Of a stretch of 41,864 nucleotides of DNA, positions 1 to 41,864 are shown piece by piece. The stretch covers positions 1 through 41,864 of the IMG/VR virus record IMGVR_UViG_3300045970_000595. One strand, given 5' to 3'. The translations under genes were made by a program, and so were the position numbers. This DNA comes from a virus. The notes under the pieces were generated by a model, which searched no databases, was not told where the DNA came from, and was given only the letters and a program-made list of their open reading frames with translations. Within the stretch, counting starts at the first letter, position 1. The number at the start of each line of letters is the position of its first letter.

Positions 1-127
1 TCCCTCCCGGCATCCGCTGCGCCGCGCGCACCCCCGAGCCGCTGCTCGACGTGCTGATCCTCGCTCGCGACCACGCGGACGAAGGGCTTTATTGGGATAT
101 GGGGTTTTGGCAAAGCGACGGACACTG
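1..127. repeat. Direct terminal repeat, copy 1 (circular closure)
   Basis: Bases 1-127 are identical to 41738-41864. An exact 127-base overlap at the ends of a contig is the usual mark of a circular assembly graph closed with a 127-base k-mer, so the real molecule is a circle (or a circularly permuted or cos-joined phage genome) of about 41,737 bp. It should not be read as a biological long terminal repeat without read evidence. Confidence 0.93.
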
Positions 128-551
128 GTGCAGCGCCTATGCAGGCGGCGAGCCGATCGCCGATGCCGTTTTGTGGTGGCCGCTGCCGAACGAGCGGGAC
201 GCCCTGGCCGAGTCGAAGTCGGCCGGCACTCGACCCGCCGGTACCGGCCCGCAGTGGATCGCCGTCGCCGAGCGGCTGCCCGAACCTGGCACCTGGGTGA
301 TTGCCGCCTATCGCAACGCGCTGGGCAAGTGGCGCCAGGTGGTCGGCCAACACATCCCCCCGTATTTCGCTGAATTAAGCCCGGACAGCGCCGTGGATGG
401 GGACTACTGCGAGACCGCCGACCTGTTCTACACCCCGGCTGGATGGTACGAGCAACAGGATAACTGGGACGATTACGGGTATATCGCCATCTCCAACGGC
501 GAGGTGACGCACTGGCAGCCGCTTCCCGCGAGCCCCGAGGTAGCGTCATGA
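51..551 (+). CDS. DUF551-like phage protein, tandem domain (start lies across the junction)
   Basis: Small phage protein of unknown role. The C-terminal half begins with WIAVAERLPEPGTWV and ends in VTHWQPLP, the hallmark of DUF551 proteins found in early regions of many temperate phages. The N-terminal half ends in a similar block (VLWWPLPN), so the protein looks like two diverged copies of one fold. GTG at 51 is the first start inside the linear window. On the circle the frame stays open to TTG at 41710, which overlaps the parB-like stop and has AGGAG at 41697-41701 with 8-nt spacing, so the likely full protein is 192 residues. It overlaps the next gene at ATGA (548-551). Codon use matches its neighbours. 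Confidence 0.75.
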   Translation: MLILARDHADEGLYWDMGFWQSDGHWCSAYAGGEPIADAVLWWPLPNERDALAESKSAGTRPAGTGPQWIAVAERLPEPGTWVIAAYRNALGKWRQVVGQHIPPYFAELSPDSAVDGDYCETADLFYTPAGWYEQQDNWDDYGYIAISNGEVTHWQPLPASPEVAS

Positions 552-808
552 GCGCCCCGGCCCTGCCCGCCCACATCGAGATGGTCGAGCCGCCCGAGCT
601 GCGCGCCGTCGCCCATCGCGGTCAGGCCGCCAGCCTGCGTTTCCGGGCGTTATCCGAACTCAGCAGCACCGAGCGCGAGGCCCTCAATGACGCCGCCGTT
701 GCCCATGAGGCGGAAGCCCGGCGGCTGACCCGCTGCGCCGAACTGGCGCGCGAGGCCGGGAGTTGGGATGCCCCCGATGACCAGCCCGCCGACCGGAGCC
801 ACCCCTGA
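548..808 (+). CDS. Hypothetical 86-residue phage protein
   Basis: Not recognised. It is a small, soluble, Ala- and Glu-rich, mostly helical protein; the middle (about residues 25-70) is charged and may form a helical hairpin. No membrane segment or cysteine cluster is seen apart from one Cys. Its ATG overlaps the stop of the DUF551-like gene (ATGA), and its own stop overlaps the next ATG (TGATG at 806-810), so it is translated as part of the rightward early operon that leads to the integrase. Confidence 0.6.
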   Translation: MSAPALPAHIEMVEPPELRAVAHRGQAASLRFRALSELSSTEREALNDAAVAHEAEARRLTRCAELAREAGSWDAPDDQPADRSHP

Positions 809-1071
809 TGTCCATCCTAAAGCAGGTCGACTACTGCCCCGAGTGCGGGGAAACCTGGGACCCTGGCGACCAGCCGGGCGATTGTTGCGGCGTCCCGCCA
901 ATCACCGGCTACGCGTGCCCGGACTGCGGGGTCGGCGCCCAGACCGAAGCCGAAGCCATCGCCTGCTGCAACTGGGACTGCACGCCCGAGGGCTATCGGC
1001 TGATCCACGCCGCTGCCGCCGCCGCGGGGCAACAAGAACTGCTGTTGACCGACGACCGGGAGCGTAACTGA
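808..1071 (+). CDS. Cys-rich zinc-ribbon-like protein
   Basis: An 87-residue protein with several CxxC-type pairs: CPECGETW near residue 9, CCG near 28, ACPDCG near 37, and a CCNWDC cluster near 52. This spacing suggests two small zinc ribbons, as in phage proteins that bind nucleic acid or another protein. No enzyme motif is visible. It is coupled on both sides by TGATG overlaps, so it belongs to the same rightward operon. The zinc-binding role is inferred from cysteine spacing only. Confidence 0.65.
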   Translation: MSILKQVDYCPECGETWDPGDQPGDCCGVPPITGYACPDCGVGAQTEAEAIACCNWDCTPEGYRLIHAAAAAAGQQELLLTDDRERN

Positions 1072-1346
1072 TGTGCGACTGCCTCAACTCCAACGCCAAG
1101 GACTTTGCCGCCTGTGGACTGAGGATTATCACCAGCAGCATTGTCTCCAAAGATCTGACCCTCCAGGAGCCCCGCGCAGTTATCGCCGTCGAGTGGACAA
1201 AAGAGCGCTGCCGCAAGCCCCTGCCGCGCCTGATGGCCGCTTGCTGCCCGTTCTGCGGCGCCCGCTATCCCGAGCCGAACGCGCCCGCCGCCGCTCCCCG
1301 CCCTACCACCTACACGTATCCGCCCGCGGCCGGATACGATTTTTGA
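1071..1346 (+). CDS. Small Cys-rich protein
   Basis: A 91-residue protein with cysteines at the N-terminus (MCDCLN) and a CCPFCGARY knuckle near residue 60, followed by a Pro/Ala-rich tail. The central part (ITSSIVSKDL, AVIAVEWTK) reads as a short beta-rich domain. It resembles small phage proteins with one zinc knuckle, but no family is claimed. It starts at an ATG overlapping the previous stop. About 146 bases without a convincing gene separate it from the integrase start. Confidence 0.6.
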   Translation: MCDCLNSNAKDFAACGLRIITSSIVSKDLTLQEPRAVIAVEWTKERCRKPLPRLMAACCPFCGARYPEPNAPAAAPRPTTYTYPPAAGYDF

Positions 1347-1492
1347 TGCCGGCATGATTTGGACCCCTTTCGCCATCAACCGCGGGGCTCCCCTATGCTG
1401 ACTACCGCCCACCGCGCCCTGCTCCGCTTGCTCGCACAGCAGGCCGTGCGGCAGCATGGCCCCGTCTTCACCCCCGGCAACCAGGTCCCACC

Positions 1493-3076
1493 ATGCCCCC
1501 GACCCGCACCGCGTGCTACGTCCGCTACAGCAGCGACCACCAACGCGCCGCCAGCATCGCCGACCAGCTCGCCCTCCTGACCCGCCTGGCCGAAGCCCGC
1601 GGCCTGCCCGCCCCGGCCGTCTATGAGGACGCGGCCATCTCCGGCACCCACACGCACCGCCCCGGCCTGCAGCGCCTGCTCGCCGACGCCGCCGAGGGCC
1701 AGGTGGACGTGCTGCTGATCGAAGACCTCTCACGCCTCGCGCGCGACCTCGGCGACACCGACCGTCTGGTCAAGCGCTTGGCTTTCGACGGCGTCCGCAT
1801 CCTCGCCGCCGACGGCTTCGACAGCGCCAACGAATTCGCCGGGATGCAGGTCGGCCTGCGCGGCATCATGGACGAACACTACATCCGCGACCTCGCCCGC
1901 CGCACCCACCGCGGCCAGACCGGCGCCATCGCCCGCGGCCACCATGCCGGCGGACGCGCCTACGGCTACCGATCCGTCCCGGTACCGGGACCCGGCGGCA
2001 CGCCCCAAGGCTTCGCCCGGGTCATCGATGCGGAGCAGGCCGCCATCGTCCGCCGCATATTCGAGCGCTTCGCCTCCGGCGCCACCGTCTGGGACATCGT
2101 CCGCGAACTCAACCGCGACCACATCCCCGGCCCACGCGGCACCACCTGGAGCCGCAGTGCCCTCTATCCCGACCCCAAGCGCCCCGGCGTCGGGATCCTC
2201 GGCAATCCGCTCTATCGCGGGGAAGTCGTGTGGAACCGCACCCGCTGGGTCAAGGCCCCCGGCGCCGCGACCCGCACCGCCATCCCGCGCCCGCCGGAAG
2301 AATGGCAGGTCCAACAGCACCCCGAGTTGGTCATCGTCCCGCCCGACCTCTGGGCCGCCGCCGCCGCCCAAATCCAGCGTCACGCCCACCGCCCCGGCCG
2401 CCGCGGCACCGGACTGCTCACCGGCATCCTGCGCTGCGCCACCTGCGGCGCCGCCTACGTCGCCATCAACCAAACCCGGCTCGGATGCAGCGCCCACAAG
2501 GAACGCGGCCCCGACGTGTGCGCCCAGGCACTCACCCTGCTGCGCACCCGCACCGAGCGCGTCCTCCTCGACTACGTGCGCCAGGACCTCGTGAGCCCCG
2601 AGGCCCTCGCCTACTTCACCGCGGAGCTGCTGCGCGCCCAGGCCGAACACCAGCCCGATACCAGCGCCATCAAGACCAGGATCCAGGAGGCCGACACCCG
2701 CGCACGCAACATCCTCCGCGCCATCGAGGCCGGCATCTTCACCGAAAGCACCGCCGCCGCCCTCCGCCAGGCCGAAGCCGACCGCACCGCGGCGCAGCGC
2801 GAGTTGGAGCAGGCCCACCGGCCGCCCGTGGCGCCGATCGATCCACGCATCATCCACCGCCGCGTCGTCGCTCAACTGGACGCCATCGAGGACAAGCCCG
2901 CCGCCCGGCAGGCCCTGGGAGAGATTCTTGGAAGGGTCGAGATCGTGGCGCTGCCGACCGGGCCGGTGGCCAGAATAGACCAGGGCCGCGCACTGGCGGC
3001 CCTGGTAGAGAATAGTGGTAGCGGGGGCGCGCTACAGTTGTTTTCTACGCTGATTGAACTGGATTTATCGTCATGA
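1493..3076 (+). CDS. int: Large serine integrase (site-specific recombinase)
   Basis: Cuts and rejoins attP and attB to insert the phage into the host chromosome, and with a directionality factor excises it. The 527-residue length is normal for large serine integrases. The N-terminal resolvase domain (about 1-150) carries YVRYSSDHQ with the likely catalytic Ser13, and EDLSRLARD with Arg81 and Arg84. The recombinase domain follows (about 155-300), then a zinc ribbon with Cys315, Cys318, Cys332 and Cys343, and a charged coiled-coil stretch (about 370-430). No separate excisionase is recognised. The stop overlaps the ATG of the next gene (ATGA), so a membrane protein is coupled to integrase expression. 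attP usually lies beside such genes, but no core could be fixed by eye. Confidence 0.95.
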   Translation: MPPTRTACYVRYSSDHQRAASIADQLALLTRLAEARGLPAPAVYEDAAISGTHTHRPGLQRLLADAAEGQVDVLLIEDLSRLARDLGDTDRLVKRLAFDGVRILAADGFDSANEFAGMQVGLRGIMDEHYIRDLARRTHRGQTGAIARGHHAGGRAYGYRSVPVPGPGGTPQGFARVIDAEQAAIVRRIFERFASGATVWDIVRELNRDHIPGPRGTTWSRSALYPDPKRPGVGILGNPLYRGEVVWNRTRWVKAPGAATRTAIPRPPEEWQVQQHPELVIVPPDLWAAAAAQIQRHAHRPGRRGTGLLTGILRCATCGAAYVAINQTRLGCSAHKERGPDVCAQALTLLRTRTERVLLDYVRQDLVSPEALAYFTAELLRAQAEHQPDTSAIKTRIQEADTRARNILRAIEAGIFTESTAAALRQAEADRTAAQRELEQAHRPPVAPIDPRIIHRRVVAQLDAIEDKPAARQALGEILGRVEIVALPTGPVARIDQGRALAALVENSGSGGALQLFSTLIELDLSS

Positions 3077-3876
3077 CACCACGCCTTTCGCGGCCAATGC
3101 CGCCGCGCCGATTACCTCGGCAGAAGATGACCCGGCTGCACTGGCTGCTTGTCGTTCTGGGGTTGTTGTTTCTCGCGACGCTGATCTCGGCGCCGTTCCA
3201 GTACCGGCCGCCGGACCCGGCCGCGGCGGCCCCGGCGCGGCCGCACGGCACGCATCCTCCCGCGAGCGCACCGGAGGATCAGGATGGAAAGTGGTTGATC
3301 GGTGGACGGCTGCACGACGTGTCTCTCTTGACCTGGCAGGGCGCAACGCCGGAGAACAAGCTCGCGACCGCCGGGGACTGGCTGTTGGGCTCAACGTGGA
3401 AGGGCCGTGTCAACGATGGGCACGATATGAGCCTGCTCAAGGACGCGGCGAAGCGGCTGGTGCGGGCAGTGGATACTGTTGCCAACACGGGGAAGGCGGA
3501 CTTCCAGAATTCCGGCCAGATCGCCGCGCTCATCATCCGGACGGCCAACGACTCCGGGCCGCCCGGAAGTTCTGTTCCGGTCCTGGCCGAGTGGTGGAAG
3601 GGCGGGACCTTGCACAACGCGAACATCGCGGCCTGGCGCGCGGCCACCCAGGAAAACAAGGTGGCCACCGCCGGGGATTGGCTCTGGCGCACGAAGTGGA
3701 AGGGAAATATCGGTAGTCGTTCCGATCTGGATAGACTGAAGATCAAGGCCACGAATTTGGCTCATGCCGTGGATACGGTGGTATCGGAACCCAAGCTGAA
3801 CGATGCTAACACTGGCATGGGCGCGGCAGAGATTGCTGCGGCGCTTCTCGTGATGACGAAAGATTTTGACCCCTGA
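3073..3876 (+). CDS. Membrane-anchored protein with two tandem repeats, coupled to integrase
   Basis: Not recognised. A basic N-terminus precedes one strongly hydrophobic segment (about residues 23-41) and a Pro/Ala-rich linker (44-68), which predicts a protein held in the inner membrane with the rest in the periplasm. The rest is two copies of one about 85-residue unit: both contain W(L/W)xGGxLH, an ATxENKxATAGDWL core (91-104 and 191-204), a WKG, and an AVDT helix near 132 and 232. The ATG overlaps the integrase stop. A gene tied to the integrase and placed before the immunity region could be a superinfection-exclusion or lysogenic conversion factor; that role is inference only. An alternative start is Met19. 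Confidence 0.75.
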   Translation: MTPRLSRPMPPRRLPRQKMTRLHWLLVVLGLLFLATLISAPFQYRPPDPAAAAPARPHGTHPPASAPEDQDGKWLIGGRLHDVSLLTWQGATPENKLATAGDWLLGSTWKGRVNDGHDMSLLKDAAKRLVRAVDTVANTGKADFQNSGQIAALIIRTANDSGPPGSSVPVLAEWWKGGTLHNANIAAWRAATQENKVATAGDWLWRTKWKGNIGSRSDLDRLKIKATNLAHAVDTVVSEPKLNDANTGMGAAEIAAALLVMTKDFDP

Positions 3877-3962
3877 TGGTTGATGGAAACTTGACCATGT
3901 CTGCCGCGCTGCCCTATGCTTTCCCGATCGCCCCTCATGAGCGATCGGGCTTGGCGGCCCGA

Positions 3963-3996
3963 GCAGAGCGGCACAGGGCCGCACGCGGCTTTTTTT
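3963..3996 (+). terminator. Rho-independent terminator with alternative pairing, upstream of C4 RNA
   Basis: A GCCG/CGGC stem (3978-3989) is followed by seven T (3990-3996). The arm GCCGC (3978-3982) can instead pair with GCGGC at 3968-3972, which would break the terminator. GCAGAGC (3963-3969), complementary to the C4 loop, overlaps that competing arm. An inverted repeat (CCCGATCGC/GCGATCGGG) lies just before it, near 3923-3949. Confidence 0.65.
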
Positions 3997-4018
3997 GTCC
4001 CCTGGATTTCCCGATCAA

Positions 4019-4091
4019 TGGGCGGTCCGGGTGGGGAGCCGCAAGGTTCGCCGGTGCTCTGCCGGTCCGCCAACCCATCCGGTTCCGCCCA
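4019..4091 (+). ncRNA. c4: C4 antisense RNA (phage P1/P7 type)
   Basis: Short antisense RNA that in phages P1 and P7 blocks translation of the antirepressor. The fold is clear: the outer stem TGGGCGG (4019-4025) pairs with CCGCCCA (4085-4091). A hairpin GAGCC/GGTTC (4036-4049) carries a GCAA tetraloop. A second hairpin CCGG/CCGG (4051-4065) shows TGCTCTG in its loop. GGTGCTCTGC (4053-4062) is the exact reverse complement of GCAGAGCACC (4132-4141), 5 bases before the antirepressor ATG. Shape, sequence and the gene downstream all fit the C4 family. RNA ends are estimated from the outer stem. Confidence 0.88.
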
Positions 4092-4125
4092 CCCCGCTTG
4101 GCGGCGAGGTGCGCGGCTCTTTGAT

Positions 4126-4141
4126 CGCCAAGCAGAGCACC
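4126..4141 (+). promoter_or_regulatory. C4 target site at the antirepressor translation start
   Basis: GCAGAGCACC (4132-4141) pairs with the C4 loop over 10 bases and covers the ribosome entry region of the ATG at 4147. The adjoining CGCCAAGC (4126-4133) is complementary to GCTTGGCG (4096-4103) just 3' of the C4 outer stem, a possible second contact. No strong Shine-Dalgarno is visible here, as expected if initiation is weak and readily blocked. Confidence 0.78.
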
Positions 4142-4146
4142 TTCCC

Positions 4147-4881
4147 ATGTCGCAAGACACATCCGTCCTATCCGTCCCCTTCCATGGCGCGACCCTGCAC
4201 CTGATTGACCACGCGGGCGAACCCTTCGCCGCGATGCGTCCCATCGTCGAAGCCATGGGTATGGCCTGGCAGGGGCAGTTTGAGAAGATCAAGACGCGGT
4301 ACGAGACCTGCGTCATGGAGATCATGACGCAGGTCCCCGGCGATGACCAGCGCCGCGCTATGATCTGCCTTCCCCTGCGCAAGCTCGCCGGCTGGCTCAT
4401 GACGATCCACCCCAACAAGGTCCGCCCTGACCTGCGCGAGCGCATCATCGCCTACCAGAACGAGTGCGACGACGCGCTGTGGGCCTACTGGTCCCAGGGT
4501 CAGGCCAGCCGGGCGGCGACCGTCCAGGCGCCCGCTGAACCGGCCTGGCCAAAGCTGCCGCCGCCCGATCCGCTCGCCGACAAGGCGGTGCGGACGGCGA
4601 TCAACCGCAAGGCGCACGCCTTGAGCATCGCCGCCTTTGAGCACAACCGGGACATCCTGGAGGAGTGGCTGCGCCAGTCCGACGACATCAGCGACCCGGA
4701 GGCGGCGATTGAGCGCATCCACGACCTGGACCTCGACCACGGCAAGCACGTCATGGTCGACATCCAGTTGCTTTGGGACCTGATCGGGTGCGCGAAGTCC
4801 GCCCATCGGGCGACCGAGGTGCAGATGATCGTCGTCGACCGGATGGAGACGGCGACCGCCCGGCGCTGGTGGGCGCGCTAA
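4147..4881 (+). CDS. ant: Phage antirepressor (P22_AR_N family)
   Basis: A 244-residue protein that would inactivate the lysogeny repressor and induce lytic growth. The N-terminal domain (about 1-115) matches the P22 antirepressor N-terminal family: VPFHGATLHLIDHAGEPFAAMRPIVEAMGMAW, then ICLPLRKLAGWLMTI and RERIIAYQNECDDALWAYW. The C-terminal part is helical and carries no recognised domain. ATG 4147 is chosen because family homology starts there and because the C4-complementary site sits directly before it; the frame is open further upstream but would run through the C4 RNA. The gene converges on the late operon and the two stops are 7 bases apart. Confidence 0.92.
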   Translation: MSQDTSVLSVPFHGATLHLIDHAGEPFAAMRPIVEAMGMAWQGQFEKIKTRYETCVMEIMTQVPGDDQRRAMICLPLRKLAGWLMTIHPNKVRPDLRERIIAYQNECDDALWAYWSQGQASRAATVQAPAEPAWPKLPPPDPLADKAVRTAINRKAHALSIAAFEHNRDILEEWLRQSDDISDPEAAIERIHDLDLDHGKHVMVDIQLLWDLIGCAKSAHRATEVQMIVVDRMETATARRWWAR

Positions 4882-4893
4882 GCAGCGCTTAGC
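4877..4893. terminator. Bidirectional hairpin between convergent stops
   Basis: GCTAAGC (4877-4883) and GCTTAGC (4887-4893) form a perfect 7-bp stem with a 3-base loop. One arm contains the antirepressor TAA and the other the TAA of the leftward tail gene. There is no T-run, so it may stall or stabilise transcript ends rather than act as a full terminator. Confidence 0.5.
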
Positions 4894-5605
4894 TGGCGGC
4901 CTTCTCCAGGGCCTTCGCCACGTAGCCATCCCAGATACCTCGCCACTTGGCGGCGACCTCCCGGTCGCCGCGCCCGTGAAAATCGTATCTCGGCTGATAG
5001 ATTTGTCGATCTACAAAGAACAGGAACGGATACCAGGTATCGCCGATTCTGGTTAGCACGCCTTTCGGATTTCCCTTCGGACCGAACAAGGTAAAATTCT
5101 TGGTCTTGGTTTCGACAAATCCAAGTTGGATGTCCATCAACATGCGGGCAATGACGCCCCCCTCGATATTGCCATAGCGGTTGAGCTTTACGCCCCTGGC
5201 CGGCACCCATACTTTGTTCGTCGGCAACAGTCCTTTGCTCTGCATCAGCTTTTCTGATCGGCGGGGGCCGGCTGTTTGTCCCCCCATGATCTGCACCCCC
5301 AGCCATTCGTCAGGCCCGACCCGCGATCCGGCGCGGAATGCATTCGCCATATAGACAGCGGCGCCCGGAACGTCTGGCACGTCTCCAAAATTCGTTTCCG
5401 TTCCGGCCTTCTTGTAGCGGAGGCTCCCGACCGACCAGGGCGTCGGGTTGGCGATGTCGGTCGTCATCTGGTCCTTTTCGGCCGCGTAGATCTCATAGGC
5501 CATCTTGTTTTGGCTCAGGCGCTGCGCCTCGTCGAGGGTGCCGCCAAGCGCGGCCAGCAGGGCGCGAACGGACTCCATGCCTTCGATGCGCACTGCCTCA
5601 GTCAT
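4889..5605 (-). CDS. Minor tail protein, gpZ-like / tail completion family
   Basis: A 238-residue virion protein. The N-terminus (gene for Met at 5605) has the pattern of phage tail-completion proteins: a helical start, NKMAYEIYAAEKDQM, then PTPWSVGSL. Next come a GGQTAGPRRSEKLMQ stretch, a GLLP turn, KLNRYGN, and a C-terminal FFVDRQIYQPRYDFHGRG motif, all in the order seen in these minor tail proteins. In lambda the Z gene lies before U, whereas here it is the last gene of the late operon. It starts 3 bases after the stop of a 24-codon ORF. Assignment rests on motif order by eye. Confidence 0.62.
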   Translation of the reverse strand: MTEAVRIEGMESVRALLAALGGTLDEAQRLSQNKMAYEIYAAEKDQMTTDIANPTPWSVGSLRYKKAGTETNFGDVPDVPGAAVYMANAFRAGSRVGPDEWLGVQIMGGQTAGPRRSEKLMQSKGLLPTNKVWVPARGVKLNRYGNIEGGVIARMLMDIQLGFVETKTKNFTLFGPKGNPKGVLTRIGDTWYPFLFFVDRQIYQPRYDFHGRGDREVAAKWRGIWDGYVAKALEKAAS

Positions 5606-5608
5606 CGG

Positions 5609-5683
5609 TCAGCCGCCAGCAGGCAGGATGCCGGGATACGGGACCATCGCCGGTACCGCGCCCACGATCGACCGCGTCATCAT
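5609..5683 (-). CDS. 24-residue hydrophobic microprotein in the tail operon
   Basis: An ORF of 24 codons (MMTRSIVGAVPAMV, then YPGILPAGG) fits exactly between the 1171-residue tail protein and the gpZ-like gene. Its first ATG (5683) overlaps the upstream TGA as ATGA, and a second ATG follows at 5680. GGAGG at 5688-5692 lies 3 and 7-8 bases before them. Its stop is 3 bases before the next ATG. The peptide is short, non-polar and Pro/Gly-rich, so it may be a virion peptide or only a coupling device. Too short for usual gene callers. Confidence 0.55.
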   Translation of the reverse strand: MMTRSIVGAVPAMVPYPGILPAGG

Positions 5684-8600
5684 GCCCCTCCGACCCAGGC
5701 CAGGGCCTTGCTGTGCGTTGATTGGTCAAAGACGGCATCTGGGATGCTGGTGTTGCTGGTCACGTCGGCGCTTGGGTACGGTGTGTAAAGCACGCTGCCC
5801 TCCGTGGATCGCATAGCGACGAGGTTGCGTTCGACCGGTGTCTGGCCATTGCTGTCAAACGCGGACCAGTTGGACCAGTCAGCATCCGTCGCCAACGTGT
5901 CCCCAACAACATTCAATAGCATATTGCATGTCTGCGCACCAGCTGTTGTTTCACTGTACGAGGTAAAAATTGCTCCGGGCTTAGCTGTGCAGAATACATA
6001 AGCATTTCCGTATGTCAGGGTACCGGAGCATGGCCCCTGCTCAAACGCAGTTTGATAAACAGCAGTTCCAATATCTGAAACGACGACGCGGTTATTATAG
6101 GTGTTCCACTGGGAATAATTAAGCGCCCTAACCTCCGCGCCCACAAGCATTTTTGAGCCTGTTACCCTTTGCCCTGACGTTGCGATGCTGTCTGAGTATT
6201 CTTCCATTCCAAACCAAACGGAATCAGGGTAGACAGGGCAGTAAATCATAATCTGGACACCGGCAGCACCCGATTTGGTCGCAGACTCCTTTGTTCCCTC
6301 TCCGATCCCTTGTAACCAGCGAATTTCGACAATCCTATCTGGCGTAAATCCATTAATCTGTGCCATTATTTGCGTCCATGTCGGGCCTGAGCAGCGCCCC
6401 ATTGGGGTATTAACTCCGTCATAATAGGAGCTTAGATTAAGACTTACGTTATAGTCTCCATTATATGATCTTCCTGAAATTGTCCAGTTTTTTGATGTAG
6501 TAGAGACTGTCCCAAATAACATCGGTGAGGGAATAGAGTCTCCATAACCGCCGATGATTGCACTTGTTGCTGTGGTCGTTGTTGATCCTCCACTACTAGA
6601 GTTACAAACCGTCCCTATTCCATCTCCCGTGGTACCGGTATGACTATAATTTGATACGATAGACGCAGCAAAATAGTAAGTAATCAACAGATGGTCGGTG
6701 TCGCTATATCTGCAAATAATTGGAGCACTAACAGCGCAATCACTACTCCCAGGCCACGTCTGCGCGTTGCGCAACAGATTAAACGTCCCGTCTCCATACC
6801 AGAATTTATGATAAGCCCAGTAGGGACGGAATCGCGCAAACGTCCCAGTAGTCAGCACCACACTCGGTTCGCCATCGGTAAACATTAATGCCCAATGCGA
6901 CAGCGCAGACTCAAATGCTTCCCATCCGGCACTTGGCGTAATGCTGCGATGAGTGACGATTGCTGCGTGCGTCCCGGTTGAGTCGAATACCCAACCCAGT
7001 TGGATCGGGGATGCGCCGTCAGCATACGTCGGAGCCATCGTCTCGGCGTCGATCAGCACGTCAACTGCCCGGCCAATATCGGGCACCAGATCGGACAGGA
7101 CATTTGCACGATCCAGGGTCTTCGCAGGCTCGTCGGCAGGGTCGCCACCAAACAGCCACGCCTGAAGCTGCTCAGTGAGCGGTCCGGGCTTCATGCGCTG
7201 CGCCCGAAGTCCACCAGGTCCACAGTTGAGCGCCCAATAGACGCCAGCCGCGGAGTCGTAGGCCAGGCCCATCGCCCCCGGCGCCTGGGAAAATCCCGCG
7301 GACCAGTGCGCCGCGCGTTCTGCGTCCTTCAATCCAGCGCCAAGCCACGCCTGCCAGATGGCGCGCGCCAGTCCAGTGTAAGGCCCCGGCTGCGCCGCCT
7401 GCTCGTAGCCGCCGCCCGCGTTTGTCCCGATCAGATAACGCAGATTTTCCGCTCCTTCCCCATGCAGGCTGGGATGTACGTCTGCAATCAGGGTCGGTGC
7501 TTCGGCGTTGCCGCCGATCGTCCCGACGAAATACATCTGCTGCACCGGGTCCGACTCCGGGACCGTCCACCCCGCCCCCGAGTACCACGCGTCAATGGCG
7601 CTGCCTGGGTAAATGTAGGCCGGTGTAGACGCCGCCGCGTCGTGCATGTCAGACAGATCGCAGACAAAAAGACCATGCTCGATCAGTCGGCCGCAGCGCC
7701 GCGGATTGTCTGCCCAGCCGACCACACGGGCGGACTTCCACACCGCGGCGGGGTCCTCCTTGGAGTGCGCGCGGACCGGGAAGTCAATCAGCACTTGATC
7801 GCCGACCTCATAAACGGACTGCACGCAATGCGCAATAGGCAGGTCAAGAATTAGAGGATTGGCTGGCTGAGCAATCATGCTGCGGGTCTGGACCAGTGCG
7901 TAGACCGCGGCATCTACTGCGGCGCGGGTCGCGGCTATATCGCCGCGGTGCGCATCGTCGCAGATAGCATAGGCGAGGGCTTGCTCGTCGGCGACCTCGG
8001 ACAGGGCGTTGGCGAAGCAGGCGGCCAGGCTCTCCTCATACTGGCCCTGACAGGCGGAAGGGTCTGCCAACAGGTTGCATTGGATCAACCAGTTCGTCCA
8101 GATCGATTGGCAGTTGGCTTGCTTGGCGGCCAGGAGTGCGTCGCCATCGAAGGCGGCCCGGCAGTCGGTCAGGCCCTGTTGGGCGGCGGCGAATGCTTCC
8201 TGAGCCGTTTTCAGGGCAGCGATCTTGGCAGCGATGTCCGTTTCGATCGTCTTCCAGGTATCGTCGAAGTAGGCTTGCGGCGGGGTGCAGTTGATCTCGC
8301 GCCTGGACACCAGGGTGCCGAGCGAGCCGGTCAGGACGGCGGTGTCGAATTGCACCTTGAGGGTGCCGTCGTCATTGAGCGCCTTGACCACGCCGGTGCG
8401 CCAGGTCGGAGCCCAGGTCTCGCGGCCGGTCACCAGGGCGGCATCGACAGTCAGGTACCGCGCGGGCAGGGTGCGGGAGTCGACCCAGCAATTGGTGACC
8501 GAGGTAATAGCCGTGACGGCGTGTCGGCCCTCCGGGGTTTGTGCGACCTCGACCTGGGCGTCGGGCTCAAGGGTATCGTCATATTGAGCGGCGAATACCG

Positions 8601-9195
8601 TGAACAGGTTTTGTCTAGCCCGGATCGCCTCGAACTCGGTCAGTTGCTGCTCGCAGGCCAGAAGCCGGGCCTTTTCGAGCGCAAGCGGAATGCCGGTGCG
8701 CTGGTAGGCGGTGAGCCGCTCCTGGGTCGTCTGCTGCGCGGAAGCGATGCGCTCGGCCCAACGCTCGCGCACCCCCTGCTTGTGCGCCAGCTCGGCCTCC
8801 GCCGCGCGCGCCGGGGCCTGGACCATGCACGCGGTATAGGCCACGTCGCAGGCGTCATAGCAGGAGGGGGCGTGGTCGTGCTGGTACGCGCAATCGTCCT
8901 GGCACCGGAAGCGCTCCGCAACGCAACCGGCTTGGGCGGATGCCAGCGCATCTGACAGGGTGAATGAGTCTACTGCGACGCGGTATTGGTCAATGACGCT
9001 ATTTTGATTCGCCAGAGCGGCCCTGAATGCGTCCTCAGCCGCGGAAGCATCCCCGGTCAGGGTGTTAATGCGGCCGATTGACTCATCGCGGCGAGCCTTC
9101 AGAGCGGAAATCTCCGCGGTCAACAGGGGATTGTCCGCGATTACGTCGACCACGTAGCGGGATTCACCGAGGTTTTCCTTGATCTTGGCCTTCAT
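5680..9195 (-). CDS. Large tail tip / receptor-binding protein (1171 residues)
   Basis: Probable distal tail or host-recognition protein, judged by size and by position after the tape measure and three small tail genes, where lambda has its tip genes. The first about 430 residues are helical and unusually rich in cysteine (CVAERFRCQDDCAYQ near 90, paired cysteines near 110 and 390-420). Residues 440-700 read as a mixed domain with many Trp and Gly. The last about 280 residues are Ser/Thr/Gly/Tyr-rich beta-type sequence typical of adhesins, encoded by DNA (about 5,890-6,720) visibly richer in A and T than the rest of the gene. It overlaps the 205-residue gene upstream by ATGA. No central J-like tip homology is recognised. 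Confidence 0.68.
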   Translation of the reverse strand: MKAKIKENLGESRYVVDVIADNPLLTAEISALKARRDESIGRINTLTGDASAAEDAFRAALANQNSVIDQYRVAVDSFTLSDALASAQAGCVAERFRCQDDCAYQHDHAPSCYDACDVAYTACMVQAPARAAEAELAHKQGVRERWAERIASAQQTTQERLTAYQRTGIPLALEKARLLACEQQLTEFEAIRARQNLFTVFAAQYDDTLEPDAQVEVAQTPEGRHAVTAITSVTNCWVDSRTLPARYLTVDAALVTGRETWAPTWRTGVVKALNDDGTLKVQFDTAVLTGSLGTLVSRREINCTPPQAYFDDTWKTIETDIAAKIAALKTAQEAFAAAQQGLTDCRAAFDGDALLAAKQANCQSIWTNWLIQCNLLADPSACQGQYEESLAACFANALSEVADEQALAYAICDDAHRGDIAATRAAVDAAVYALVQTRSMIAQPANPLILDLPIAHCVQSVYEVGDQVLIDFPVRAHSKEDPAAVWKSARVVGWADNPRRCGRLIEHGLFVCDLSDMHDAAASTPAYIYPGSAIDAWYSGAGWTVPESDPVQQMYFVGTIGGNAEAPTLIADVHPSLHGEGAENLRYLIGTNAGGGYEQAAQPGPYTGLARAIWQAWLGAGLKDAERAAHWSAGFSQAPGAMGLAYDSAAGVYWALNCGPGGLRAQRMKPGPLTEQLQAWLFGGDPADEPAKTLDRANVLSDLVPDIGRAVDVLIDAETMAPTYADGASPIQLGWVFDSTGTHAAIVTHRSITPSAGWEAFESALSHWALMFTDGEPSVVLTTGTFARFRPYWAYHKFWYGDGTFNLLRNAQTWPGSSDCAVSAPIICRYSDTDHLLITYYFAASIVSNYSHTGTTGDGIGTVCNSSSGGSTTTTATSAIIGGYGDSIPSPMLFGTVSTTSKNWTISGRSYNGDYNVSLNLSSYYDGVNTPMGRCSGPTWTQIMAQINGFTPDRIVEIRWLQGIGEGTKESATKSGAAGVQIMIYCPVYPDSVWFGMEEYSDSIATSGQRVTGSKMLVGAEVRALNYSQWNTYNNRVVVSDIGTAVYQTAFEQGPCSGTLTYGNAYVFCTAKPGAIFTSYSETTAGAQTCNMLLNVVGDTLATDADWSNWSAFDSNGQTPVERNLVAMRSTEGSVLYTPYPSADVTSNTSIPDAVFDQSTHSKALAWVGGA

Positions 9196-9809
9196 CCCGT
9201 CGCGATCTCCATCTGCACCGTCAGCGACCCATCCGCAATCGCGACGGACCAGGTGACATCGCCAACCGCCGTATAGACCCCTCGATAAATCACTGTATCC
9301 CCCGGCCGCATGGCGGCCCGCGGGGGCAGGCGCAACCGAGTCTCGCCGCCGATCTTCTGCGCCAGGTACTGCACCTGGCCAAGGACGTAGGTCTGCGGAT
9401 CGGTGGGCGCCGACGGGGTGTTGCCGGACAGGGTAATGGATTGCGAACTTGCCCCCTCGGCCGTGGCGATCGATGCCAGGGCACCGCGCAGGACCTCCTC
9501 CACGACCGCCCCCGTCTGGGACCAGATGACGACCTCCCCATTGCTGCGGGCGGCGATGCCCTCCACCACGGCGACGGTGGGCACGACGGTGGAATAGTAG
9601 GAGTCCGCCCCGGCCCGGTGCCGGACGATGAAGGAGGAGATCGGCAGGTCCAGATCGGGCAGCCCATCGGGGGCGCCGGTCAGGGTGCAGCGATAGTAGG
9701 TGATCGCGTTCGCCGGCAGGCTCGATGCCTCCGGCGGGTATTCGGTGCGGGTTGCCGCGGCCTGGAAGATGCCCAGGGGCGAGGGGGCCGCGAGGCGGGC
9801 GGTTGCCAT
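9192..9809 (-). CDS. Putative tail assembly/structural protein (205 residues)
   Basis: A beta-rich protein with LDLPISSFIVRHRAG near residue 53, a run of short strands, SQSITLSG near 120 and a C-terminal PPRAAMRPGDTVIYRG segment. The same motif order occurs in proteins encoded between tape measure and tip in GC-rich siphoviruses, where they are annotated as tail proteins without known function. It is coupled to the large tip gene by a 4-base overlap, which supports a partner or assembly role. No catalytic motif is visible. Confidence 0.6.
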   Translation of the reverse strand: MATARLAAPSPLGIFQAAATRTEYPPEASSLPANAITYYRCTLTGAPDGLPDLDLPISSFIVRHRAGADSYYSTVVPTVAVVEGIAARSNGEVVIWSQTGAVVEEVLRGALASIATAEGASSQSITLSGNTPSAPTDPQTYVLGQVQYLAQKIGGETRLRLPPRAAMRPGDTVIYRGVYTAVGDVTWSVAIADGSLTVQMEIATG

Positions 9810-9812
9810 GGC

Positions 9813-10205
9813 TCAGCCGATGGTCGCGGCGGTCAGGGTGACACTGCCGCCTACGATGACCGCGAGGTTGGAGACGATGATCTTGCCGACGGCGGCTGGC
9901 GGATCAGCGGCGGCGGCCGTTTCATCAATCACGCCGACAGCATCATCGAGGACGGTGCCGTCGCGGGCGACCAGCTTGGCCAGGGTTGCGGTACCGGCTG
10001 CGATGCCGACACCGGCGGACCCGGGCGCCAAGACCAACTGCCCGGTCGTTGCATTGACCGCGCTCGTGGCGTGGTCGATAGCGAGCGAGATGAGCAGGGT
10101 CGTGCTTGCGTATAGGTCGATCCGCGCGGTACCGGCCGAGCCGAGCTTGAGCTTGTCGAGCACCCCCTGATGGGCGGCGATCAGGGCGGGGACGGTGTAG
10201 GGCAT
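9813..10205 (-). CDS. Small tail structural protein (130 residues)
   Basis: N-terminal PYTVPALIAAHQGVLDKL helix, then beta-rich sequence (ARIDLYASTTLLISLAID, GTVLDDAVGV, GKIIVSNLAVIVGGSVTLTAATIG). Proteins of this pattern lie among tail genes of many proteobacterial siphoviruses, and the C-terminal VxGGxVxLxxATI block is typical of them. The exact virion position is unknown. It begins 20 bases after the upstream gene and ends 3 bases before the next start. Confidence 0.6.
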   Translation of the reverse strand: MPYTVPALIAAHQGVLDKLKLGSAGTARIDLYASTTLLISLAIDHATSAVNATTGQLVLAPGSAGVGIAAGTATLAKLVARDGTVLDDAVGVIDETAAAADPPAAVGKIIVSNLAVIVGGSVTLTAATIG

Positions 10206-10224
10206 TGGGCGCTCCGGGCAGCGG

Positions 10225-10575
10225 TCAGAGGATCTTGGACACGACCCAGAATGTTATGGCCGCCGGGTCCTGGCCGTTGAAGGCATAGCCCTTCACCTGG
10301 CCACTGTAGAGCCCGTGATCGAGCGCGAGATAGCACAGGGCATAGGCGGCGATGGACTCCAGGACCGCGGCGTCGGCCGCGCTCAGGCCATTGATCGCGA
10401 GCTTGATCTCGCGATCGGACTGACTGTAGCCGCCGTCGTTGATGACGCTGCCGCCGTCCAGGGTCGAGGACCGGGAGATACGGCGGGTCATGGTCCGGGT
10501 GTCCGATGACGGGTCGAGCCGCAACAGGGGCGGATCGCCGAACCAGTAGGGTGCCGGGGAGAGGAATCCGATCAT
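10225..10575 (-). CDS. Tail protein directly after tape measure (116 residues)
   Basis: Positional equivalent of lambda M (tail tip), but sequence similarity is not evident. Visible features are an aromatic N-terminus (FLSPAPYWFGDPP), a TMTRRISRSSTLDGGSVINDGGYS segment and a hydrophobic C-terminal third that ends ITFWVVSKIL. Its ATG (10575) overlaps the tape-measure stop as ATGA, so production is coupled to that gene. A structural or assembly role in the tail tip is inferred from location. Confidence 0.6.
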   Translation of the reverse strand: MIGFLSPAPYWFGDPPLLRLDPSSDTRTMTRRISRSSTLDGGSVINDGGYSQSDREIKLAINGLSAADAAVLESIAAYALCYLALDHGLYSGQVKGYAFNGQDPAAITFWVVSKIL

Positions 10576-13500
10576 GGCGTAGCCCCTCCGCAGCCGAGCA
10601 AGAAGTCTTGATAGGTCCCGGCCACGCTGACCCGGACCTTATCAATGACCCGGAACATGAACGCCTGAAGGTCGGGCTCCAGGCCGTCGGCGGTGATCTT
10701 CACATCCATGCCGCCCTGTCGCGCCAGTTGGGTTTGTGCGTCCATTCGCTTGATCTCCGCGACAATGAGGTCCTGTTGGCTCTTGGCCAGCGTCTCCCGA
10801 ATGCGGTATTCGCGCTCGATCCAGGCGTTGATTGAGTTTTTGTCGCTGCCGCTCTTGGCACTGCCCCACAGGTCCAGGAGCTTGCCCAATACGGTCTCGG
10901 TCGATTTGAACGCTTCGCCGATCGAGGTATAGGCGGCGACGGTGCGCTTAGCGTCCGCCTCGATCTTGGCAATATTGACCTTGGATTGAATGTCGAAGAT
11001 CGCGACCCGTTGGGCGGACTGAATCTTCTCCCAGCCCAACATGAATTCAGTGGTGACCTTATTGAGTGCCTCCGTTTCCTTGGCCTTCTTGGCCGTCGCG
11101 TCGGCTGCTTCCTTGGATGCCTTCGCTTCGGCGTCCAATGCCGCCGCTGATTTCCCCGTTATTTCGACCAGTGCACCATTCTTGTAGATGAACTCTGAAA
11201 CTATACTACTGTCGATCTTCCGAGATTCGATATTCTCATTCGTTGCTGCAACGGATTGACCTATGCCCTTGACTACCTTGTCATTGGAAAAAAGCAACAA
11301 TTCATTTTCTTTATTGGTTGCCTCAATGACATTGACCCATTCTCCGTTTATTTTTACTAGGTCGGTATATCCTCGGTCTAACTCCAGAGATTTACTCGAA
11401 ACTTCTATTAACGATTTAGTTTCGTTATCAATCGCCAGTCGCACCGACTCGCTGGTCGCGGAGTAGTCTAAATTTGCTTTTGCCGCCTTTTCAATACTAT
11501 CTTTATTGGTTTCCAGGGCGGAGTTTAATTCAGTCGATTGTTCTAACCACTCGCCATTTACGCGGACGTACTTTGTAACCCCGTCCACCCCTGTAGTAAC
11601 GGCGAAGCCCATATCGGATAGGGCTTTAGAGGTTATGGTCGCTGCCTCCCCGGCCTTGGGCAGTGCGTCCCCGGCCAGGAGATTGTATTGGGCGGTGATG
11701 TCGTTGGTGGTCAGCAGCGCCCGGCGCTGGGCATCGTCCAGCATGTCGACTGTGGGCACCATGTCTTCCATGGTCCCGCCGGTCTTAAACGTGGCGTCCG
11801 CCAGCTTGCCCATCCCATCGGCGGCGGTCGGCGCGGTGATGGCCAGGTTCTCGGCACTATGCGTGATGTCGTAGAGCCACCCGCCCAGCGTCTGTCCTTT
11901 GGTGCCGGTAGCTGTCTCAATGACTTTGGAGATTCCGTCATTGAGCACTGTGCCGACGGCATACCCGGCGGCACCGGCACCCGCAACCAACGCACCGCCC
12001 ACCCCCAACTTAGATGCAAGCCCGGCGATGGCTCCGCCCGACTCAACGACAATTCCACCCAGGCCTTTGATGGCGGTGCCCAGGGTGCCGATCGGTCCGG
12101 CCACCAGATTGATCGTCGTGCCGATGCCGAGGATGTAGCCGACGGTCGATTGTACCTCCGGGCTCAGTTCGCTGAACGCGCCGGCCACCGTGCCGATGAT
12201 GGTGAACAGGGGCTTGAGTCCGTTGACGATGCCCTCGGTCACGCCGATAAAGCGCCCGATGGTGTCGACCACGCCTTGCAGCGCCTTGTGCAGGTCCTCG
12301 GGCTTGGTCAGATCGAGCCCGGAGAACAGAGAGCCGAAGCCGGTCTCCACGTCGCCCAGGGCCTTGAGCACCGGCGACCAGTCCAACCCCTTCATGGCGT
12401 CGGGCAATGCCTTGACGATGCCGTCGATGTACTTGCCGAGGGCATCGAAGTGCGACGACAGGACGGAGAACAGCGGATCCATGGAATCGGACCCGAGCGC
12501 GTCTTTCGCCGCGAGCGCGAGCCGGCCCCAGGCGTCCACCAGGCCGTTGAGTTCGCCCTTGCCCTTGATCTCGTCGCCGAGGGCGGTGTTGAACTGGCGC
12601 CAGGCTTCGGTCGTGCGGTCGATGTGCGTGGACATCAGCGCCATCTTGACGGCCATCTCGCGATCGAGCGAGCCGACGGCACCGGTGGTCTTGTCCAACT
12701 CCTGGGTCACATAGGACTGGTATTTCGACCAGTTGCTGAGCAGGGCATTCATCGTTCCGGCCTGCTCCTTGCCGAAGATGATCGCTGCGCTTTGTAGTTG
12801 CTGGTTTGCAGTCTGCTTGGATGTGGCAGCGGACAAATCTTTCATGATGTCGCCGCCAAGGCGTAACACACCATTTGAGTCCTTTACATTGACGCTGAGC
12901 CGCTCCAATTCTTTTCCCCCTTCCTTAGAGGGGTCCATCAGGCTCAACAGCCCTGACTTGAATGATGTTGCCGACATATTCCCTTCGCCAAACTTATCCA
13001 CCAGCACGGCGACCACGGCGCCGGTCTCTTCCATTGACAGGCCGGCGGCTTGGGCGGTTGGCGCCAGGCGCGCGAAGCCGTCGGCCAGCTCGTCGGGCTT
13101 GCCTGAGCTGATGTCGGCGAGTTTGTTGAGGATGTCGGCGACCCTGGTCGCCCCGGCCGCGGCCTCGTTGGCGGGGATGGCGAACCCGGCCAGCGATTTC
13201 GTGATCGTCTCGGTGGCTTTTACCGCGTCCAGATCGCCGCCGATCATGAGCTTGGTCGCGGTCTCGACCAGGCTGAGTGATGTCGCTAAATCGTTTCCGG
13301 CGGCCAGGAACGAGGCCGTCGAATTGGTCATGATGACCCCGCTCTCGCCATACTTGAGCGCCAACTCCTCGATCCGATCGCGGGCCACGACCAGGGGTGG
13401 GTCTCCATCCTGAAGCTGCTTGCCGACCCCGGCCAGGGCATCCTCCATCTTGTTGGCCTCTTGGACAGCCCGGGTCCCGATGACGACGGCCAACCCAGCC

Positions 13501-13670
13501 GCCGCGGCATCCATCGCCAGAATGCCCTTGGTGATGTCGGCCAGCGGCTGCGTCACGTCCCGCGCCTTGGTGGCAAAGGAGTCGAGTCCCCTGCCCATAC
13601 TGGTGAGCCCGGGGCCGACCTTGTCCACGCCCTCGAATACGATCTGAATCGTTTTTGACAGGTCAGCCAT
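10572..13670 (-). CDS. H: Tail tape measure protein
   Basis: Sets tail length and is ejected ahead of the DNA. At 1032 residues it predicts a long siphovirus tail. The N-terminal about 330 residues match the phage tape-measure core: LSKTIQIVFEGVDKVGPGL, TRVADILNKLADIS, PTAQAAGLSMEETGAVVAVL, FKSGLLSLMDPS and IIFGKEQAGTMNALL. Hydrophobic, Gly-rich segments around 510-580 look membrane-active. A low-GC insert (about 11,150-11,600) encodes three related units, each with a (V/I/Y)xxNGxxVE-like core. The C-terminus is coiled coil. ATG 13670 is preferred; TTG 13676 is two codons upstream in the same frame. It overlaps the end of the GT frameshift product by 8 bases. Confidence 0.92.
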   Translation of the reverse strand: MADLSKTIQIVFEGVDKVGPGLTSMGRGLDSFATKARDVTQPLADITKGILAMDAAAAGLAVVIGTRAVQEANKMEDALAGVGKQLQDGDPPLVVARDRIEELALKYGESGVIMTNSTASFLAAGNDLATSLSLVETATKLMIGGDLDAVKATETITKSLAGFAIPANEAAAGATRVADILNKLADISSGKPDELADGFARLAPTAQAAGLSMEETGAVVAVLVDKFGEGNMSATSFKSGLLSLMDPSKEGGKELERLSVNVKDSNGVLRLGGDIMKDLSAATSKQTANQQLQSAAIIFGKEQAGTMNALLSNWSKYQSYVTQELDKTTGAVGSLDREMAVKMALMSTHIDRTTEAWRQFNTALGDEIKGKGELNGLVDAWGRLALAAKDALGSDSMDPLFSVLSSHFDALGKYIDGIVKALPDAMKGLDWSPVLKALGDVETGFGSLFSGLDLTKPEDLHKALQGVVDTIGRFIGVTEGIVNGLKPLFTIIGTVAGAFSELSPEVQSTVGYILGIGTTINLVAGPIGTLGTAIKGLGGIVVESGGAIAGLASKLGVGGALVAGAGAAGYAVGTVLNDGISKVIETATGTKGQTLGGWLYDITHSAENLAITAPTAADGMGKLADATFKTGGTMEDMVPTVDMLDDAQRRALLTTNDITAQYNLLAGDALPKAGEAATITSKALSDMGFAVTTGVDGVTKYVRVNGEWLEQSTELNSALETNKDSIEKAAKANLDYSATSESVRLAIDNETKSLIEVSSKSLELDRGYTDLVKINGEWVNVIEATNKENELLLFSNDKVVKGIGQSVAATNENIESRKIDSSIVSEFIYKNGALVEITGKSAAALDAEAKASKEAADATAKKAKETEALNKVTTEFMLGWEKIQSAQRVAIFDIQSKVNIAKIEADAKRTVAAYTSIGEAFKSTETVLGKLLDLWGSAKSGSDKNSINAWIEREYRIRETLAKSQQDLIVAEIKRMDAQTQLARQGGMDVKITADGLEPDLQAFMFRVIDKVRVSVAGTYQDFLLGCGGATP

Positions 13671-14267
13671 GATCAATCTGCGCGTTGAGATCGGTTAAGT
13701 ACAGGTCCCAGAGGTGCATTTCGACCTCGGTCAGCTGTTTCCCGGGAAACACATCAGGGCGCAGCTCGTACATCATGCGGCGCTGCCTCCACCCCAACGC
13801 CAGGCTGGTCCTTATGCCGGCGTCGCGGTAGAGGCGGCGGGCTTTTTTGGGGCATCGGCCCCCTGGCCAGTGAGACTCAAGATGGCGTTGACCAGGATCT
13901 TGAAGACGACCGGGAAGGTCTCCCCCAGCTTGGCCGCGATCGCGTGCGTGATGACCGGCTCGACCGACCCGAGCACGAGGATCTCGATCTGCCGGGCATA
14001 GACCGACTCAATGCCGCCGGTGCGCCCCAGGACCTCGCGCACGCCCTCGGTGATCTGCGCGGCGGTGCCGCTGCTCAGGGCCTCGGCCAGGGCGTCGGCG
14101 GCCTCGTTGCGCCGCTCGGCCTGATCGACCTTCGCCAGTTCGTTCGCGTCCAAACCCCGCACGCGCCAGACGGCCGGGCTATCGAACCACGCCGCCAGGT
14201 CCGGCACCGGGACCTCCTCAGTCCGCAGTGCCAGGGGCGTCGCAACAAAGGCGTCGGCATTGAACAT
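13663..14267 (-). CDS. GT: gpGT-like tail assembly chaperone (-1 frameshift product)
   Basis: Long form made when ribosomes slip back one base at A AAA AAG (13842-13848) in the G-like gene. The product would be 201 residues: 142 shared with G, then 59 from the second frame (ARRLYRDAG, WRQRRMMYELRPDVF, HLWDLYLTDLNAQIDHG). The second frame stays open up to a TGA at 13663-13665, inside the start of the tape-measure gene, the usual G/GT/H layout. The feature span includes both frames. In lambda, G and GT at a fixed ratio load the tape measure with tail tube protein. Confidence 0.85.
13812..14267 (-). CDS. G: gpG-like tail assembly chaperone (short form)
   Basis: A 151-residue protein between the tail tube and tape-measure genes. 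It starts MFNADAFVATPLALRTEEVPV, has a helical middle (LDANELAKVDQAERRNEAADALAEAL) and ends just beyond the slippery site. Met at 14267 is chosen because it overlaps the stop of the tail tube gene (TGATG) and because residues upstream would lie inside that gene. It assists tail assembly and is not expected in the virion. The zero-frame stop is TAA at 13812. Confidence 0.85.
   Translation of the reverse strand: MFNADAFVATPLALRTEEVPVPDLAAWFDSPAVWRVRGLDANELAKVDQAERRNEAADALAEALSSGTAAQITEGVREVLGRTGGIESVYARQIEILVLGSVEPVITHAIAAKLGETFPVVFKILVNAILSLTGQGADAPKKPAASTATPA
13842..13848 (-). promoter_or_regulatory. Programmed -1 ribosomal frameshift site A AAA AAG
   Basis: On the minus strand the zero frame reads CCA AAA AAG, which gives the heptamer A AAA AAG in the right phase relative to the stop at 13812. 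This is among the most efficient slippery sequences known in bacteria. The -1 frame is open for 59 codons beyond it. Confidence 0.88.
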
Positions 14268-15250
14268 CAAGCAACCATCGCCGCGGCGGCGTTGCTGTTG
14301 ATGGTGCATTTCGCCTGGATCGCCGAGCCGACCGGGAAGGTGCGGGCGATGCCGAGCACCCCTTGGGCCATGATGTTCATGGTCCGGGCGCGGTCGGGGT
14401 AGAAGCGGAACCACAGGTTCTCGCCGCTGAGCCCGATCAGCGAATCGGTCACCCCATTATCGAGCATGGCGGTGAAACTCCCCTGGCCCAATGAGGAGGT
14501 GACGCTGCCCTCCGTGCCGCCGTAATACTGCGTGGAGCCAACCGAGTAGGTGACCTCCGGCGGGACATAATCGAGGCCCTTGGGCACGTCGGCGAAGGAG
14601 GGCGTCGCATAGCTGGCATAGACCCGCTTGGGCAATGTGCCCGTGTGAATTTTTGGCAGCGCGGTGGCGAACGTGATCGCGCCCGCGAAATCCTCTTGCG
14701 CGACCATCACGGGCGTGTCGAACCGCTCCTGATGCGTGCCTGGCACCTGATAGATTTCGGTTGTCGCGACGGCCGCGGCAGTGACCGTCGTGGTGCGCAC
14801 CTGGCCGATCTCAATCGAGGTGACCGGAATCAGCGGCGGCCCGCCGTTGGCGGCGCGGACCTCGGAGGTGGTGGTGTGATCGACCCCGGCGACCGGCACA
14901 ACAGCCCCGGCGCTGGTGACGGTGATGGACGTGGTGCAGTGGATATCGGTGGTCAGGCCGCGGGTGATCGCCACATCGGTCGCCGCGGACCAGGAGACCA
15001 GAGCCCCGCCGATGTAGCCGGTACCGGCGGCGACGTCGACCTTGTCGTTGGTGCCGCTGACCGCCGGGCTGATCGTGCCGCCGGTAATCAGCCCATCGGG
15101 ACGGACGACGGGGGCGAACCCGGTCCGGCGCGACCAGGGGGAGCCCGCCGCGGTGAAGCGGATGGCGTTCCCCGCATCGGTCAGGGCCGTCATCGGGACC
15201 GGGGTCTGTCCGGCCTCATATTGGATTTTGGCATTCGATGCAGCGGGCAT
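14267..15250 (-). CDS. V: Major tail tube protein (gpV-like)
   Basis: A 327-residue Ala/Thr/Gly-rich beta protein in the position of lambda V, just before the G/GT pair and after the tail terminator. It probably polymerises into the tail tube. The N-terminus (AKIQYEAGQTPVPMTALTD) and the C-terminal QAKCTINSNAAAAMVA fit a structural protein; the middle carries two or three repeated beta segments. It is longer than lambda V (246 residues), so an extra surface domain is likely. Assignment is by position and composition. Confidence 0.72.
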   Translation of the reverse strand: MPAASNAKIQYEAGQTPVPMTALTDAGNAIRFTAAGSPWSRRTGFAPVVRPDGLITGGTISPAVSGTNDKVDVAAGTGYIGGALVSWSAATDVAITRGLTTDIHCTTSITVTSAGAVVPVAGVDHTTTSEVRAANGGPPLIPVTSIEIGQVRTTTVTAAAVATTEIYQVPGTHQERFDTPVMVAQEDFAGAITFATALPKIHTGTLPKRVYASYATPSFADVPKGLDYVPPEVTYSVGSTQYYGGTEGSVTSSLGQGSFTAMLDNGVTDSLIGLSGENLWFRFYPDRARTMNIMAQGVLGIARTFPVGSAIQAKCTINSNAAAAMVA

Positions 15251-15261
15251 GGTGGGGGCTC

Positions 15262-15744
15262 CTAAAGGGCAGTGGACGGGTCGGCAAGGGCGACCACAAA
15301 CGACAATTCGTAATTGAGGACCGCGCCAACGGCCGAGCCGCCGTCATCGCGATAGCCGGGGGTATCGGCGACATAGCGCAGGATGTCGACCCCGGGCAAC
15401 GGCTCATCGGGCATCTCGATGCAGCGGCGCAGATCCCAGATGATTTGATCGATCAGGTCGGCGTCCGCTGCATCCGGGTCCTGCTCGCGCACCAACTCGG
15501 GGTGCGCGTTGAGATCGGCGAAGGCGCGTAGCTCGTAGCTGCGGGTGTAGCGCACCGCGCCATAGATCGACTCGCCCGTGCCGCGGGTCGGCAGGACATA
15601 GACGCAGGGCGCCTCGATGGCGTTCGCGTTCATCCGGCCGGTGCGCACCCGGGCGCCGACGTTGGAACGGTACCCGCCCCCAGCGACGCAGCCGCGCAGG
15701 CGGGCGGCCAAGGCCTCGGTAATCTGGGTGGTGAGCAGGGTCAT
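15262..15744 (-). CDS. U: Tail terminator protein (gpU-like)
   Basis: A 160-residue protein predicted to cap the tail tube and stop its growth. The pattern TLLTTQITEALAARLRG, GARVRTGRM, YTRSYELRAFADL, DLIDQIIWDLRRCIE and a final beta hairpin (VLNYELSFVVAL) fits phage tail terminators, and the location directly before the tail tube gene matches lambda U. Met at 15744 is chosen because it overlaps the upstream stop as ATGA; the open frame beyond it is Gly/Arg-rich shadow sequence. Confidence 0.72.
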   Translation of the reverse strand: MTLLTTQITEALAARLRGCVAGGGYRSNVGARVRTGRMNANAIEAPCVYVLPTRGTGESIYGAVRYTRSYELRAFADLNAHPELVREQDPDAADADLIDQIIWDLRRCIEMPDEPLPGVDILRYVADTPGYRDDGGSAVGAVLNYELSFVVALADPSTAL

Positions 15745-16403
15745 GGGGCAGGCCATTGCGGGGCCGCCGCTGGCGGATAGGCTGGGTCGATCGCCGCCAC
15801 CGCCGCCGGGTCGGTCTGGCTCGCCACTGCCCACCCGTAGAGCGTTGCCGCCGGATCGCCCGCCGTGCCCCACATCGGCGGCACCATGGACGTGCGGCCG
15901 TACTGGCGCAGCGCCTCGATCCGCGCGGCGTACTCCAGCAGCGCGGCCAGCTCCAGGCGGTCGGCATCAGTCGCCGTCGCGGCCTGGATCGCCGCCTGAA
16001 TCTGGAGCATCCGCGACACCCGCCAGGTCTGCTCCTCCGCATCCCCGCCAACCTCGGCGATGCGCGCCTTACGCTCGCCGTCAATGCGGGCCGCCAGGTC
16101 CGCCAGCGCGGCGGCCAGCTCGCCCGGGTCGGGGTCCTCCGGCGGCGCCTCCGGCAACGCGGAGCGCACCGCCGCCGGCAGCCCGTCCCCGTCCACGCCG
16201 ATCACCGGGCTTGACCAGCCCGCGGGGGCGGATATGCCGAAGCGGAACTCCAGGTAATAGCCCGCGGCGGCCATGGCGGGGCGCCCCAGATAGGCCATGA
16301 TGCCAACCCATTGGCCGTGCAGCGTGCCCACGTCCGCCCGCTCGGCGGGCCCCATCTCGCGGGGCGTGCCGCGCATATCCCAACAGATACCAGATGCAGC
16401 CAT
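15741..16403 (-). CDS. Hypothetical protein after fibre genes, possible fibre assembly factor
   Basis: A 220-residue protein of unknown function. The N-terminal half has many aromatic and Gly residues (GYYLEFRFGISAPAGW), and the C-terminal half is a long charged helix (LAARIDGERKARIAEVGGD to LEYAARIEALRQYG) followed by a Pro/Ala tail. It sits directly behind fibre genes and ahead of the tail terminator. The helical second half and place recall tail fibre assembly chaperones, but no family signature was found, so this is only a suggestion. Confidence 0.55.
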   Translation of the reverse strand: MAASGICWDMRGTPREMGPAERADVGTLHGQWVGIMAYLGRPAMAAAGYYLEFRFGISAPAGWSSPVIGVDGDGLPAAVRSALPEAPPEDPDPGELAAALADLAARIDGERKARIAEVGGDAEEQTWRVSRMLQIQAAIQAATATDADRLELAALLEYAARIEALRQYGRTSMVPPMWGTAGDPAATLYGWAVASQTDPAAVAAIDPAYPPAAAPQWPAP

Positions 16404-16412
16404 GATCGATCC

Positions 16413-17273
16413 TCAGTAATGCGCCAGCCAGAGGCCAGCGGCGGTTTGGAGCAGATAGGTACTGGCCGGCAGCGTGCCCGGTGCCCAGGTGCCGGAGAGC
16501 GTGCCGTTGATCAACTGCACCGGCCAGCCGCGGCGCGGATAGCCAGCGGAGAGTGAGACAGACACGGTACCGCCCGTGGGCCGCACCAGGGTGCCGTTGA
16601 CGGCGAGCGGCACGGTCGGCGCATCCGGGTCGGTGAAGGTCAGCGCGGTGTTCGCGGGCGGGCTCCAGGTCGTGGTCTGCGCCCCGGTGCCGTTGACTCC
16701 ACCGGTCAGGGCGACCGGGCCGACTGCGGCAGGGATGCCGGCGCCGGTGCCGTCGGTCGGGAGCGCCTGCACCAAGTTGGTCGTGGCTACCACGGCGTTG
16801 GCGACCGCCAGCGCGGTCGCCGACGCTTGCCGGGTGACCGTCACCGCGGACCCGGCGACCGCCGCGGTGGCTGTGATGCCCGCCGTTGGGTCCGCGACGA
16901 TGCGCACCGTGATGCTGTTGCCGGCCGTGCCCGCGGCCGACGCCCACCAGGTGATGCCGGTCGTACCGCTGCCGGTCGACCTCGACGCGGCAATCGAGTT
17001 GCTCCAGCCGGTGACACAGAGCATTGCCGCCCCGGCGACGGTAACGGCGCTGGACGCCAGCGGGGTCGCAATGAGCGTGCCTTCCGCAACCGTCGTGCTG
17101 CCGGTGTAGCTATTGGTCCCGACGATCCGCTGAATCGTCCCCCAGCCGCGCGCGCCCGCGCAGCCGGACCACGGCGGCGGCACCAGGAACTGCGATTCGA
17201 CGCCCTGCCAGGCCGCCCCGGAGCCGGAGACGGCCGCCAGGAGCAGGCCAGCCAGCCACGCCCGCGCGCTCAC
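16413..17273 (-). CDS. Fibre-type protein with signal peptide and shared GTAGN domain
   Basis: A 286-residue protein starting at GTG 17273, which overlaps the collagen-like gene stop (GTGA). The first about 20 residues (SARAWLAGLLLAAVSGSGA) look like a Sec signal peptide, odd for a virion protein. Then comes a unit resembling autotransporter passenger repeats (NSYTGSTTVAEGTLIA, then SSAVTVAGAAML). A domain starting GTAGNSITVRIV follows (about 105-195), also present inside the head decoration protein of this phage. The C-terminus is Trp-rich (WAPGTLPASTYLLQ). Likely a fibre or decoration component. Longer same-frame readings upstream are shadows of the collagen-like gene. Confidence 0.65.
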   Translation of the reverse strand: MSARAWLAGLLLAAVSGSGAAWQGVESQFLVPPPWSGCAGARGWGTIQRIVGTNSYTGSTTVAEGTLIATPLASSAVTVAGAAMLCVTGWSNSIAASRSTGSGTTGITWWASAAGTAGNSITVRIVADPTAGITATAAVAGSAVTVTRQASATALAVANAVVATTNLVQALPTDGTGAGIPAAVGPVALTGGVNGTGAQTTTWSPPANTALTFTDPDAPTVPLAVNGTLVRPTGGTVSVSLSAGYPRRGWPVQLINGTLSGTWAPGTLPASTYLLQTAAGLWLAHY

Positions 17274-18430
17274 CAGTAGGCCCCGCAGGCGATGGTGCAC
17301 ACCGTCGGGGTGCAGGTAACGACGCACTCGCGGGTCTCGTTGGTCCGCGGGGTCAGGTCGTCGGCGTAGCCGTAGAGCCAGCGGACGGTGGCGGCGGTAT
17401 TGACGATGAGGGAGTAGGTGCCGCTTGAACTCGTCACGTCGACGCGGGCCGTCGCGGAGCCTGACGCAGGGGGCGTAATGGATAGCAGGCCCGGACCGCC
17501 GGTGAGATTGGCGCTGTAGACGTCCACGCCCGTCGTCAGATCGACGGTGAGCCCGGCTGCCGTGTTGCCAATCGCCGACACGGTGGGTGCGAAGTCGCCG
17601 GCCGCGCCTGGCGTGCCAGGCGCGCCGGTAATTGCAGACAGTGCGATTAGATTGGTCCAGGTGGTGCCGCCGACATAGCGCCACTGCACATACCCGGCAG
17701 CCGTCTGTAGCTCGATCTCCCGGCCGTCCGCCCCGGCCGATCCGGCGGTACCGGGGGTGCCGGGGGTGCCGGGGGCACCGGTGATCGCGGACAGCGCCAC
17801 TAGATTGGTCCAGGTGGTGCCGCCCACATAGCGCCACTGCACGTACCAGGCCGCCGCCTGTAGCTCGATCTCCCGGCCGTCCGCCCCGGCCGATCCGGCG
17901 GTACCGGGGGTGCCGGGGGTGCCGGGGGTGCCGGGGGTGCCGGGGGCACCGGTGATCGCGGACAGCGCCACTAGATTGGTCCAGGTGGTGCCGCCCACAT
18001 AGCGCCACTGCACGTACCCGGCCGCCGCCTGTAGCTCCATCTCCCGGCCGTCCGCCCCGGCCGCTCCGGGGGTGCCGGGGGTGCCGGGGGCACCGGTGAT
18101 CGCGGACAGCGCCACTAGATTGGTCCATCCGGTCGCGCCGACATAGCGCCACTGGATATACCCGGCGGCTGACTGCAGTTCGATCTCGCGCCCACTGCCG
18201 ACGCTATGCACGGGCAGCGCGCTCCAATGGCGGGTGCCATCGCCGATGCGCAGCTCGCCGGTATCGCTGGCGAATCCCGGCTCGCCCAGCGCGAGTACCG
18301 GGTCATGGCTGGCCCAGGTCGCGGCCGGGCCGGAACGCAGCTTAAGGGTCTCTGCCTGCGCGGGACCCCAGACGCCGACGCACAGCAGCAGCGTCAGCAG
18401 CGACCGCAGAAGGGTCCGTAAACCGATCAT
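17270..18430 (-). CDS. Collagen-like tail/head fibre with signal peptide and Mtd_N-like domain
   Basis: A 386-residue fibre protein. Residues 1-26 form a textbook signal peptide with an AQA cleavage site. Residues 27-75 (TLKLRSGPAATWA, LGEPGFASDTGELRIGDGTRHW) match the N-terminal domain found in the Bordetella phage major tropism determinant and other fibres. Four copies of a GREIELQ..AGYVQWRYVG..TWTNLVALSAITG module follow, separated by Gly-X-Y runs (GTPGTPG), then a beta-rich C-terminal domain with paired cysteines. The Gly-X-Y runs should form triple helices, so a trimer is expected. It is coupled by ATGA to the gene upstream and by GTGA to the gene downstream. Confidence 0.82.
   Translation of the reverse strand: MIGLRTLLRSLLTLLLCVGVWGPAQAETLKLRSGPAATWASHDPVLALGEPGFASDTGELRIGDGTRHWSALPVHSVGSGREIELQSAAGYIQWRYVGATGWTNLVALSAITGAPGTPGTPGAAGADGREMELQAAAGYVQWRYVGGTTWTNLVALSAITGAPGTPGTPGTPGTPGTAGSAGADGREIELQAAAWYVQWRYVGGTTWTNLVALSAITGAPGTPGTPGTAGSAGADGREIELQTAAGYVQWRYVGGTTWTNLIALSAITGAPGTPGAAGDFAPTVSAIGNTAAGLTVDLTTGVDVYSANLTGGPGLLSITPPASGSATARVDVTSSSGTYSLIVNTAATVRWLYGYADDLTPRTNETRECVVTCTPTVCTIACGAYW
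17624..18190 (-). repeat. Tandem fibre-module repeats with embedded 9-bp Gly-X-Y units
   Basis: Four near-identical module copies start (plus-strand coordinates) near 17628, 17781, 17952 and 18096. The spacings of 153, 171 and 144 bp are all multiples of 9. The length differences come from different numbers of a GGGGGTGCC-type 9-bp unit that encodes one Gly-X-Y triplet. Such DNA can change length by slippage without leaving the reading frame, and it is also prone to assembly error. Confidence 0.9.
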
Positions 18431-19185
18431 GCGCTGCCTCCGTCGATGGTGGATGCGGTGTCACGCTCGATGCGGTAGACCCCGGCGCCCAGGGCCGTAA
18501 TCAGGATGCCGGTCCCAGCGGTAAGGCTTTGGATCGGCGCCGACGCGATCGTGACCCGGGTCTCGCCGTCCGCGGAATCGTCGGTCAGCACGGCGCCGAT
18601 GAAGCGCAGTGCGGCCCGCTGCGTGAGCGCCTGGCCGGTCCCGTCCCGGATGACATGTCCACCCCCACCGCCGCCGCCGGTGCCGACATCGGCCAGGGTG
18701 GCGATGGGATTCGCCGCGCTCGGGGCGTGCGCGGCGGCCAGCGCCGCGCGCTCCGGGAGGGTCAGCAGCCGCCCGGCCAGGATGTCCACGGGGTCTACCT
18801 GCGTTCCGGCGATCAGGTCGGCCAGGGTCCGCCCGTCCCCGGTGTCCGGAACCTGCACCTGCCATTCGGCCACCTGGCGCCGGTCGGCGGTGAAGGTGAA
18901 ACGGTAATAGGTCCCGCCCGCATCGGGCGCGACGATCAGGGATTGCGGGGTCAGCAGCAGTTCGAGCGGGGCCGGCGGATCGGCCGGCGGGTCCGCTTCC
19001 GGATCCGGGACCGGCGGCGAGGCGATGACCGCCGCCACATAGCAGGTGACTGGCCCGCCGTCCGTGGTCAGCACCCCAACCAGCGGCCGACCCGCGGCCG
19101 ACACCAACTGCACCGTCAGCGTCACACTGCCGGTGGCATCGGCCAGGCCGGAGACGGTCAGGGCGGGGATGCGGATGGGGGTCAT
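18427..19185 (-). CDS. Fibre/structural protein (252 residues)
   Basis: Starts with a small beta domain (IRIPALTVSGLADATGSVTL) like N-terminal attachment domains of phage fibres. A Pro/Asp-rich linker (about 58-72) follows, then a beta domain with YYRFTFTADRRQVAEWQVQVPD and LADLIAG. A glycine hinge (about 168-176) and a GTGILITALGAGVYRIERD C-terminus are typical of fibre ends. Coupling to the lysozyme-like gene upstream (ATGA) and the collagen-like fibre downstream suggests a shared assembly. Confidence 0.65.
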   Translation of the reverse strand: MTPIRIPALTVSGLADATGSVTLTVQLVSAAGRPLVGVLTTDGGPVTCYVAAVIASPPVPDPEADPPADPPAPLELLLTPQSLIVAPDAGGTYYRFTFTADRRQVAEWQVQVPDTGDGRTLADLIAGTQVDPVDILAGRLLTLPERAALAAAHAPSAANPIATLADVGTGGGGGGGHVIRDGTGQALTQRAALRFIGAVLTDDSADGETRVTIASAPIQSLTAGTGILITALGAGVYRIERDTASTIDGGSA

Positions 19186-19685
19186 CGCGGCGGCACAACG
19201 GTCTCAGTCGCCATGCGCCAATTGGTCGGCCAGGCGTCGGGATGCGGTTTGCCCGGGCGCCAATTGCGCAGATAGTAGTGCCAGCCGTCATGCTCCGCGC
19301 TGGGTAACGGCGCGGGGTCCGTCCACAGCAGGAGCCGCGCGAATCCAGCGGCCAACCCGGGGACTGTCGCCAACGCCTCATGGATGGCTCGATCGTTCCA
19401 CGCGAGGCCGTAGTGTCTCACCAGGGCGCGAGCGATGTCCGTGCTGGCCGGGTGATACATCACTCCCTGCACGCCGCCGCCGCGCTCGAACTGCCAGTAC
19501 CCGCGGGCCGGGCCATACCGGCCGCCCCCGAGTTGCTGATAGACCTCCAGTTTGGGGCCGCCCTCCTGCCGGGCGATGGCGAGCAGCATCCGCGCTGCTG
19601 GCTGTGACCACACCGGGCCGCCGATCCCTTGCATCATGTCGAGCGCGGGCAGCACGACGTAGACATGCAGTTGTGCCAGGTCCAT
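19182..19685 (-). CDS. Lysozyme-like phage peptidoglycan hydrolase
   Basis: A 167-residue protein likely to cut peptidoglycan, as endolysin or virion-associated enzyme. AARMLLAIARQEGG places a Glu (residue 41) at the end of a helix, as in lysozyme/transglycosylase folds, followed by GPARGYWQFERGGGVQGVMYHPAS and a Trp-rich end (RLLLWTDPAPLP, YYLRNWRPGKPHPDAWPTNW) shared by a family of phage lysozyme-like proteins. ATG 19685 follows the holin-like stop by one base; a longer reading would overlap the holin. With holin- and spanin-like genes just upstream, endolysin is the likelier role. No signal peptide is seen. Confidence 0.75.
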   Translation of the reverse strand: MDLAQLHVYVVLPALDMMQGIGGPVWSQPAARMLLAIARQEGGPKLEVYQQLGGGRYGPARGYWQFERGGGVQGVMYHPASTDIARALVRHYGLAWNDRAIHEALATVPGLAAGFARLLLWTDPAPLPSAEHDGWHYYLRNWRPGKPHPDAWPTNWRMATETVVPPR

Positions 19686-19686
19686 G

Positions 19687-20001
19687 TCAGCCCTCGGACC
19701 CGGGGGCGTCAGCGACGATCGCCTCGGCAACGTCCGCGATCCACGCCGGGACTTTGATCCCGCGGCGGCGCATCGTCGCGATCATGCCGAAGCCGAACAT
19801 GCAGCCACCGACGATGCCCGCGGCGATCGTCGCCTCCAGGCTTTGCCCGAGATCGAAATAGGCAACCAGGTTATGCGCGGCCCATCCCGCGGCGATGACC
19901 ACATAGCCGTAGAAGGACCAGGACGACAGCAACGGTTTGGCGTCCGGCGCAGAGGTGGCGATGGCGTTGGCCAGTGCGGTGATACTATTATCGGTTGACA
20001 T
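19687..20001 (-). CDS. Holin-like membrane protein
   Basis: A 104-residue protein with two hydrophobic segments (about 28-48 and 56-77), the second Gly-rich, followed by a basic MRRR stretch and a charged tail. Size, topology and position directly ahead of a lysozyme-like gene fit a class II holin that times lysis by forming holes in the inner membrane. Sequence alone does not prove it. Confidence 0.7.
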   Translation of the reverse strand: MSTDNSITALANAIATSAPDAKPLLSSWSFYGYVVIAAGWAAHNLVAYFDLGQSLEATIAAGIVGGCMFGFGMIATMRRRGIKVPAWIADVAEAIVADAPGSEG

Positions 20002-20012
20002 ATCGACCTCGA

Positions 20013-20294
20013 TCAGATAACCGGCGGCAATTGCGACGCCATGCCCTCAACTAATACGGTGAGTTCGGAAATTGCCGTCCGCAATCGGTGAATTTCCTCG
20101 GAAAATTCGCCCCGGCCAACGTAGCGCAACTGCAATTCCTGACGAAACAGCGTGGATGCCTCTTGATGCCGGCGTTCAGCATCGGCGAATTGCTTATCGA
20201 TATGCGCCAACACGTCCTTGATGCCGACGTGCATCAGACCCAACACGCTCACCAAGGATGCAATCACGGCGAAAAATGCCTGCCATTCGGTCAT
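20013..20294 (-). CDS. Membrane protein with coiled coil, spanin-like candidate
   Basis: A 93-residue protein with one N-terminal membrane segment (about 5-25), then a helical, charged coiled-coil stretch (IDKQFADAERRHQEASTLFRQELQ) to the end. An N-in inner-membrane protein with an extended periplasmic helix fits an Rz-type i-spanin, and the gene precedes the holin. No lipoprotein partner (o-spanin) was found nested in it. Other small holin accessory proteins share this topology. Confidence 0.5.
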   Translation of the reverse strand: MTEWQAFFAVIASLVSVLGLMHVGIKDVLAHIDKQFADAERRHQEASTLFRQELQLRYVGRGEFSEEIHRLRTAISELTVLVEGMASQLPPVI

Positions 20295-20297
20295 GCG

Positions 20298-20624
20298 TCA
20301 GGTTCCCAGTTTGCGCAGCACCAAGGACCACAGCCCGCGATCCATCGTCGGCGGCTGATCGATCTCATACCGGGTACCGTCCGCGGCCTTCACGCGATCG
20401 CCTGCCGCCGGGGTCCAGTCTGTCGCTGCCAGGTATCCGGTGTAGTGGCCCTCAGACACCTGGATCAATCCGCCGGACCAGATTTGCGCCGTCGCCGGGG
20501 TGATGATCAGCAGGCAGGGCTGCTCCTGGACCTGACCGCAGCGGCGATAGGTGACCCATTCGCCGAACGCGCTTGGATCGAGCGCGGCGCTGTACAGATC
20601 GGCGGCCAGTGCGTCCAGGCCCAT
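20298..20624 (-). CDS. Head-tail joining protein (gpFII-like)
   Basis: A 108-residue protein placed right after the major capsid gene, as lambda FI/FII are. MGLDALAADLYSAALDPSAFGEWVTYRR is typical of the FII-like joiner family, and the rest is a small beta barrel ending in RGLWSLVLRK. It would complete the connector so the tail can attach. The start lies 4 bases after the capsid gene. Confidence 0.68.
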   Translation of the reverse strand: MGLDALAADLYSAALDPSAFGEWVTYRRCGQVQEQPCLLIITPATAQIWSGGLIQVSEGHYTGYLAATDWTPAAGDRVKAADGTRYEIDQPPTMDRGLWSLVLRKLGT

Positions 20625-20628
20625 GCCC

Positions 20629-21660
20629 TTACGCCTCGTCGGTCACCAGGACGCACATGCTGGCATCCGGCCGGCAGGGGACCATCAAGGGCGCGGATTG
20701 GGTCATGGTGAACTCGGCCGCCGGGTTCTCCGAAATCCAGTTTTTCGGGAAAATATCCACCGCCTGATACCCGGCGCGCGGGTCCAGGATGGCCCCGAAG
20801 GCGCGCACGCCGCGGACCTCCCGCGACCCCAGGATGATCTCGCCATCGGCCAGAAAGGGGGTGCGCACGCCGGCGTCGGTGAGATACCAGCCGGTGTAGA
20901 GCCAGGCCCGCTTGGGGCCGATGTAGCCAAGCGGCTGCACCAGCGCGCCATTGCCGGGGGCGATCTCCAAGGCCGACTGGCCGCCGCGCATCATGGCGTT
21001 GAGGGCCTCTTTCACGTCGGAATGCTTGTGAAAGTGTTTCCATGCCCGCGGCGTGAACACGATGTCCGTGCTGGGGGCTTCCAGTTCCGCGTCCCAGGCG
21101 ACGATGTCATCCAGCGGGGCGCTGGTGGCCTGACTCCAGCGGGCGGTGGTGGTCAGGGTTTTGGTCAGAGTCGAGGTGCGCTTGAAGTCGACCTCCACCG
21201 ATGGATAATCCTCGCCGGACACCACGACTTTGCCGGTACGCAGCGCCTGGGCGCCCATCCACTCGAAGCGCCGCAAGCACTGGTCCCGCTCCATCTGGAG
21301 ATTTTCCACGATGATGTCGTCGCGGCGCTCCAGCGCGGACATGGTGCCCTGGAACGCCTCGCCGGGCCGGCGCCGCAACACGCGGCCCACGTCCACGACC
21401 GTCAGCGGCTTCACATAGGCCGGCTTGAAAGAGCGGACCTCGCCCCCGTTGATCCGCCGCGCCTGCCCGGCAACCAACGGGGAGACGAACGGGGCGAGCT
21501 TGCGGTTGCCGTCGACGTCGAGCTTGTCGAAGGCGATCGACTCGGTATCGAAGGTCACGATATCCGGGAAAAACAGGTGGAGCAGCAGGGGGTCGAACAG
21601 GGGCAGAAGCCGGACCACTTGCAGGAGGGTGGTGGTGTCATAGAGGCTGGGGGTCGTCAT
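20629..21660 (-). CDS. E: Major capsid protein (gpE family)
   Basis: A 343-residue capsid protein of the lambda E family, which forms the icosahedral shell. Recognisable segments include FFPDIVTFDTESIAFD near 30, LAPFVSPLVAGQ near 55, RRDDIIVENLQMERDQCLRRFEWMGAQAL near 112, and VEVDFKR. Length equals that of lambda E (341). It sits between the decoration protein and the head-tail joiner, the lambda order. No protease site is obvious. Confidence 0.92.
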   Translation of the reverse strand: MTTPSLYDTTTLLQVVRLLPLFDPLLLHLFFPDIVTFDTESIAFDKLDVDGNRKLAPFVSPLVAGQARRINGGEVRSFKPAYVKPLTVVDVGRVLRRRPGEAFQGTMSALERRDDIIVENLQMERDQCLRRFEWMGAQALRTGKVVVSGEDYPSVEVDFKRTSTLTKTLTTTARWSQATSAPLDDIVAWDAELEAPSTDIVFTPRAWKHFHKHSDVKEALNAMMRGGQSALEIAPGNGALVQPLGYIGPKRAWLYTGWYLTDAGVRTPFLADGEIILGSREVRGVRAFGAILDPRAGYQAVDIFPKNWISENPAAEFTMTQSAPLMVPCRPDASMCVLVTDEA

Positions 21661-21692
21661 GGTGGTGTCTCGCGTGTCGGGTGCCGGGGCGT

Positions 21693-22406
21693 TTAGGTCG
21701 GGCGCCGCAGTTGGATGGGCGTGCCATCAAACAAAGCCTTTTTCTGGCTGTCGGTCTGCACGCTGGCGGGCCACACCAGGAGGTCCGGGTTAAAGCTGCC
21801 GTCGACATAGATTTGCCCGTCCGTCTCCCCGCCACTGGCATTCACTGGGTGAATCAGGATGCCGACCGGCTTGGCCGTGCCATCGGTCGCGCTCGGCGCC
21901 AGGGCCTTGATCTGGCCGTTGGTCGCACCACTGGCCAGACTGGTCTTGGACACGGCGGTTACCGCTGCGGCACCGCTCGACGCCCCTTGATTGGCGCCGG
22001 TGAGCAGCGCGGCAGCCGCGGCACTGGCCGCGACCGCAGCAATCACTTGGGCGGCGGTGCTGGTGATGGCGGCGGAGCCGTTGGTCGCCAGATTGACGGT
22101 CACGTCGGACCCGGCGACCACCACCCCCAGCGCGGCGCTATTGGTGCCGGGATTCACCAGGGCGATGCTGGCCGCGTTGCCAGCGGTCCCGCGCTGGACC
22201 GCGGACCACAGAATGGCGTTGTTGTTGGCGACCACGCCGGTCGCCAGCGAGGCCGGGACCTCGGTCACCCGGCCGACCACGGTGCGCGCCGCCAGGTTTT
22301 GGCCGGCGGCCACGCGGGCAGTATTCGTCTCGATGTCATCAGAGGAGGTGATGAGTTGTTCGGGGGTGTAGGTCTCGAAGGACCCGCCGGCCAATAGTTC
22401 AGACAT
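21693..22406 (-). CDS. D: Head decoration protein (gpD-like) with inserted domain
   Basis: Stabilises the expanded capsid. N-terminal SFETYTPEQLITSSDDIETNTARVAAGQNL and C-terminal KPVGILIHPVNASGG, GQIYVDGSFNPDLLVWP match the lambda D-like family, but those proteins are usually 110-130 residues and this one is 237. The extra about 110 residues (roughly 68-175) form an Ala/Ser/Val-rich domain that begins with RGTAGNAASIALV. A related domain occurs in the fibre-type protein at 16413-17273. The insert should project from the capsid surface. Confidence 0.85.
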   Translation of the reverse strand: MSELLAGGSFETYTPEQLITSSDDIETNTARVAAGQNLAARTVVGRVTEVPASLATGVVANNNAILWSAVQRGTAGNAASIALVNPGTNSAALGVVVAGSDVTVNLATNGSAAITSTAAQVIAAVAASAAAAALLTGANQGASSGAAAVTAVSKTSLASGATNGQIKALAPSATDGTAKPVGILIHPVNASGGETDGQIYVDGSFNPDLLVWPASVQTDSQKKALFDGTPIQLRRPT

Positions 22407-22430
22407 GTGCAGTTCTCCAGCGTGCGGGCC

Positions 22431-22841
22431 TTAAGCGGCGCCCTTGCCGGTGGCAAGGCGACGATTGGCAAGGATGGTGACGGCCGCGGACGACTTATCC
22501 GCGCTGGGCAGCGGCGGCACCGCGGCGGCGACCGGCGGCGGGGCACTGGCCAGGGCCTGTTGCGCCCCCAGTCGCAGCGCCTTCTCGGCTTGCAGGACCG
22601 CCACGGCGGCCTCCGGGCCGGTGGTCTTGCCGTCCATCGCCAGCCGCTCGATCAGGGCCTCATGCCCCGGCACGAGCTGCTCGCGCACGGCCGCGATGCG
22701 GGTGCGCTCGGCCTCGGCACCGGCGGCCAGGCCCTGGGCCTGGCCTTCCGCAAGCAGGGCCGACACCAGGTCGGGGTGGTTAACGTTGAGATAGGCGCGA
22801 TCGATGGTCGGCGCGCCCGGGGTCTGTGCCTGATTCGTCAT
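22431..22841 (-). CDS. Nested scaffold protein (Nu3-like), internal start
   Basis: In lambda the scaffold Nu3 is made from a start inside gene C. Here an in-frame ATG at 22841 begins MTNQAQTPGAPTIDRAYLNV after the protease domain, with GAGG about 9 bases upstream, and gives a 136-residue helical protein. The protease-scaffold boundary falls at this point. Supported by analogy and location only. Confidence 0.5.
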   Translation of the reverse strand: MTNQAQTPGAPTIDRAYLNVNHPDLVSALLAEGQAQGLAAGAEAERTRIAAVREQLVPGHEALIERLAMDGKTTGPEAAVAVLQAEKALRLGAQQALASAPPPVAAAVPPLPSADKSSAAVTILANRRLATGKGAA

Positions 22842-23669
22842 GGCAAAGGGCCTCGTGGAGGTGAAGCCGGGAGCGCCGGCAGTGAGTGAATGCAGGGTGG
22901 CGATGCGGTCAGCCATCCCCGCGGCAATGGCGCGGGCGCCAACCAGAAGGGACCCGGCGCCGAAGTCGGCGATGACTGTTTCGTGGGAAACTGCACGGCC
23001 GATGGCCACGTCCGCGACGAACACCTCGGCCAGGTGGTCGACGATGCGTTGCGCCTCGGTGCGGCCGGCCTCGGTGTCCGGGGTCAGCCGCTTGGCGGGG
23101 CTGATCGAGGAGACGACCTCGACCTTCGGCTTCTCGCCGGGCCGATCGGGCGGCGGTTGGTAGGTCATGACCACGCCGATCGACCCCAGCATGGCGGTCG
23201 GCGAGGCGACGATCTCGCCCGCCGCGCTGGCAATCCAGTAGGCGGCGGACGCGGCCAGGTCCCCGACATAGGCCGTGACCGGCTTGGCGCTGGCACGCAC
23301 CAGCCCGGCGAACTCGGCAATCCCGGTGGATTGGCCGCCAGGGCTGTCGATGGACAGGACGATCTGCTGCACCACCGGGTCATCGAGCGCGGCCTGGAAA
23401 TCGCGCGCCAGGATCTCCAACGACGTGGCGCCGCTGATCTCGGTGAACAGGTTGGCGTAGCGGAAGATCGGGCCGGTGATCGGAATCACGGCTGTGGGTC
23501 CGAAGGTTTCGACCGTGCGCGCGTTGTCCAGGGGGCGGCCGAGCCGGGTGGCGACGGCCTCGGGGGTGTCGTTGAGCCGCTGGGCAATCGCGACGATGCG
23601 CTCCAGGGCACCGGGTTCGATGCACCAGGGCTCGCGGCCAATCAGGTCGATGGCGTCGAGTTTAGCCAT
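22431..23669 (-). CDS. C: Capsid maturation protease with scaffold domain (gpC/Nu3-like)
   Basis: A 412-residue S49-family protease that processes the prohead. VLSIDSPGGQSTG (about 105) and GDLAASAAYWIASAA, with likely nucleophile Ser141, define the fold; IVASPTAMLGSIGVVM follows. The C-terminal about 135 residues are helical and Ala/Gln-rich, as in lambda Nu3 scaffold. ATG 23669 is used because it lies inside the portal gene end (8-base overlap) and begins MAKLDAIDLIG; an earlier start adds six residues. Confidence 0.9.
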   Translation of the reverse strand: MAKLDAIDLIGREPWCIEPGALERIVAIAQRLNDTPEAVATRLGRPLDNARTVETFGPTAVIPITGPIFRYANLFTEISGATSLEILARDFQAALDDPVVQQIVLSIDSPGGQSTGIAEFAGLVRASAKPVTAYVGDLAASAAYWIASAAGEIVASPTAMLGSIGVVMTYQPPPDRPGEKPKVEVVSSISPAKRLTPDTEAGRTEAQRIVDHLAEVFVADVAIGRAVSHETVIADFGAGSLLVGARAIAAGMADRIATLHSLTAGAPGFTSTRPFAMTNQAQTPGAPTIDRAYLNVNHPDLVSALLAEGQAQGLAAGAEAERTRIAAVREQLVPGHEALIERLAMDGKTTGPEAAVAVLQAEKALRLGAQQALASAPPPVAAAVPPLPSADKSSAAVTILANRRLATGKGAA

Positions 23670-25278
23670 GGGCGATACGCTCCTCACGGTCCGCGCGGTC
23701 CAACGCCTCCGCGCTATGGGGGTCGGCGGCGGGGTCCACGGCGACGGGCGCGGGCGCTCCAGGCATCGGGGCGCCCTGCCGCGCCTCCTTGTCCCACTGG
23801 CGCCGCACCTTGTCGTAATCCTTGCCGGTCAGGGCCGCGCATTCGTCCTTGCGGGTACTGATGCCCAGGGCGATGCGGGCCTCCGCAGCCTTCACGGCCT
23901 TGGTCTCATCGATCTGGCCGGCGGCATCGCCGATCCACTGCGCCCCGAGATAGGCGGCGCGGATGAAGGGGTCGGCGAAGTAGCCGGGGGCCGGCAGATG
24001 GCCGTAGGCGACCAGCTCGTCGATGAAGGTCTCCTTCACCGGATCGCACAGGTCGCCGGACAGGTCCATCCGGCGCTTGCCGAAGGTGGCGGTCGCTCGC
24101 AGGATGGCCGCCCGGGCGGCGGAATAGCTGGCCTGGAAGGCCCCGGTCAGGATGTCCTTGGGCAGTTCAAGGCCCATACCCAAAACCGTGTAGAAGCTCT
24201 GCACGAAGGCATCGAACCCGGCATTCGGGCGGCTCGGGTCGAACGAGGCAATGTCATCGTCAGGAAACAGGTTCACCACATGCGATCCGTCCTGCATGTG
24301 GATGTTAGAGCCCGCGTAGAACGCCTGGCGCTCCCGGTCCCATTCATCGAGCGATGAACAGCCGGCCAATTGGCCGCCGGTCGGGGACTTGACCAAGATG
24401 GCCCACAGGGCGTTCTTGACCGCCGCGTCCAACTCGGCATCGCTGTACCGGTCGAGCTGCTTGAGCGGCTCCACGATGGGGGCGATCAGCGGCACGCCGC
24501 GGGTCTGATCCGTGTTCAGGGTGCGGTACAGGTGCAGCACCTGGCGCCGGTTGGTCGCGGCGTTGAAGACCGGCAGCGCGGTCCAAGTGAAAGACTGGCG
24601 CAGTTGCGCTTCCGGGTAGCCGTCGAGGACGTGATACCGGATCGGGGCACCCCAGGTGTCCTTCTCCACACCTTGCACCAGCGTCGGGGTGTCCAACTGC
24701 TGACCGGGGTTGCAGACGCGCGCCCCGGCGATGTGTTGCAGCGCCAACCGGAAGGGCAGGCCCCGCCCGTCGATCTGACACAACTGCACGAAGTGATCGC
24801 CGCCCAACTCCTCCCGCAGCGCCAGGTCCTGTTGTTGGTAGAAGTTCAGCGTGCGGCGCACATCGCAGTCCTTGGACTGCGCCCACAGGCCGAAGTAGAA
24901 CTCGGCCAGGGCCTCCCAGGCGTCCGCGTAGGTGTCATCGAGCCCCAGGCGCTCCCGATCGATCGCCGCATGGTAGGACAGGCCGGTGCCGACCACGCCC
25001 AGGGCGTAGGTGCTGGTCATGCCGGCGACCAGCGGATGATTGCGGGTCAGGTCGCCATGGGCACGGATCAGGGCGGGCCGATCGCGAGCGAGGAGTTCGT
25101 CGGGGGTGCCGCGGGCGATGTGCCAACCGGCCAGCGCATTTCGGGTGAAGTCCGCGCCCTTGTAGCCGCCGGCATAGGCGCCGATGACCGCGCGCGCCTG
25201 CTTGGGCTTGATGCCCAACTGGTGCGCTAGGGCGGCGATCCGCGGATCGCCCTTGGGGATGCTCGGGGGCTTAGCCAT
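23662..25278 (-). CDS. B: Portal protein (lambda gpB family)
   Basis: A 538-residue portal that forms the DNA entry vertex. Matches to the lambda B family include DFTRNALAGWHIARGTPDELL, DLTRNHPLVAGMTSTYALGVVGTGL, QQDLALREELGGDHFVQL, the GVPLIAPIVEPLKQLDRYSDAELDA stretch and FVQSFYTVLGMGLELPKDILTGAFQASYSAARAA. Length matches lambda B (533). It overlaps the gpW-like gene by 8 bases and the protease gene by 8. Confidence 0.94.
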   Translation of the reverse strand: MAKPPSIPKGDPRIAALAHQLGIKPKQARAVIGAYAGGYKGADFTRNALAGWHIARGTPDELLARDRPALIRAHGDLTRNHPLVAGMTSTYALGVVGTGLSYHAAIDRERLGLDDTYADAWEALAEFYFGLWAQSKDCDVRRTLNFYQQQDLALREELGGDHFVQLCQIDGRGLPFRLALQHIAGARVCNPGQQLDTPTLVQGVEKDTWGAPIRYHVLDGYPEAQLRQSFTWTALPVFNAATNRRQVLHLYRTLNTDQTRGVPLIAPIVEPLKQLDRYSDAELDAAVKNALWAILVKSPTGGQLAGCSSLDEWDRERQAFYAGSNIHMQDGSHVVNLFPDDDIASFDPSRPNAGFDAFVQSFYTVLGMGLELPKDILTGAFQASYSAARAAILRATATFGKRRMDLSGDLCDPVKETFIDELVAYGHLPAPGYFADPFIRAAYLGAQWIGDAAGQIDETKAVKAAEARIALGISTRKDECAALTGKDYDKVRRQWDKEARQGAPMPGAPAPVAVDPAADPHSAEALDRADREERIAHG

Positions 25279-25507
25279 GCAGGACGATCCGCTGGGTGCC
25301 GATGCCGGTGCGCCCGGTCGTGGCCGCCCGGGTCAGCCGCTCGACCTCCGCGCGCCAGTATTTGATCTGCCCGAGGATTTGATCGAGCGCGGCGCGATCC
25401 AGCCGGTTGCCGTTGAGCATGACGGTCTGACCCTGCGCGACCTTGAGCTCAGCGTCGAGCCAGGTTTGCAGGTGGATGCGGGCGGTGGTGAGTGCGTCAT
25501 CGGCCAT
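25271..25507 (-). CDS. W: Head-tail joining protein (gpW-like)
   Basis: A 78-residue protein, near the 68 of lambda W, directly upstream of the portal as in lambda. Two helices (LTTARIHLQTWLDAELKVAQ and LDQILGQIKYWRAEVERLT) flank a short hairpin (GQTVMLNGNRLDRAA), the gpW pattern. ATG 25507 gives the family length; longer readings run into the promoter region. It is the first late gene after the inverted cassette, so late transcription from the terminase promoter must cross that cassette, or a second promoter lies in 25508-25709. Confidence 0.75.
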   Translation of the reverse strand: MADDALTTARIHLQTWLDAELKVAQGQTVMLNGNRLDRAALDQILGQIKYWRAEVERLTRAATTGRTGIGTQRIVLHG

Positions 25508-25614
25508 GCGCCTGAGTATGCACACCGTGACCACTCTGCGTTTCCGGGATTCCCGGAATCGAGCGACGAACAAATCAGAAAACGCGTGATCGGCCGACGA
25601 ACGGTCGCGCTTAT

Positions 25615-25641
25615 TTTGATTTTTGTCGTGCAAAAATCAAA
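25615..25641. promoter_or_regulatory. Perfect 11-bp inverted repeat in divergent promoter region
   Basis: TTTGATTTTTG (25615-25625) and CAAAAATCAAA (25631-25641) are exact inverted repeats around a 5-base spacer, in an AT-rich island between the leftward gpW-like gene and the rightward cassette. It could be an operator, perhaps for the ribbon-helix-helix protein encoded at 26202. AT-rich sequence after it (ATAATG, TACTTT) could supply a -10 box for the cassette. Confidence 0.65.
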
Positions 25642-25709
25642 TAATGTGTCATACTTTAATCAAGCCAGGGGACGGCAAAACACAGCGGAAACCCCGACCG
25701 GAGAGCACG

Positions 25710-26201
25710 ATGAACGCGATTACCTACACCTTCCCCGCCGACCATCAGATCCCCGCGCTCCGCGGCCTGATCGCGACCGATGGCAAGTGGGCCACCCTCC
25801 TGCACCAGGGCAAGCGGGTTGATGCCGTTGCGTTCGCCAACCGGATCAACGGGCAGCCCCTCGTCGCGATCGTCGCCGGCAAGCCGGAACTCGAAGCCCT
25901 GCTCGCGACGCACCGCGCCGAAGAAGCCGCCCGCAAGGCAGCCCAGCAACAAGCCGCAGAAGCCCACGCCAACACGCTGGAAGGGCAACGGGAAGCGCTG
26001 GCCCGCGCCGAATACAACAGCTATGACCCTGACGCCTTCCCGGGATCGGCCAAGTGGAACGCCAACAAGCGCGCGGCCGATGCGCTGGCCGCTTTCGACG
26101 AGGCCCACACGGAAATCAAGGCCGCTGTCGATGCAGCCCGCAAGGCCACAGAGCAGGCCCGCTACGCTGCGCTTTCCGACTTCGCGAAGATGGGTAGCTG
26201 A
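25710..26201 (+). CDS. Hypothetical first protein of the inverted cassette
   Basis: A 163-residue protein, not recognised. The N-terminal about 60 residues form a small mixed domain (LRGLIATDGKWATLLHQGKRVDAVAFANRING). The rest is Ala-rich helix likely to form a coiled coil (about 68-100 and 125-155). ATG 25710 follows GGAGAG by a few bases. It is the promoter-proximal gene of the rightward cassette, and its TGA is followed at once by the next ATG. Confidence 0.65.
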   Translation: MNAITYTFPADHQIPALRGLIATDGKWATLLHQGKRVDAVAFANRINGQPLVAIVAGKPELEALLATHRAEEAARKAAQQQAAEAHANTLEGQREALARAEYNSYDPDAFPGSAKWNANKRAADALAAFDEAHTEIKAAVDAARKATEQARYAALSDFAKMGS

Positions 26202-26411
26202 ATGGCCAAGGCCCGTCCCATGTCGGACCGCAACCAAGGCCGGCACGAACTGCCGGCCGACCGCCGCAAGATTCCGCGCTGTATCCGCCTGCCGCCCGAT
26301 GTCATCGCCTGGCTCGACGCGGAGAGCGCGCGCACCGACAAGTCGTCAGCCGTGCTGATCGAGGAGGCGATCAGGGTACGGATGTCATCCGCCCGTCTGG
26401 ATCAACAATGA
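26202..26411 (+). CDS. Ribbon-helix-helix (CopG-like) regulator
   Basis: A 69-residue protein with the short RHH pattern: a beta strand RKIPRCIRLPPDV, a helix VIAWLDAESARTD, a turn KSS, and a second helix AVLIEEAIRVRM. Such dimers bind inverted repeats, and a perfect 11-bp repeat stands about 560 bases upstream in the cassette promoter, so autoregulation is plausible. It is adjacent to the upstream stop with no gap. Confidence 0.75.
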   Translation: MAKARPMSDRNQGRHELPADRRKIPRCIRLPPDVIAWLDAESARTDKSSAVLIEEAIRVRMSSARLDQQ

Positions 26412-26419
26412 GATAAATC

Positions 26420-27577
26420 ATGGCCTGGCACACGATCAAGCACTCCTGCGGACATGAAGAGCGGCACCAACTCTATGGCCCCGGCAAGACCCGCACCTGG
26501 CGCGCCGGGAAGCTCGCCGAAGAACCCTGCGAAGACTGCGCCAAGGCAGAGCGTGAGGCTGCCAACGCGGCGGCAGCGTCAGAGAACGCGGCCAACGGAC
26601 TGCCGCCACTGACCGGTTCCGAGAAGCAAGTCACCTGGGCGGAGACCGTCCGCGCCAACAAGCTCGACGTCATCGGCCGCGTCTTGGCCGGGGACATGAC
26701 CGGCACCGAGCGCGTCTGTTTCTGGGGCGAGTCGCTCAAGGTCGATGACCCGGCGGTCCCCTGCCTCGTCGACGCGCTGCAACGGGAGACGGCCGCCCAC
26801 TGGTGGATCGACCATCGAGACCTCAAGACGTCACTGCTGTTGACGATGGTCGCCCGGGCGATGCCGGCGGCGCTGCCGCCCGCGGTAACCGACGACACCG
26901 CGGCGGCAACCGCCCTGATCGAATCCACGCTTCGCCCCGCGATCGAGCACTCGGCAACGGTCGCCGACATCCGCATCGAGGGGCAGCGGATCAACCTGCT
27001 GTTTCCCGAGAAACTGGATGCCTTCCGCGACTGCGCGAAGGCGCGTGGCTACCGCTGGGACGAACAGCGCCGGGCCTGGTACCGGCTCATCGATGAGTGG
27101 TCCGGGCCACTGGCCGACCGGGCGGCGGAGATCGGCAACGCGCTGCTCGCCGCCGGGATCTGCATCCGCATCCAAGACCCGAGCATCCGGGCGGCGGCGG
27201 TGTCCGCCGCGTTCGCTCCGGAGCGCAAGCGCTGGGTGCGGGCGCGCGATGGCGGACCTTTCGCCGGTTGGCTGGTCCTGACCTGGGGCCGCGACGACGA
27301 CCTCTACGCCAGCGCCAAGGCCCTGCCCGGAGCGCGCTACGACAAACCGGTGGTCGTGGTCCCGGCCGCCCAATATGCCGCGGTGGAGGATTTCGCCGAG
27401 GCGTGGGACCTGGCCATCAGTGCCGGCGCCAGGAAGCTCCTGGACACCGCGCGCCAGGTGCACGAGCAGGCGCTGCTCGCCGTGCCGAAGCGGGCGCCTC
27501 GGGCGCCGCGCGGGCGGGGCCCCATGCCGCCGGTCGCCGACGCGGTGGACGCCAGCTTGATGGACTCCGCGCCGTGA
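26420..27577 (+). CDS. HARP-like partner of the SNF2 helicase with zinc knuckle
   Basis: A 385-residue protein. The N-terminus has HSCGHEERH and CEDCA (residues about 8-40), a probable zinc knuckle. GSEKQVTWAETVRANKL near 66 is a motif of phage and plasmid accessory proteins. Residues about 183-260 (IRIEGQRINLLFPEKLDAFRDCAKARGYRWDEQRRAWYR) resemble the HARP-type domain that precedes the ATPase core in SMARCAL1-like SNF2 proteins. The C-terminus is a basic Pro/Arg-rich tail. The gene runs into the SNF2 gene by a TGATG overlap, so the two proteins probably work as one machine split over two genes. The HARP match is by eye. Confidence 0.65.
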   Translation: MAWHTIKHSCGHEERHQLYGPGKTRTWRAGKLAEEPCEDCAKAEREAANAAAASENAANGLPPLTGSEKQVTWAETVRANKLDVIGRVLAGDMTGTERVCFWGESLKVDDPAVPCLVDALQRETAAHWWIDHRDLKTSLLLTMVARAMPAALPPAVTDDTAAATALIESTLRPAIEHSATVADIRIEGQRINLLFPEKLDAFRDCAKARGYRWDEQRRAWYRLIDEWSGPLADRAAEIGNALLAAGICIRIQDPSIRAAAVSAAFAPERKRWVRARDGGPFAGWLVLTWGRDDDLYASAKALPGARYDKPVVVVPAAQYAAVEDFAEAWDLAISAGARKLLDTARQVHEQALLAVPKRAPRAPRGRGPMPPVADAVDASLMDSAP

Positions 27578-28998
27578 TGGCCTGGACCGCCCGCACCGCG
27601 CTATTGGTCCACCAGGACGCCGCCGTGGTCAAGGTCCTGCCGTCGCGGGTCGGCGCCCTGTTCATGGAGATGGGCACCGGAAAGACCCGCACCGCCGCGG
27701 AGTTGGCGCGGCTGCGGCAAGGCAAGATCGACCAGGTGGTGTGGTTCTGCCCGTGCGCCCTGAAAGAGACGATCCGGCGCGAGGTACTCAAGCACACCAG
27801 TTGCACCGCGGCGGACATCCATGTGTTCGACGACCACACCAGCGAGGCGACGGTCCCGGCGGTGCTTTGGTACATCGTCGGCATCGAGTCGATGAGCAGC
27901 TCGGCCCGGGTCATCTTTACCGTGAAGGGCCTGATCACCGAGCGGACCATGGTGGTGGTCGATGAGTCCGGATACATCAAGGGCGCGAAGTCGCGCCGGA
28001 CCGAGCGGATTACCCTGCTCGCCCGCGAGGCCCGCTATCGGCTGATCCTGACCGGCACCCCGCTGTCACAAGGCATCGTGGACCTGTTTGCGCAGATGCG
28101 CTTCCTGTCGCCGACCATCCTGGGCTATCGATCCTTCCACGCCTTTGCCCGCAATCACATCGTCTGGTCGGCGCGCTTCCCCGGCATGATCGAGGGCGAG
28201 AAGAACCGGGATTATCTGGCGCAGCGCATCCGGCCCTATGTCTACCAGGTGACGAAGGCCGAGTGTCTGGACCTCCCGGACAAGCTCTACGCCTCCCGCT
28301 ATTGCACCCTGACGCCCGAGCAGGCCGCCGCCTACGCCGAGGCCAAGGAGCGCTTCCTGTGCGAGGACTACTTGTTCGAGGATGGCTGGGCGCGGTCGAT
28401 CGCCGTGTTCCGGATGTTCACCGCGCTGCAACGGATCGTCTGCGGTCACCAGCGGGCGCCCGATGGGGATCTGATCTGCTACCCAAGCCGGCGGCTCGAC
28501 CTGCTGTTGACCGTGCTGCGCGAGCTGCCGGCCAGAGAGCCGGTCGTCATCTGGGCCAAGTACCGGCAGTCGGCCGCCGACATCGGCGCGGCCCTGGTTG
28601 CTGAGCAGGGGCCGGAGCGGGTCCATGCCTACCACGGGGGGCTCTCGGAGCGCAGCCGTCAAGCGAACCTGGACAACTGGCGCGCCCGGGGCGGGGCCTT
28701 GGTCGCCACCCAGGCGTGCGGCGGCCATGGCCACGACTTCACCGCGGCCCGGTACGCGATCTATTACGCCAATGGCTTCAAGTATTCCGAGCGGCAGCAG
28801 ACCGAGGACCGGCTGCACCGCATCGGCCAGACCCGGGCGCCCACCTACATCGACATTTGGAGTAGCGCCGGCATCGACTCCCGCGTGGACAAGGCACTTG
28901 CCCGCAAGGGGAACGCCGTTGAGGAGTTCCGGCGGATCGTCGACCGGGTGAAGCATGGCAGTAAGGCGCGGGTGCGGCGACTGATTGAGGGATTGTGA
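27577..28998 (+). CDS. SNF2-family DNA helicase/translocase
   Basis: A 473-residue ATPase that moves along double-stranded DNA. Motif I is MEMGTGKTRTA (Lys36), motif II VVVDESGYIKG (Asp129, Glu130), motif III LTGTP (158-162), and motif VI QTEDRLHRIGQ near 430. DES in place of DEAH is common in phage SNF2 proteins. ATG 27577 is used since it overlaps the upstream stop; the longer open frame before it is a shadow of the HARP-like gene. No nuclease or methyltransferase domain is fused. The neighbours suggest an accessory DNA-processing or modification machine rather than core replication. Confidence 0.9.
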   Translation: MAWTARTALLVHQDAAVVKVLPSRVGALFMEMGTGKTRTAAELARLRQGKIDQVVWFCPCALKETIRREVLKHTSCTAADIHVFDDHTSEATVPAVLWYIVGIESMSSSARVIFTVKGLITERTMVVVDESGYIKGAKSRRTERITLLAREARYRLILTGTPLSQGIVDLFAQMRFLSPTILGYRSFHAFARNHIVWSARFPGMIEGEKNRDYLAQRIRPYVYQVTKAECLDLPDKLYASRYCTLTPEQAAAYAEAKERFLCEDYLFEDGWARSIAVFRMFTALQRIVCGHQRAPDGDLICYPSRRLDLLLTVLRELPAREPVVIWAKYRQSAADIGAALVAEQGPERVHAYHGGLSERSRQANLDNWRARGGALVATQACGGHGHDFTAARYAIYYANGFKYSERQQTEDRLHRIGQTRAPTYIDIWSSAGIDSRVDKALARKGNAVEEFRRIVDRVKHGSKARVRRLIEGL

Positions 28999-30215
28999 TG
29001 GGCAAGCACTATCTGGACATCGACTGCTATTCCGCCGCCCGTGAGCGGGTGCGGATCATCCTAGAGCACTTCCCGCGCTTCTACGTGTCCTTCAGCGGCG
29101 GCAAGGACTCCGGGGCCTTGCTCAATCTGGTGGTCGACGTGGCCCGCGAGATGGGCCGCCTGCCGGTGACCGCCCTGATCCTGGACCTCGAGGGCCAGTA
29201 CCAGCACACCATCGACTACCTCGCGCGGGAGTGCGACCGGCCCGAGGTGAAGGCCCTGTGGGTGTGCCTGCCGCTGCACCTGCGCAATGCCGTGTCCCAG
29301 TTCCAGCCGCACTGGCTGTGCTGGGACCCGCGGTGTCCCGAGAAGTGGATTCGGCCCCTGCCGCGGCGGGCCGATGTGATCAGCGATGAGGGCCACTTCC
29401 CGTTCTTCCGGAGCGGGATGGAGTTCGAGGAGTTCGTGCCGGCTTTCGGCGACTGGTTCGCCGACGGGGTGGAGACCGCCTGTTTCGTCGGCATCCGCTC
29501 GGACGAATCGCTGAACCGGTACCGGACCATCACGAGCGAGACCAAGCAGCCCTGGCAGGGCCACCCCTGGACGACGCGCGTCACCCGCGATACCGGCAGC
29601 GTCTACAACGCCTATCCGCTCTACGACTGGGGCACGGCCGATGTCTGGATCGCCAACGCGCGCCAGCACTGGGATTACAACCGGGTCTATGACCTGATGC
29701 ACCTGGCCGGGCTCGGCATCCACCAGATGCGCCTGTGCCAGCCCTACGGCGATGACCAGCGCAAGGGGCTTTGGCTCTTCAAGATCCTTGAGCCCGAGAC
29801 CTGGTCGCGTGTGGTCGAGCGGGTGCAGGGCGCGAACTTCGGTAACCGCTACGTGCAGTTGACCGGATCGGTCATGGGCAACATCCGCATCGACCTGCCG
29901 GAGGGGCACACCTGGCGCAGCTATGCCTACCTGATCCTGACCTCGATGCCGCCCCCGGTGGCGACCCACTACCGGAAGAAGATCGCCGTGTTCTTGCGCT
30001 GGTGGCGCAAGCACGGCAAGGACCTCGGCTATCCACGCGTCACCGATGAGGCCGCCGCCGCCCTGGAGGCGAAGCGCAAGGCCCCGAGTTGGCGGCGCAT
30101 CTGCAAGACCCTGCTCAAGAATGACTACTGGTGCAAGGGGCTGAGCTTCACTCAGACCAAGCGCGAGATGGAGCGGCAGCTCGATCTGGTCACCCGCTAC
30201 ATGGAGGACCTATGA
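28998..30215 (+). CDS. ibrA: IbrA-like PAPS-reductase-family protein (DUF3440)
   Basis: A 405-residue PP-loop ATPase-type protein. FYVSFSGGKDSGALLNL (SGGKDS at 33-38) is the nucleotide-binding loop of the PAPS reductase/DndC superfamily. Long IbrA-type sequence follows: LCWDPRCPEKWIRPLP, GIRSDESLNRYRTI, YPLYDWGTADVW, and a C-terminal WRRICKTLLKNDYWCKGLSFTQTK. In enteric prophages IbrA acts with IbrB as a regulator of surface-protein genes; its chemistry is not established. The paralogue DndC takes part in DNA phosphorothioation. Three overlapping neighbours (SNF2, GNAT, IbrB-like) form one operon. Symbol given by resemblance. Confidence 0.85.
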   Translation: MGKHYLDIDCYSAARERVRIILEHFPRFYVSFSGGKDSGALLNLVVDVAREMGRLPVTALILDLEGQYQHTIDYLARECDRPEVKALWVCLPLHLRNAVSQFQPHWLCWDPRCPEKWIRPLPRRADVISDEGHFPFFRSGMEFEEFVPAFGDWFADGVETACFVGIRSDESLNRYRTITSETKQPWQGHPWTTRVTRDTGSVYNAYPLYDWGTADVWIANARQHWDYNRVYDLMHLAGLGIHQMRLCQPYGDDQRKGLWLFKILEPETWSRVVERVQGANFGNRYVQLTGSVMGNIRIDLPEGHTWRSYAYLILTSMPPPVATHYRKKIAVFLRWWRKHGKDLGYPRVTDEAAAALEAKRKAPSWRRICKTLLKNDYWCKGLSFTQTKREMERQLDLVTRYMEDL

Positions 30216-30652
30216 GCGTCATCATCCGCAACCTGGTGCACGACGCCGAACACCAGGCACTGCTGTTCAGCCTGATCGGCGAGTTGGCCTTAGACAAAAA
30301 CGTGCACGCGGCGCTCGGGGCCTGCCCGACCAGTGAGCCGGGCCGGGTGTGGTGCGTCGCGACGGATACCGAGACCCGCGCGACCATGGGCTTTGCGAGC
30401 CTGCACCTGTTGGCCGATGGGCAACGCGGCCAGGTCCGGCACCTGTACGGGGCCGATGGGCCCCAGGCGGTGCGGGTCTTGGGGCGGCTGCTGACCGCGA
30501 TCAAGGATCAGGCGCGGGCGCGCTCGCTGCGACACCTGACGGCCATCGACCGCACGGCCGCCGGCAAGCTGTTTCTCTCGCACGGCTGGCAGGCGGGCGC
30601 GGCCCGCGGCCAGTACACCACCTACACCCTGGAGTTGGCCGATGATCAGTGA
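30212..30652 (+). CDS. GNAT-like acetyltransferase
   Basis: A 146-residue protein with the layout of a small GNAT fold: a helical start, a beta strand TMGFASLHLL, a central QVRHLYGADGPQAVRVLGRLLTAIKDQARARSLRHLT that corresponds to the CoA-binding strand-loop-helix, and a C-terminal LFLSHGWQAG with YTTYTLEL. The usual QxxGxG/A loop is not clearly present, so activity is uncertain. It sits between the IbrA- and IbrB-like genes with overlaps on both sides (ATGA and 11 bases), which implies a shared function. Confidence 0.65.
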   Translation: MSVIIRNLVHDAEHQALLFSLIGELALDKNVHAALGACPTSEPGRVWCVATDTETRATMGFASLHLLADGQRGQVRHLYGADGPQAVRVLGRLLTAIKDQARARSLRHLTAIDRTAAGKLFLSHGWQAGAARGQYTTYTLELADDQ

Positions 30653-31274
30653 CCTCCTCGATCGCCTCGAAGCGGCCCTTGCCGAGGCCCCGGCCGACGC
30701 GGCAACGCGGGTCGAGCGGTATAACCGCCTGGTGCGGATCGCCGCGGCGCATGTCGATCTGCCGCACCCGGTGCTGTCGGTGCAGCTCGTGCCGGTGGAC
30801 GCGGTCCATGGCAACGACTACAACCCGAACAAGGTGGCACCGCCGGAGATGCGGCTGCTGCATCTGTCGATCTCCAAGGACGGGATTACCATGCCGGTGG
30901 TCGCGGCGCCGGACGGGGCCGGGGAATATGTGGTGGTCGATGGCTTCCATCGGACCACGATCGTCCAGCAGCACGCGGACATCCGGACCTCCCTGGCCGG
31001 CTACTTGCCGGTCGTCCAGTTGCCGAAGACGGTGGAGGAACGGATTACCTCGACGGTGCGGCACAACATGGCGCGGGGAACGCACCAGGTGGAACTGACG
31101 GCCAAGCTCGTCACGGCCCTGAAAAAGCACAACTGGAGCAACACCCGCATCGGCCTGGAACTGGGCATGGACCCCGACGAGGTGTTGCGGCTGAAGCAGA
31201 TTACCGGCCTGGCTGAGGCATTCGCCCATGAGGACTTCAGCCGCGCCTGGGAGCCCGACCATGCCAATCACTAA
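30642..31274 (+). CDS. ibrB: IbrB-like ParB-domain protein
   Basis: A 210-residue protein with the ParB/sulfiredoxin-type nucleotide-binding core: VPVDAVHGNDYNPN (51-63), a LHLSISKDGITMPVVV-type strand-helix, and YVVVDGFHR (97-104), where DGFHR replaces the GERR of ParB. The following RHNMARGTHQVELTAKLV and GMDPDEVLRLKQITGLAEAF segments, with a final FSRAWE, are characteristic of IbrB. DndB of the phosphorothioation system carries a comparable DGQHR motif. Last gene of the cassette; about 350 bases without a clear gene follow. Confidence 0.83.
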   Translation: MISDLLDRLEAALAEAPADAATRVERYNRLVRIAAAHVDLPHPVLSVQLVPVDAVHGNDYNPNKVAPPEMRLLHLSISKDGITMPVVAAPDGAGEYVVVDGFHRTTIVQQHADIRTSLAGYLPVVQLPKTVEERITSTVRHNMARGTHQVELTAKLVTALKKHNWSNTRIGLELGMDPDEVLRLKQITGLAEAFAHEDFSRAWEPDHANH

Positions 31275-31628
31275 CCGCGGACAGGCGATCGCATTCACCG
31301 CGCCGCATTTCGTGGCCATTACCGGGTTATGCGGCGATTGTGCCGCCGAAATCTAGTTAGCCTACCAAGTGCCTGTCTTGCTTCCACGAAAACAGCATGT
31401 CGCGAACGCAAGGCCAGAGTGTTGGCCATGGCCCGTACATCCAGCATCGATGGACGATCATCCAACAGGCGCAATCTGAAACAACCTTGGCCGGTTCCCA
31501 TCTGACGCAGAAGGATCCGATCCGCCATGTTTGGCTAAGGCTAACAAGCGGGTCAACCCGGACGCGTGGATCAAGGTCATTGGTCATCCTTCAAGCTCCC
31601 GGCGCCGCGCGACCGTTACCCTTTGTCG
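31275..31628. other. Unassigned stretch at the far border of the inverted cassette
   Basis: About 350 bases with no convincing gene. Base composition is less GC-biased than around it. Short open frames exist on both strands (for example a 69-codon one on the minus strand near 31319-31528), but they lack ribosome sites and normal codon use. It separates the convergent cassette end from the terminase operon tail and may be a recombination scar or hold terminators; no clear hairpin with T-run was found. Confidence 0.5.
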
Positions 31629-31886
31629 TTAGGCCGGCTCGTCTAAAGACGATGCCGAACACAACGGATACACCCGCGGCAACCGGTCCGCCGGTGGTCT
31701 CCCGCAGAATCCATGGGCCCCGCCGCGCTCCTGAAGCAGGGTGATAATCAGCCGCACCGGATAGGGCACTGGATACCGGCCGCCCCAGTCATAGGCCGTC
31801 TTTTCCGCGACCCCGATCAGCGCGGCAAACTCTGCCGTACTCAGCCCAACCGAATGGATCGCCCGGCAGAACTCGGTGCGGTCCAT
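31629..31886 (-). CDS. Small helix-turn-helix protein after terminase
   Basis: An 85-residue protein whose ATG overlaps the terminase large subunit stop (TGATG). TEFCRAIHSVGLSTAEFAALIGVAEKTAYDWGGRYPVPYPVRLIITLL reads as a helix-turn-helix of the kind found in small phage regulators. The last about 30 residues look unstructured. It is the only gene between terL and the inverted cassette. Binding target unknown. Confidence 0.65.
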   Translation of the reverse strand: MDRTEFCRAIHSVGLSTAEFAALIGVAEKTAYDWGGRYPVPYPVRLIITLLQERGGAHGFCGRPPADRLPRVYPLCSASSLDEPA

Positions 31887-33976
31887 CAGAAGGCCCGGAA
31901 CCGGCCGGCGGGCACCGCAGCGACGGGCGGAGGCATGGCCGTTCCCCGCGAAACCGGCGGCGGTGCCAGGGCCGGGAGACCCGCCGCCGGCAAGGGCTCA
32001 GGCAGGGGCAGGGCGAGCGACTGCTGCCGCAGCCGCTGCTCTTCCGTTTGCCACTGGGCAGGCGTGTAGATATGCAGCTTGAGGGCCCGGGCGGCGTGCT
32101 CGACATAGACCTCACAGTCCAGCGCCTCGTGGGCGACGCCGACTTTGGGCTGCCAGGTGAGCCGCCCGCGCTGCGTCTTGGAGGGGGCCTTGACCTCACT
32201 CAGGATCTGGTCCCAGTAGTCGACCCGCACGCCGGCGTAGGCGTGATGGCGGCCCTGGCCCTGGGCCTCCAGCTTCCACCGCGCGGACAGATGGTCCTTG
32301 GCGCGCCAGGTGCCGACCTCGTAGACGCGCACGCCCCAGCGGTCGGCCTTGGTGTAGCGGTTGGGATTGGCGGGATTGACGGCGGCGGATTTGGGCGGGC
32401 TGTAGATTTCGCGGTCGATGTGCGCGCCCTTGCCGGCCATGAGCACGACGCCGGGGAAGCGGCGCTTGCGGGAGACGATCCACGCGTAGACAGCATCGTT
32501 GGTGCCGCCGTCGCCGGAGTCGATGGTGACGGCCTTGACGTGCAGCACCAGGCCGTCGGCGCTGACATAGGGCTCGAACAGCAGCCGATCCAGTTCGCTC
32601 CACACCGGGTCCTCGGCGTTGATGGTGCTGACCGCGGCCGCTGGCTCGTGCCACAACACCAGCCAGGAGGCCCCATCGCGGCCGTAGGCGCGGATTAGGA
32701 CCGATAGGCGGTTGTTCTGCACGTCCACGGACGCGGCGAGCGCCAGCGCCCCGGCAGGGGGCTCTCCTTCGGGGTAGTCCAGCGCGGCGGCGCGCAGTTG
32801 CTCGGCCTGCGCCTGATCGCCAACGAACGCGTAGGGCCGACCGTGCTTGCTGTTGACGTGGACGATCATCTTGGTCTGATCGCCCTGGCGCAGGGCGTAC
32901 TCCGCCTCCAGACGATCGCGGACATAGGCGGCCATGCCGGCACCGGGCAGGCAGGAGTACGCCTCGTTCAGTTCGGTGAAGCCCGCCGCGCCGCGGGTCT
33001 CACGGGTCGGGGTCCAACCGCAGAGCGGATCGCCGGCCGCGATGGCCTGCGCGACGGTGGTCCGGATGTTCTGCTGACGCTGGTAATCGTCCCACGGGGT
33101 GCCGCAGTGCGGGCAGGCGTAGACGGCGGTGTCGGGGTCGGCGGCGCCGTAGATCGGGTGGCTCTCGCGCTCGTGATCCTGCCAGGTGACATGCTCCAGG
33201 TCGAGCACATGGGACTCGTGGCACGCGTGACAGCGCACCGGCAGCACGCGGCGGTCGGTCAGGCTCAGGCGGTGCTCGATCTGGCTCAGGCCCTTGAGCG
33301 AGGGCGTACCGCCGATGATCCGCTTGACGTCCGTACGGCGTTTGGATCGCTCCCAAAGCAGTTGGATCGCCGACCCTTGGTCCCGGACATTTTCCTTGGC
33401 GTCGTCCGGCTCCTCGACGAACAGCACCCCGGCGGAGGTGGACTTGACCTTGCGGATTTGGCCGGAGCCGCCGAGCTTGAGGAATCCGCCGGGGAACGCC
33501 TTGAAGTCCGAGCGATTGCCGGCGGTGCGGGACCGGCGCACGTCGATGCGGCTGAGCAGGGCCGGGGTATTCTCGATGATGGGCACCAGCTTCTCGTCGT
33601 GAAAGTCGCGCGCGGCGCCGTCGCTGTCGAACAGCCCGATCATGGCGCAGGGGGCGTTGCAGATGCGGTTGCCCAGGTAGGCAATCAGCCCCGTCGTCCA
33701 CGCTTGCTGCGCGCTCTTCATGCACACCACGTCGGCGATGGCCGGATCGTCGAGCGCCGCGAAGATGCCGTACAGGGCCGGGGCGTAGTAGAGGCTGAAC
33801 AACCCATGCTGCTCACTCGTCTCCGGCGCCAGGTACAGCGATCGCTCCGCGAACTGAGCCGTCGGAATCATTTCCCGCGGCATCCACTCCGAGCCCGCCT
33901 GCCTCAGCAGTCGCGCCAAGGTCTTGCGCGTAGGCTGCAATATTTCGTTGTGCATCACGTAGGTGTGCTGCGACAT
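31886..33976 (-). CDS. terL: Terminase large subunit (GpA family)
   Basis: ATP-driven DNA packaging motor and nuclease, 696 residues. The ATPase region has VVCMKSAQQAWTTGL (Lys87), a deviant Walker A where lambda A has KSARVGYSK; a Gly of that loop is Ala here. VLFVEEPDDAKENV, GGTPSLKGLSQIEHRL and a CHAC/CPHC zinc-like pair follow as in GpA proteins. The nuclease region shows ASVDVQNNRLSVLI, TIDSGDGGTND and a final EALDCEVYVEHAARAL. ATG 33976 is preceded by GGAGG at 6-base spacing. It overlaps the small subunit gene by 164 bases, longer than in lambda. Confidence 0.94.
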   Translation of the reverse strand: MSQHTYVMHNEILQPTRKTLARLLRQAGSEWMPREMIPTAQFAERSLYLAPETSEQHGLFSLYYAPALYGIFAALDDPAIADVVCMKSAQQAWTTGLIAYLGNRICNAPCAMIGLFDSDGAARDFHDEKLVPIIENTPALLSRIDVRRSRTAGNRSDFKAFPGGFLKLGGSGQIRKVKSTSAGVLFVEEPDDAKENVRDQGSAIQLLWERSKRRTDVKRIIGGTPSLKGLSQIEHRLSLTDRRVLPVRCHACHESHVLDLEHVTWQDHERESHPIYGAADPDTAVYACPHCGTPWDDYQRQQNIRTTVAQAIAAGDPLCGWTPTRETRGAAGFTELNEAYSCLPGAGMAAYVRDRLEAEYALRQGDQTKMIVHVNSKHGRPYAFVGDQAQAEQLRAAALDYPEGEPPAGALALAASVDVQNNRLSVLIRAYGRDGASWLVLWHEPAAAVSTINAEDPVWSELDRLLFEPYVSADGLVLHVKAVTIDSGDGGTNDAVYAWIVSRKRRFPGVVLMAGKGAHIDREIYSPPKSAAVNPANPNRYTKADRWGVRVYEVGTWRAKDHLSARWKLEAQGQGRHHAYAGVRVDYWDQILSEVKAPSKTQRGRLTWQPKVGVAHEALDCEVYVEHAARALKLHIYTPAQWQTEEQRLRQQSLALPLPEPLPAAGLPALAPPPVSRGTAMPPPVAAVPAGRFRAF

Positions 33977-34397
33977 GTCGATCCTCCAGGGCCACCCCGA
34001 ACTCGCTGCGCAGTCCATCGCAGATCCTGCGCTGTGCGGCATCAAGCGCCAGCGCCCCGCGGGCCGCCCAGTTGCGCAACGCCCGACTCACCTCGACCTC
34101 CGGCACCAGGTGGCCCAGGTCTCTCGCCGTCTCGACCTCCGCCTTGTGCGCCTTGGCGTTGGCCTCCCGCACCCGGGCCGCCGTCAGCTCCCCGCCGCGC
34201 CCCTCGCCGTCCTCGCCATAGCCTGACGCCACCGAGCGCAGGTTGCTGATGTAGGCAGTCAACCACTGGCGCATGGTTTGCCCCTTCGCGAGGACGCCGC
34301 GATCGATCATCTCGCTGACCTTGGGCTGCTGGATACCGACCAGCCGCGCGAAGGCGGCTTGAGTATCGGTCTGGTCCAAGGCGCTATAGTCTTTCAT
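33813..34397 (-). CDS. terS: Terminase small subunit (Nu1-like)
   Basis: A 194-residue DNA-recognition subunit, close to the 181 of lambda Nu1. N-terminal TQAAFARLVGIQQPKVSEMIDRGVLAKG is a winged helix-turn-helix like Nu1; a helical middle (ELTAARVREANAKAHKAEVETARDLGHLVPEVEVSRAL) is typical of these proteins. The last about 55 residues are encoded inside the terL start. It should bind repeats near the packaging site; repeats stand just upstream at 34449-34499. Confidence 0.85.
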   Translation of the reverse strand: MKDYSALDQTDTQAAFARLVGIQQPKVSEMIDRGVLAKGQTMRQWLTAYISNLRSVASGYGEDGEGRGGELTAARVREANAKAHKAEVETARDLGHLVPEVEVSRALRNWAARGALALDAAQRRICDGLRSEFGVALEDRHVAAHLRDAQRNIAAYAQDLGATAEAGGLGVDAAGNDSDGSVRGAIAVPGAGDE

Positions 34398-34448
34398 AAC
34401 CCATTGACCACAGTAATAATCCCCCCCATAGCGGCCCCCGTCTGAAAA

Positions 34449-34499
34449 ACGAAAGCGGTCCGAAAGCTCCCATGCTTTATTGCCCCGAAAGGACCCATG
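34449..34499. repeat. Direct repeats upstream of terS, possible packaging (cosB-like) site
   Basis: CCGAAAGCTCCCATG (34460-34474) and CCGAAAGGACCCATG (34485-34499) agree at 13 of 15 bases and start 25 bp apart; a third partial copy begins CGAAAG at 34450. In lambda the small terminase subunit binds repeated R sites placed near its own gene. The stretch 34398-34509 is AT-richer than its surroundings and carries no gene. Confidence 0.45.
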
Positions 34500-34509
34500 T
34501 TATTGTTTA

Positions 34510-34782
34510 TTATGCGGTTTCCTTGTGAGTCTCGCACACTGTGCGCGCCTCGGCGGCGGTTTGATAGATCCCTAAGCACGCGCACCGCTGGGGCACATGC
34601 TGGCCGATTGCGTAGTGCTCCCGCCCGCCCAACTCCGGCGGCGGCCAATCCTGCCACCGGATGTCCGGATAGGCATCCGGCGCCCAGGCGGCGAAGCGCC
34701 AGCCGTCCGCACCCTTGGTGCCGCACACGTGATAGCCCTCCAGCGTCGTCTCGTGATACTGCGAGCCGCGTATCCAGTGCAT
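34510..34782 (-). CDS. Hypothetical 90-residue phage protein
   Basis: Small protein with many Trp, Cys and His: HETTLEGYHVCGTKGADGWRFAAWAPD, then GREHYAIGQHVPQRCACLGIYQTAAEARTVCETH. The pattern of a GWRFxAW core and a C-terminal TAAEAR helix is common in short hypothetical proteins near phage replication genes; function unknown. It lies between the origin-like palindrome and terS and may be first in the late transcript. Two stop codons in a row (TAATAA) end it. Confidence 0.6.
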   Translation of the reverse strand: MHWIRGSQYHETTLEGYHVCGTKGADGWRFAAWAPDAYPDIRWQDWPPPELGGREHYAIGQHVPQRCACLGIYQTAAEARTVCETHKETA

Positions 34783-34800
34783 CGGTCCGACCTCTGTTCA

Positions 34801-35055
34801 TTCGGTCCGACCTCGTGGATAGGTCGGACGGGCTGTAACCCGCGCCCTGTCTAGTCCGGTCCGACCTGTCCTACCTGTCCGACATGTATGTCTCACACAT
34901 GTGCGCATACGCGCGCGCGGAGGCGCCTGTACGCGCGGGGGCGCATATACGCGCGGGAAACGGTCGGACAGGTCGGACAGGTCGGACCGGCCCAACACCC
35001 GCGCGGGTTGCAGCCCGTCCGACCTTCTGTTTTCGGTCCGGGGGGTCGGACCGAA
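34801..35055. repeat. ori: Nested palindrome with GTCGGAC iterons, candidate replication origin
   Basis: Three inverted repeats are nested around one centre. Outer: TTCGGTCCGAC (34801-34811) with 35045-35055, 11 of 11. Middle: 34823-34845 with 35001-35023, 22 of 23. Inner: 34856-34883 with 34963-34990, 27 of 28. The inner arms are each three GTCCGAC/GTCGGAC units at 9-bp steps; about ten perfect heptamers occur from 34785 to 35051. The centre (34884-34962) is largely alternating purine-pyrimidine, rich in CGCG and CATA. It directly follows the primase/helicase gene. Iterons, potential cruciform and replication neighbour fit an origin. Confidence 0.72.
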
Positions 35056-35059
35056 GCGG

Positions 35060-37606
35060 TTAGAACTGGGGTACATCATCGTCCTCCATAGGCCGGACCT
35101 GGACAGCGGCATCCGCCCAAGCGGCTAGCACCTTCGGCCCCGGTCGATAGCCGCGCACCCGCTGCCCCGCGACCGTCGGCCGCGTCGCCCGCCAGCCTAG
35201 CGCGTGGATCAGCATCCCCGCCCGCGTCCAGTCCTGCGGCTTCATGTCTTTCAATTCAAACCCGAGGCCGCTGCCCATGATCGAGTCAAGCGCCACAAAG
35301 GTGCACATGCGCTCCTGCGCCGTGCGGCAGGCCGCGAGCCGACCAGCCAGGAACTGCTGAATCCGACCCTCCCAGACATCCCCGGCAACTCGATCTCCCT
35401 GCTGCTCTTCGACGATCGCCTTCTCGTCATCGGATTCCGCCCACCATCGCTCGCCCTGGGCATAGCGCACTCCGGCCTCTGCCCACAATTGGTCACGCTC
35501 CGCGTGCAGTCCCTCTAGATCGATCTCGCCACAAGCGACCGGCCAATAGCGACGGTTCCCGGTCAGGTCGCGGAATATCTCCGCCTGATTGGTCGTGCCC
35601 GCCATCACAGATTGACGCGGGAATGAATCCAGCCGATGCCCATAGGGCAGCCGGAAGCGATCCACGGGAGAGGACAAGAACGCCTTGAGGGTGCGGGCAT
35701 CCGCCTTGTTCATTCCCTCCAATTCCGGAAGTTCAATCACCCACGCCCCGCCCATCGACTGCATCGCATCCTTGTTGCTGAAATCGATGCGCGTATCAGA
35801 AGTGAATGCTTCACCATACAAGGTTCTGAGTGCAGAGGACTTTTTGATACCCTGTTCGCCCTCAAGAATCAGCACGGTGTCGGCCTTGCAGCCGGGCGAG
35901 CGAATGCGTGCGACCGACTGAATCAGCCACCACGTGCCCACCCACATCAGGTATCGATCAAGAGCAACCCGCTGGGAATCGGTCAACGCCAGGTCATCCC
36001 GCGCCCCCGCCCCCATCAGCGTCACCAGCCAGGACGCCAAACGCGGCCGGCCGTCCCAAATCAGACTATCCAGGTACTCCCGGACCGGATGCACCCGATG
36101 GAGCAACGCGACCCCCATCACCGCCGTAGCCACCTTCGGCAACTGCGGTTCAATCCGAAAACGCTCCGCCAGCCAGTATTGCAATTCGCCATCATGCGCG
36201 TTGGTCCATTCCTCCCGCGAAGCGTCAGCAAACGGCAGAGGCTTACGCAGCACGATGCGCTGAGAGAACTCGCACCACGCCAGCACTCCCTGCCATTCCT
36301 TCACGTTTTCAAGGATTACGCGGACGTTGAAAGCTGTGGCTTGCAGCCCCCCCCGCTCTGTATACATCAGCCGATCAGCCCAGGGCGGTCGGTCGCGACG
36401 ACCTGGCGGGCCGCCTGATCCATCGTTAGGGGGCGGCCGAGGGGGCGCAGCGCCGCCCGAACCCTTTTGCTCAGGGGCGGCATTGGGCGGCTCAGGCGGC
36501 GACGGATCAGCCGCCCGTGGCCCCTCATCGACCTGCTCAGTGCAGGGCGGCGGTCCCGGTGGCCGTGAAGACGACCCGGGCGGGCGCGTTTGGCGCCACC
36601 CCAGGAGTGTCGGATCGATCCCAATTTGTCGGCACAGCCACAGGGCCGCATCCGCCGAGGTAGTCGGCGCGCCCCATTCCAACACCAGGTCAATCGGCGT
36701 CTTGCCCCGCTCCTCGCCCCAATCCTGGATACCGGCCGGGATGATCGACAGGTCCTCTTCCAGGTCCCGCCCCAGCGCCTTCGACGTGCATCGGTACCCC
36801 TCGCGATACGGCCGCGCCCCCGGCAACAGCACCGGCACCCAGGCGCCCAGGGCGCCCAGGGCCTTCGTGTTCACCTTCGCGAAAAACGATGAGGCCGCCG
36901 CGGCCGGCCGCTCCCGCCGATCGCCACCCGCCGTCGCCCGCGGCACGGGTGCTGCCTGCGGATCGACCGCAACCAGGGCCAGCAGCCAGGGCGGCGCCGT
37001 CGCGATCGGGCACGACTCCGGATCCCGGCCCGGCGCCCAGGTATAGCCCCCGCCCGCCGCCAACTGCGACCCCGGCAGAATCACATAGCCCCCGTCCCCC
37101 CGCACATCGAGCCCCGGGGTGATGATCTGCCCATTGGGCGCCCGCTCAAAGGGGACCTCCGGATAGCCGTCCGCGCCCCAGGTCTCCGACCCCAGGCCCA
37201 GGCGGCTCTGCTTGTTTGGGACCATCCGCCCGTCGAGCGGATGGCGGAAATACAGATGGCGCCCGCCCGAACCGGTGATGGCCTCCACCGTCGGCGGCAG
37301 GGCGCCAAACACCCCACAGAGCGCCGCCACCGTCTCCATGCCCGGAGCGCCCTTTTTTACGTCCACGTCGAGGACGAAGACCCCGCCCCAGACCGCCGCC
37401 CCGGTTGGCATTCCGATCAGCGACCGGCGATAGGTCGCCCACCAGCCGCGGACCGTGCTCTCGTCGAGCGTCGCATCGTGAAAACCATTGCCGCCCGCGG
37501 ACCGCGGCACCGCTGGCCGCCGCTCCTGGCCACAGGGGAACACCGGCCGCCCGCCCCGCACATGCGCCAGCGCCGCCTCCAGATTGGGCGAGTGCGGGTT
37601 GCTCAT
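35060..37606 (-). CDS. Primase-polymerase / VapE-type helicase replication protein
   Basis: An 848-residue replication protein. The N-terminal Prim-Pol domain (about 8-215) has VFVLDVDVKKG (Asp80, Asp82) and SGGRHLYF (113-120). A Pro/Gly-rich linker fills about 341-408. The C-terminal VapE-like ATPase has LEGEQGIKKSSALR (Walker A 583-590), AWVIELPELE (Walker B 621-630), a GTTNQ sensor near 670 and NRRYWPV. It would prime and unwind DNA at the phage origin; the nested palindrome begins directly behind its stop. The ATG overlaps the stop of the gene upstream (ATGA). It is the last gene of the leftward early operon before the origin. Confidence 0.92.
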   Translation of the reverse strand: MSNPHSPNLEAALAHVRGGRPVFPCGQERRPAVPRSAGGNGFHDATLDESTVRGWWATYRRSLIGMPTGAAVWGGVFVLDVDVKKGAPGMETVAALCGVFGALPPTVEAITGSGGRHLYFRHPLDGRMVPNKQSRLGLGSETWGADGYPEVPFERAPNGQIITPGLDVRGDGGYVILPGSQLAAGGGYTWAPGRDPESCPIATAPPWLLALVAVDPQAAPVPRATAGGDRRERPAAAASSFFAKVNTKALGALGAWVPVLLPGARPYREGYRCTSKALGRDLEEDLSIIPAGIQDWGEERGKTPIDLVLEWGAPTTSADAALWLCRQIGIDPTLLGWRQTRPPGSSSRPPGPPPCTEQVDEGPRAADPSPPEPPNAAPEQKGSGGAAPPRPPPNDGSGGPPGRRDRPPWADRLMYTERGGLQATAFNVRVILENVKEWQGVLAWCEFSQRIVLRKPLPFADASREEWTNAHDGELQYWLAERFRIEPQLPKVATAVMGVALLHRVHPVREYLDSLIWDGRPRLASWLVTLMGAGARDDLALTDSQRVALDRYLMWVGTWWLIQSVARIRSPGCKADTVLILEGEQGIKKSSALRTLYGEAFTSDTRIDFSNKDAMQSMGGAWVIELPELEGMNKADARTLKAFLSSPVDRFRLPYGHRLDSFPRQSVMAGTTNQAEIFRDLTGNRRYWPVACGEIDLEGLHAERDQLWAEAGVRYAQGERWWAESDDEKAIVEEQQGDRVAGDVWEGRIQQFLAGRLAACRTAQERMCTFVALDSIMGSGLGFELKDMKPQDWTRAGMLIHALGWRATRPTVAGQRVRGYRPGPKVLAAWADAAVQVRPMEDDDVPQF

Positions 37607-37884
37607 TGCTGAGCAGCAGCGCGCGTGACGGATTTGCTGAACCGTTCGCGCGCCCGCGCCCAGCGGCTTCTGGCTAACGCATCACGCAGTTGATCCGGGG
37701 TCAGCGATGGGCGCCAGTCCGCGGCCATCGCCGCGGCATGGGCCTGCCGCGTCCGCTCCGCGTTCTGTTCGCGGATTGAGCGCAGCCGTGCTGCGCTTTC
37801 CGCTTGGGCTCGGCTCTTTTCTGCGCGCATCAGGGCCTGCTCGGTGCGCTCGCGGACCAACTCTTGGTTCCCGCCGGTGGCCAT
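37603..37884 (-). CDS. Small helical protein upstream of primase
   Basis: A 93-residue, highly charged helical protein (RERTEQALMRAEKSRAQAESAARLRSIREQNAERTRQAHAAAMA), probably coiled coil, with a basic C-terminus (RWARARERFSKSV). It starts at ATG 37884 within TGATG and ends in the ATGA overlap with the primase gene. Tight coupling suggests a replication accessory role, but no family is recognised. An in-frame GTG lies three codons upstream. Confidence 0.65.
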   Translation of the reverse strand: MATGGNQELVRERTEQALMRAEKSRAQAESAARLRSIREQNAERTRQAHAAAMAADWRPSLTPDQLRDALARSRWARARERFSKSVTRAAAQQ

Positions 37885-38114
37885 CAATCCCACCCCCGGT
37901 GAAACCGCCGCACCGCCGCGCTCGGACGAAGCTTCAGACGTTCCGCGACCCGCCGTGCCAGTCCCTCGGCAAACAGCGACTGCGCCGCGTCATCGAAATT
38001 CATGCTGGTATAGCGCGCCAGCGTCTCGACCTCGCGCGTCTCCGCCGGGCTCAGGGCGATCGTGCAGGTCCGGGCGGGTCCGTTTCCGGTCCCCTCGAGT
38101 GCCCGCTCAGACAC
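37884..38114 (-). CDS. Small hypothetical protein, possible RHH-like fold
   Basis: A 76-residue protein starting at GTG 38114, which overlaps the previous gene by 8 bases. A strand-like segment ARTCTIALSPAETREVETLARYT is followed by helices FDDAAQSLFAEGLARRVAERLK and a basic end. The strand-helix-helix order resembles ribbon-helix-helix DNA-binding proteins like the gene before it. No direct evidence of DNA binding. Confidence 0.6.
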   Translation of the reverse strand: MSERALEGTGNGPARTCTIALSPAETREVETLARYTSMNFDDAAQSLFAEGLARRVAERLKLRPSAAVRRFHRGWD

Positions 38115-38328
38115 GGCCCGACCCCGACATCCGGCCTTCCGCGGCTCCCCCTCCGGCGCCAGACTCCGCAGTCATAACGAAGCGCGCCTGCTCCAGGACC
38201 AGTTCACGCACCAGGACCGCCTTTTGCTGGCCGGTGTAATCGGCCAGAGCCTCGATCAGGGCGTCCTCCTCCCGCGACAGACGGATTTTGACAACGGTCT
38301 CGCGCAACAGGGACGGGTCCCGGTACAT
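38107..38328 (-). CDS. Ribbon-helix-helix-like regulator
   Basis: A 73-residue protein. ETVVKIRLSREEDALIEALADYTGQQKAVLVRELVLEQARFVM shows a short beta strand, a helix, a turn and a second helix, the CopG/Arc pattern, followed by a Gly-rich tail. It is the first gene after the leftward terminator, so it may be expressed only when that terminator is read through. GGAG lies about 8 bases before the ATG. Confidence 0.7.
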   Translation of the reverse strand: MYRDPSLLRETVVKIRLSREEDALIEALADYTGQQKAVLVRELVLEQARFVMTAESGAGGGAAEGRMSGSGRV

Positions 38329-38361
38329 GGTCAGATCTCCAGACGGGTGGTTGGCGGTAAG

Positions 38362-38393
38362 AAAAAACCCGCGCGTCCGAAGCGGACGGCGGG
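38362..38393 (-). terminator. Rho-independent terminator in leftward early operon
   Basis: On the minus strand CGTCCG-CTT-CGGACG forms a strong stem, extended by CCCGC/GCGGG with a one-base bulge (38368-38393), followed by six T (38367-38362). It separates the Cro-like regulator from the replication operon, like tL1/tR1-type sites subject to antitermination. Confidence 0.85.
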
Positions 38394-38475
38394 CGAAAGT
38401 CCCTCGGTAGCAATGAGGAACGGGGAGGACTCGGGTCGACGCCAGGAAGGCGCCGACGAATAGAGGGGTAGCGCG

Positions 38476-38916
38476 TCATCCTGCGGTCTCGCCGTGATCG
38501 GCTGCTTCGACGCGCTCTGCGCCCGGCGTGACAAACTTCAGAAAACCCAAGCGCATAGCGGCGCCCCTGACTGAATCAGCCTGCTTTCGCGTCAATATTT
38601 CAGGCCATTGCGAGATGCGCCCGCGCGTCACCCCTACCCCGATGGCCAGGTCTTGCTGAGTGGTGCCAAACAAGGCGATAGCTTCGGTCTTGGTCTTGGG
38701 GACACTGCAGACCCCCTGATTCGCGGCACAAACCGTCAGAGCTTCCTGTAACGCCTGGAGGCTCGCGACCTGGGGATTGACGATATGCCCAGCCCGAAAC
38801 TTCGAGACCCAGGACTCGGAAACGACACGACCAGCGGCAGACGCGATCTCCTGGTTAGTCGCCTGACACTCTTGGAGGCGCGTGCGCAGGGTCTGGATGT
38901 AACTCTCAATGTCCAT
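38476..38916 (-). CDS. Double helix-turn-helix regulator, C-terminal P22 Cro-like
   Basis: A 146-residue repressor-type protein with two DNA-binding domains. Residues about 20-60 (NQEIASAAGRVVSESWVSKFRAG) form an XRE-like HTH. Residues about 85-135 (KTEAIALFGTTQQDLAIGVGVTRGRISQWPE, then ADSVRGAAMRLG) match P22 Cro-type proteins, which normally stand alone at about 60-70 residues. ATG 38916 lies 12 bases from operator O1 and is chosen because HTH homology begins there. As first gene of the leftward early transcript it takes the place of cro. A fusion of two regulators in one chain is unusual. Confidence 0.82.
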   Translation of the reverse strand: MDIESYIQTLRTRLQECQATNQEIASAAGRVVSESWVSKFRAGHIVNPQVASLQALQEALTVCAANQGVCSVPKTKTEAIALFGTTQQDLAIGVGVTRGRISQWPEILTRKQADSVRGAAMRLGFLKFVTPGAERVEAADHGETAG

Positions 38917-38923
38917 GCGGCAC

Positions 38924-38966
38924 AATCTAGCAGCCTGCTGCTTGAGACGCAAGCAGCAAACTGTAG
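38924..38966. promoter_or_regulatory. Operators O1/O2 and divergent promoters of the immunity switch
   Basis: O1 is TAGCAGCCTGCTGCTT (38928-38943), a perfect AGCAGCNNGCTGCT dyad. O2 (38951-38966, AAGCAGCAAACTGTAG) is a weaker copy 23 bp on. A leftward promoter reads TTGCGT (38952-38947), 17 bases, TAGATT (38929-38924), with O1 between and over its boxes. A rightward promoter may use TTGAGA (38942-38947) and TAGATC (38964-38969), which overlaps O2. Confidence 0.8.
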
Positions 38967-38991
38967 ATCGGTTTGCGTAGGCTGGCAACCT

Positions 38992-39348
38992 ATGGGCCAG
39001 TCCTCACTTGCCATCCTCGCCGCCAACGTCAAGCGGCTCCGCGACGCCGAGTCTTGGTCACAACCTGATCTGGCCCGGCGCTCTGGCGTGCCCCAGACAA
39101 CGATCAGCGCTATCGAAAACGCCAAGCATAAGGTCAGCGTGGCGAAGGTCGAAATGCTTGCCAAAGCCTTTCGTTTGCCGACTTGGGCGTTGTTGATGCC
39201 GGAAATCGATGTCGCGCTGTTCCGAGAAAACGGACTGGCAAAGATCGTTGACACCTACATCGCCCTCCCTCCTGATCGACGCGAAGAAATCTCCAGGGTG
39301 TCGGAGCGCGAGTCGCACTACCACATGAACCGCGAGCCAAAAACTTAG
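38992..39348 (+). CDS. XRE-family phage repressor
   Basis: A 118-residue regulator likely to hold the prophage silent. The N-terminal HTH is clear: LAANVKRLRDAESWSQPDLARRSGVPQTTISAIENAKHKVSVAKVEMLAKAF (about 7-60). The C-terminal half is short and lacks the Ser/Lys peptidase of CI, so it is not expected to cleave itself in an SOS response; release of repression by the antirepressor at 4147 would be an alternative. ATG 38992 is used; the frame upstream passes through the operators and the opposite gene. It diverges from the double-HTH gene. Confidence 0.85.
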   Translation: MGQSSLAILAANVKRLRDAESWSQPDLARRSGVPQTTISAIENAKHKVSVAKVEMLAKAFRLPTWALLMPEIDVALFRENGLAKIVDTYIALPPDRREEISRVSERESHYHMNREPKT

Positions 39349-39383
39349 TCGACGGCTTGCGCTCCAGTTTTTTTGTCGACGTG

Positions 39384-39431
39384 TAGCAGCGTGCTGCTTG
39401 ACGCGCCAAGCCGGATAGCAGTAATCTGCTT
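39384..39431 (+). promoter_or_regulatory. Operators O3/O4 flanking the rightward early promoter
   Basis: O3 TAGCAGCGTGCTGCTT (39384-39399) and O4 TAGCAGTAATCTGCTT (39416-39431) share the O1 consensus. Between them lies TTGACG (39398-39403), then 18 bases and TAATCT (39422-39427), a good -35 and fair -10. O3 touches the -35 and O4 covers the -10, so bound repressor would block the ParB-integrase operon. A T7 run at 39368-39374 precedes it. Confidence 0.8.
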
Positions 39432-39523
39432 AACACCGAACAAGACGACCCTACGGGAGACACCGAATCCGACGCCGAGCCGGGATCCTGGCCCCACAAG
39501 AGGCCCTCGGCCACGGCACGAGG

Positions 39524-39592
39524 ATGTCGCCGGACGTTAAACGGAGGCCGCCGGGTTCGCCCGGCCCCTATTCCGAGACCGCCGATCGTTAA
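39524..39592 (+). CDS. Possible 22-residue leader peptide
   Basis: A short ORF (MSPDVKRRPPGSPGPYSETADR) ends with TAA at 39590-39592, exactly where the T-arm-like hairpin begins. Pro-Pro and Pro-Gly-Pro stretches can slow ribosomes. GAGG abuts the ATG, too close for an ideal ribosome site. Its reality depends on the hairpin being a regulatory element. Confidence 0.25.
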   Translation: MSPDVKRRPPGSPGPYSETADR

Positions 39593-39623
39593 GGACCGGC
39601 CGGGTTCGACTCCCCGCCGGTCC
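39593..39623 (+). other. tRNA T-arm-like hairpin in early leader
   Basis: A 12-base arm (39593-39604) pairs with 39612-39623 at 11 positions, with one C-C mismatch, around the loop TTCGACT. Read as tRNA, this is a 7-bp acceptor stem stacked on a 5-bp T-stem with a canonical T-loop (TTCRANY), without D-arm or anticodon arm, and it ends GCCT where tRNA has NCCA. A related hairpin with GGGTTCGCCC lies at 39549-39565. The stretch 39349-39699 has no other gene. Confidence 0.5.
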
Positions 39624-39699
39624 GCCTGATTCCGCCCCGCGGATCAGCCCGCCCCCTCGCTGTGAGTGGGGGGCACCATCCCAACCAACAGGAGGCCGC

Positions 39700-39795
39700 A
39701 TGGCCAACCGCATCGATTTACCGGCAAACACCCCGGACCCGAAAGACCAGGACGAAGACGACAAGGACGGCAAAGGCAAGGACGAAGAGGAATAG
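39700..39795 (+). CDS. 31-residue acidic/lysine-rich small protein
   Basis: An ORF with GGAGG (39691-39695) 4 bases before ATG 39700. It begins MANRIDLPANTPDPKD and continues as a run of Asp, Glu, Lys and Gly to the TAG at 39793. This charge pattern suggests a disordered peptide. It stands first in the rightward early transcript, just before a strong hairpin and the ParB-like gene. Function unknown; too short for ordinary gene callers. Confidence 0.5.
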   Translation: MANRIDLPANTPDPKDQDEDDKDGKGKDEEE

Positions 39796-39805
39796 CCCGA
39801 GCCCC

Positions 39806-39847
39806 CCATCGGCGCCCGCCGCACTCCCCGGCGGCAGGCGCCGATGG
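39806..39847 (+). terminator. Strong hairpin upstream of the ParB-like gene, attenuator candidate
   Basis: CCATCGGCGCC (39806-39816) and its exact complement (39837-39847) form 11 bp, capped by CGCCG/CGGCG (39817-39833). Only TTT follows, so termination may be partial. It lies between the 31-residue ORF and the ParB-like start and could let the first ORF be made in excess. Confidence 0.55.
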
Positions 39848-39886
39848 TTTCCCGAGAAACAAGCACCCCATTATCGAGCAAGCACC

Positions 39887-41713
39887 ATGGGAATCGTGAC
39901 GCAGGTCGTGGCGGCCGGAGATGACCAGATGGCGGAACACTCCGCCACCGTGTGGTGCGATCAGTGCCGCACCCCCGGCCCGACGCATCGCGAGCAGGGC
40001 CAGGCCGCCTATGTCGCCACCGTCGCCGCCGGGAAAGCCCAGAAGGCGCACTGGGTGGTAGCGGGGCACCATCCACAGATCCGCGCGCTATGCCCGGGGT
40101 GCGCGGTGTTGGACCCGCAGTTTGTGGCCCCGGCGGGATCTGCGCCCGAACCAGCCCCGGACGATAACGCCGCACCGGTCAGCGCCCCGCCTGCGCGGGC
40201 GACCCGGCGCCGGAGGATTCGTCTGGCTGAACCGGCCGGCCCGACCGACGCATGGTGTCGCGACGCTGGATTGACCCCGACCGACCGCTGCCCCGATACC
40301 CTCGAACTGCCCGGCACCGAGTACCGTCCAGGCATCGTTTATCAAATCCCGTGCGCGCTGCTCGCTCGCGATCCCGATCAGCCCCGGGTGGAGTTCGAGC
40401 CGGCCGCCCTGGAGGCCCTGGCCGCCGACCTCGTGGCCAGCGGCCAGCAAAGCCCGATCATGTTCCGGCTCGGCCCCCGCAACGACGGTGAGGCGATCGT
40501 TCCCCAACTTTACGTGGTCCATGGTGAGCGGCGCTGGCGAGCGGCGCAGCTCGCCGGACTGTCTGCCGTCGCCGGGATCTTGGATCCACAGGATGACCAC
40601 CCGGGCCATGAGTTACCGGCCGAACGCGTGCTGCGGCAGGCCACCGACAACGATCTGCATGAGCCGCTCAGTGCTTGGGACTGGGCCTATACCATCAAGC
40701 GCCTGACCGAGCCGCCGCACAACATGCGGGTCGGCGAGATCGCCAAGGAACTGACCCGCCGCGGCATCCCCGGCAAGTCGCACTCGGTGGTGTCCACCTT
40801 CTTGTCTTTGCACAGGCTTCCGGTCTGGGGACAGCTCGCGATCCAGAGCGGCGCACTCACCCGCTCCCACGCCAAATACATCCTGCCCCATCTGGACCGC
40901 CCCGAGATCATGGACGCCCTCGGCGTCTGGCTCGCCGAACGTGTCGCCCAGTACATCCCCGCCGGTACCGATCTGGCCGACTGCGCATCAAAGGTCGACG
41001 GCAGCGAGCCCCCGCGCGAGCTCACCATCCCCGAGTCCATCCACGCCGATTTTGACGCCCGCCCGGTCAGCATCCCCGATCTGCGCTACCGCATCGCCGA
41101 CTTGTACAAACAGCACTACATGCCGCTGGAGGGCGGCAAGTGGTTCGCCGATCCAACCGCATACGTGTCGGCGCGGTTCGATTCAGCCGCGGAATGCGCA
41201 CGCTGCCCGCAATACGCGGTAGTCGACGGGACGGAGCGCAAGGCCAGTTACTGCTGCGATACCACCCTGGTCTGCTTCTACGCCAAGAATCAGGCGGCGG
41301 CCCGCGCCCTGGACGAAGCGCACGCCGTCGCCGCCATCGAGCGCCAGGCGCGCGGCGAGCCCGCGGGCTCGGGCGAGGCCAAGCGGGCGCAGCGTGCCCG
41401 CGAACTCGAACAAGAGCGGCTTGAACGCGACGCCATCAAGGCGGCCATCAAGAATCTGGACGACGACGAGGCCGCCATCGACCTCTTGCTGTACGCCCTG
41501 ACGGTAGCCGATTTCCGCCTGGAAAAGGACAAGCGCGGAAAGATCAGCATCGAGAGCCTGTCGACCAAGCGCGCCCGCAAGGGCACTGCCGCCATGCTCG
41601 GGCCGTTCATCGATGACGCCCTCGGCTCCCGGTACTACGAACCGGATATCCGCCGGGCCGTCGCCGATTACCTCGGAGTCGAAACCCCCGCCGATCAGGA
41701 GACCCCCGCTTGA
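39887..41713 (+). CDS. ParB-like DNA-binding protein with zinc knuckles
   Basis: A 608-residue protein. The N-terminus has WCDQC and CPGC (about 23-72), a likely zinc site. The ParB N-terminal domain spans about 150-250 with RDPDQPRVEF (161-170) and the nucleotide-binding VVHGERRWRAAQ (210-221); a helical DNA-binding part follows (MRVGEIAKELTRRGIPGKSHSVVSTFLSLHRL). A second cysteine cluster lies near 512-545 (ECARCPQY, YCCDTTLVC), and the C-terminus is charged helix. No ParA is present, so plasmid-style partition is doubtful; control of replication or transcription is as likely. Start choice is 39887; ATG 39929 is also possible. The stop overlaps the TTG of the DUF551-like gene. Confidence 0.83.
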   Translation: MGIVTQVVAAGDDQMAEHSATVWCDQCRTPGPTHREQGQAAYVATVAAGKAQKAHWVVAGHHPQIRALCPGCAVLDPQFVAPAGSAPEPAPDDNAAPVSAPPARATRRRRIRLAEPAGPTDAWCRDAGLTPTDRCPDTLELPGTEYRPGIVYQIPCALLARDPDQPRVEFEPAALEALAADLVASGQQSPIMFRLGPRNDGEAIVPQLYVVHGERRWRAAQLAGLSAVAGILDPQDDHPGHELPAERVLRQATDNDLHEPLSAWDWAYTIKRLTEPPHNMRVGEIAKELTRRGIPGKSHSVVSTFLSLHRLPVWGQLAIQSGALTRSHAKYILPHLDRPEIMDALGVWLAERVAQYIPAGTDLADCASKVDGSEPPRELTIPESIHADFDARPVSIPDLRYRIADLYKQHYMPLEGGKWFADPTAYVSARFDSAAECARCPQYAVVDGTERKASYCCDTTLVCFYAKNQAAARALDEAHAVAAIERQARGEPAGSGEAKRAQRARELEQERLERDAIKAAIKNLDDDEAAIDLLLYALTVADFRLEKDKRGKISIESLSTKRARKGTAAMLGPFIDDALGSRYYEPDIRRAVADYLGVETPADQETPA

Positions 41714-41864
41714 AAACATCGCCCACCCCGGTACCGTTCCCTCCCGGCATCCGCTGCGCCGCGCGCACCCCCGAGCCGCTGCTCGACGTGCTGATCCTCG
41801 CTCGCGACCACGCGGACGAAGGGCTTTATTGGGATATGGGGTTTTGGCAAAGCGACGGACACTG
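41710..41864 (+). CDS. 5' part of the DUF551-like gene (continues at position 1 on the circle)
   Basis: TTG 41710 overlaps the ParB-like stop (TTGA) and has AGGAG 8 bases upstream. The reading frame (KTSPTPVPFPPGIRCAARTP and on) runs off the window end and is the same frame that is open from position 3, so the full gene is 579 nt on the circle. From 41738 on this copy only repeats the window start. Confidence 0.7.
   Translation, partial: MKTSPTPVPFPPGIRCAARTPEPLLDVLILARDHADEGLYWDMGFWQSDGH
41738..41864. repeat. Direct terminal repeat, copy 2
   Basis: Exact copy of bases 1-127. See copy 1: an assembly overlap that marks circularity, to be trimmed for a unique circle of about 41,737 bp. Confidence 0.93.

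Follow-up and report, generated by a model that had tools for sequence, protein, structure and literature searches.

Whether a phage antirepressor gene can be held silent by an antisense RNA encoded directly upstream of it, as in the immI region of phages P1 and P7, is the question raised by this locus. C4 RNAs pair through two segments, and processing by RNase P to about 77 nt is a trait of the C4 antisense RNA family. The window analysed here, a stretch of 41,864 bases of viral DNA, contains genes for a portal protein, a head protease, the terminase large subunit, tape-measure and tail proteins and a primase-helicase. The original prediction had noticed a P1-type C4 RNA in front of an antirepressor and near a serine integrase, and the Resolvase, Recombinase and zinc-ribbon domains found at 1493-3076 substantiate the integrase. 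Its further description of the phage as lambda-like is putative. Our analysis indicates that the locus very probably carries a complete C4-type module that silences the antirepressor in the lysogen (Table 1). What could be read directly are the RNA family, two complementary pairs on both sides of the RNA, their covariation, and promoter and terminator motifs.

Table 1. Features of the antirepressor region and its surroundings, with positions in the window
Feature	Position	Strand	Basis or remark
Serine integrase (Resolvase, Recombinase, zinc-ribbon domains)	1493-3076	+	domain search
Sigma-70-like promoter, TTGACC-18-TATGCT	3891-3920	+	transcript start expected near 3927
c4-a1b1-like leader: hairpin and a1-presenting hairpin	3914-3965	+	RF03163
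isrK-like terminated leader RNA	3930-3995	+	RF01394
a1 target box, TTGGCGG	3951-3957	+	exact complement of C4 linker 4067-4073
b1 target box, GCAGAGC	3963-3969	+	exact complement of C4 loop 4056-4062
Weak intrinsic terminator, hairpin and T7 tract	3975-3998	+	motif
C4 antisense RNA	4014-4096	+	RF01695 match; fold of 4019-4091
43-codon open frame, in frame with ant	4018-4146	+	ATG at C4 5′ end; same place as orf45 of Gifsy-1
b′ loop of C4, GGTGCTCTGC	4053-4062	+	exact complement of b2
a′ linker of C4, CCGCCAA	4067-4073	+	exact complement of a1 and a2
a2 target box, TTGGCGG	4098-4104	+	exact complement of C4 linker
b2 target box, GCAGAGCACC	4132-4141	+	10-nt exact complement of b′ loop
Antirepressor ant, 244 aa	4147-4881	+	P22_AR_N domain (PF10547); phrog_524 anti-repressor Ant

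The covariance-model search that had been proposed as a check placed the Rfam C4 family (RF01695) on 4014-4096 with 58 bits, above the gathering cut-off of 45, and covered model positions 1-87; no second Rfam match above cut-off was found anywhere in the 41,864-base window. The segment 4019-4091 is predicted to fold into three stems at -47.2 kcal/mol (z -4.5 relative to dinucleotide shuffles), and this fold, together with the Rfam match, bears out the three-stem RNA first noticed there. For the P1/P7 C4 RNA, PMC5320573 summarises that b′ masks the ribosome-binding site, that specificity comes from a′, and that the RNA is cleaved by RNase P at a GGW motif; a GG is present at the start of the stem in the C4 of the window.

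The gene downstream is an antirepressor, as expected for a C4 locus: the protein starting at ATG 4147 scores 154.7 bits against P22_AR_N. The 10-base match between C4 and the stretch just before this ATG is exact (4053-4062 with 4132-4141). The b2 box ends 5 nt before the ATG and covers AGAG, the only Shine-Dalgarno-like bases seen directly before the ant start. The loop is thus complementary to the ribosome-binding region over 10 nt, and the linker to a second box over 7 nt (4098-4104), which, like the covariance score, places the RNA among the C4 RNAs. The ribosome-binding site being weak, repression would target a poorly translated gene. The 7-base core that had been seen to recur at 3963-3969, GCAGAGC, turned out to be the b1 half of an upstream target, so that a second pair, a1/b1, lies upstream of C4 behind the same promoter motif, as in immI of the P1 type. 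All coordinates and sequences named in the original prediction are correct; absent from it were the linker pair (a′ with a1 and a2) and the promoter and terminator of the leader. Apart from the upstream and downstream targets, no position on the + strand of the window has both boxes within 60 nt, and the single such - strand site corresponds to the complement of C4. The a2 box lies within a predicted local inverted repeat (GCTTGGCG...CGCCAAGC, 4096-4132) that abuts b2, and this fold could compete with C4 for a2.

To compare the module among relatives, we searched for the C4 core pattern, which gave at least 120 stretches in viral contigs and at least 119 in genome contigs. There were 214 distinct matches with enough flank, 163 of which had at least 8 outer-stem pairs (51 of 214 were dropped); removal of one false repeat family left 156, and these reduced to 138 listed non-redundant loci, of which viral contigs, the window among them, gave 65 and genome contigs 73. 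The repeat removed before counting, GCCGGTCCACCCGGTGGGCCAACCC, matched the core pattern and is repeated across many viral contigs, where its flanks are conserved and the C4 outer stem is mostly missing; we rejected it as a C4, and it is perhaps a conserved coding sequence.

Among the 138 listed loci, an exact complement of a′ was found upstream in 119 (permuted partners: mean 32.1, maximum 41) and downstream in 96 (mean 26.3, maximum 36), and a b′ match of at least 6 nt upstream in 108 (mean 37.6, maximum 49) and downstream in 104 (mean 35.0, maximum 50); the permutation of partners leaves relatedness among loci in place. Of the 138, 19 lack an exact upstream box, some of them in phyla in which the pattern has probably picked up something other than a C4. 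At the two variable linker positions, 110 of the 138 listed loci agree with the TTGGCnn closest on the upstream side and 12 disagree (16 are boxless), while for the first downstream TTGGCnn 95 agree and 3 disagree (40 boxless). Agreement spans six different types of variable bases, and the viral and genome sets give the same covariation result when analysed separately. Since the search pattern fixes GCCAA and the stem, what the covariation tests is limited to the loop and two bases of a′. At the level of sequence, then, both boxes follow the changes of C4 on both sides of it, and the complementarity that the original prediction expected in related phages is kept through these changes. Neither of the two outcomes named there as refuting, a missing covariance-model match and a lack of conserved complementarity, was obtained.

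Upstream of C4, the promoter-like site at 3891-3920 is the only one in 3600-4300 (shuffles give 0.1), and a similar site 27-34 nt before a1 was found in 47 of 110 listed related loci, against a shuffle expectation of 0.7. The region that follows resembles two known leader RNAs. The c4-a1b1 model (RF03163) matches over its full length with both hairpins paired, at 36.7 bits (cut-off 46.7; E 6.8e-8 in a 351-base scan of 3850-4200), and the isrK model (RF01394) at 28 bits (cut-off 50; E 2.5e-4 and 7.2e-6 in two scans). Both scores are below the cut-offs and we therefore claim no membership, although position and structure still fit. The leader of the window is predicted to favour a 7-bp hairpin masking part of a1, which speaks against the silencing module proposed below, and the terminator shares GCCGC (3978-3982) with an alternative hairpin whose arm is GCGGC (3968-3972).

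We propose that the single promoter would give a transcript with a1, b1, the weak terminator, C4, a2, b2 and ant, from which C4 would be excised, by analogy with P1. The a′ linker would pair with a2, and the b′ loop with b2 over the ribosome-binding site, so that ribosomes would be unable to start on ant. The terminated leader, containing a1 and b1, would most likely be a decoy for C4, as IsrK may be in Gifsy-1; a decoy is likely because, according to PMC4825925, the locus of IsrK is activated when IsrK is provided in trans. Ant would inactivate the phage's own repressor. We infer each of these steps, namely RNA processing, translational block, decoy role and repressor inactivation, from the arrangement of the parts. 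A possible HTH repressor-like protein is encoded at 38785-39348 and is a candidate target of Ant.

The comparison with Gifsy-1 extends this picture. In Gifsy-1 (33301-34420), matches to isrK (79.3 bits, against 28 in the window), c4-a1b1 (48.1 bits) and C4 (69 bits) lie on one strand in the same order as in the window, with 25 nt between the isrK and C4 matches. For this locus, PMC4825925 describes two elements downstream of IsrK, namely orf45 and the processed RNA STnc1160, with orf45 conserved in nucleotides and not in amino acids; it also describes folds of isrK-orf45-anrP in which structure A is silent and structure B active, and two pairs of compensatory mutations, G28A/C162U and G31A/C159U. 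In Gifsy-1, the reading frame that opens with the ATG at the C4 5′ end has 45 codons, and orf45 therefore covers C4; STnc1160, to judge by its place, would be the processed C4. The a1b1 leader of Gifsy-1 is IsrK, and the seven base pairs of a1:a′ include G28/C162 and G31/C159 (nt 1 being the start of the isrK match). Compensatory-mutation evidence, which had been suggested as a further check, thus exists in a relative, in the form of these published mutants on a1:a′. The available text of PMC4825925 contains none of the terms 'c4 rna', 'c4 repressor' or 'phage p1', and we did not find the identity of IsrK with the C4 leader stated in the literature searched, where one review, in the portion available, treats the two separately. 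The architecture itself is already known, from passages of PMC4603805 that place C4 in one transcription unit with isrK in Burkholderia, from the part of Weinberg 2010 (PMC2864571) that lists c4 and c4-a1b1, and from the Rfam entries. The locus in the window is a new C4-type module of an already known system, which the original prediction had right but understated.

The same data were weighed for other readings. The leader, rather than free C4, might be the main regulator, the C4 sequence serving mainly as a cis-acting fold, as the available sections of PMC4825925 propose for Gifsy-1. Their mutants fit a1:a′ pairing in cis, and the window keeps every part, including the ATG at the C4 5′ end. 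However, their orf45 begins at the C4 5′ end, and among 119 listed loci only 38 have ATGG in the 30-55 nt preceding the loop stem, which argues that translation of C4 is not general, whereas a2/b2 after C4 are common; we consider this reading unlikely. By the same count, an orf45-type gene over C4 in the window (ATG 4018) was rejected as probably incidental; its frame runs into ant without a stop, unlike the 45-codon frame of Gifsy-1, which ends before the anrP frame. That C4 is a relic, its RNA no longer made or acting and ant controlled otherwise, would be in keeping with the weak ribosome-binding site and with leader models under their cut-offs, but the loop and linker as they now stand are matched exactly at both targets, where a relic would be expected to have lost one match, and the promoter is intact, so that we give this reading very little credence. 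In favour of chance complementarity within a GC-rich spacer one could cite that dinucleotide shuffling gave the downstream match of at least 10 nt, taken alone, 132 times in 20,000 and the two upstream 7-mers together 143 times in 20,000. This reading is refuted by the comparative test on the 138 listed loci, in line with the Rfam match, the covariation and the joint occurrence of a loop match of at least 10 and a linker match of at least 7 just once when the downstream stretch was shuffled 20,000 times. The upstream pair, modest by itself, is firm because of the comparative evidence across loci.

A silencing module of the C4 type remains the reading we prefer, and its leader may hold a further layer of control. 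For the leader arms, we used 96 of the 119 listed loci with an exact a1, leaving out 23 without a T4-plus-hairpin. An arm, S1, can pair with the 5′ arm of the putative terminator over at least 4 nt in 67 of these 96 loci (means of 26.3 with shuffled linkers and 51.1 with arm swaps) and over at least 5 nt in 34 (5.1 and 13.8, respectively). Of the 62 listed loci in which S1 and b1 could both be placed, 48 show an overlap of 1-2 nt between them. Read by eye, the P1 leader has the same arms, TGCGG, CCGCA and TGCGG before TATTTTT. The conserved alternative hairpin formed by S1, which shares bases with b1, hints at regulated termination. In equilibrium folding of 85 listed loci, treating b1 as occupied changed the cost of the terminator by -0.26 kcal/mol, compared with -0.22 kcal/mol for control masks, and in the window the terminator became costlier (from 4.8 to 6.3; control 4.5). 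Neither the direction nor the effect of attenuation by C4 is thus supported by equilibrium folding, and what is supported is the conserved alternative hairpin alone; a read-through or termination switch controlled by C4 is for now hypothetical. We tentatively raise the idea, which we hold to be rather doubtful, that C4 modules, including that of P1, are three-RNA switches in which S1:S2 alternates with the terminator S2:S3, and IsrK and C4 are halves of one device. The arms S1, S2 and S3 would be mutually exclusive, with S1 overlapping b1; C4 on b1 would in addition govern the frequency of read-through at the leader terminator, and the terminated leader of the IsrK type would soak up C4.

The likeness to P1/P7 immI, put forward in the original prediction, is supported, with qualifications. 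The annotation of the P1 record gives the order two promoters, putative a1 and b1, C4, a2, b2, icd and ant1, and the window shares the order promoter, a1, b1, C4, a2, b2, antirepressor; a hairpin followed by a T tract, which we read as terminator-like, is also visible in the P1 leader. Order, boxes and covariance match therefore agree with immI, but the comparison is incomplete, since icd, which in P1 lies between b2 and ant, is absent from this place in the window, where no separate gene fits. The boxes also differ (TTGGCGG/GCAGAGC in the window, TTGACAG/GTTAGTGC in P1), and the antirepressor is of the P22_AR_N type, unlike that of P1/P7 immI. An antisense RNA blocking a P22-type antirepressor recalls sar and ant of P22; sar, however, matches on the strand opposite ant, whereas the C4 of the window is on the same strand. 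Escherichia phage TL-2011b has a sar match before a P22_AR_N-type ant as well as an isrK-C4 module beside a Bro-N gene (3908-3975 and 6840-7038). Targets on either side of the RNA within one transcript are shared with the P4 CI RNA, which, according to passages of PMC4825925, acts by premature transcription termination, a mode that would be hypothetical for the module in the window.

Elsewhere in the window, a 267-aa protein with two similar halves (NKxATAGDWL is repeated) is encoded at 3073-3876, between the integrase and the C4 leader, a ParB-like protein at 39662-41713, and a phosphoadenosine phosphosulfate reductase-like protein (phrog_2302) at 28995-30215; the last is a possible auxiliary metabolic gene.

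With this module, a textbook case of immunity control by antisense RNA is extended to a phage that has a serine integrase together with an antirepressor of the P22 type. Across the comparative set, the match between C4 and its targets is code-like, with two variable parts that are kept at two targets simultaneously. The main further interest lies in the conserved leader arms and in the link between C4 and IsrK, which connects the P1-type C4 system to an RNA described separately in Salmonella. Through this link, the published Gifsy-1 mutants can serve as a test of a1:a′ pairing, and the ideas of a decoy and of attenuation can be put to a direct test in P1 or in the phage of the window.

Follow-up and report, generated by a model that had tools for sequence, protein, structure and literature searches.

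The 277-bp block that directly follows the primase gene of this phage is, with a probability that we put at roughly 0.87, the replication origin of the phage and is predicted to be recognised by its own primase-helicase. From its sequence it is probably an origin close to the SaPI/PriRep type, at which two hexamers would be loaded. We read the block as an origin because many phages and also small plasmids have an array of this kind immediately 3' of their SF3 initiator gene, and because its layout is kept while the repeated word changes, co-varying with the C-terminal winged helix of the initiator. The suggestion of an origin made in an earlier note on this DNA is thus strongly supported by comparison with relatives.

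In the window, by which we mean the whole 41.9-kb stretch of DNA that was analysed, the block fills the entire gap (34783-35059) between the primase gene (35060-37606, minus strand), whose end directly adjoins the array, and an open reading frame of 90 amino acids (34510-34782, minus strand). Heptamers of the form GTCGGAC/GTCCGAC, about ten of which had been reported behind the primase gene, number exactly 10 at 34785-35051, as compared to 0.06 expected in 277 bp from composition and to 4 in the rest of the window. Some of them do follow each other at the exact 9-bp steps described before (34963/34972/34981), and with one base change allowed the same step is seen at 34859/34868/34877. The array comprises 11 clear copies of a 9-bp word, GTCCGACCT, and one degenerate copy. 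All seven exact copies of the word in the window lie inside the block, as do 11 of the 25 copies that differ from it at one position or none; matches elsewhere are isolated and close in number to the composition expectation, and a word scan of the whole window finds this single array. The sites are arranged 2-1-3, a 75-nt centre, 3-1-2, which on the plus strand reads >> < >>> (centre) <<< > (x) <, where x is the degenerate site:

35060-37606, minus strand: initiator gene, with Prim-Pol at residues 12-207, VapE-like SF3 helicase at residues 512-736 and a C-terminal winged-helix-like region at about residues 744-833
34783-35059, no strand: complete origin-like block, 277-bp gap from primase to 90-aa ORF
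34785-34793, plus strand: iteron GTCCGACCT, outer pair of the distal half, exact
34805-34813, plus strand: iteron GTCCGACCT, outer pair of the distal half, exact
34821-34829, minus strand: lone inverted iteron of the distal half, exact
34859-34867, plus strand: inner triple, site 1, exact
34868-34876, plus strand: inner triple, site 2, GTCCTACCT, 1 mismatch
34877-34885, plus strand: inner triple, site 3, GTCCGACAT, 1 mismatch
34886-34960, no strand: centre, 75 nt, with a 26-nt purine/pyrimidine alternating run, presumed opening site
34961-34969, minus strand: inner triple of the primase side, site 1, GTCCGACCG, 1 mismatch
34970-34978, minus strand: inner triple of the primase side, site 2, exact
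34979-34987, minus strand: inner triple of the primase side, site 3, exact
35017-35025, plus strand: lone inverted iteron of the primase side, exact
35036-35044, plus strand: possible degenerate 12th site GTCCGGGGG, weak, proposed from the six-site halves seen in relatives
35043-35051, minus strand: outer iteron of the primase side, GTCCGACCC, 1 mismatch

Two inverted repeats with arms at 34821-34845 (24/25) and 34856-34883 (27/28) share an axis at 34923 and together give 63-nt arms that are 84% complementary. The earlier note had described three repeats around one centre. This is true of these two, but the axis of the outermost repeat (34782-34792 with 35044-35054, 11/11) lies at 34918 and is thus displaced by 5 bp, so that the three do not have exactly one common centre. 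That the symmetry is far beyond chance is borne out: in the best 60-nt arms 50 positions match, as compared to at most 32 in 30 mononucleotide shuffles. The centre, which is 67% GC, contains the alternating purine-pyrimidine sequence noticed before, in a run of 26 nt that might take up Z-form or melt. A clean switch in GC skew near 34.9 kb, proposed as a check, is absent.

The protein encoded next to the block matches the Pfam families PF09250 (Prim-Pol, 8e-32) and PF05272 (VapE-like, 3.1e-69). Its sole match in a sequence search of the PDB is 7pds (E 2.8e-34), PriRep1 bound to dsDNA, and the same entry is the best fold match of a structure model covering residues 400-848 (mean pLDDT 87.9; Z 32.5 over 397 residues), followed by the C-terminal region of the NrS-1 phage primase-polymerase and by SaPI5 Rep (7ola). 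The primase is related to the hexameric self-loading initiators of the PriRep/Rep kind. Further matches to helicases of poxvirus, ASFV, AAV and papillomavirus (E1) are evidence of the SF3 fold only. At the C-terminus (residues ~744-833) the model predicts an H-H-H-E-E segment, which is the order of a winged helix.

At the DNA level the block has no match in 50,697 phage records, as would be expected if the layout alone is conserved. An exact-word search of viral contigs returned many isolated word matches without an inverted array; it was used as a lead only, and iteron-selected loci were excluded from the layout statistic. The closest relative among the viral contigs, L003, whose primase is 68% identical, carries an inverted GTCCAACCT/GTCCGACCT array in the same place, in the variant order << >> | << >>. 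A gapped search for inverted word pairs added nine new contigs, in which the gene adjacent to the array, where readable, encodes an SF3 helicase, mostly of the DUF5906 type and in L044 of the VapE type. Since such a search selects for the word, loci were then sampled by protein alone (160 loci, 102 non-redundant relatives of the helicase gene, VapE and DUF5906). Without reference to any motif, the 500 bp 3' of the gene contained 7-mers repeated at lag 9 in 60 of 86 loci, as compared to 7 and 8 in two control stretches, and at lag 18 in 55, as compared to 6 and 8. The signal was strong in 79 loci, and in 73 of them the tile of the ~7-kb locus in which the 9-bp lag is strongest sits at the SF3 gene's 3' end (13% expected); a strong 9-bp array is absent in 21 of 100 sampled loci. 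Loss of the symmetry in relatives, which the earlier note had named as grounds for abandoning its proposal, was looked for, and the symmetry proved to be conserved.

What the relatives share is the layout. With iteron-selected loci removed, 9-bp inner triples on both sides of a centre are present in 30 of 90 loci, as compared to 0 of 90 gene interiors and 0 of 90 shuffles. Exactly 6+6 sites occur in 17 of these 30 loci, the commonest orders being >><>>>|<<<><< and ><<>>>|<<<><<, and the strict layout is found mainly in DUF5906 phages (27/30); in a looser set, 35 of 75 loci have exactly twelve sites. The inner sites are nearly always spaced by 9 bp, with a gap of mostly 34-38 to the lone inverted site. 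The 2-1-3|3-1-2 order recurs with different words, commonly with six sites per half. The CG/CA alternating centre is a conserved feature too. The centres of the relatives are 45-135 nt long, and their longest CG/CA alternating run has a mean of 12 nt as compared to 6 in controls (Wilcoxon p 6e-10), although overall purine/pyrimidine alternation is not raised (0.52 vs 0.52) and the enrichment is confined to the longest run. Of the loci with a full core, 94% have this run in the gene-side half of the centre, and the AT-rich part is restricted to the distal, far-edge fifth (GC 0.37-0.44).

Copies within one phage mostly share one variant of the word, and words differ between phages. The fifth base of the word was compared across 20 GTCCNACCT-type loci, which include loci uniformly G, A, C or T: two sites of one locus carry the same base in 85% of pairs, and two sites of different loci in 31%. 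When the contribution of the rest of the protein is removed, the best correlate of word distance is the C-terminal winged-helix segment (residues 455-503 of L129; partial rho 0.37), with a max-statistic permutation p of 0.002 over 45 loci, all of the DUF5906 type, in a test that corrects for overall relatedness in part. As judged from this correlation, the 9-bp word appears to co-vary with the C-terminal winged helix of the helicase in DUF5906 loci.

Iteron arrays 3' of VapE are also found in named phages of Marinobacter, Pseudomonas, Corynebacterium, Paenibacillus and Bacteroides, those of the last three deviating from the strict order; in phages of Acidovorax and Streptococcus and in the gut phage NatCom the evidence for an array is weak or absent. 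Small plasmids weigh most, because they have no phage late functions that could confuse the reading. A 9.7-kb Roseomonas plasmid has a >>.<.>>>|<<< core behind a DUF5906 gene, and arrays that vary in regularity stand behind the SF3 genes of pGO128 (4.3 kb), pMP1 (7.6 kb) and pMNOD07 (9.8 kb). In these plasmids of 4.3-9.8 kb the SF3 gene is the only replication gene annotated; they also encode hypothetical proteins, and one gene of pMP1 is annotated as encoding a phage tail protein. As natural replicons of this build they lend indirect support to the idea that initiator and array together could sustain autonomous replication.

Could the symmetry be recognised as a folded structure rather than as words? 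For pRN1, which needs a 100-nt stem-loop 3' of orf904, Berkner et al. 2014 suggested that the origin is a stem-loop located 3' of the Prim-Pol/SF3 gene, extended this by analogy to Bordetella phage BIP-1, and stated that iterons found elsewhere are not origins (PMC4234260). An extruded hairpin of this kind would fit the 84% complementarity of the 63-nt arms in the window, and our protein likewise combines Prim-Pol, SF3 and winged-helix parts, and 3' of its gene there is a symmetric element too. We nevertheless consider a structural origin unlikely. In 32 relatives the spacers between the sites are only ~52% complementary across the arms (38% in shuffles), so that it is the order of the sites that has been kept, and not a foldable stem; a conserved foldable stem-loop was not found in the relatives, which keep the word order instead. 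Moreover, the arms are separated by a centre of 45-135 nt, and the words are kept as direct 9-bp repeats in a fixed order. The cruciform was rejected as a general mechanism on the spacer complementarity in these 32 relatives, which leaves the protein-bound cruciform of the earlier note unsupported in that sense, and its extrusion is not needed for the role of the block. Different from pRN1 and BIP-1, where recognition was assigned to a stem-loop and no iterons were found nearby, the symmetry here consists of binding words. BPP-1, a close relative of BIP-1, itself has a pair of words per arm: two inverted TTTGCCTCG pairs with a 9-bp step (NC_005357 26607-26710; L045:2108-2211), 467 nt 3' of the primase and across a small opposite-strand gene. 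Unlike the published BIP-1 stem-loop proposal, we regard these pairs as a candidate origin, and re-reading the Bordetella phage stem-loop origin as an iteron origin is suggested.

Even less probable is a packaging (pac/cos) or terminase recognition site. Terminase-type genes do follow within ~1-2 kb of the array in the window, BPP-1, L036 and L042. However, the array follows the SF3 gene and not the terminase; none is annotated in the ~2 kb downstream in Marinobacter phage PS3 and in the Corynebacterium, Paenibacillus and Streptococcus phages, such arrays also occur in plasmids that have no terminase annotated, and the word co-varies with the helicase winged helix. We give slightly less weight still to an operator or other transcription control element (repressor, terminator, antitermination) between the primase and late genes: the intergenic position and, in some relatives (L016), a NusG-like gene on the other side would suit it, but not the twelve sites in a conserved bipartite layout, the covariation with the helicase C-terminus, the occurrence of such arrays in plasmids without late genes, or the variable far-side gene among phages. 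A parS-like partition site for the ParB-type protein of the phage (39662-41713) is the least likely of all: a ParB_N protein is indeed encoded in the window, but it is the SF3 gene that the array accompanies and the SF3 protein with which its word co-varies.

As an origin the element belongs to the known class of SF3-initiator origins and is not a new class. The repeats bound by SaPI Rep and by SCCmec Cch2 lie immediately downstream of the genes for these proteins (PMC7581432). The likeness lies in iterons placed directly 3' of the gene for a self-loading hexameric helicase, for which recognition by the C-terminal domain is predicted here: the repeats occupy the 277-bp gap behind the initiator gene here and the corresponding place in 73/79 relatives, the initiator is homologous to the hexameric helicases PriRep1 (7pds; E 2.8e-34, Z 32.5) and SaPI5 Rep (7ola), and there are two iteron sets. 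An origin of this type would have an AT-rich opening region between the sets; the centre in the window is 67% GC, and the centres of relatives are AT-rich in the distal fifth only. Compared via the literature, the arrays described here differ in belonging to tailed phages and small plasmids, not to staphylococcal islands, and in their fixed 2-1-3|3-1-2 order, 9-bp step and GC-rich CG/CA block in the centre. In satellite phage P4 the alpha protein unites primase, SF3 helicase and winged helix and binds iterons (PMC4234260). By description, P4 thus shares the single primase/SF3/winged-helix protein and the bound iterons, but alpha has a Toprim-type primase and two separated iteron regions, as opposed to Prim-Pol and one array in our window. 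SV40 large T and papillomavirus E1 are also initiators of the SF3 group, and they assemble as two hexamers on a symmetric origin. They resemble what we propose for our system in both respects, E1 being among the fold matches, but have an N-terminal origin-binding domain and a different site layout.

We therefore envisage an origin that would work as follows. The C-terminal winged helix of the primase-helicase would read the 9-bp word, and the six sites on each side (2 outer, 1 inverted, 3 tandem) would collect the protein into two facing rings; six sites per half suggest about one site per ring subunit. The SF3 rings would then open the centre, and the fused Prim-Pol would prime the exposed strands, leading to bidirectional replication. 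More tentatively, and with the odds somewhat against it, the layout may be a stoichiometric loading code, in which six sites per half, one per subunit, specify two facing SF3 hexamers across a polarised centre with its CG/CA block on the initiator-gene side and its AT-rich edge opposite, and in which word and winged helix change together over time, giving every phage an origin-initiator pair of its own. Binding of the initiator to the block could additionally regulate the initiator's own gene.

What is new is the 12-site layout, its breadth and the covariation of word and reader. We found no description of the twelve-site layout in the open-access library that was searched, which leaves priority unproven. 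To our knowledge, replication origins are unknown for most tailed phages. A motif-blind rule, inverted iterons at a 9-bp step 3' of an SF3 primase-helicase gene, points to a candidate origin in some small plasmids and in the majority of the phages that were sampled for this gene. The 6+6 layout provides a directly testable model for the loading of two ring helicases without a separate loader, and the covariation offers natural pairs for studying how initiator specificity changes.

Several minor observations were made along the way. The array of L003 (L003:8569-8803) mixes word variants, with G at the outer and A at the inner sites, as if caught in mid-change. The 90-aa ORF of the window (34510-34782, minus strand) has no Pfam match, and L003 has an ORF of similar appearance at the corresponding position (from 8832). 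A different viral contig (L027:7964-8515) has a long intergenic region with numerous GTCCGACCT words and with a centre rich in CA/TG. At L020:3417-3741 GTCGGAC words adjoin the 3' end of a DUF927 helicase gene, hinting that similar arrays are used by a third helicase family. The window's 683-aa protein with a ParB_N domain (39662-41713, plus strand) lies near the contig end. The stretch 28995-31274 holds a PAPS-reductase/DUF3440 gene (406 aa) and, behind it, a second ParB_N protein (30642-31274), a pair that we take to resemble IbrA/IbrB; an SNF2-type helicase (27097-28998) lies ahead of the two.
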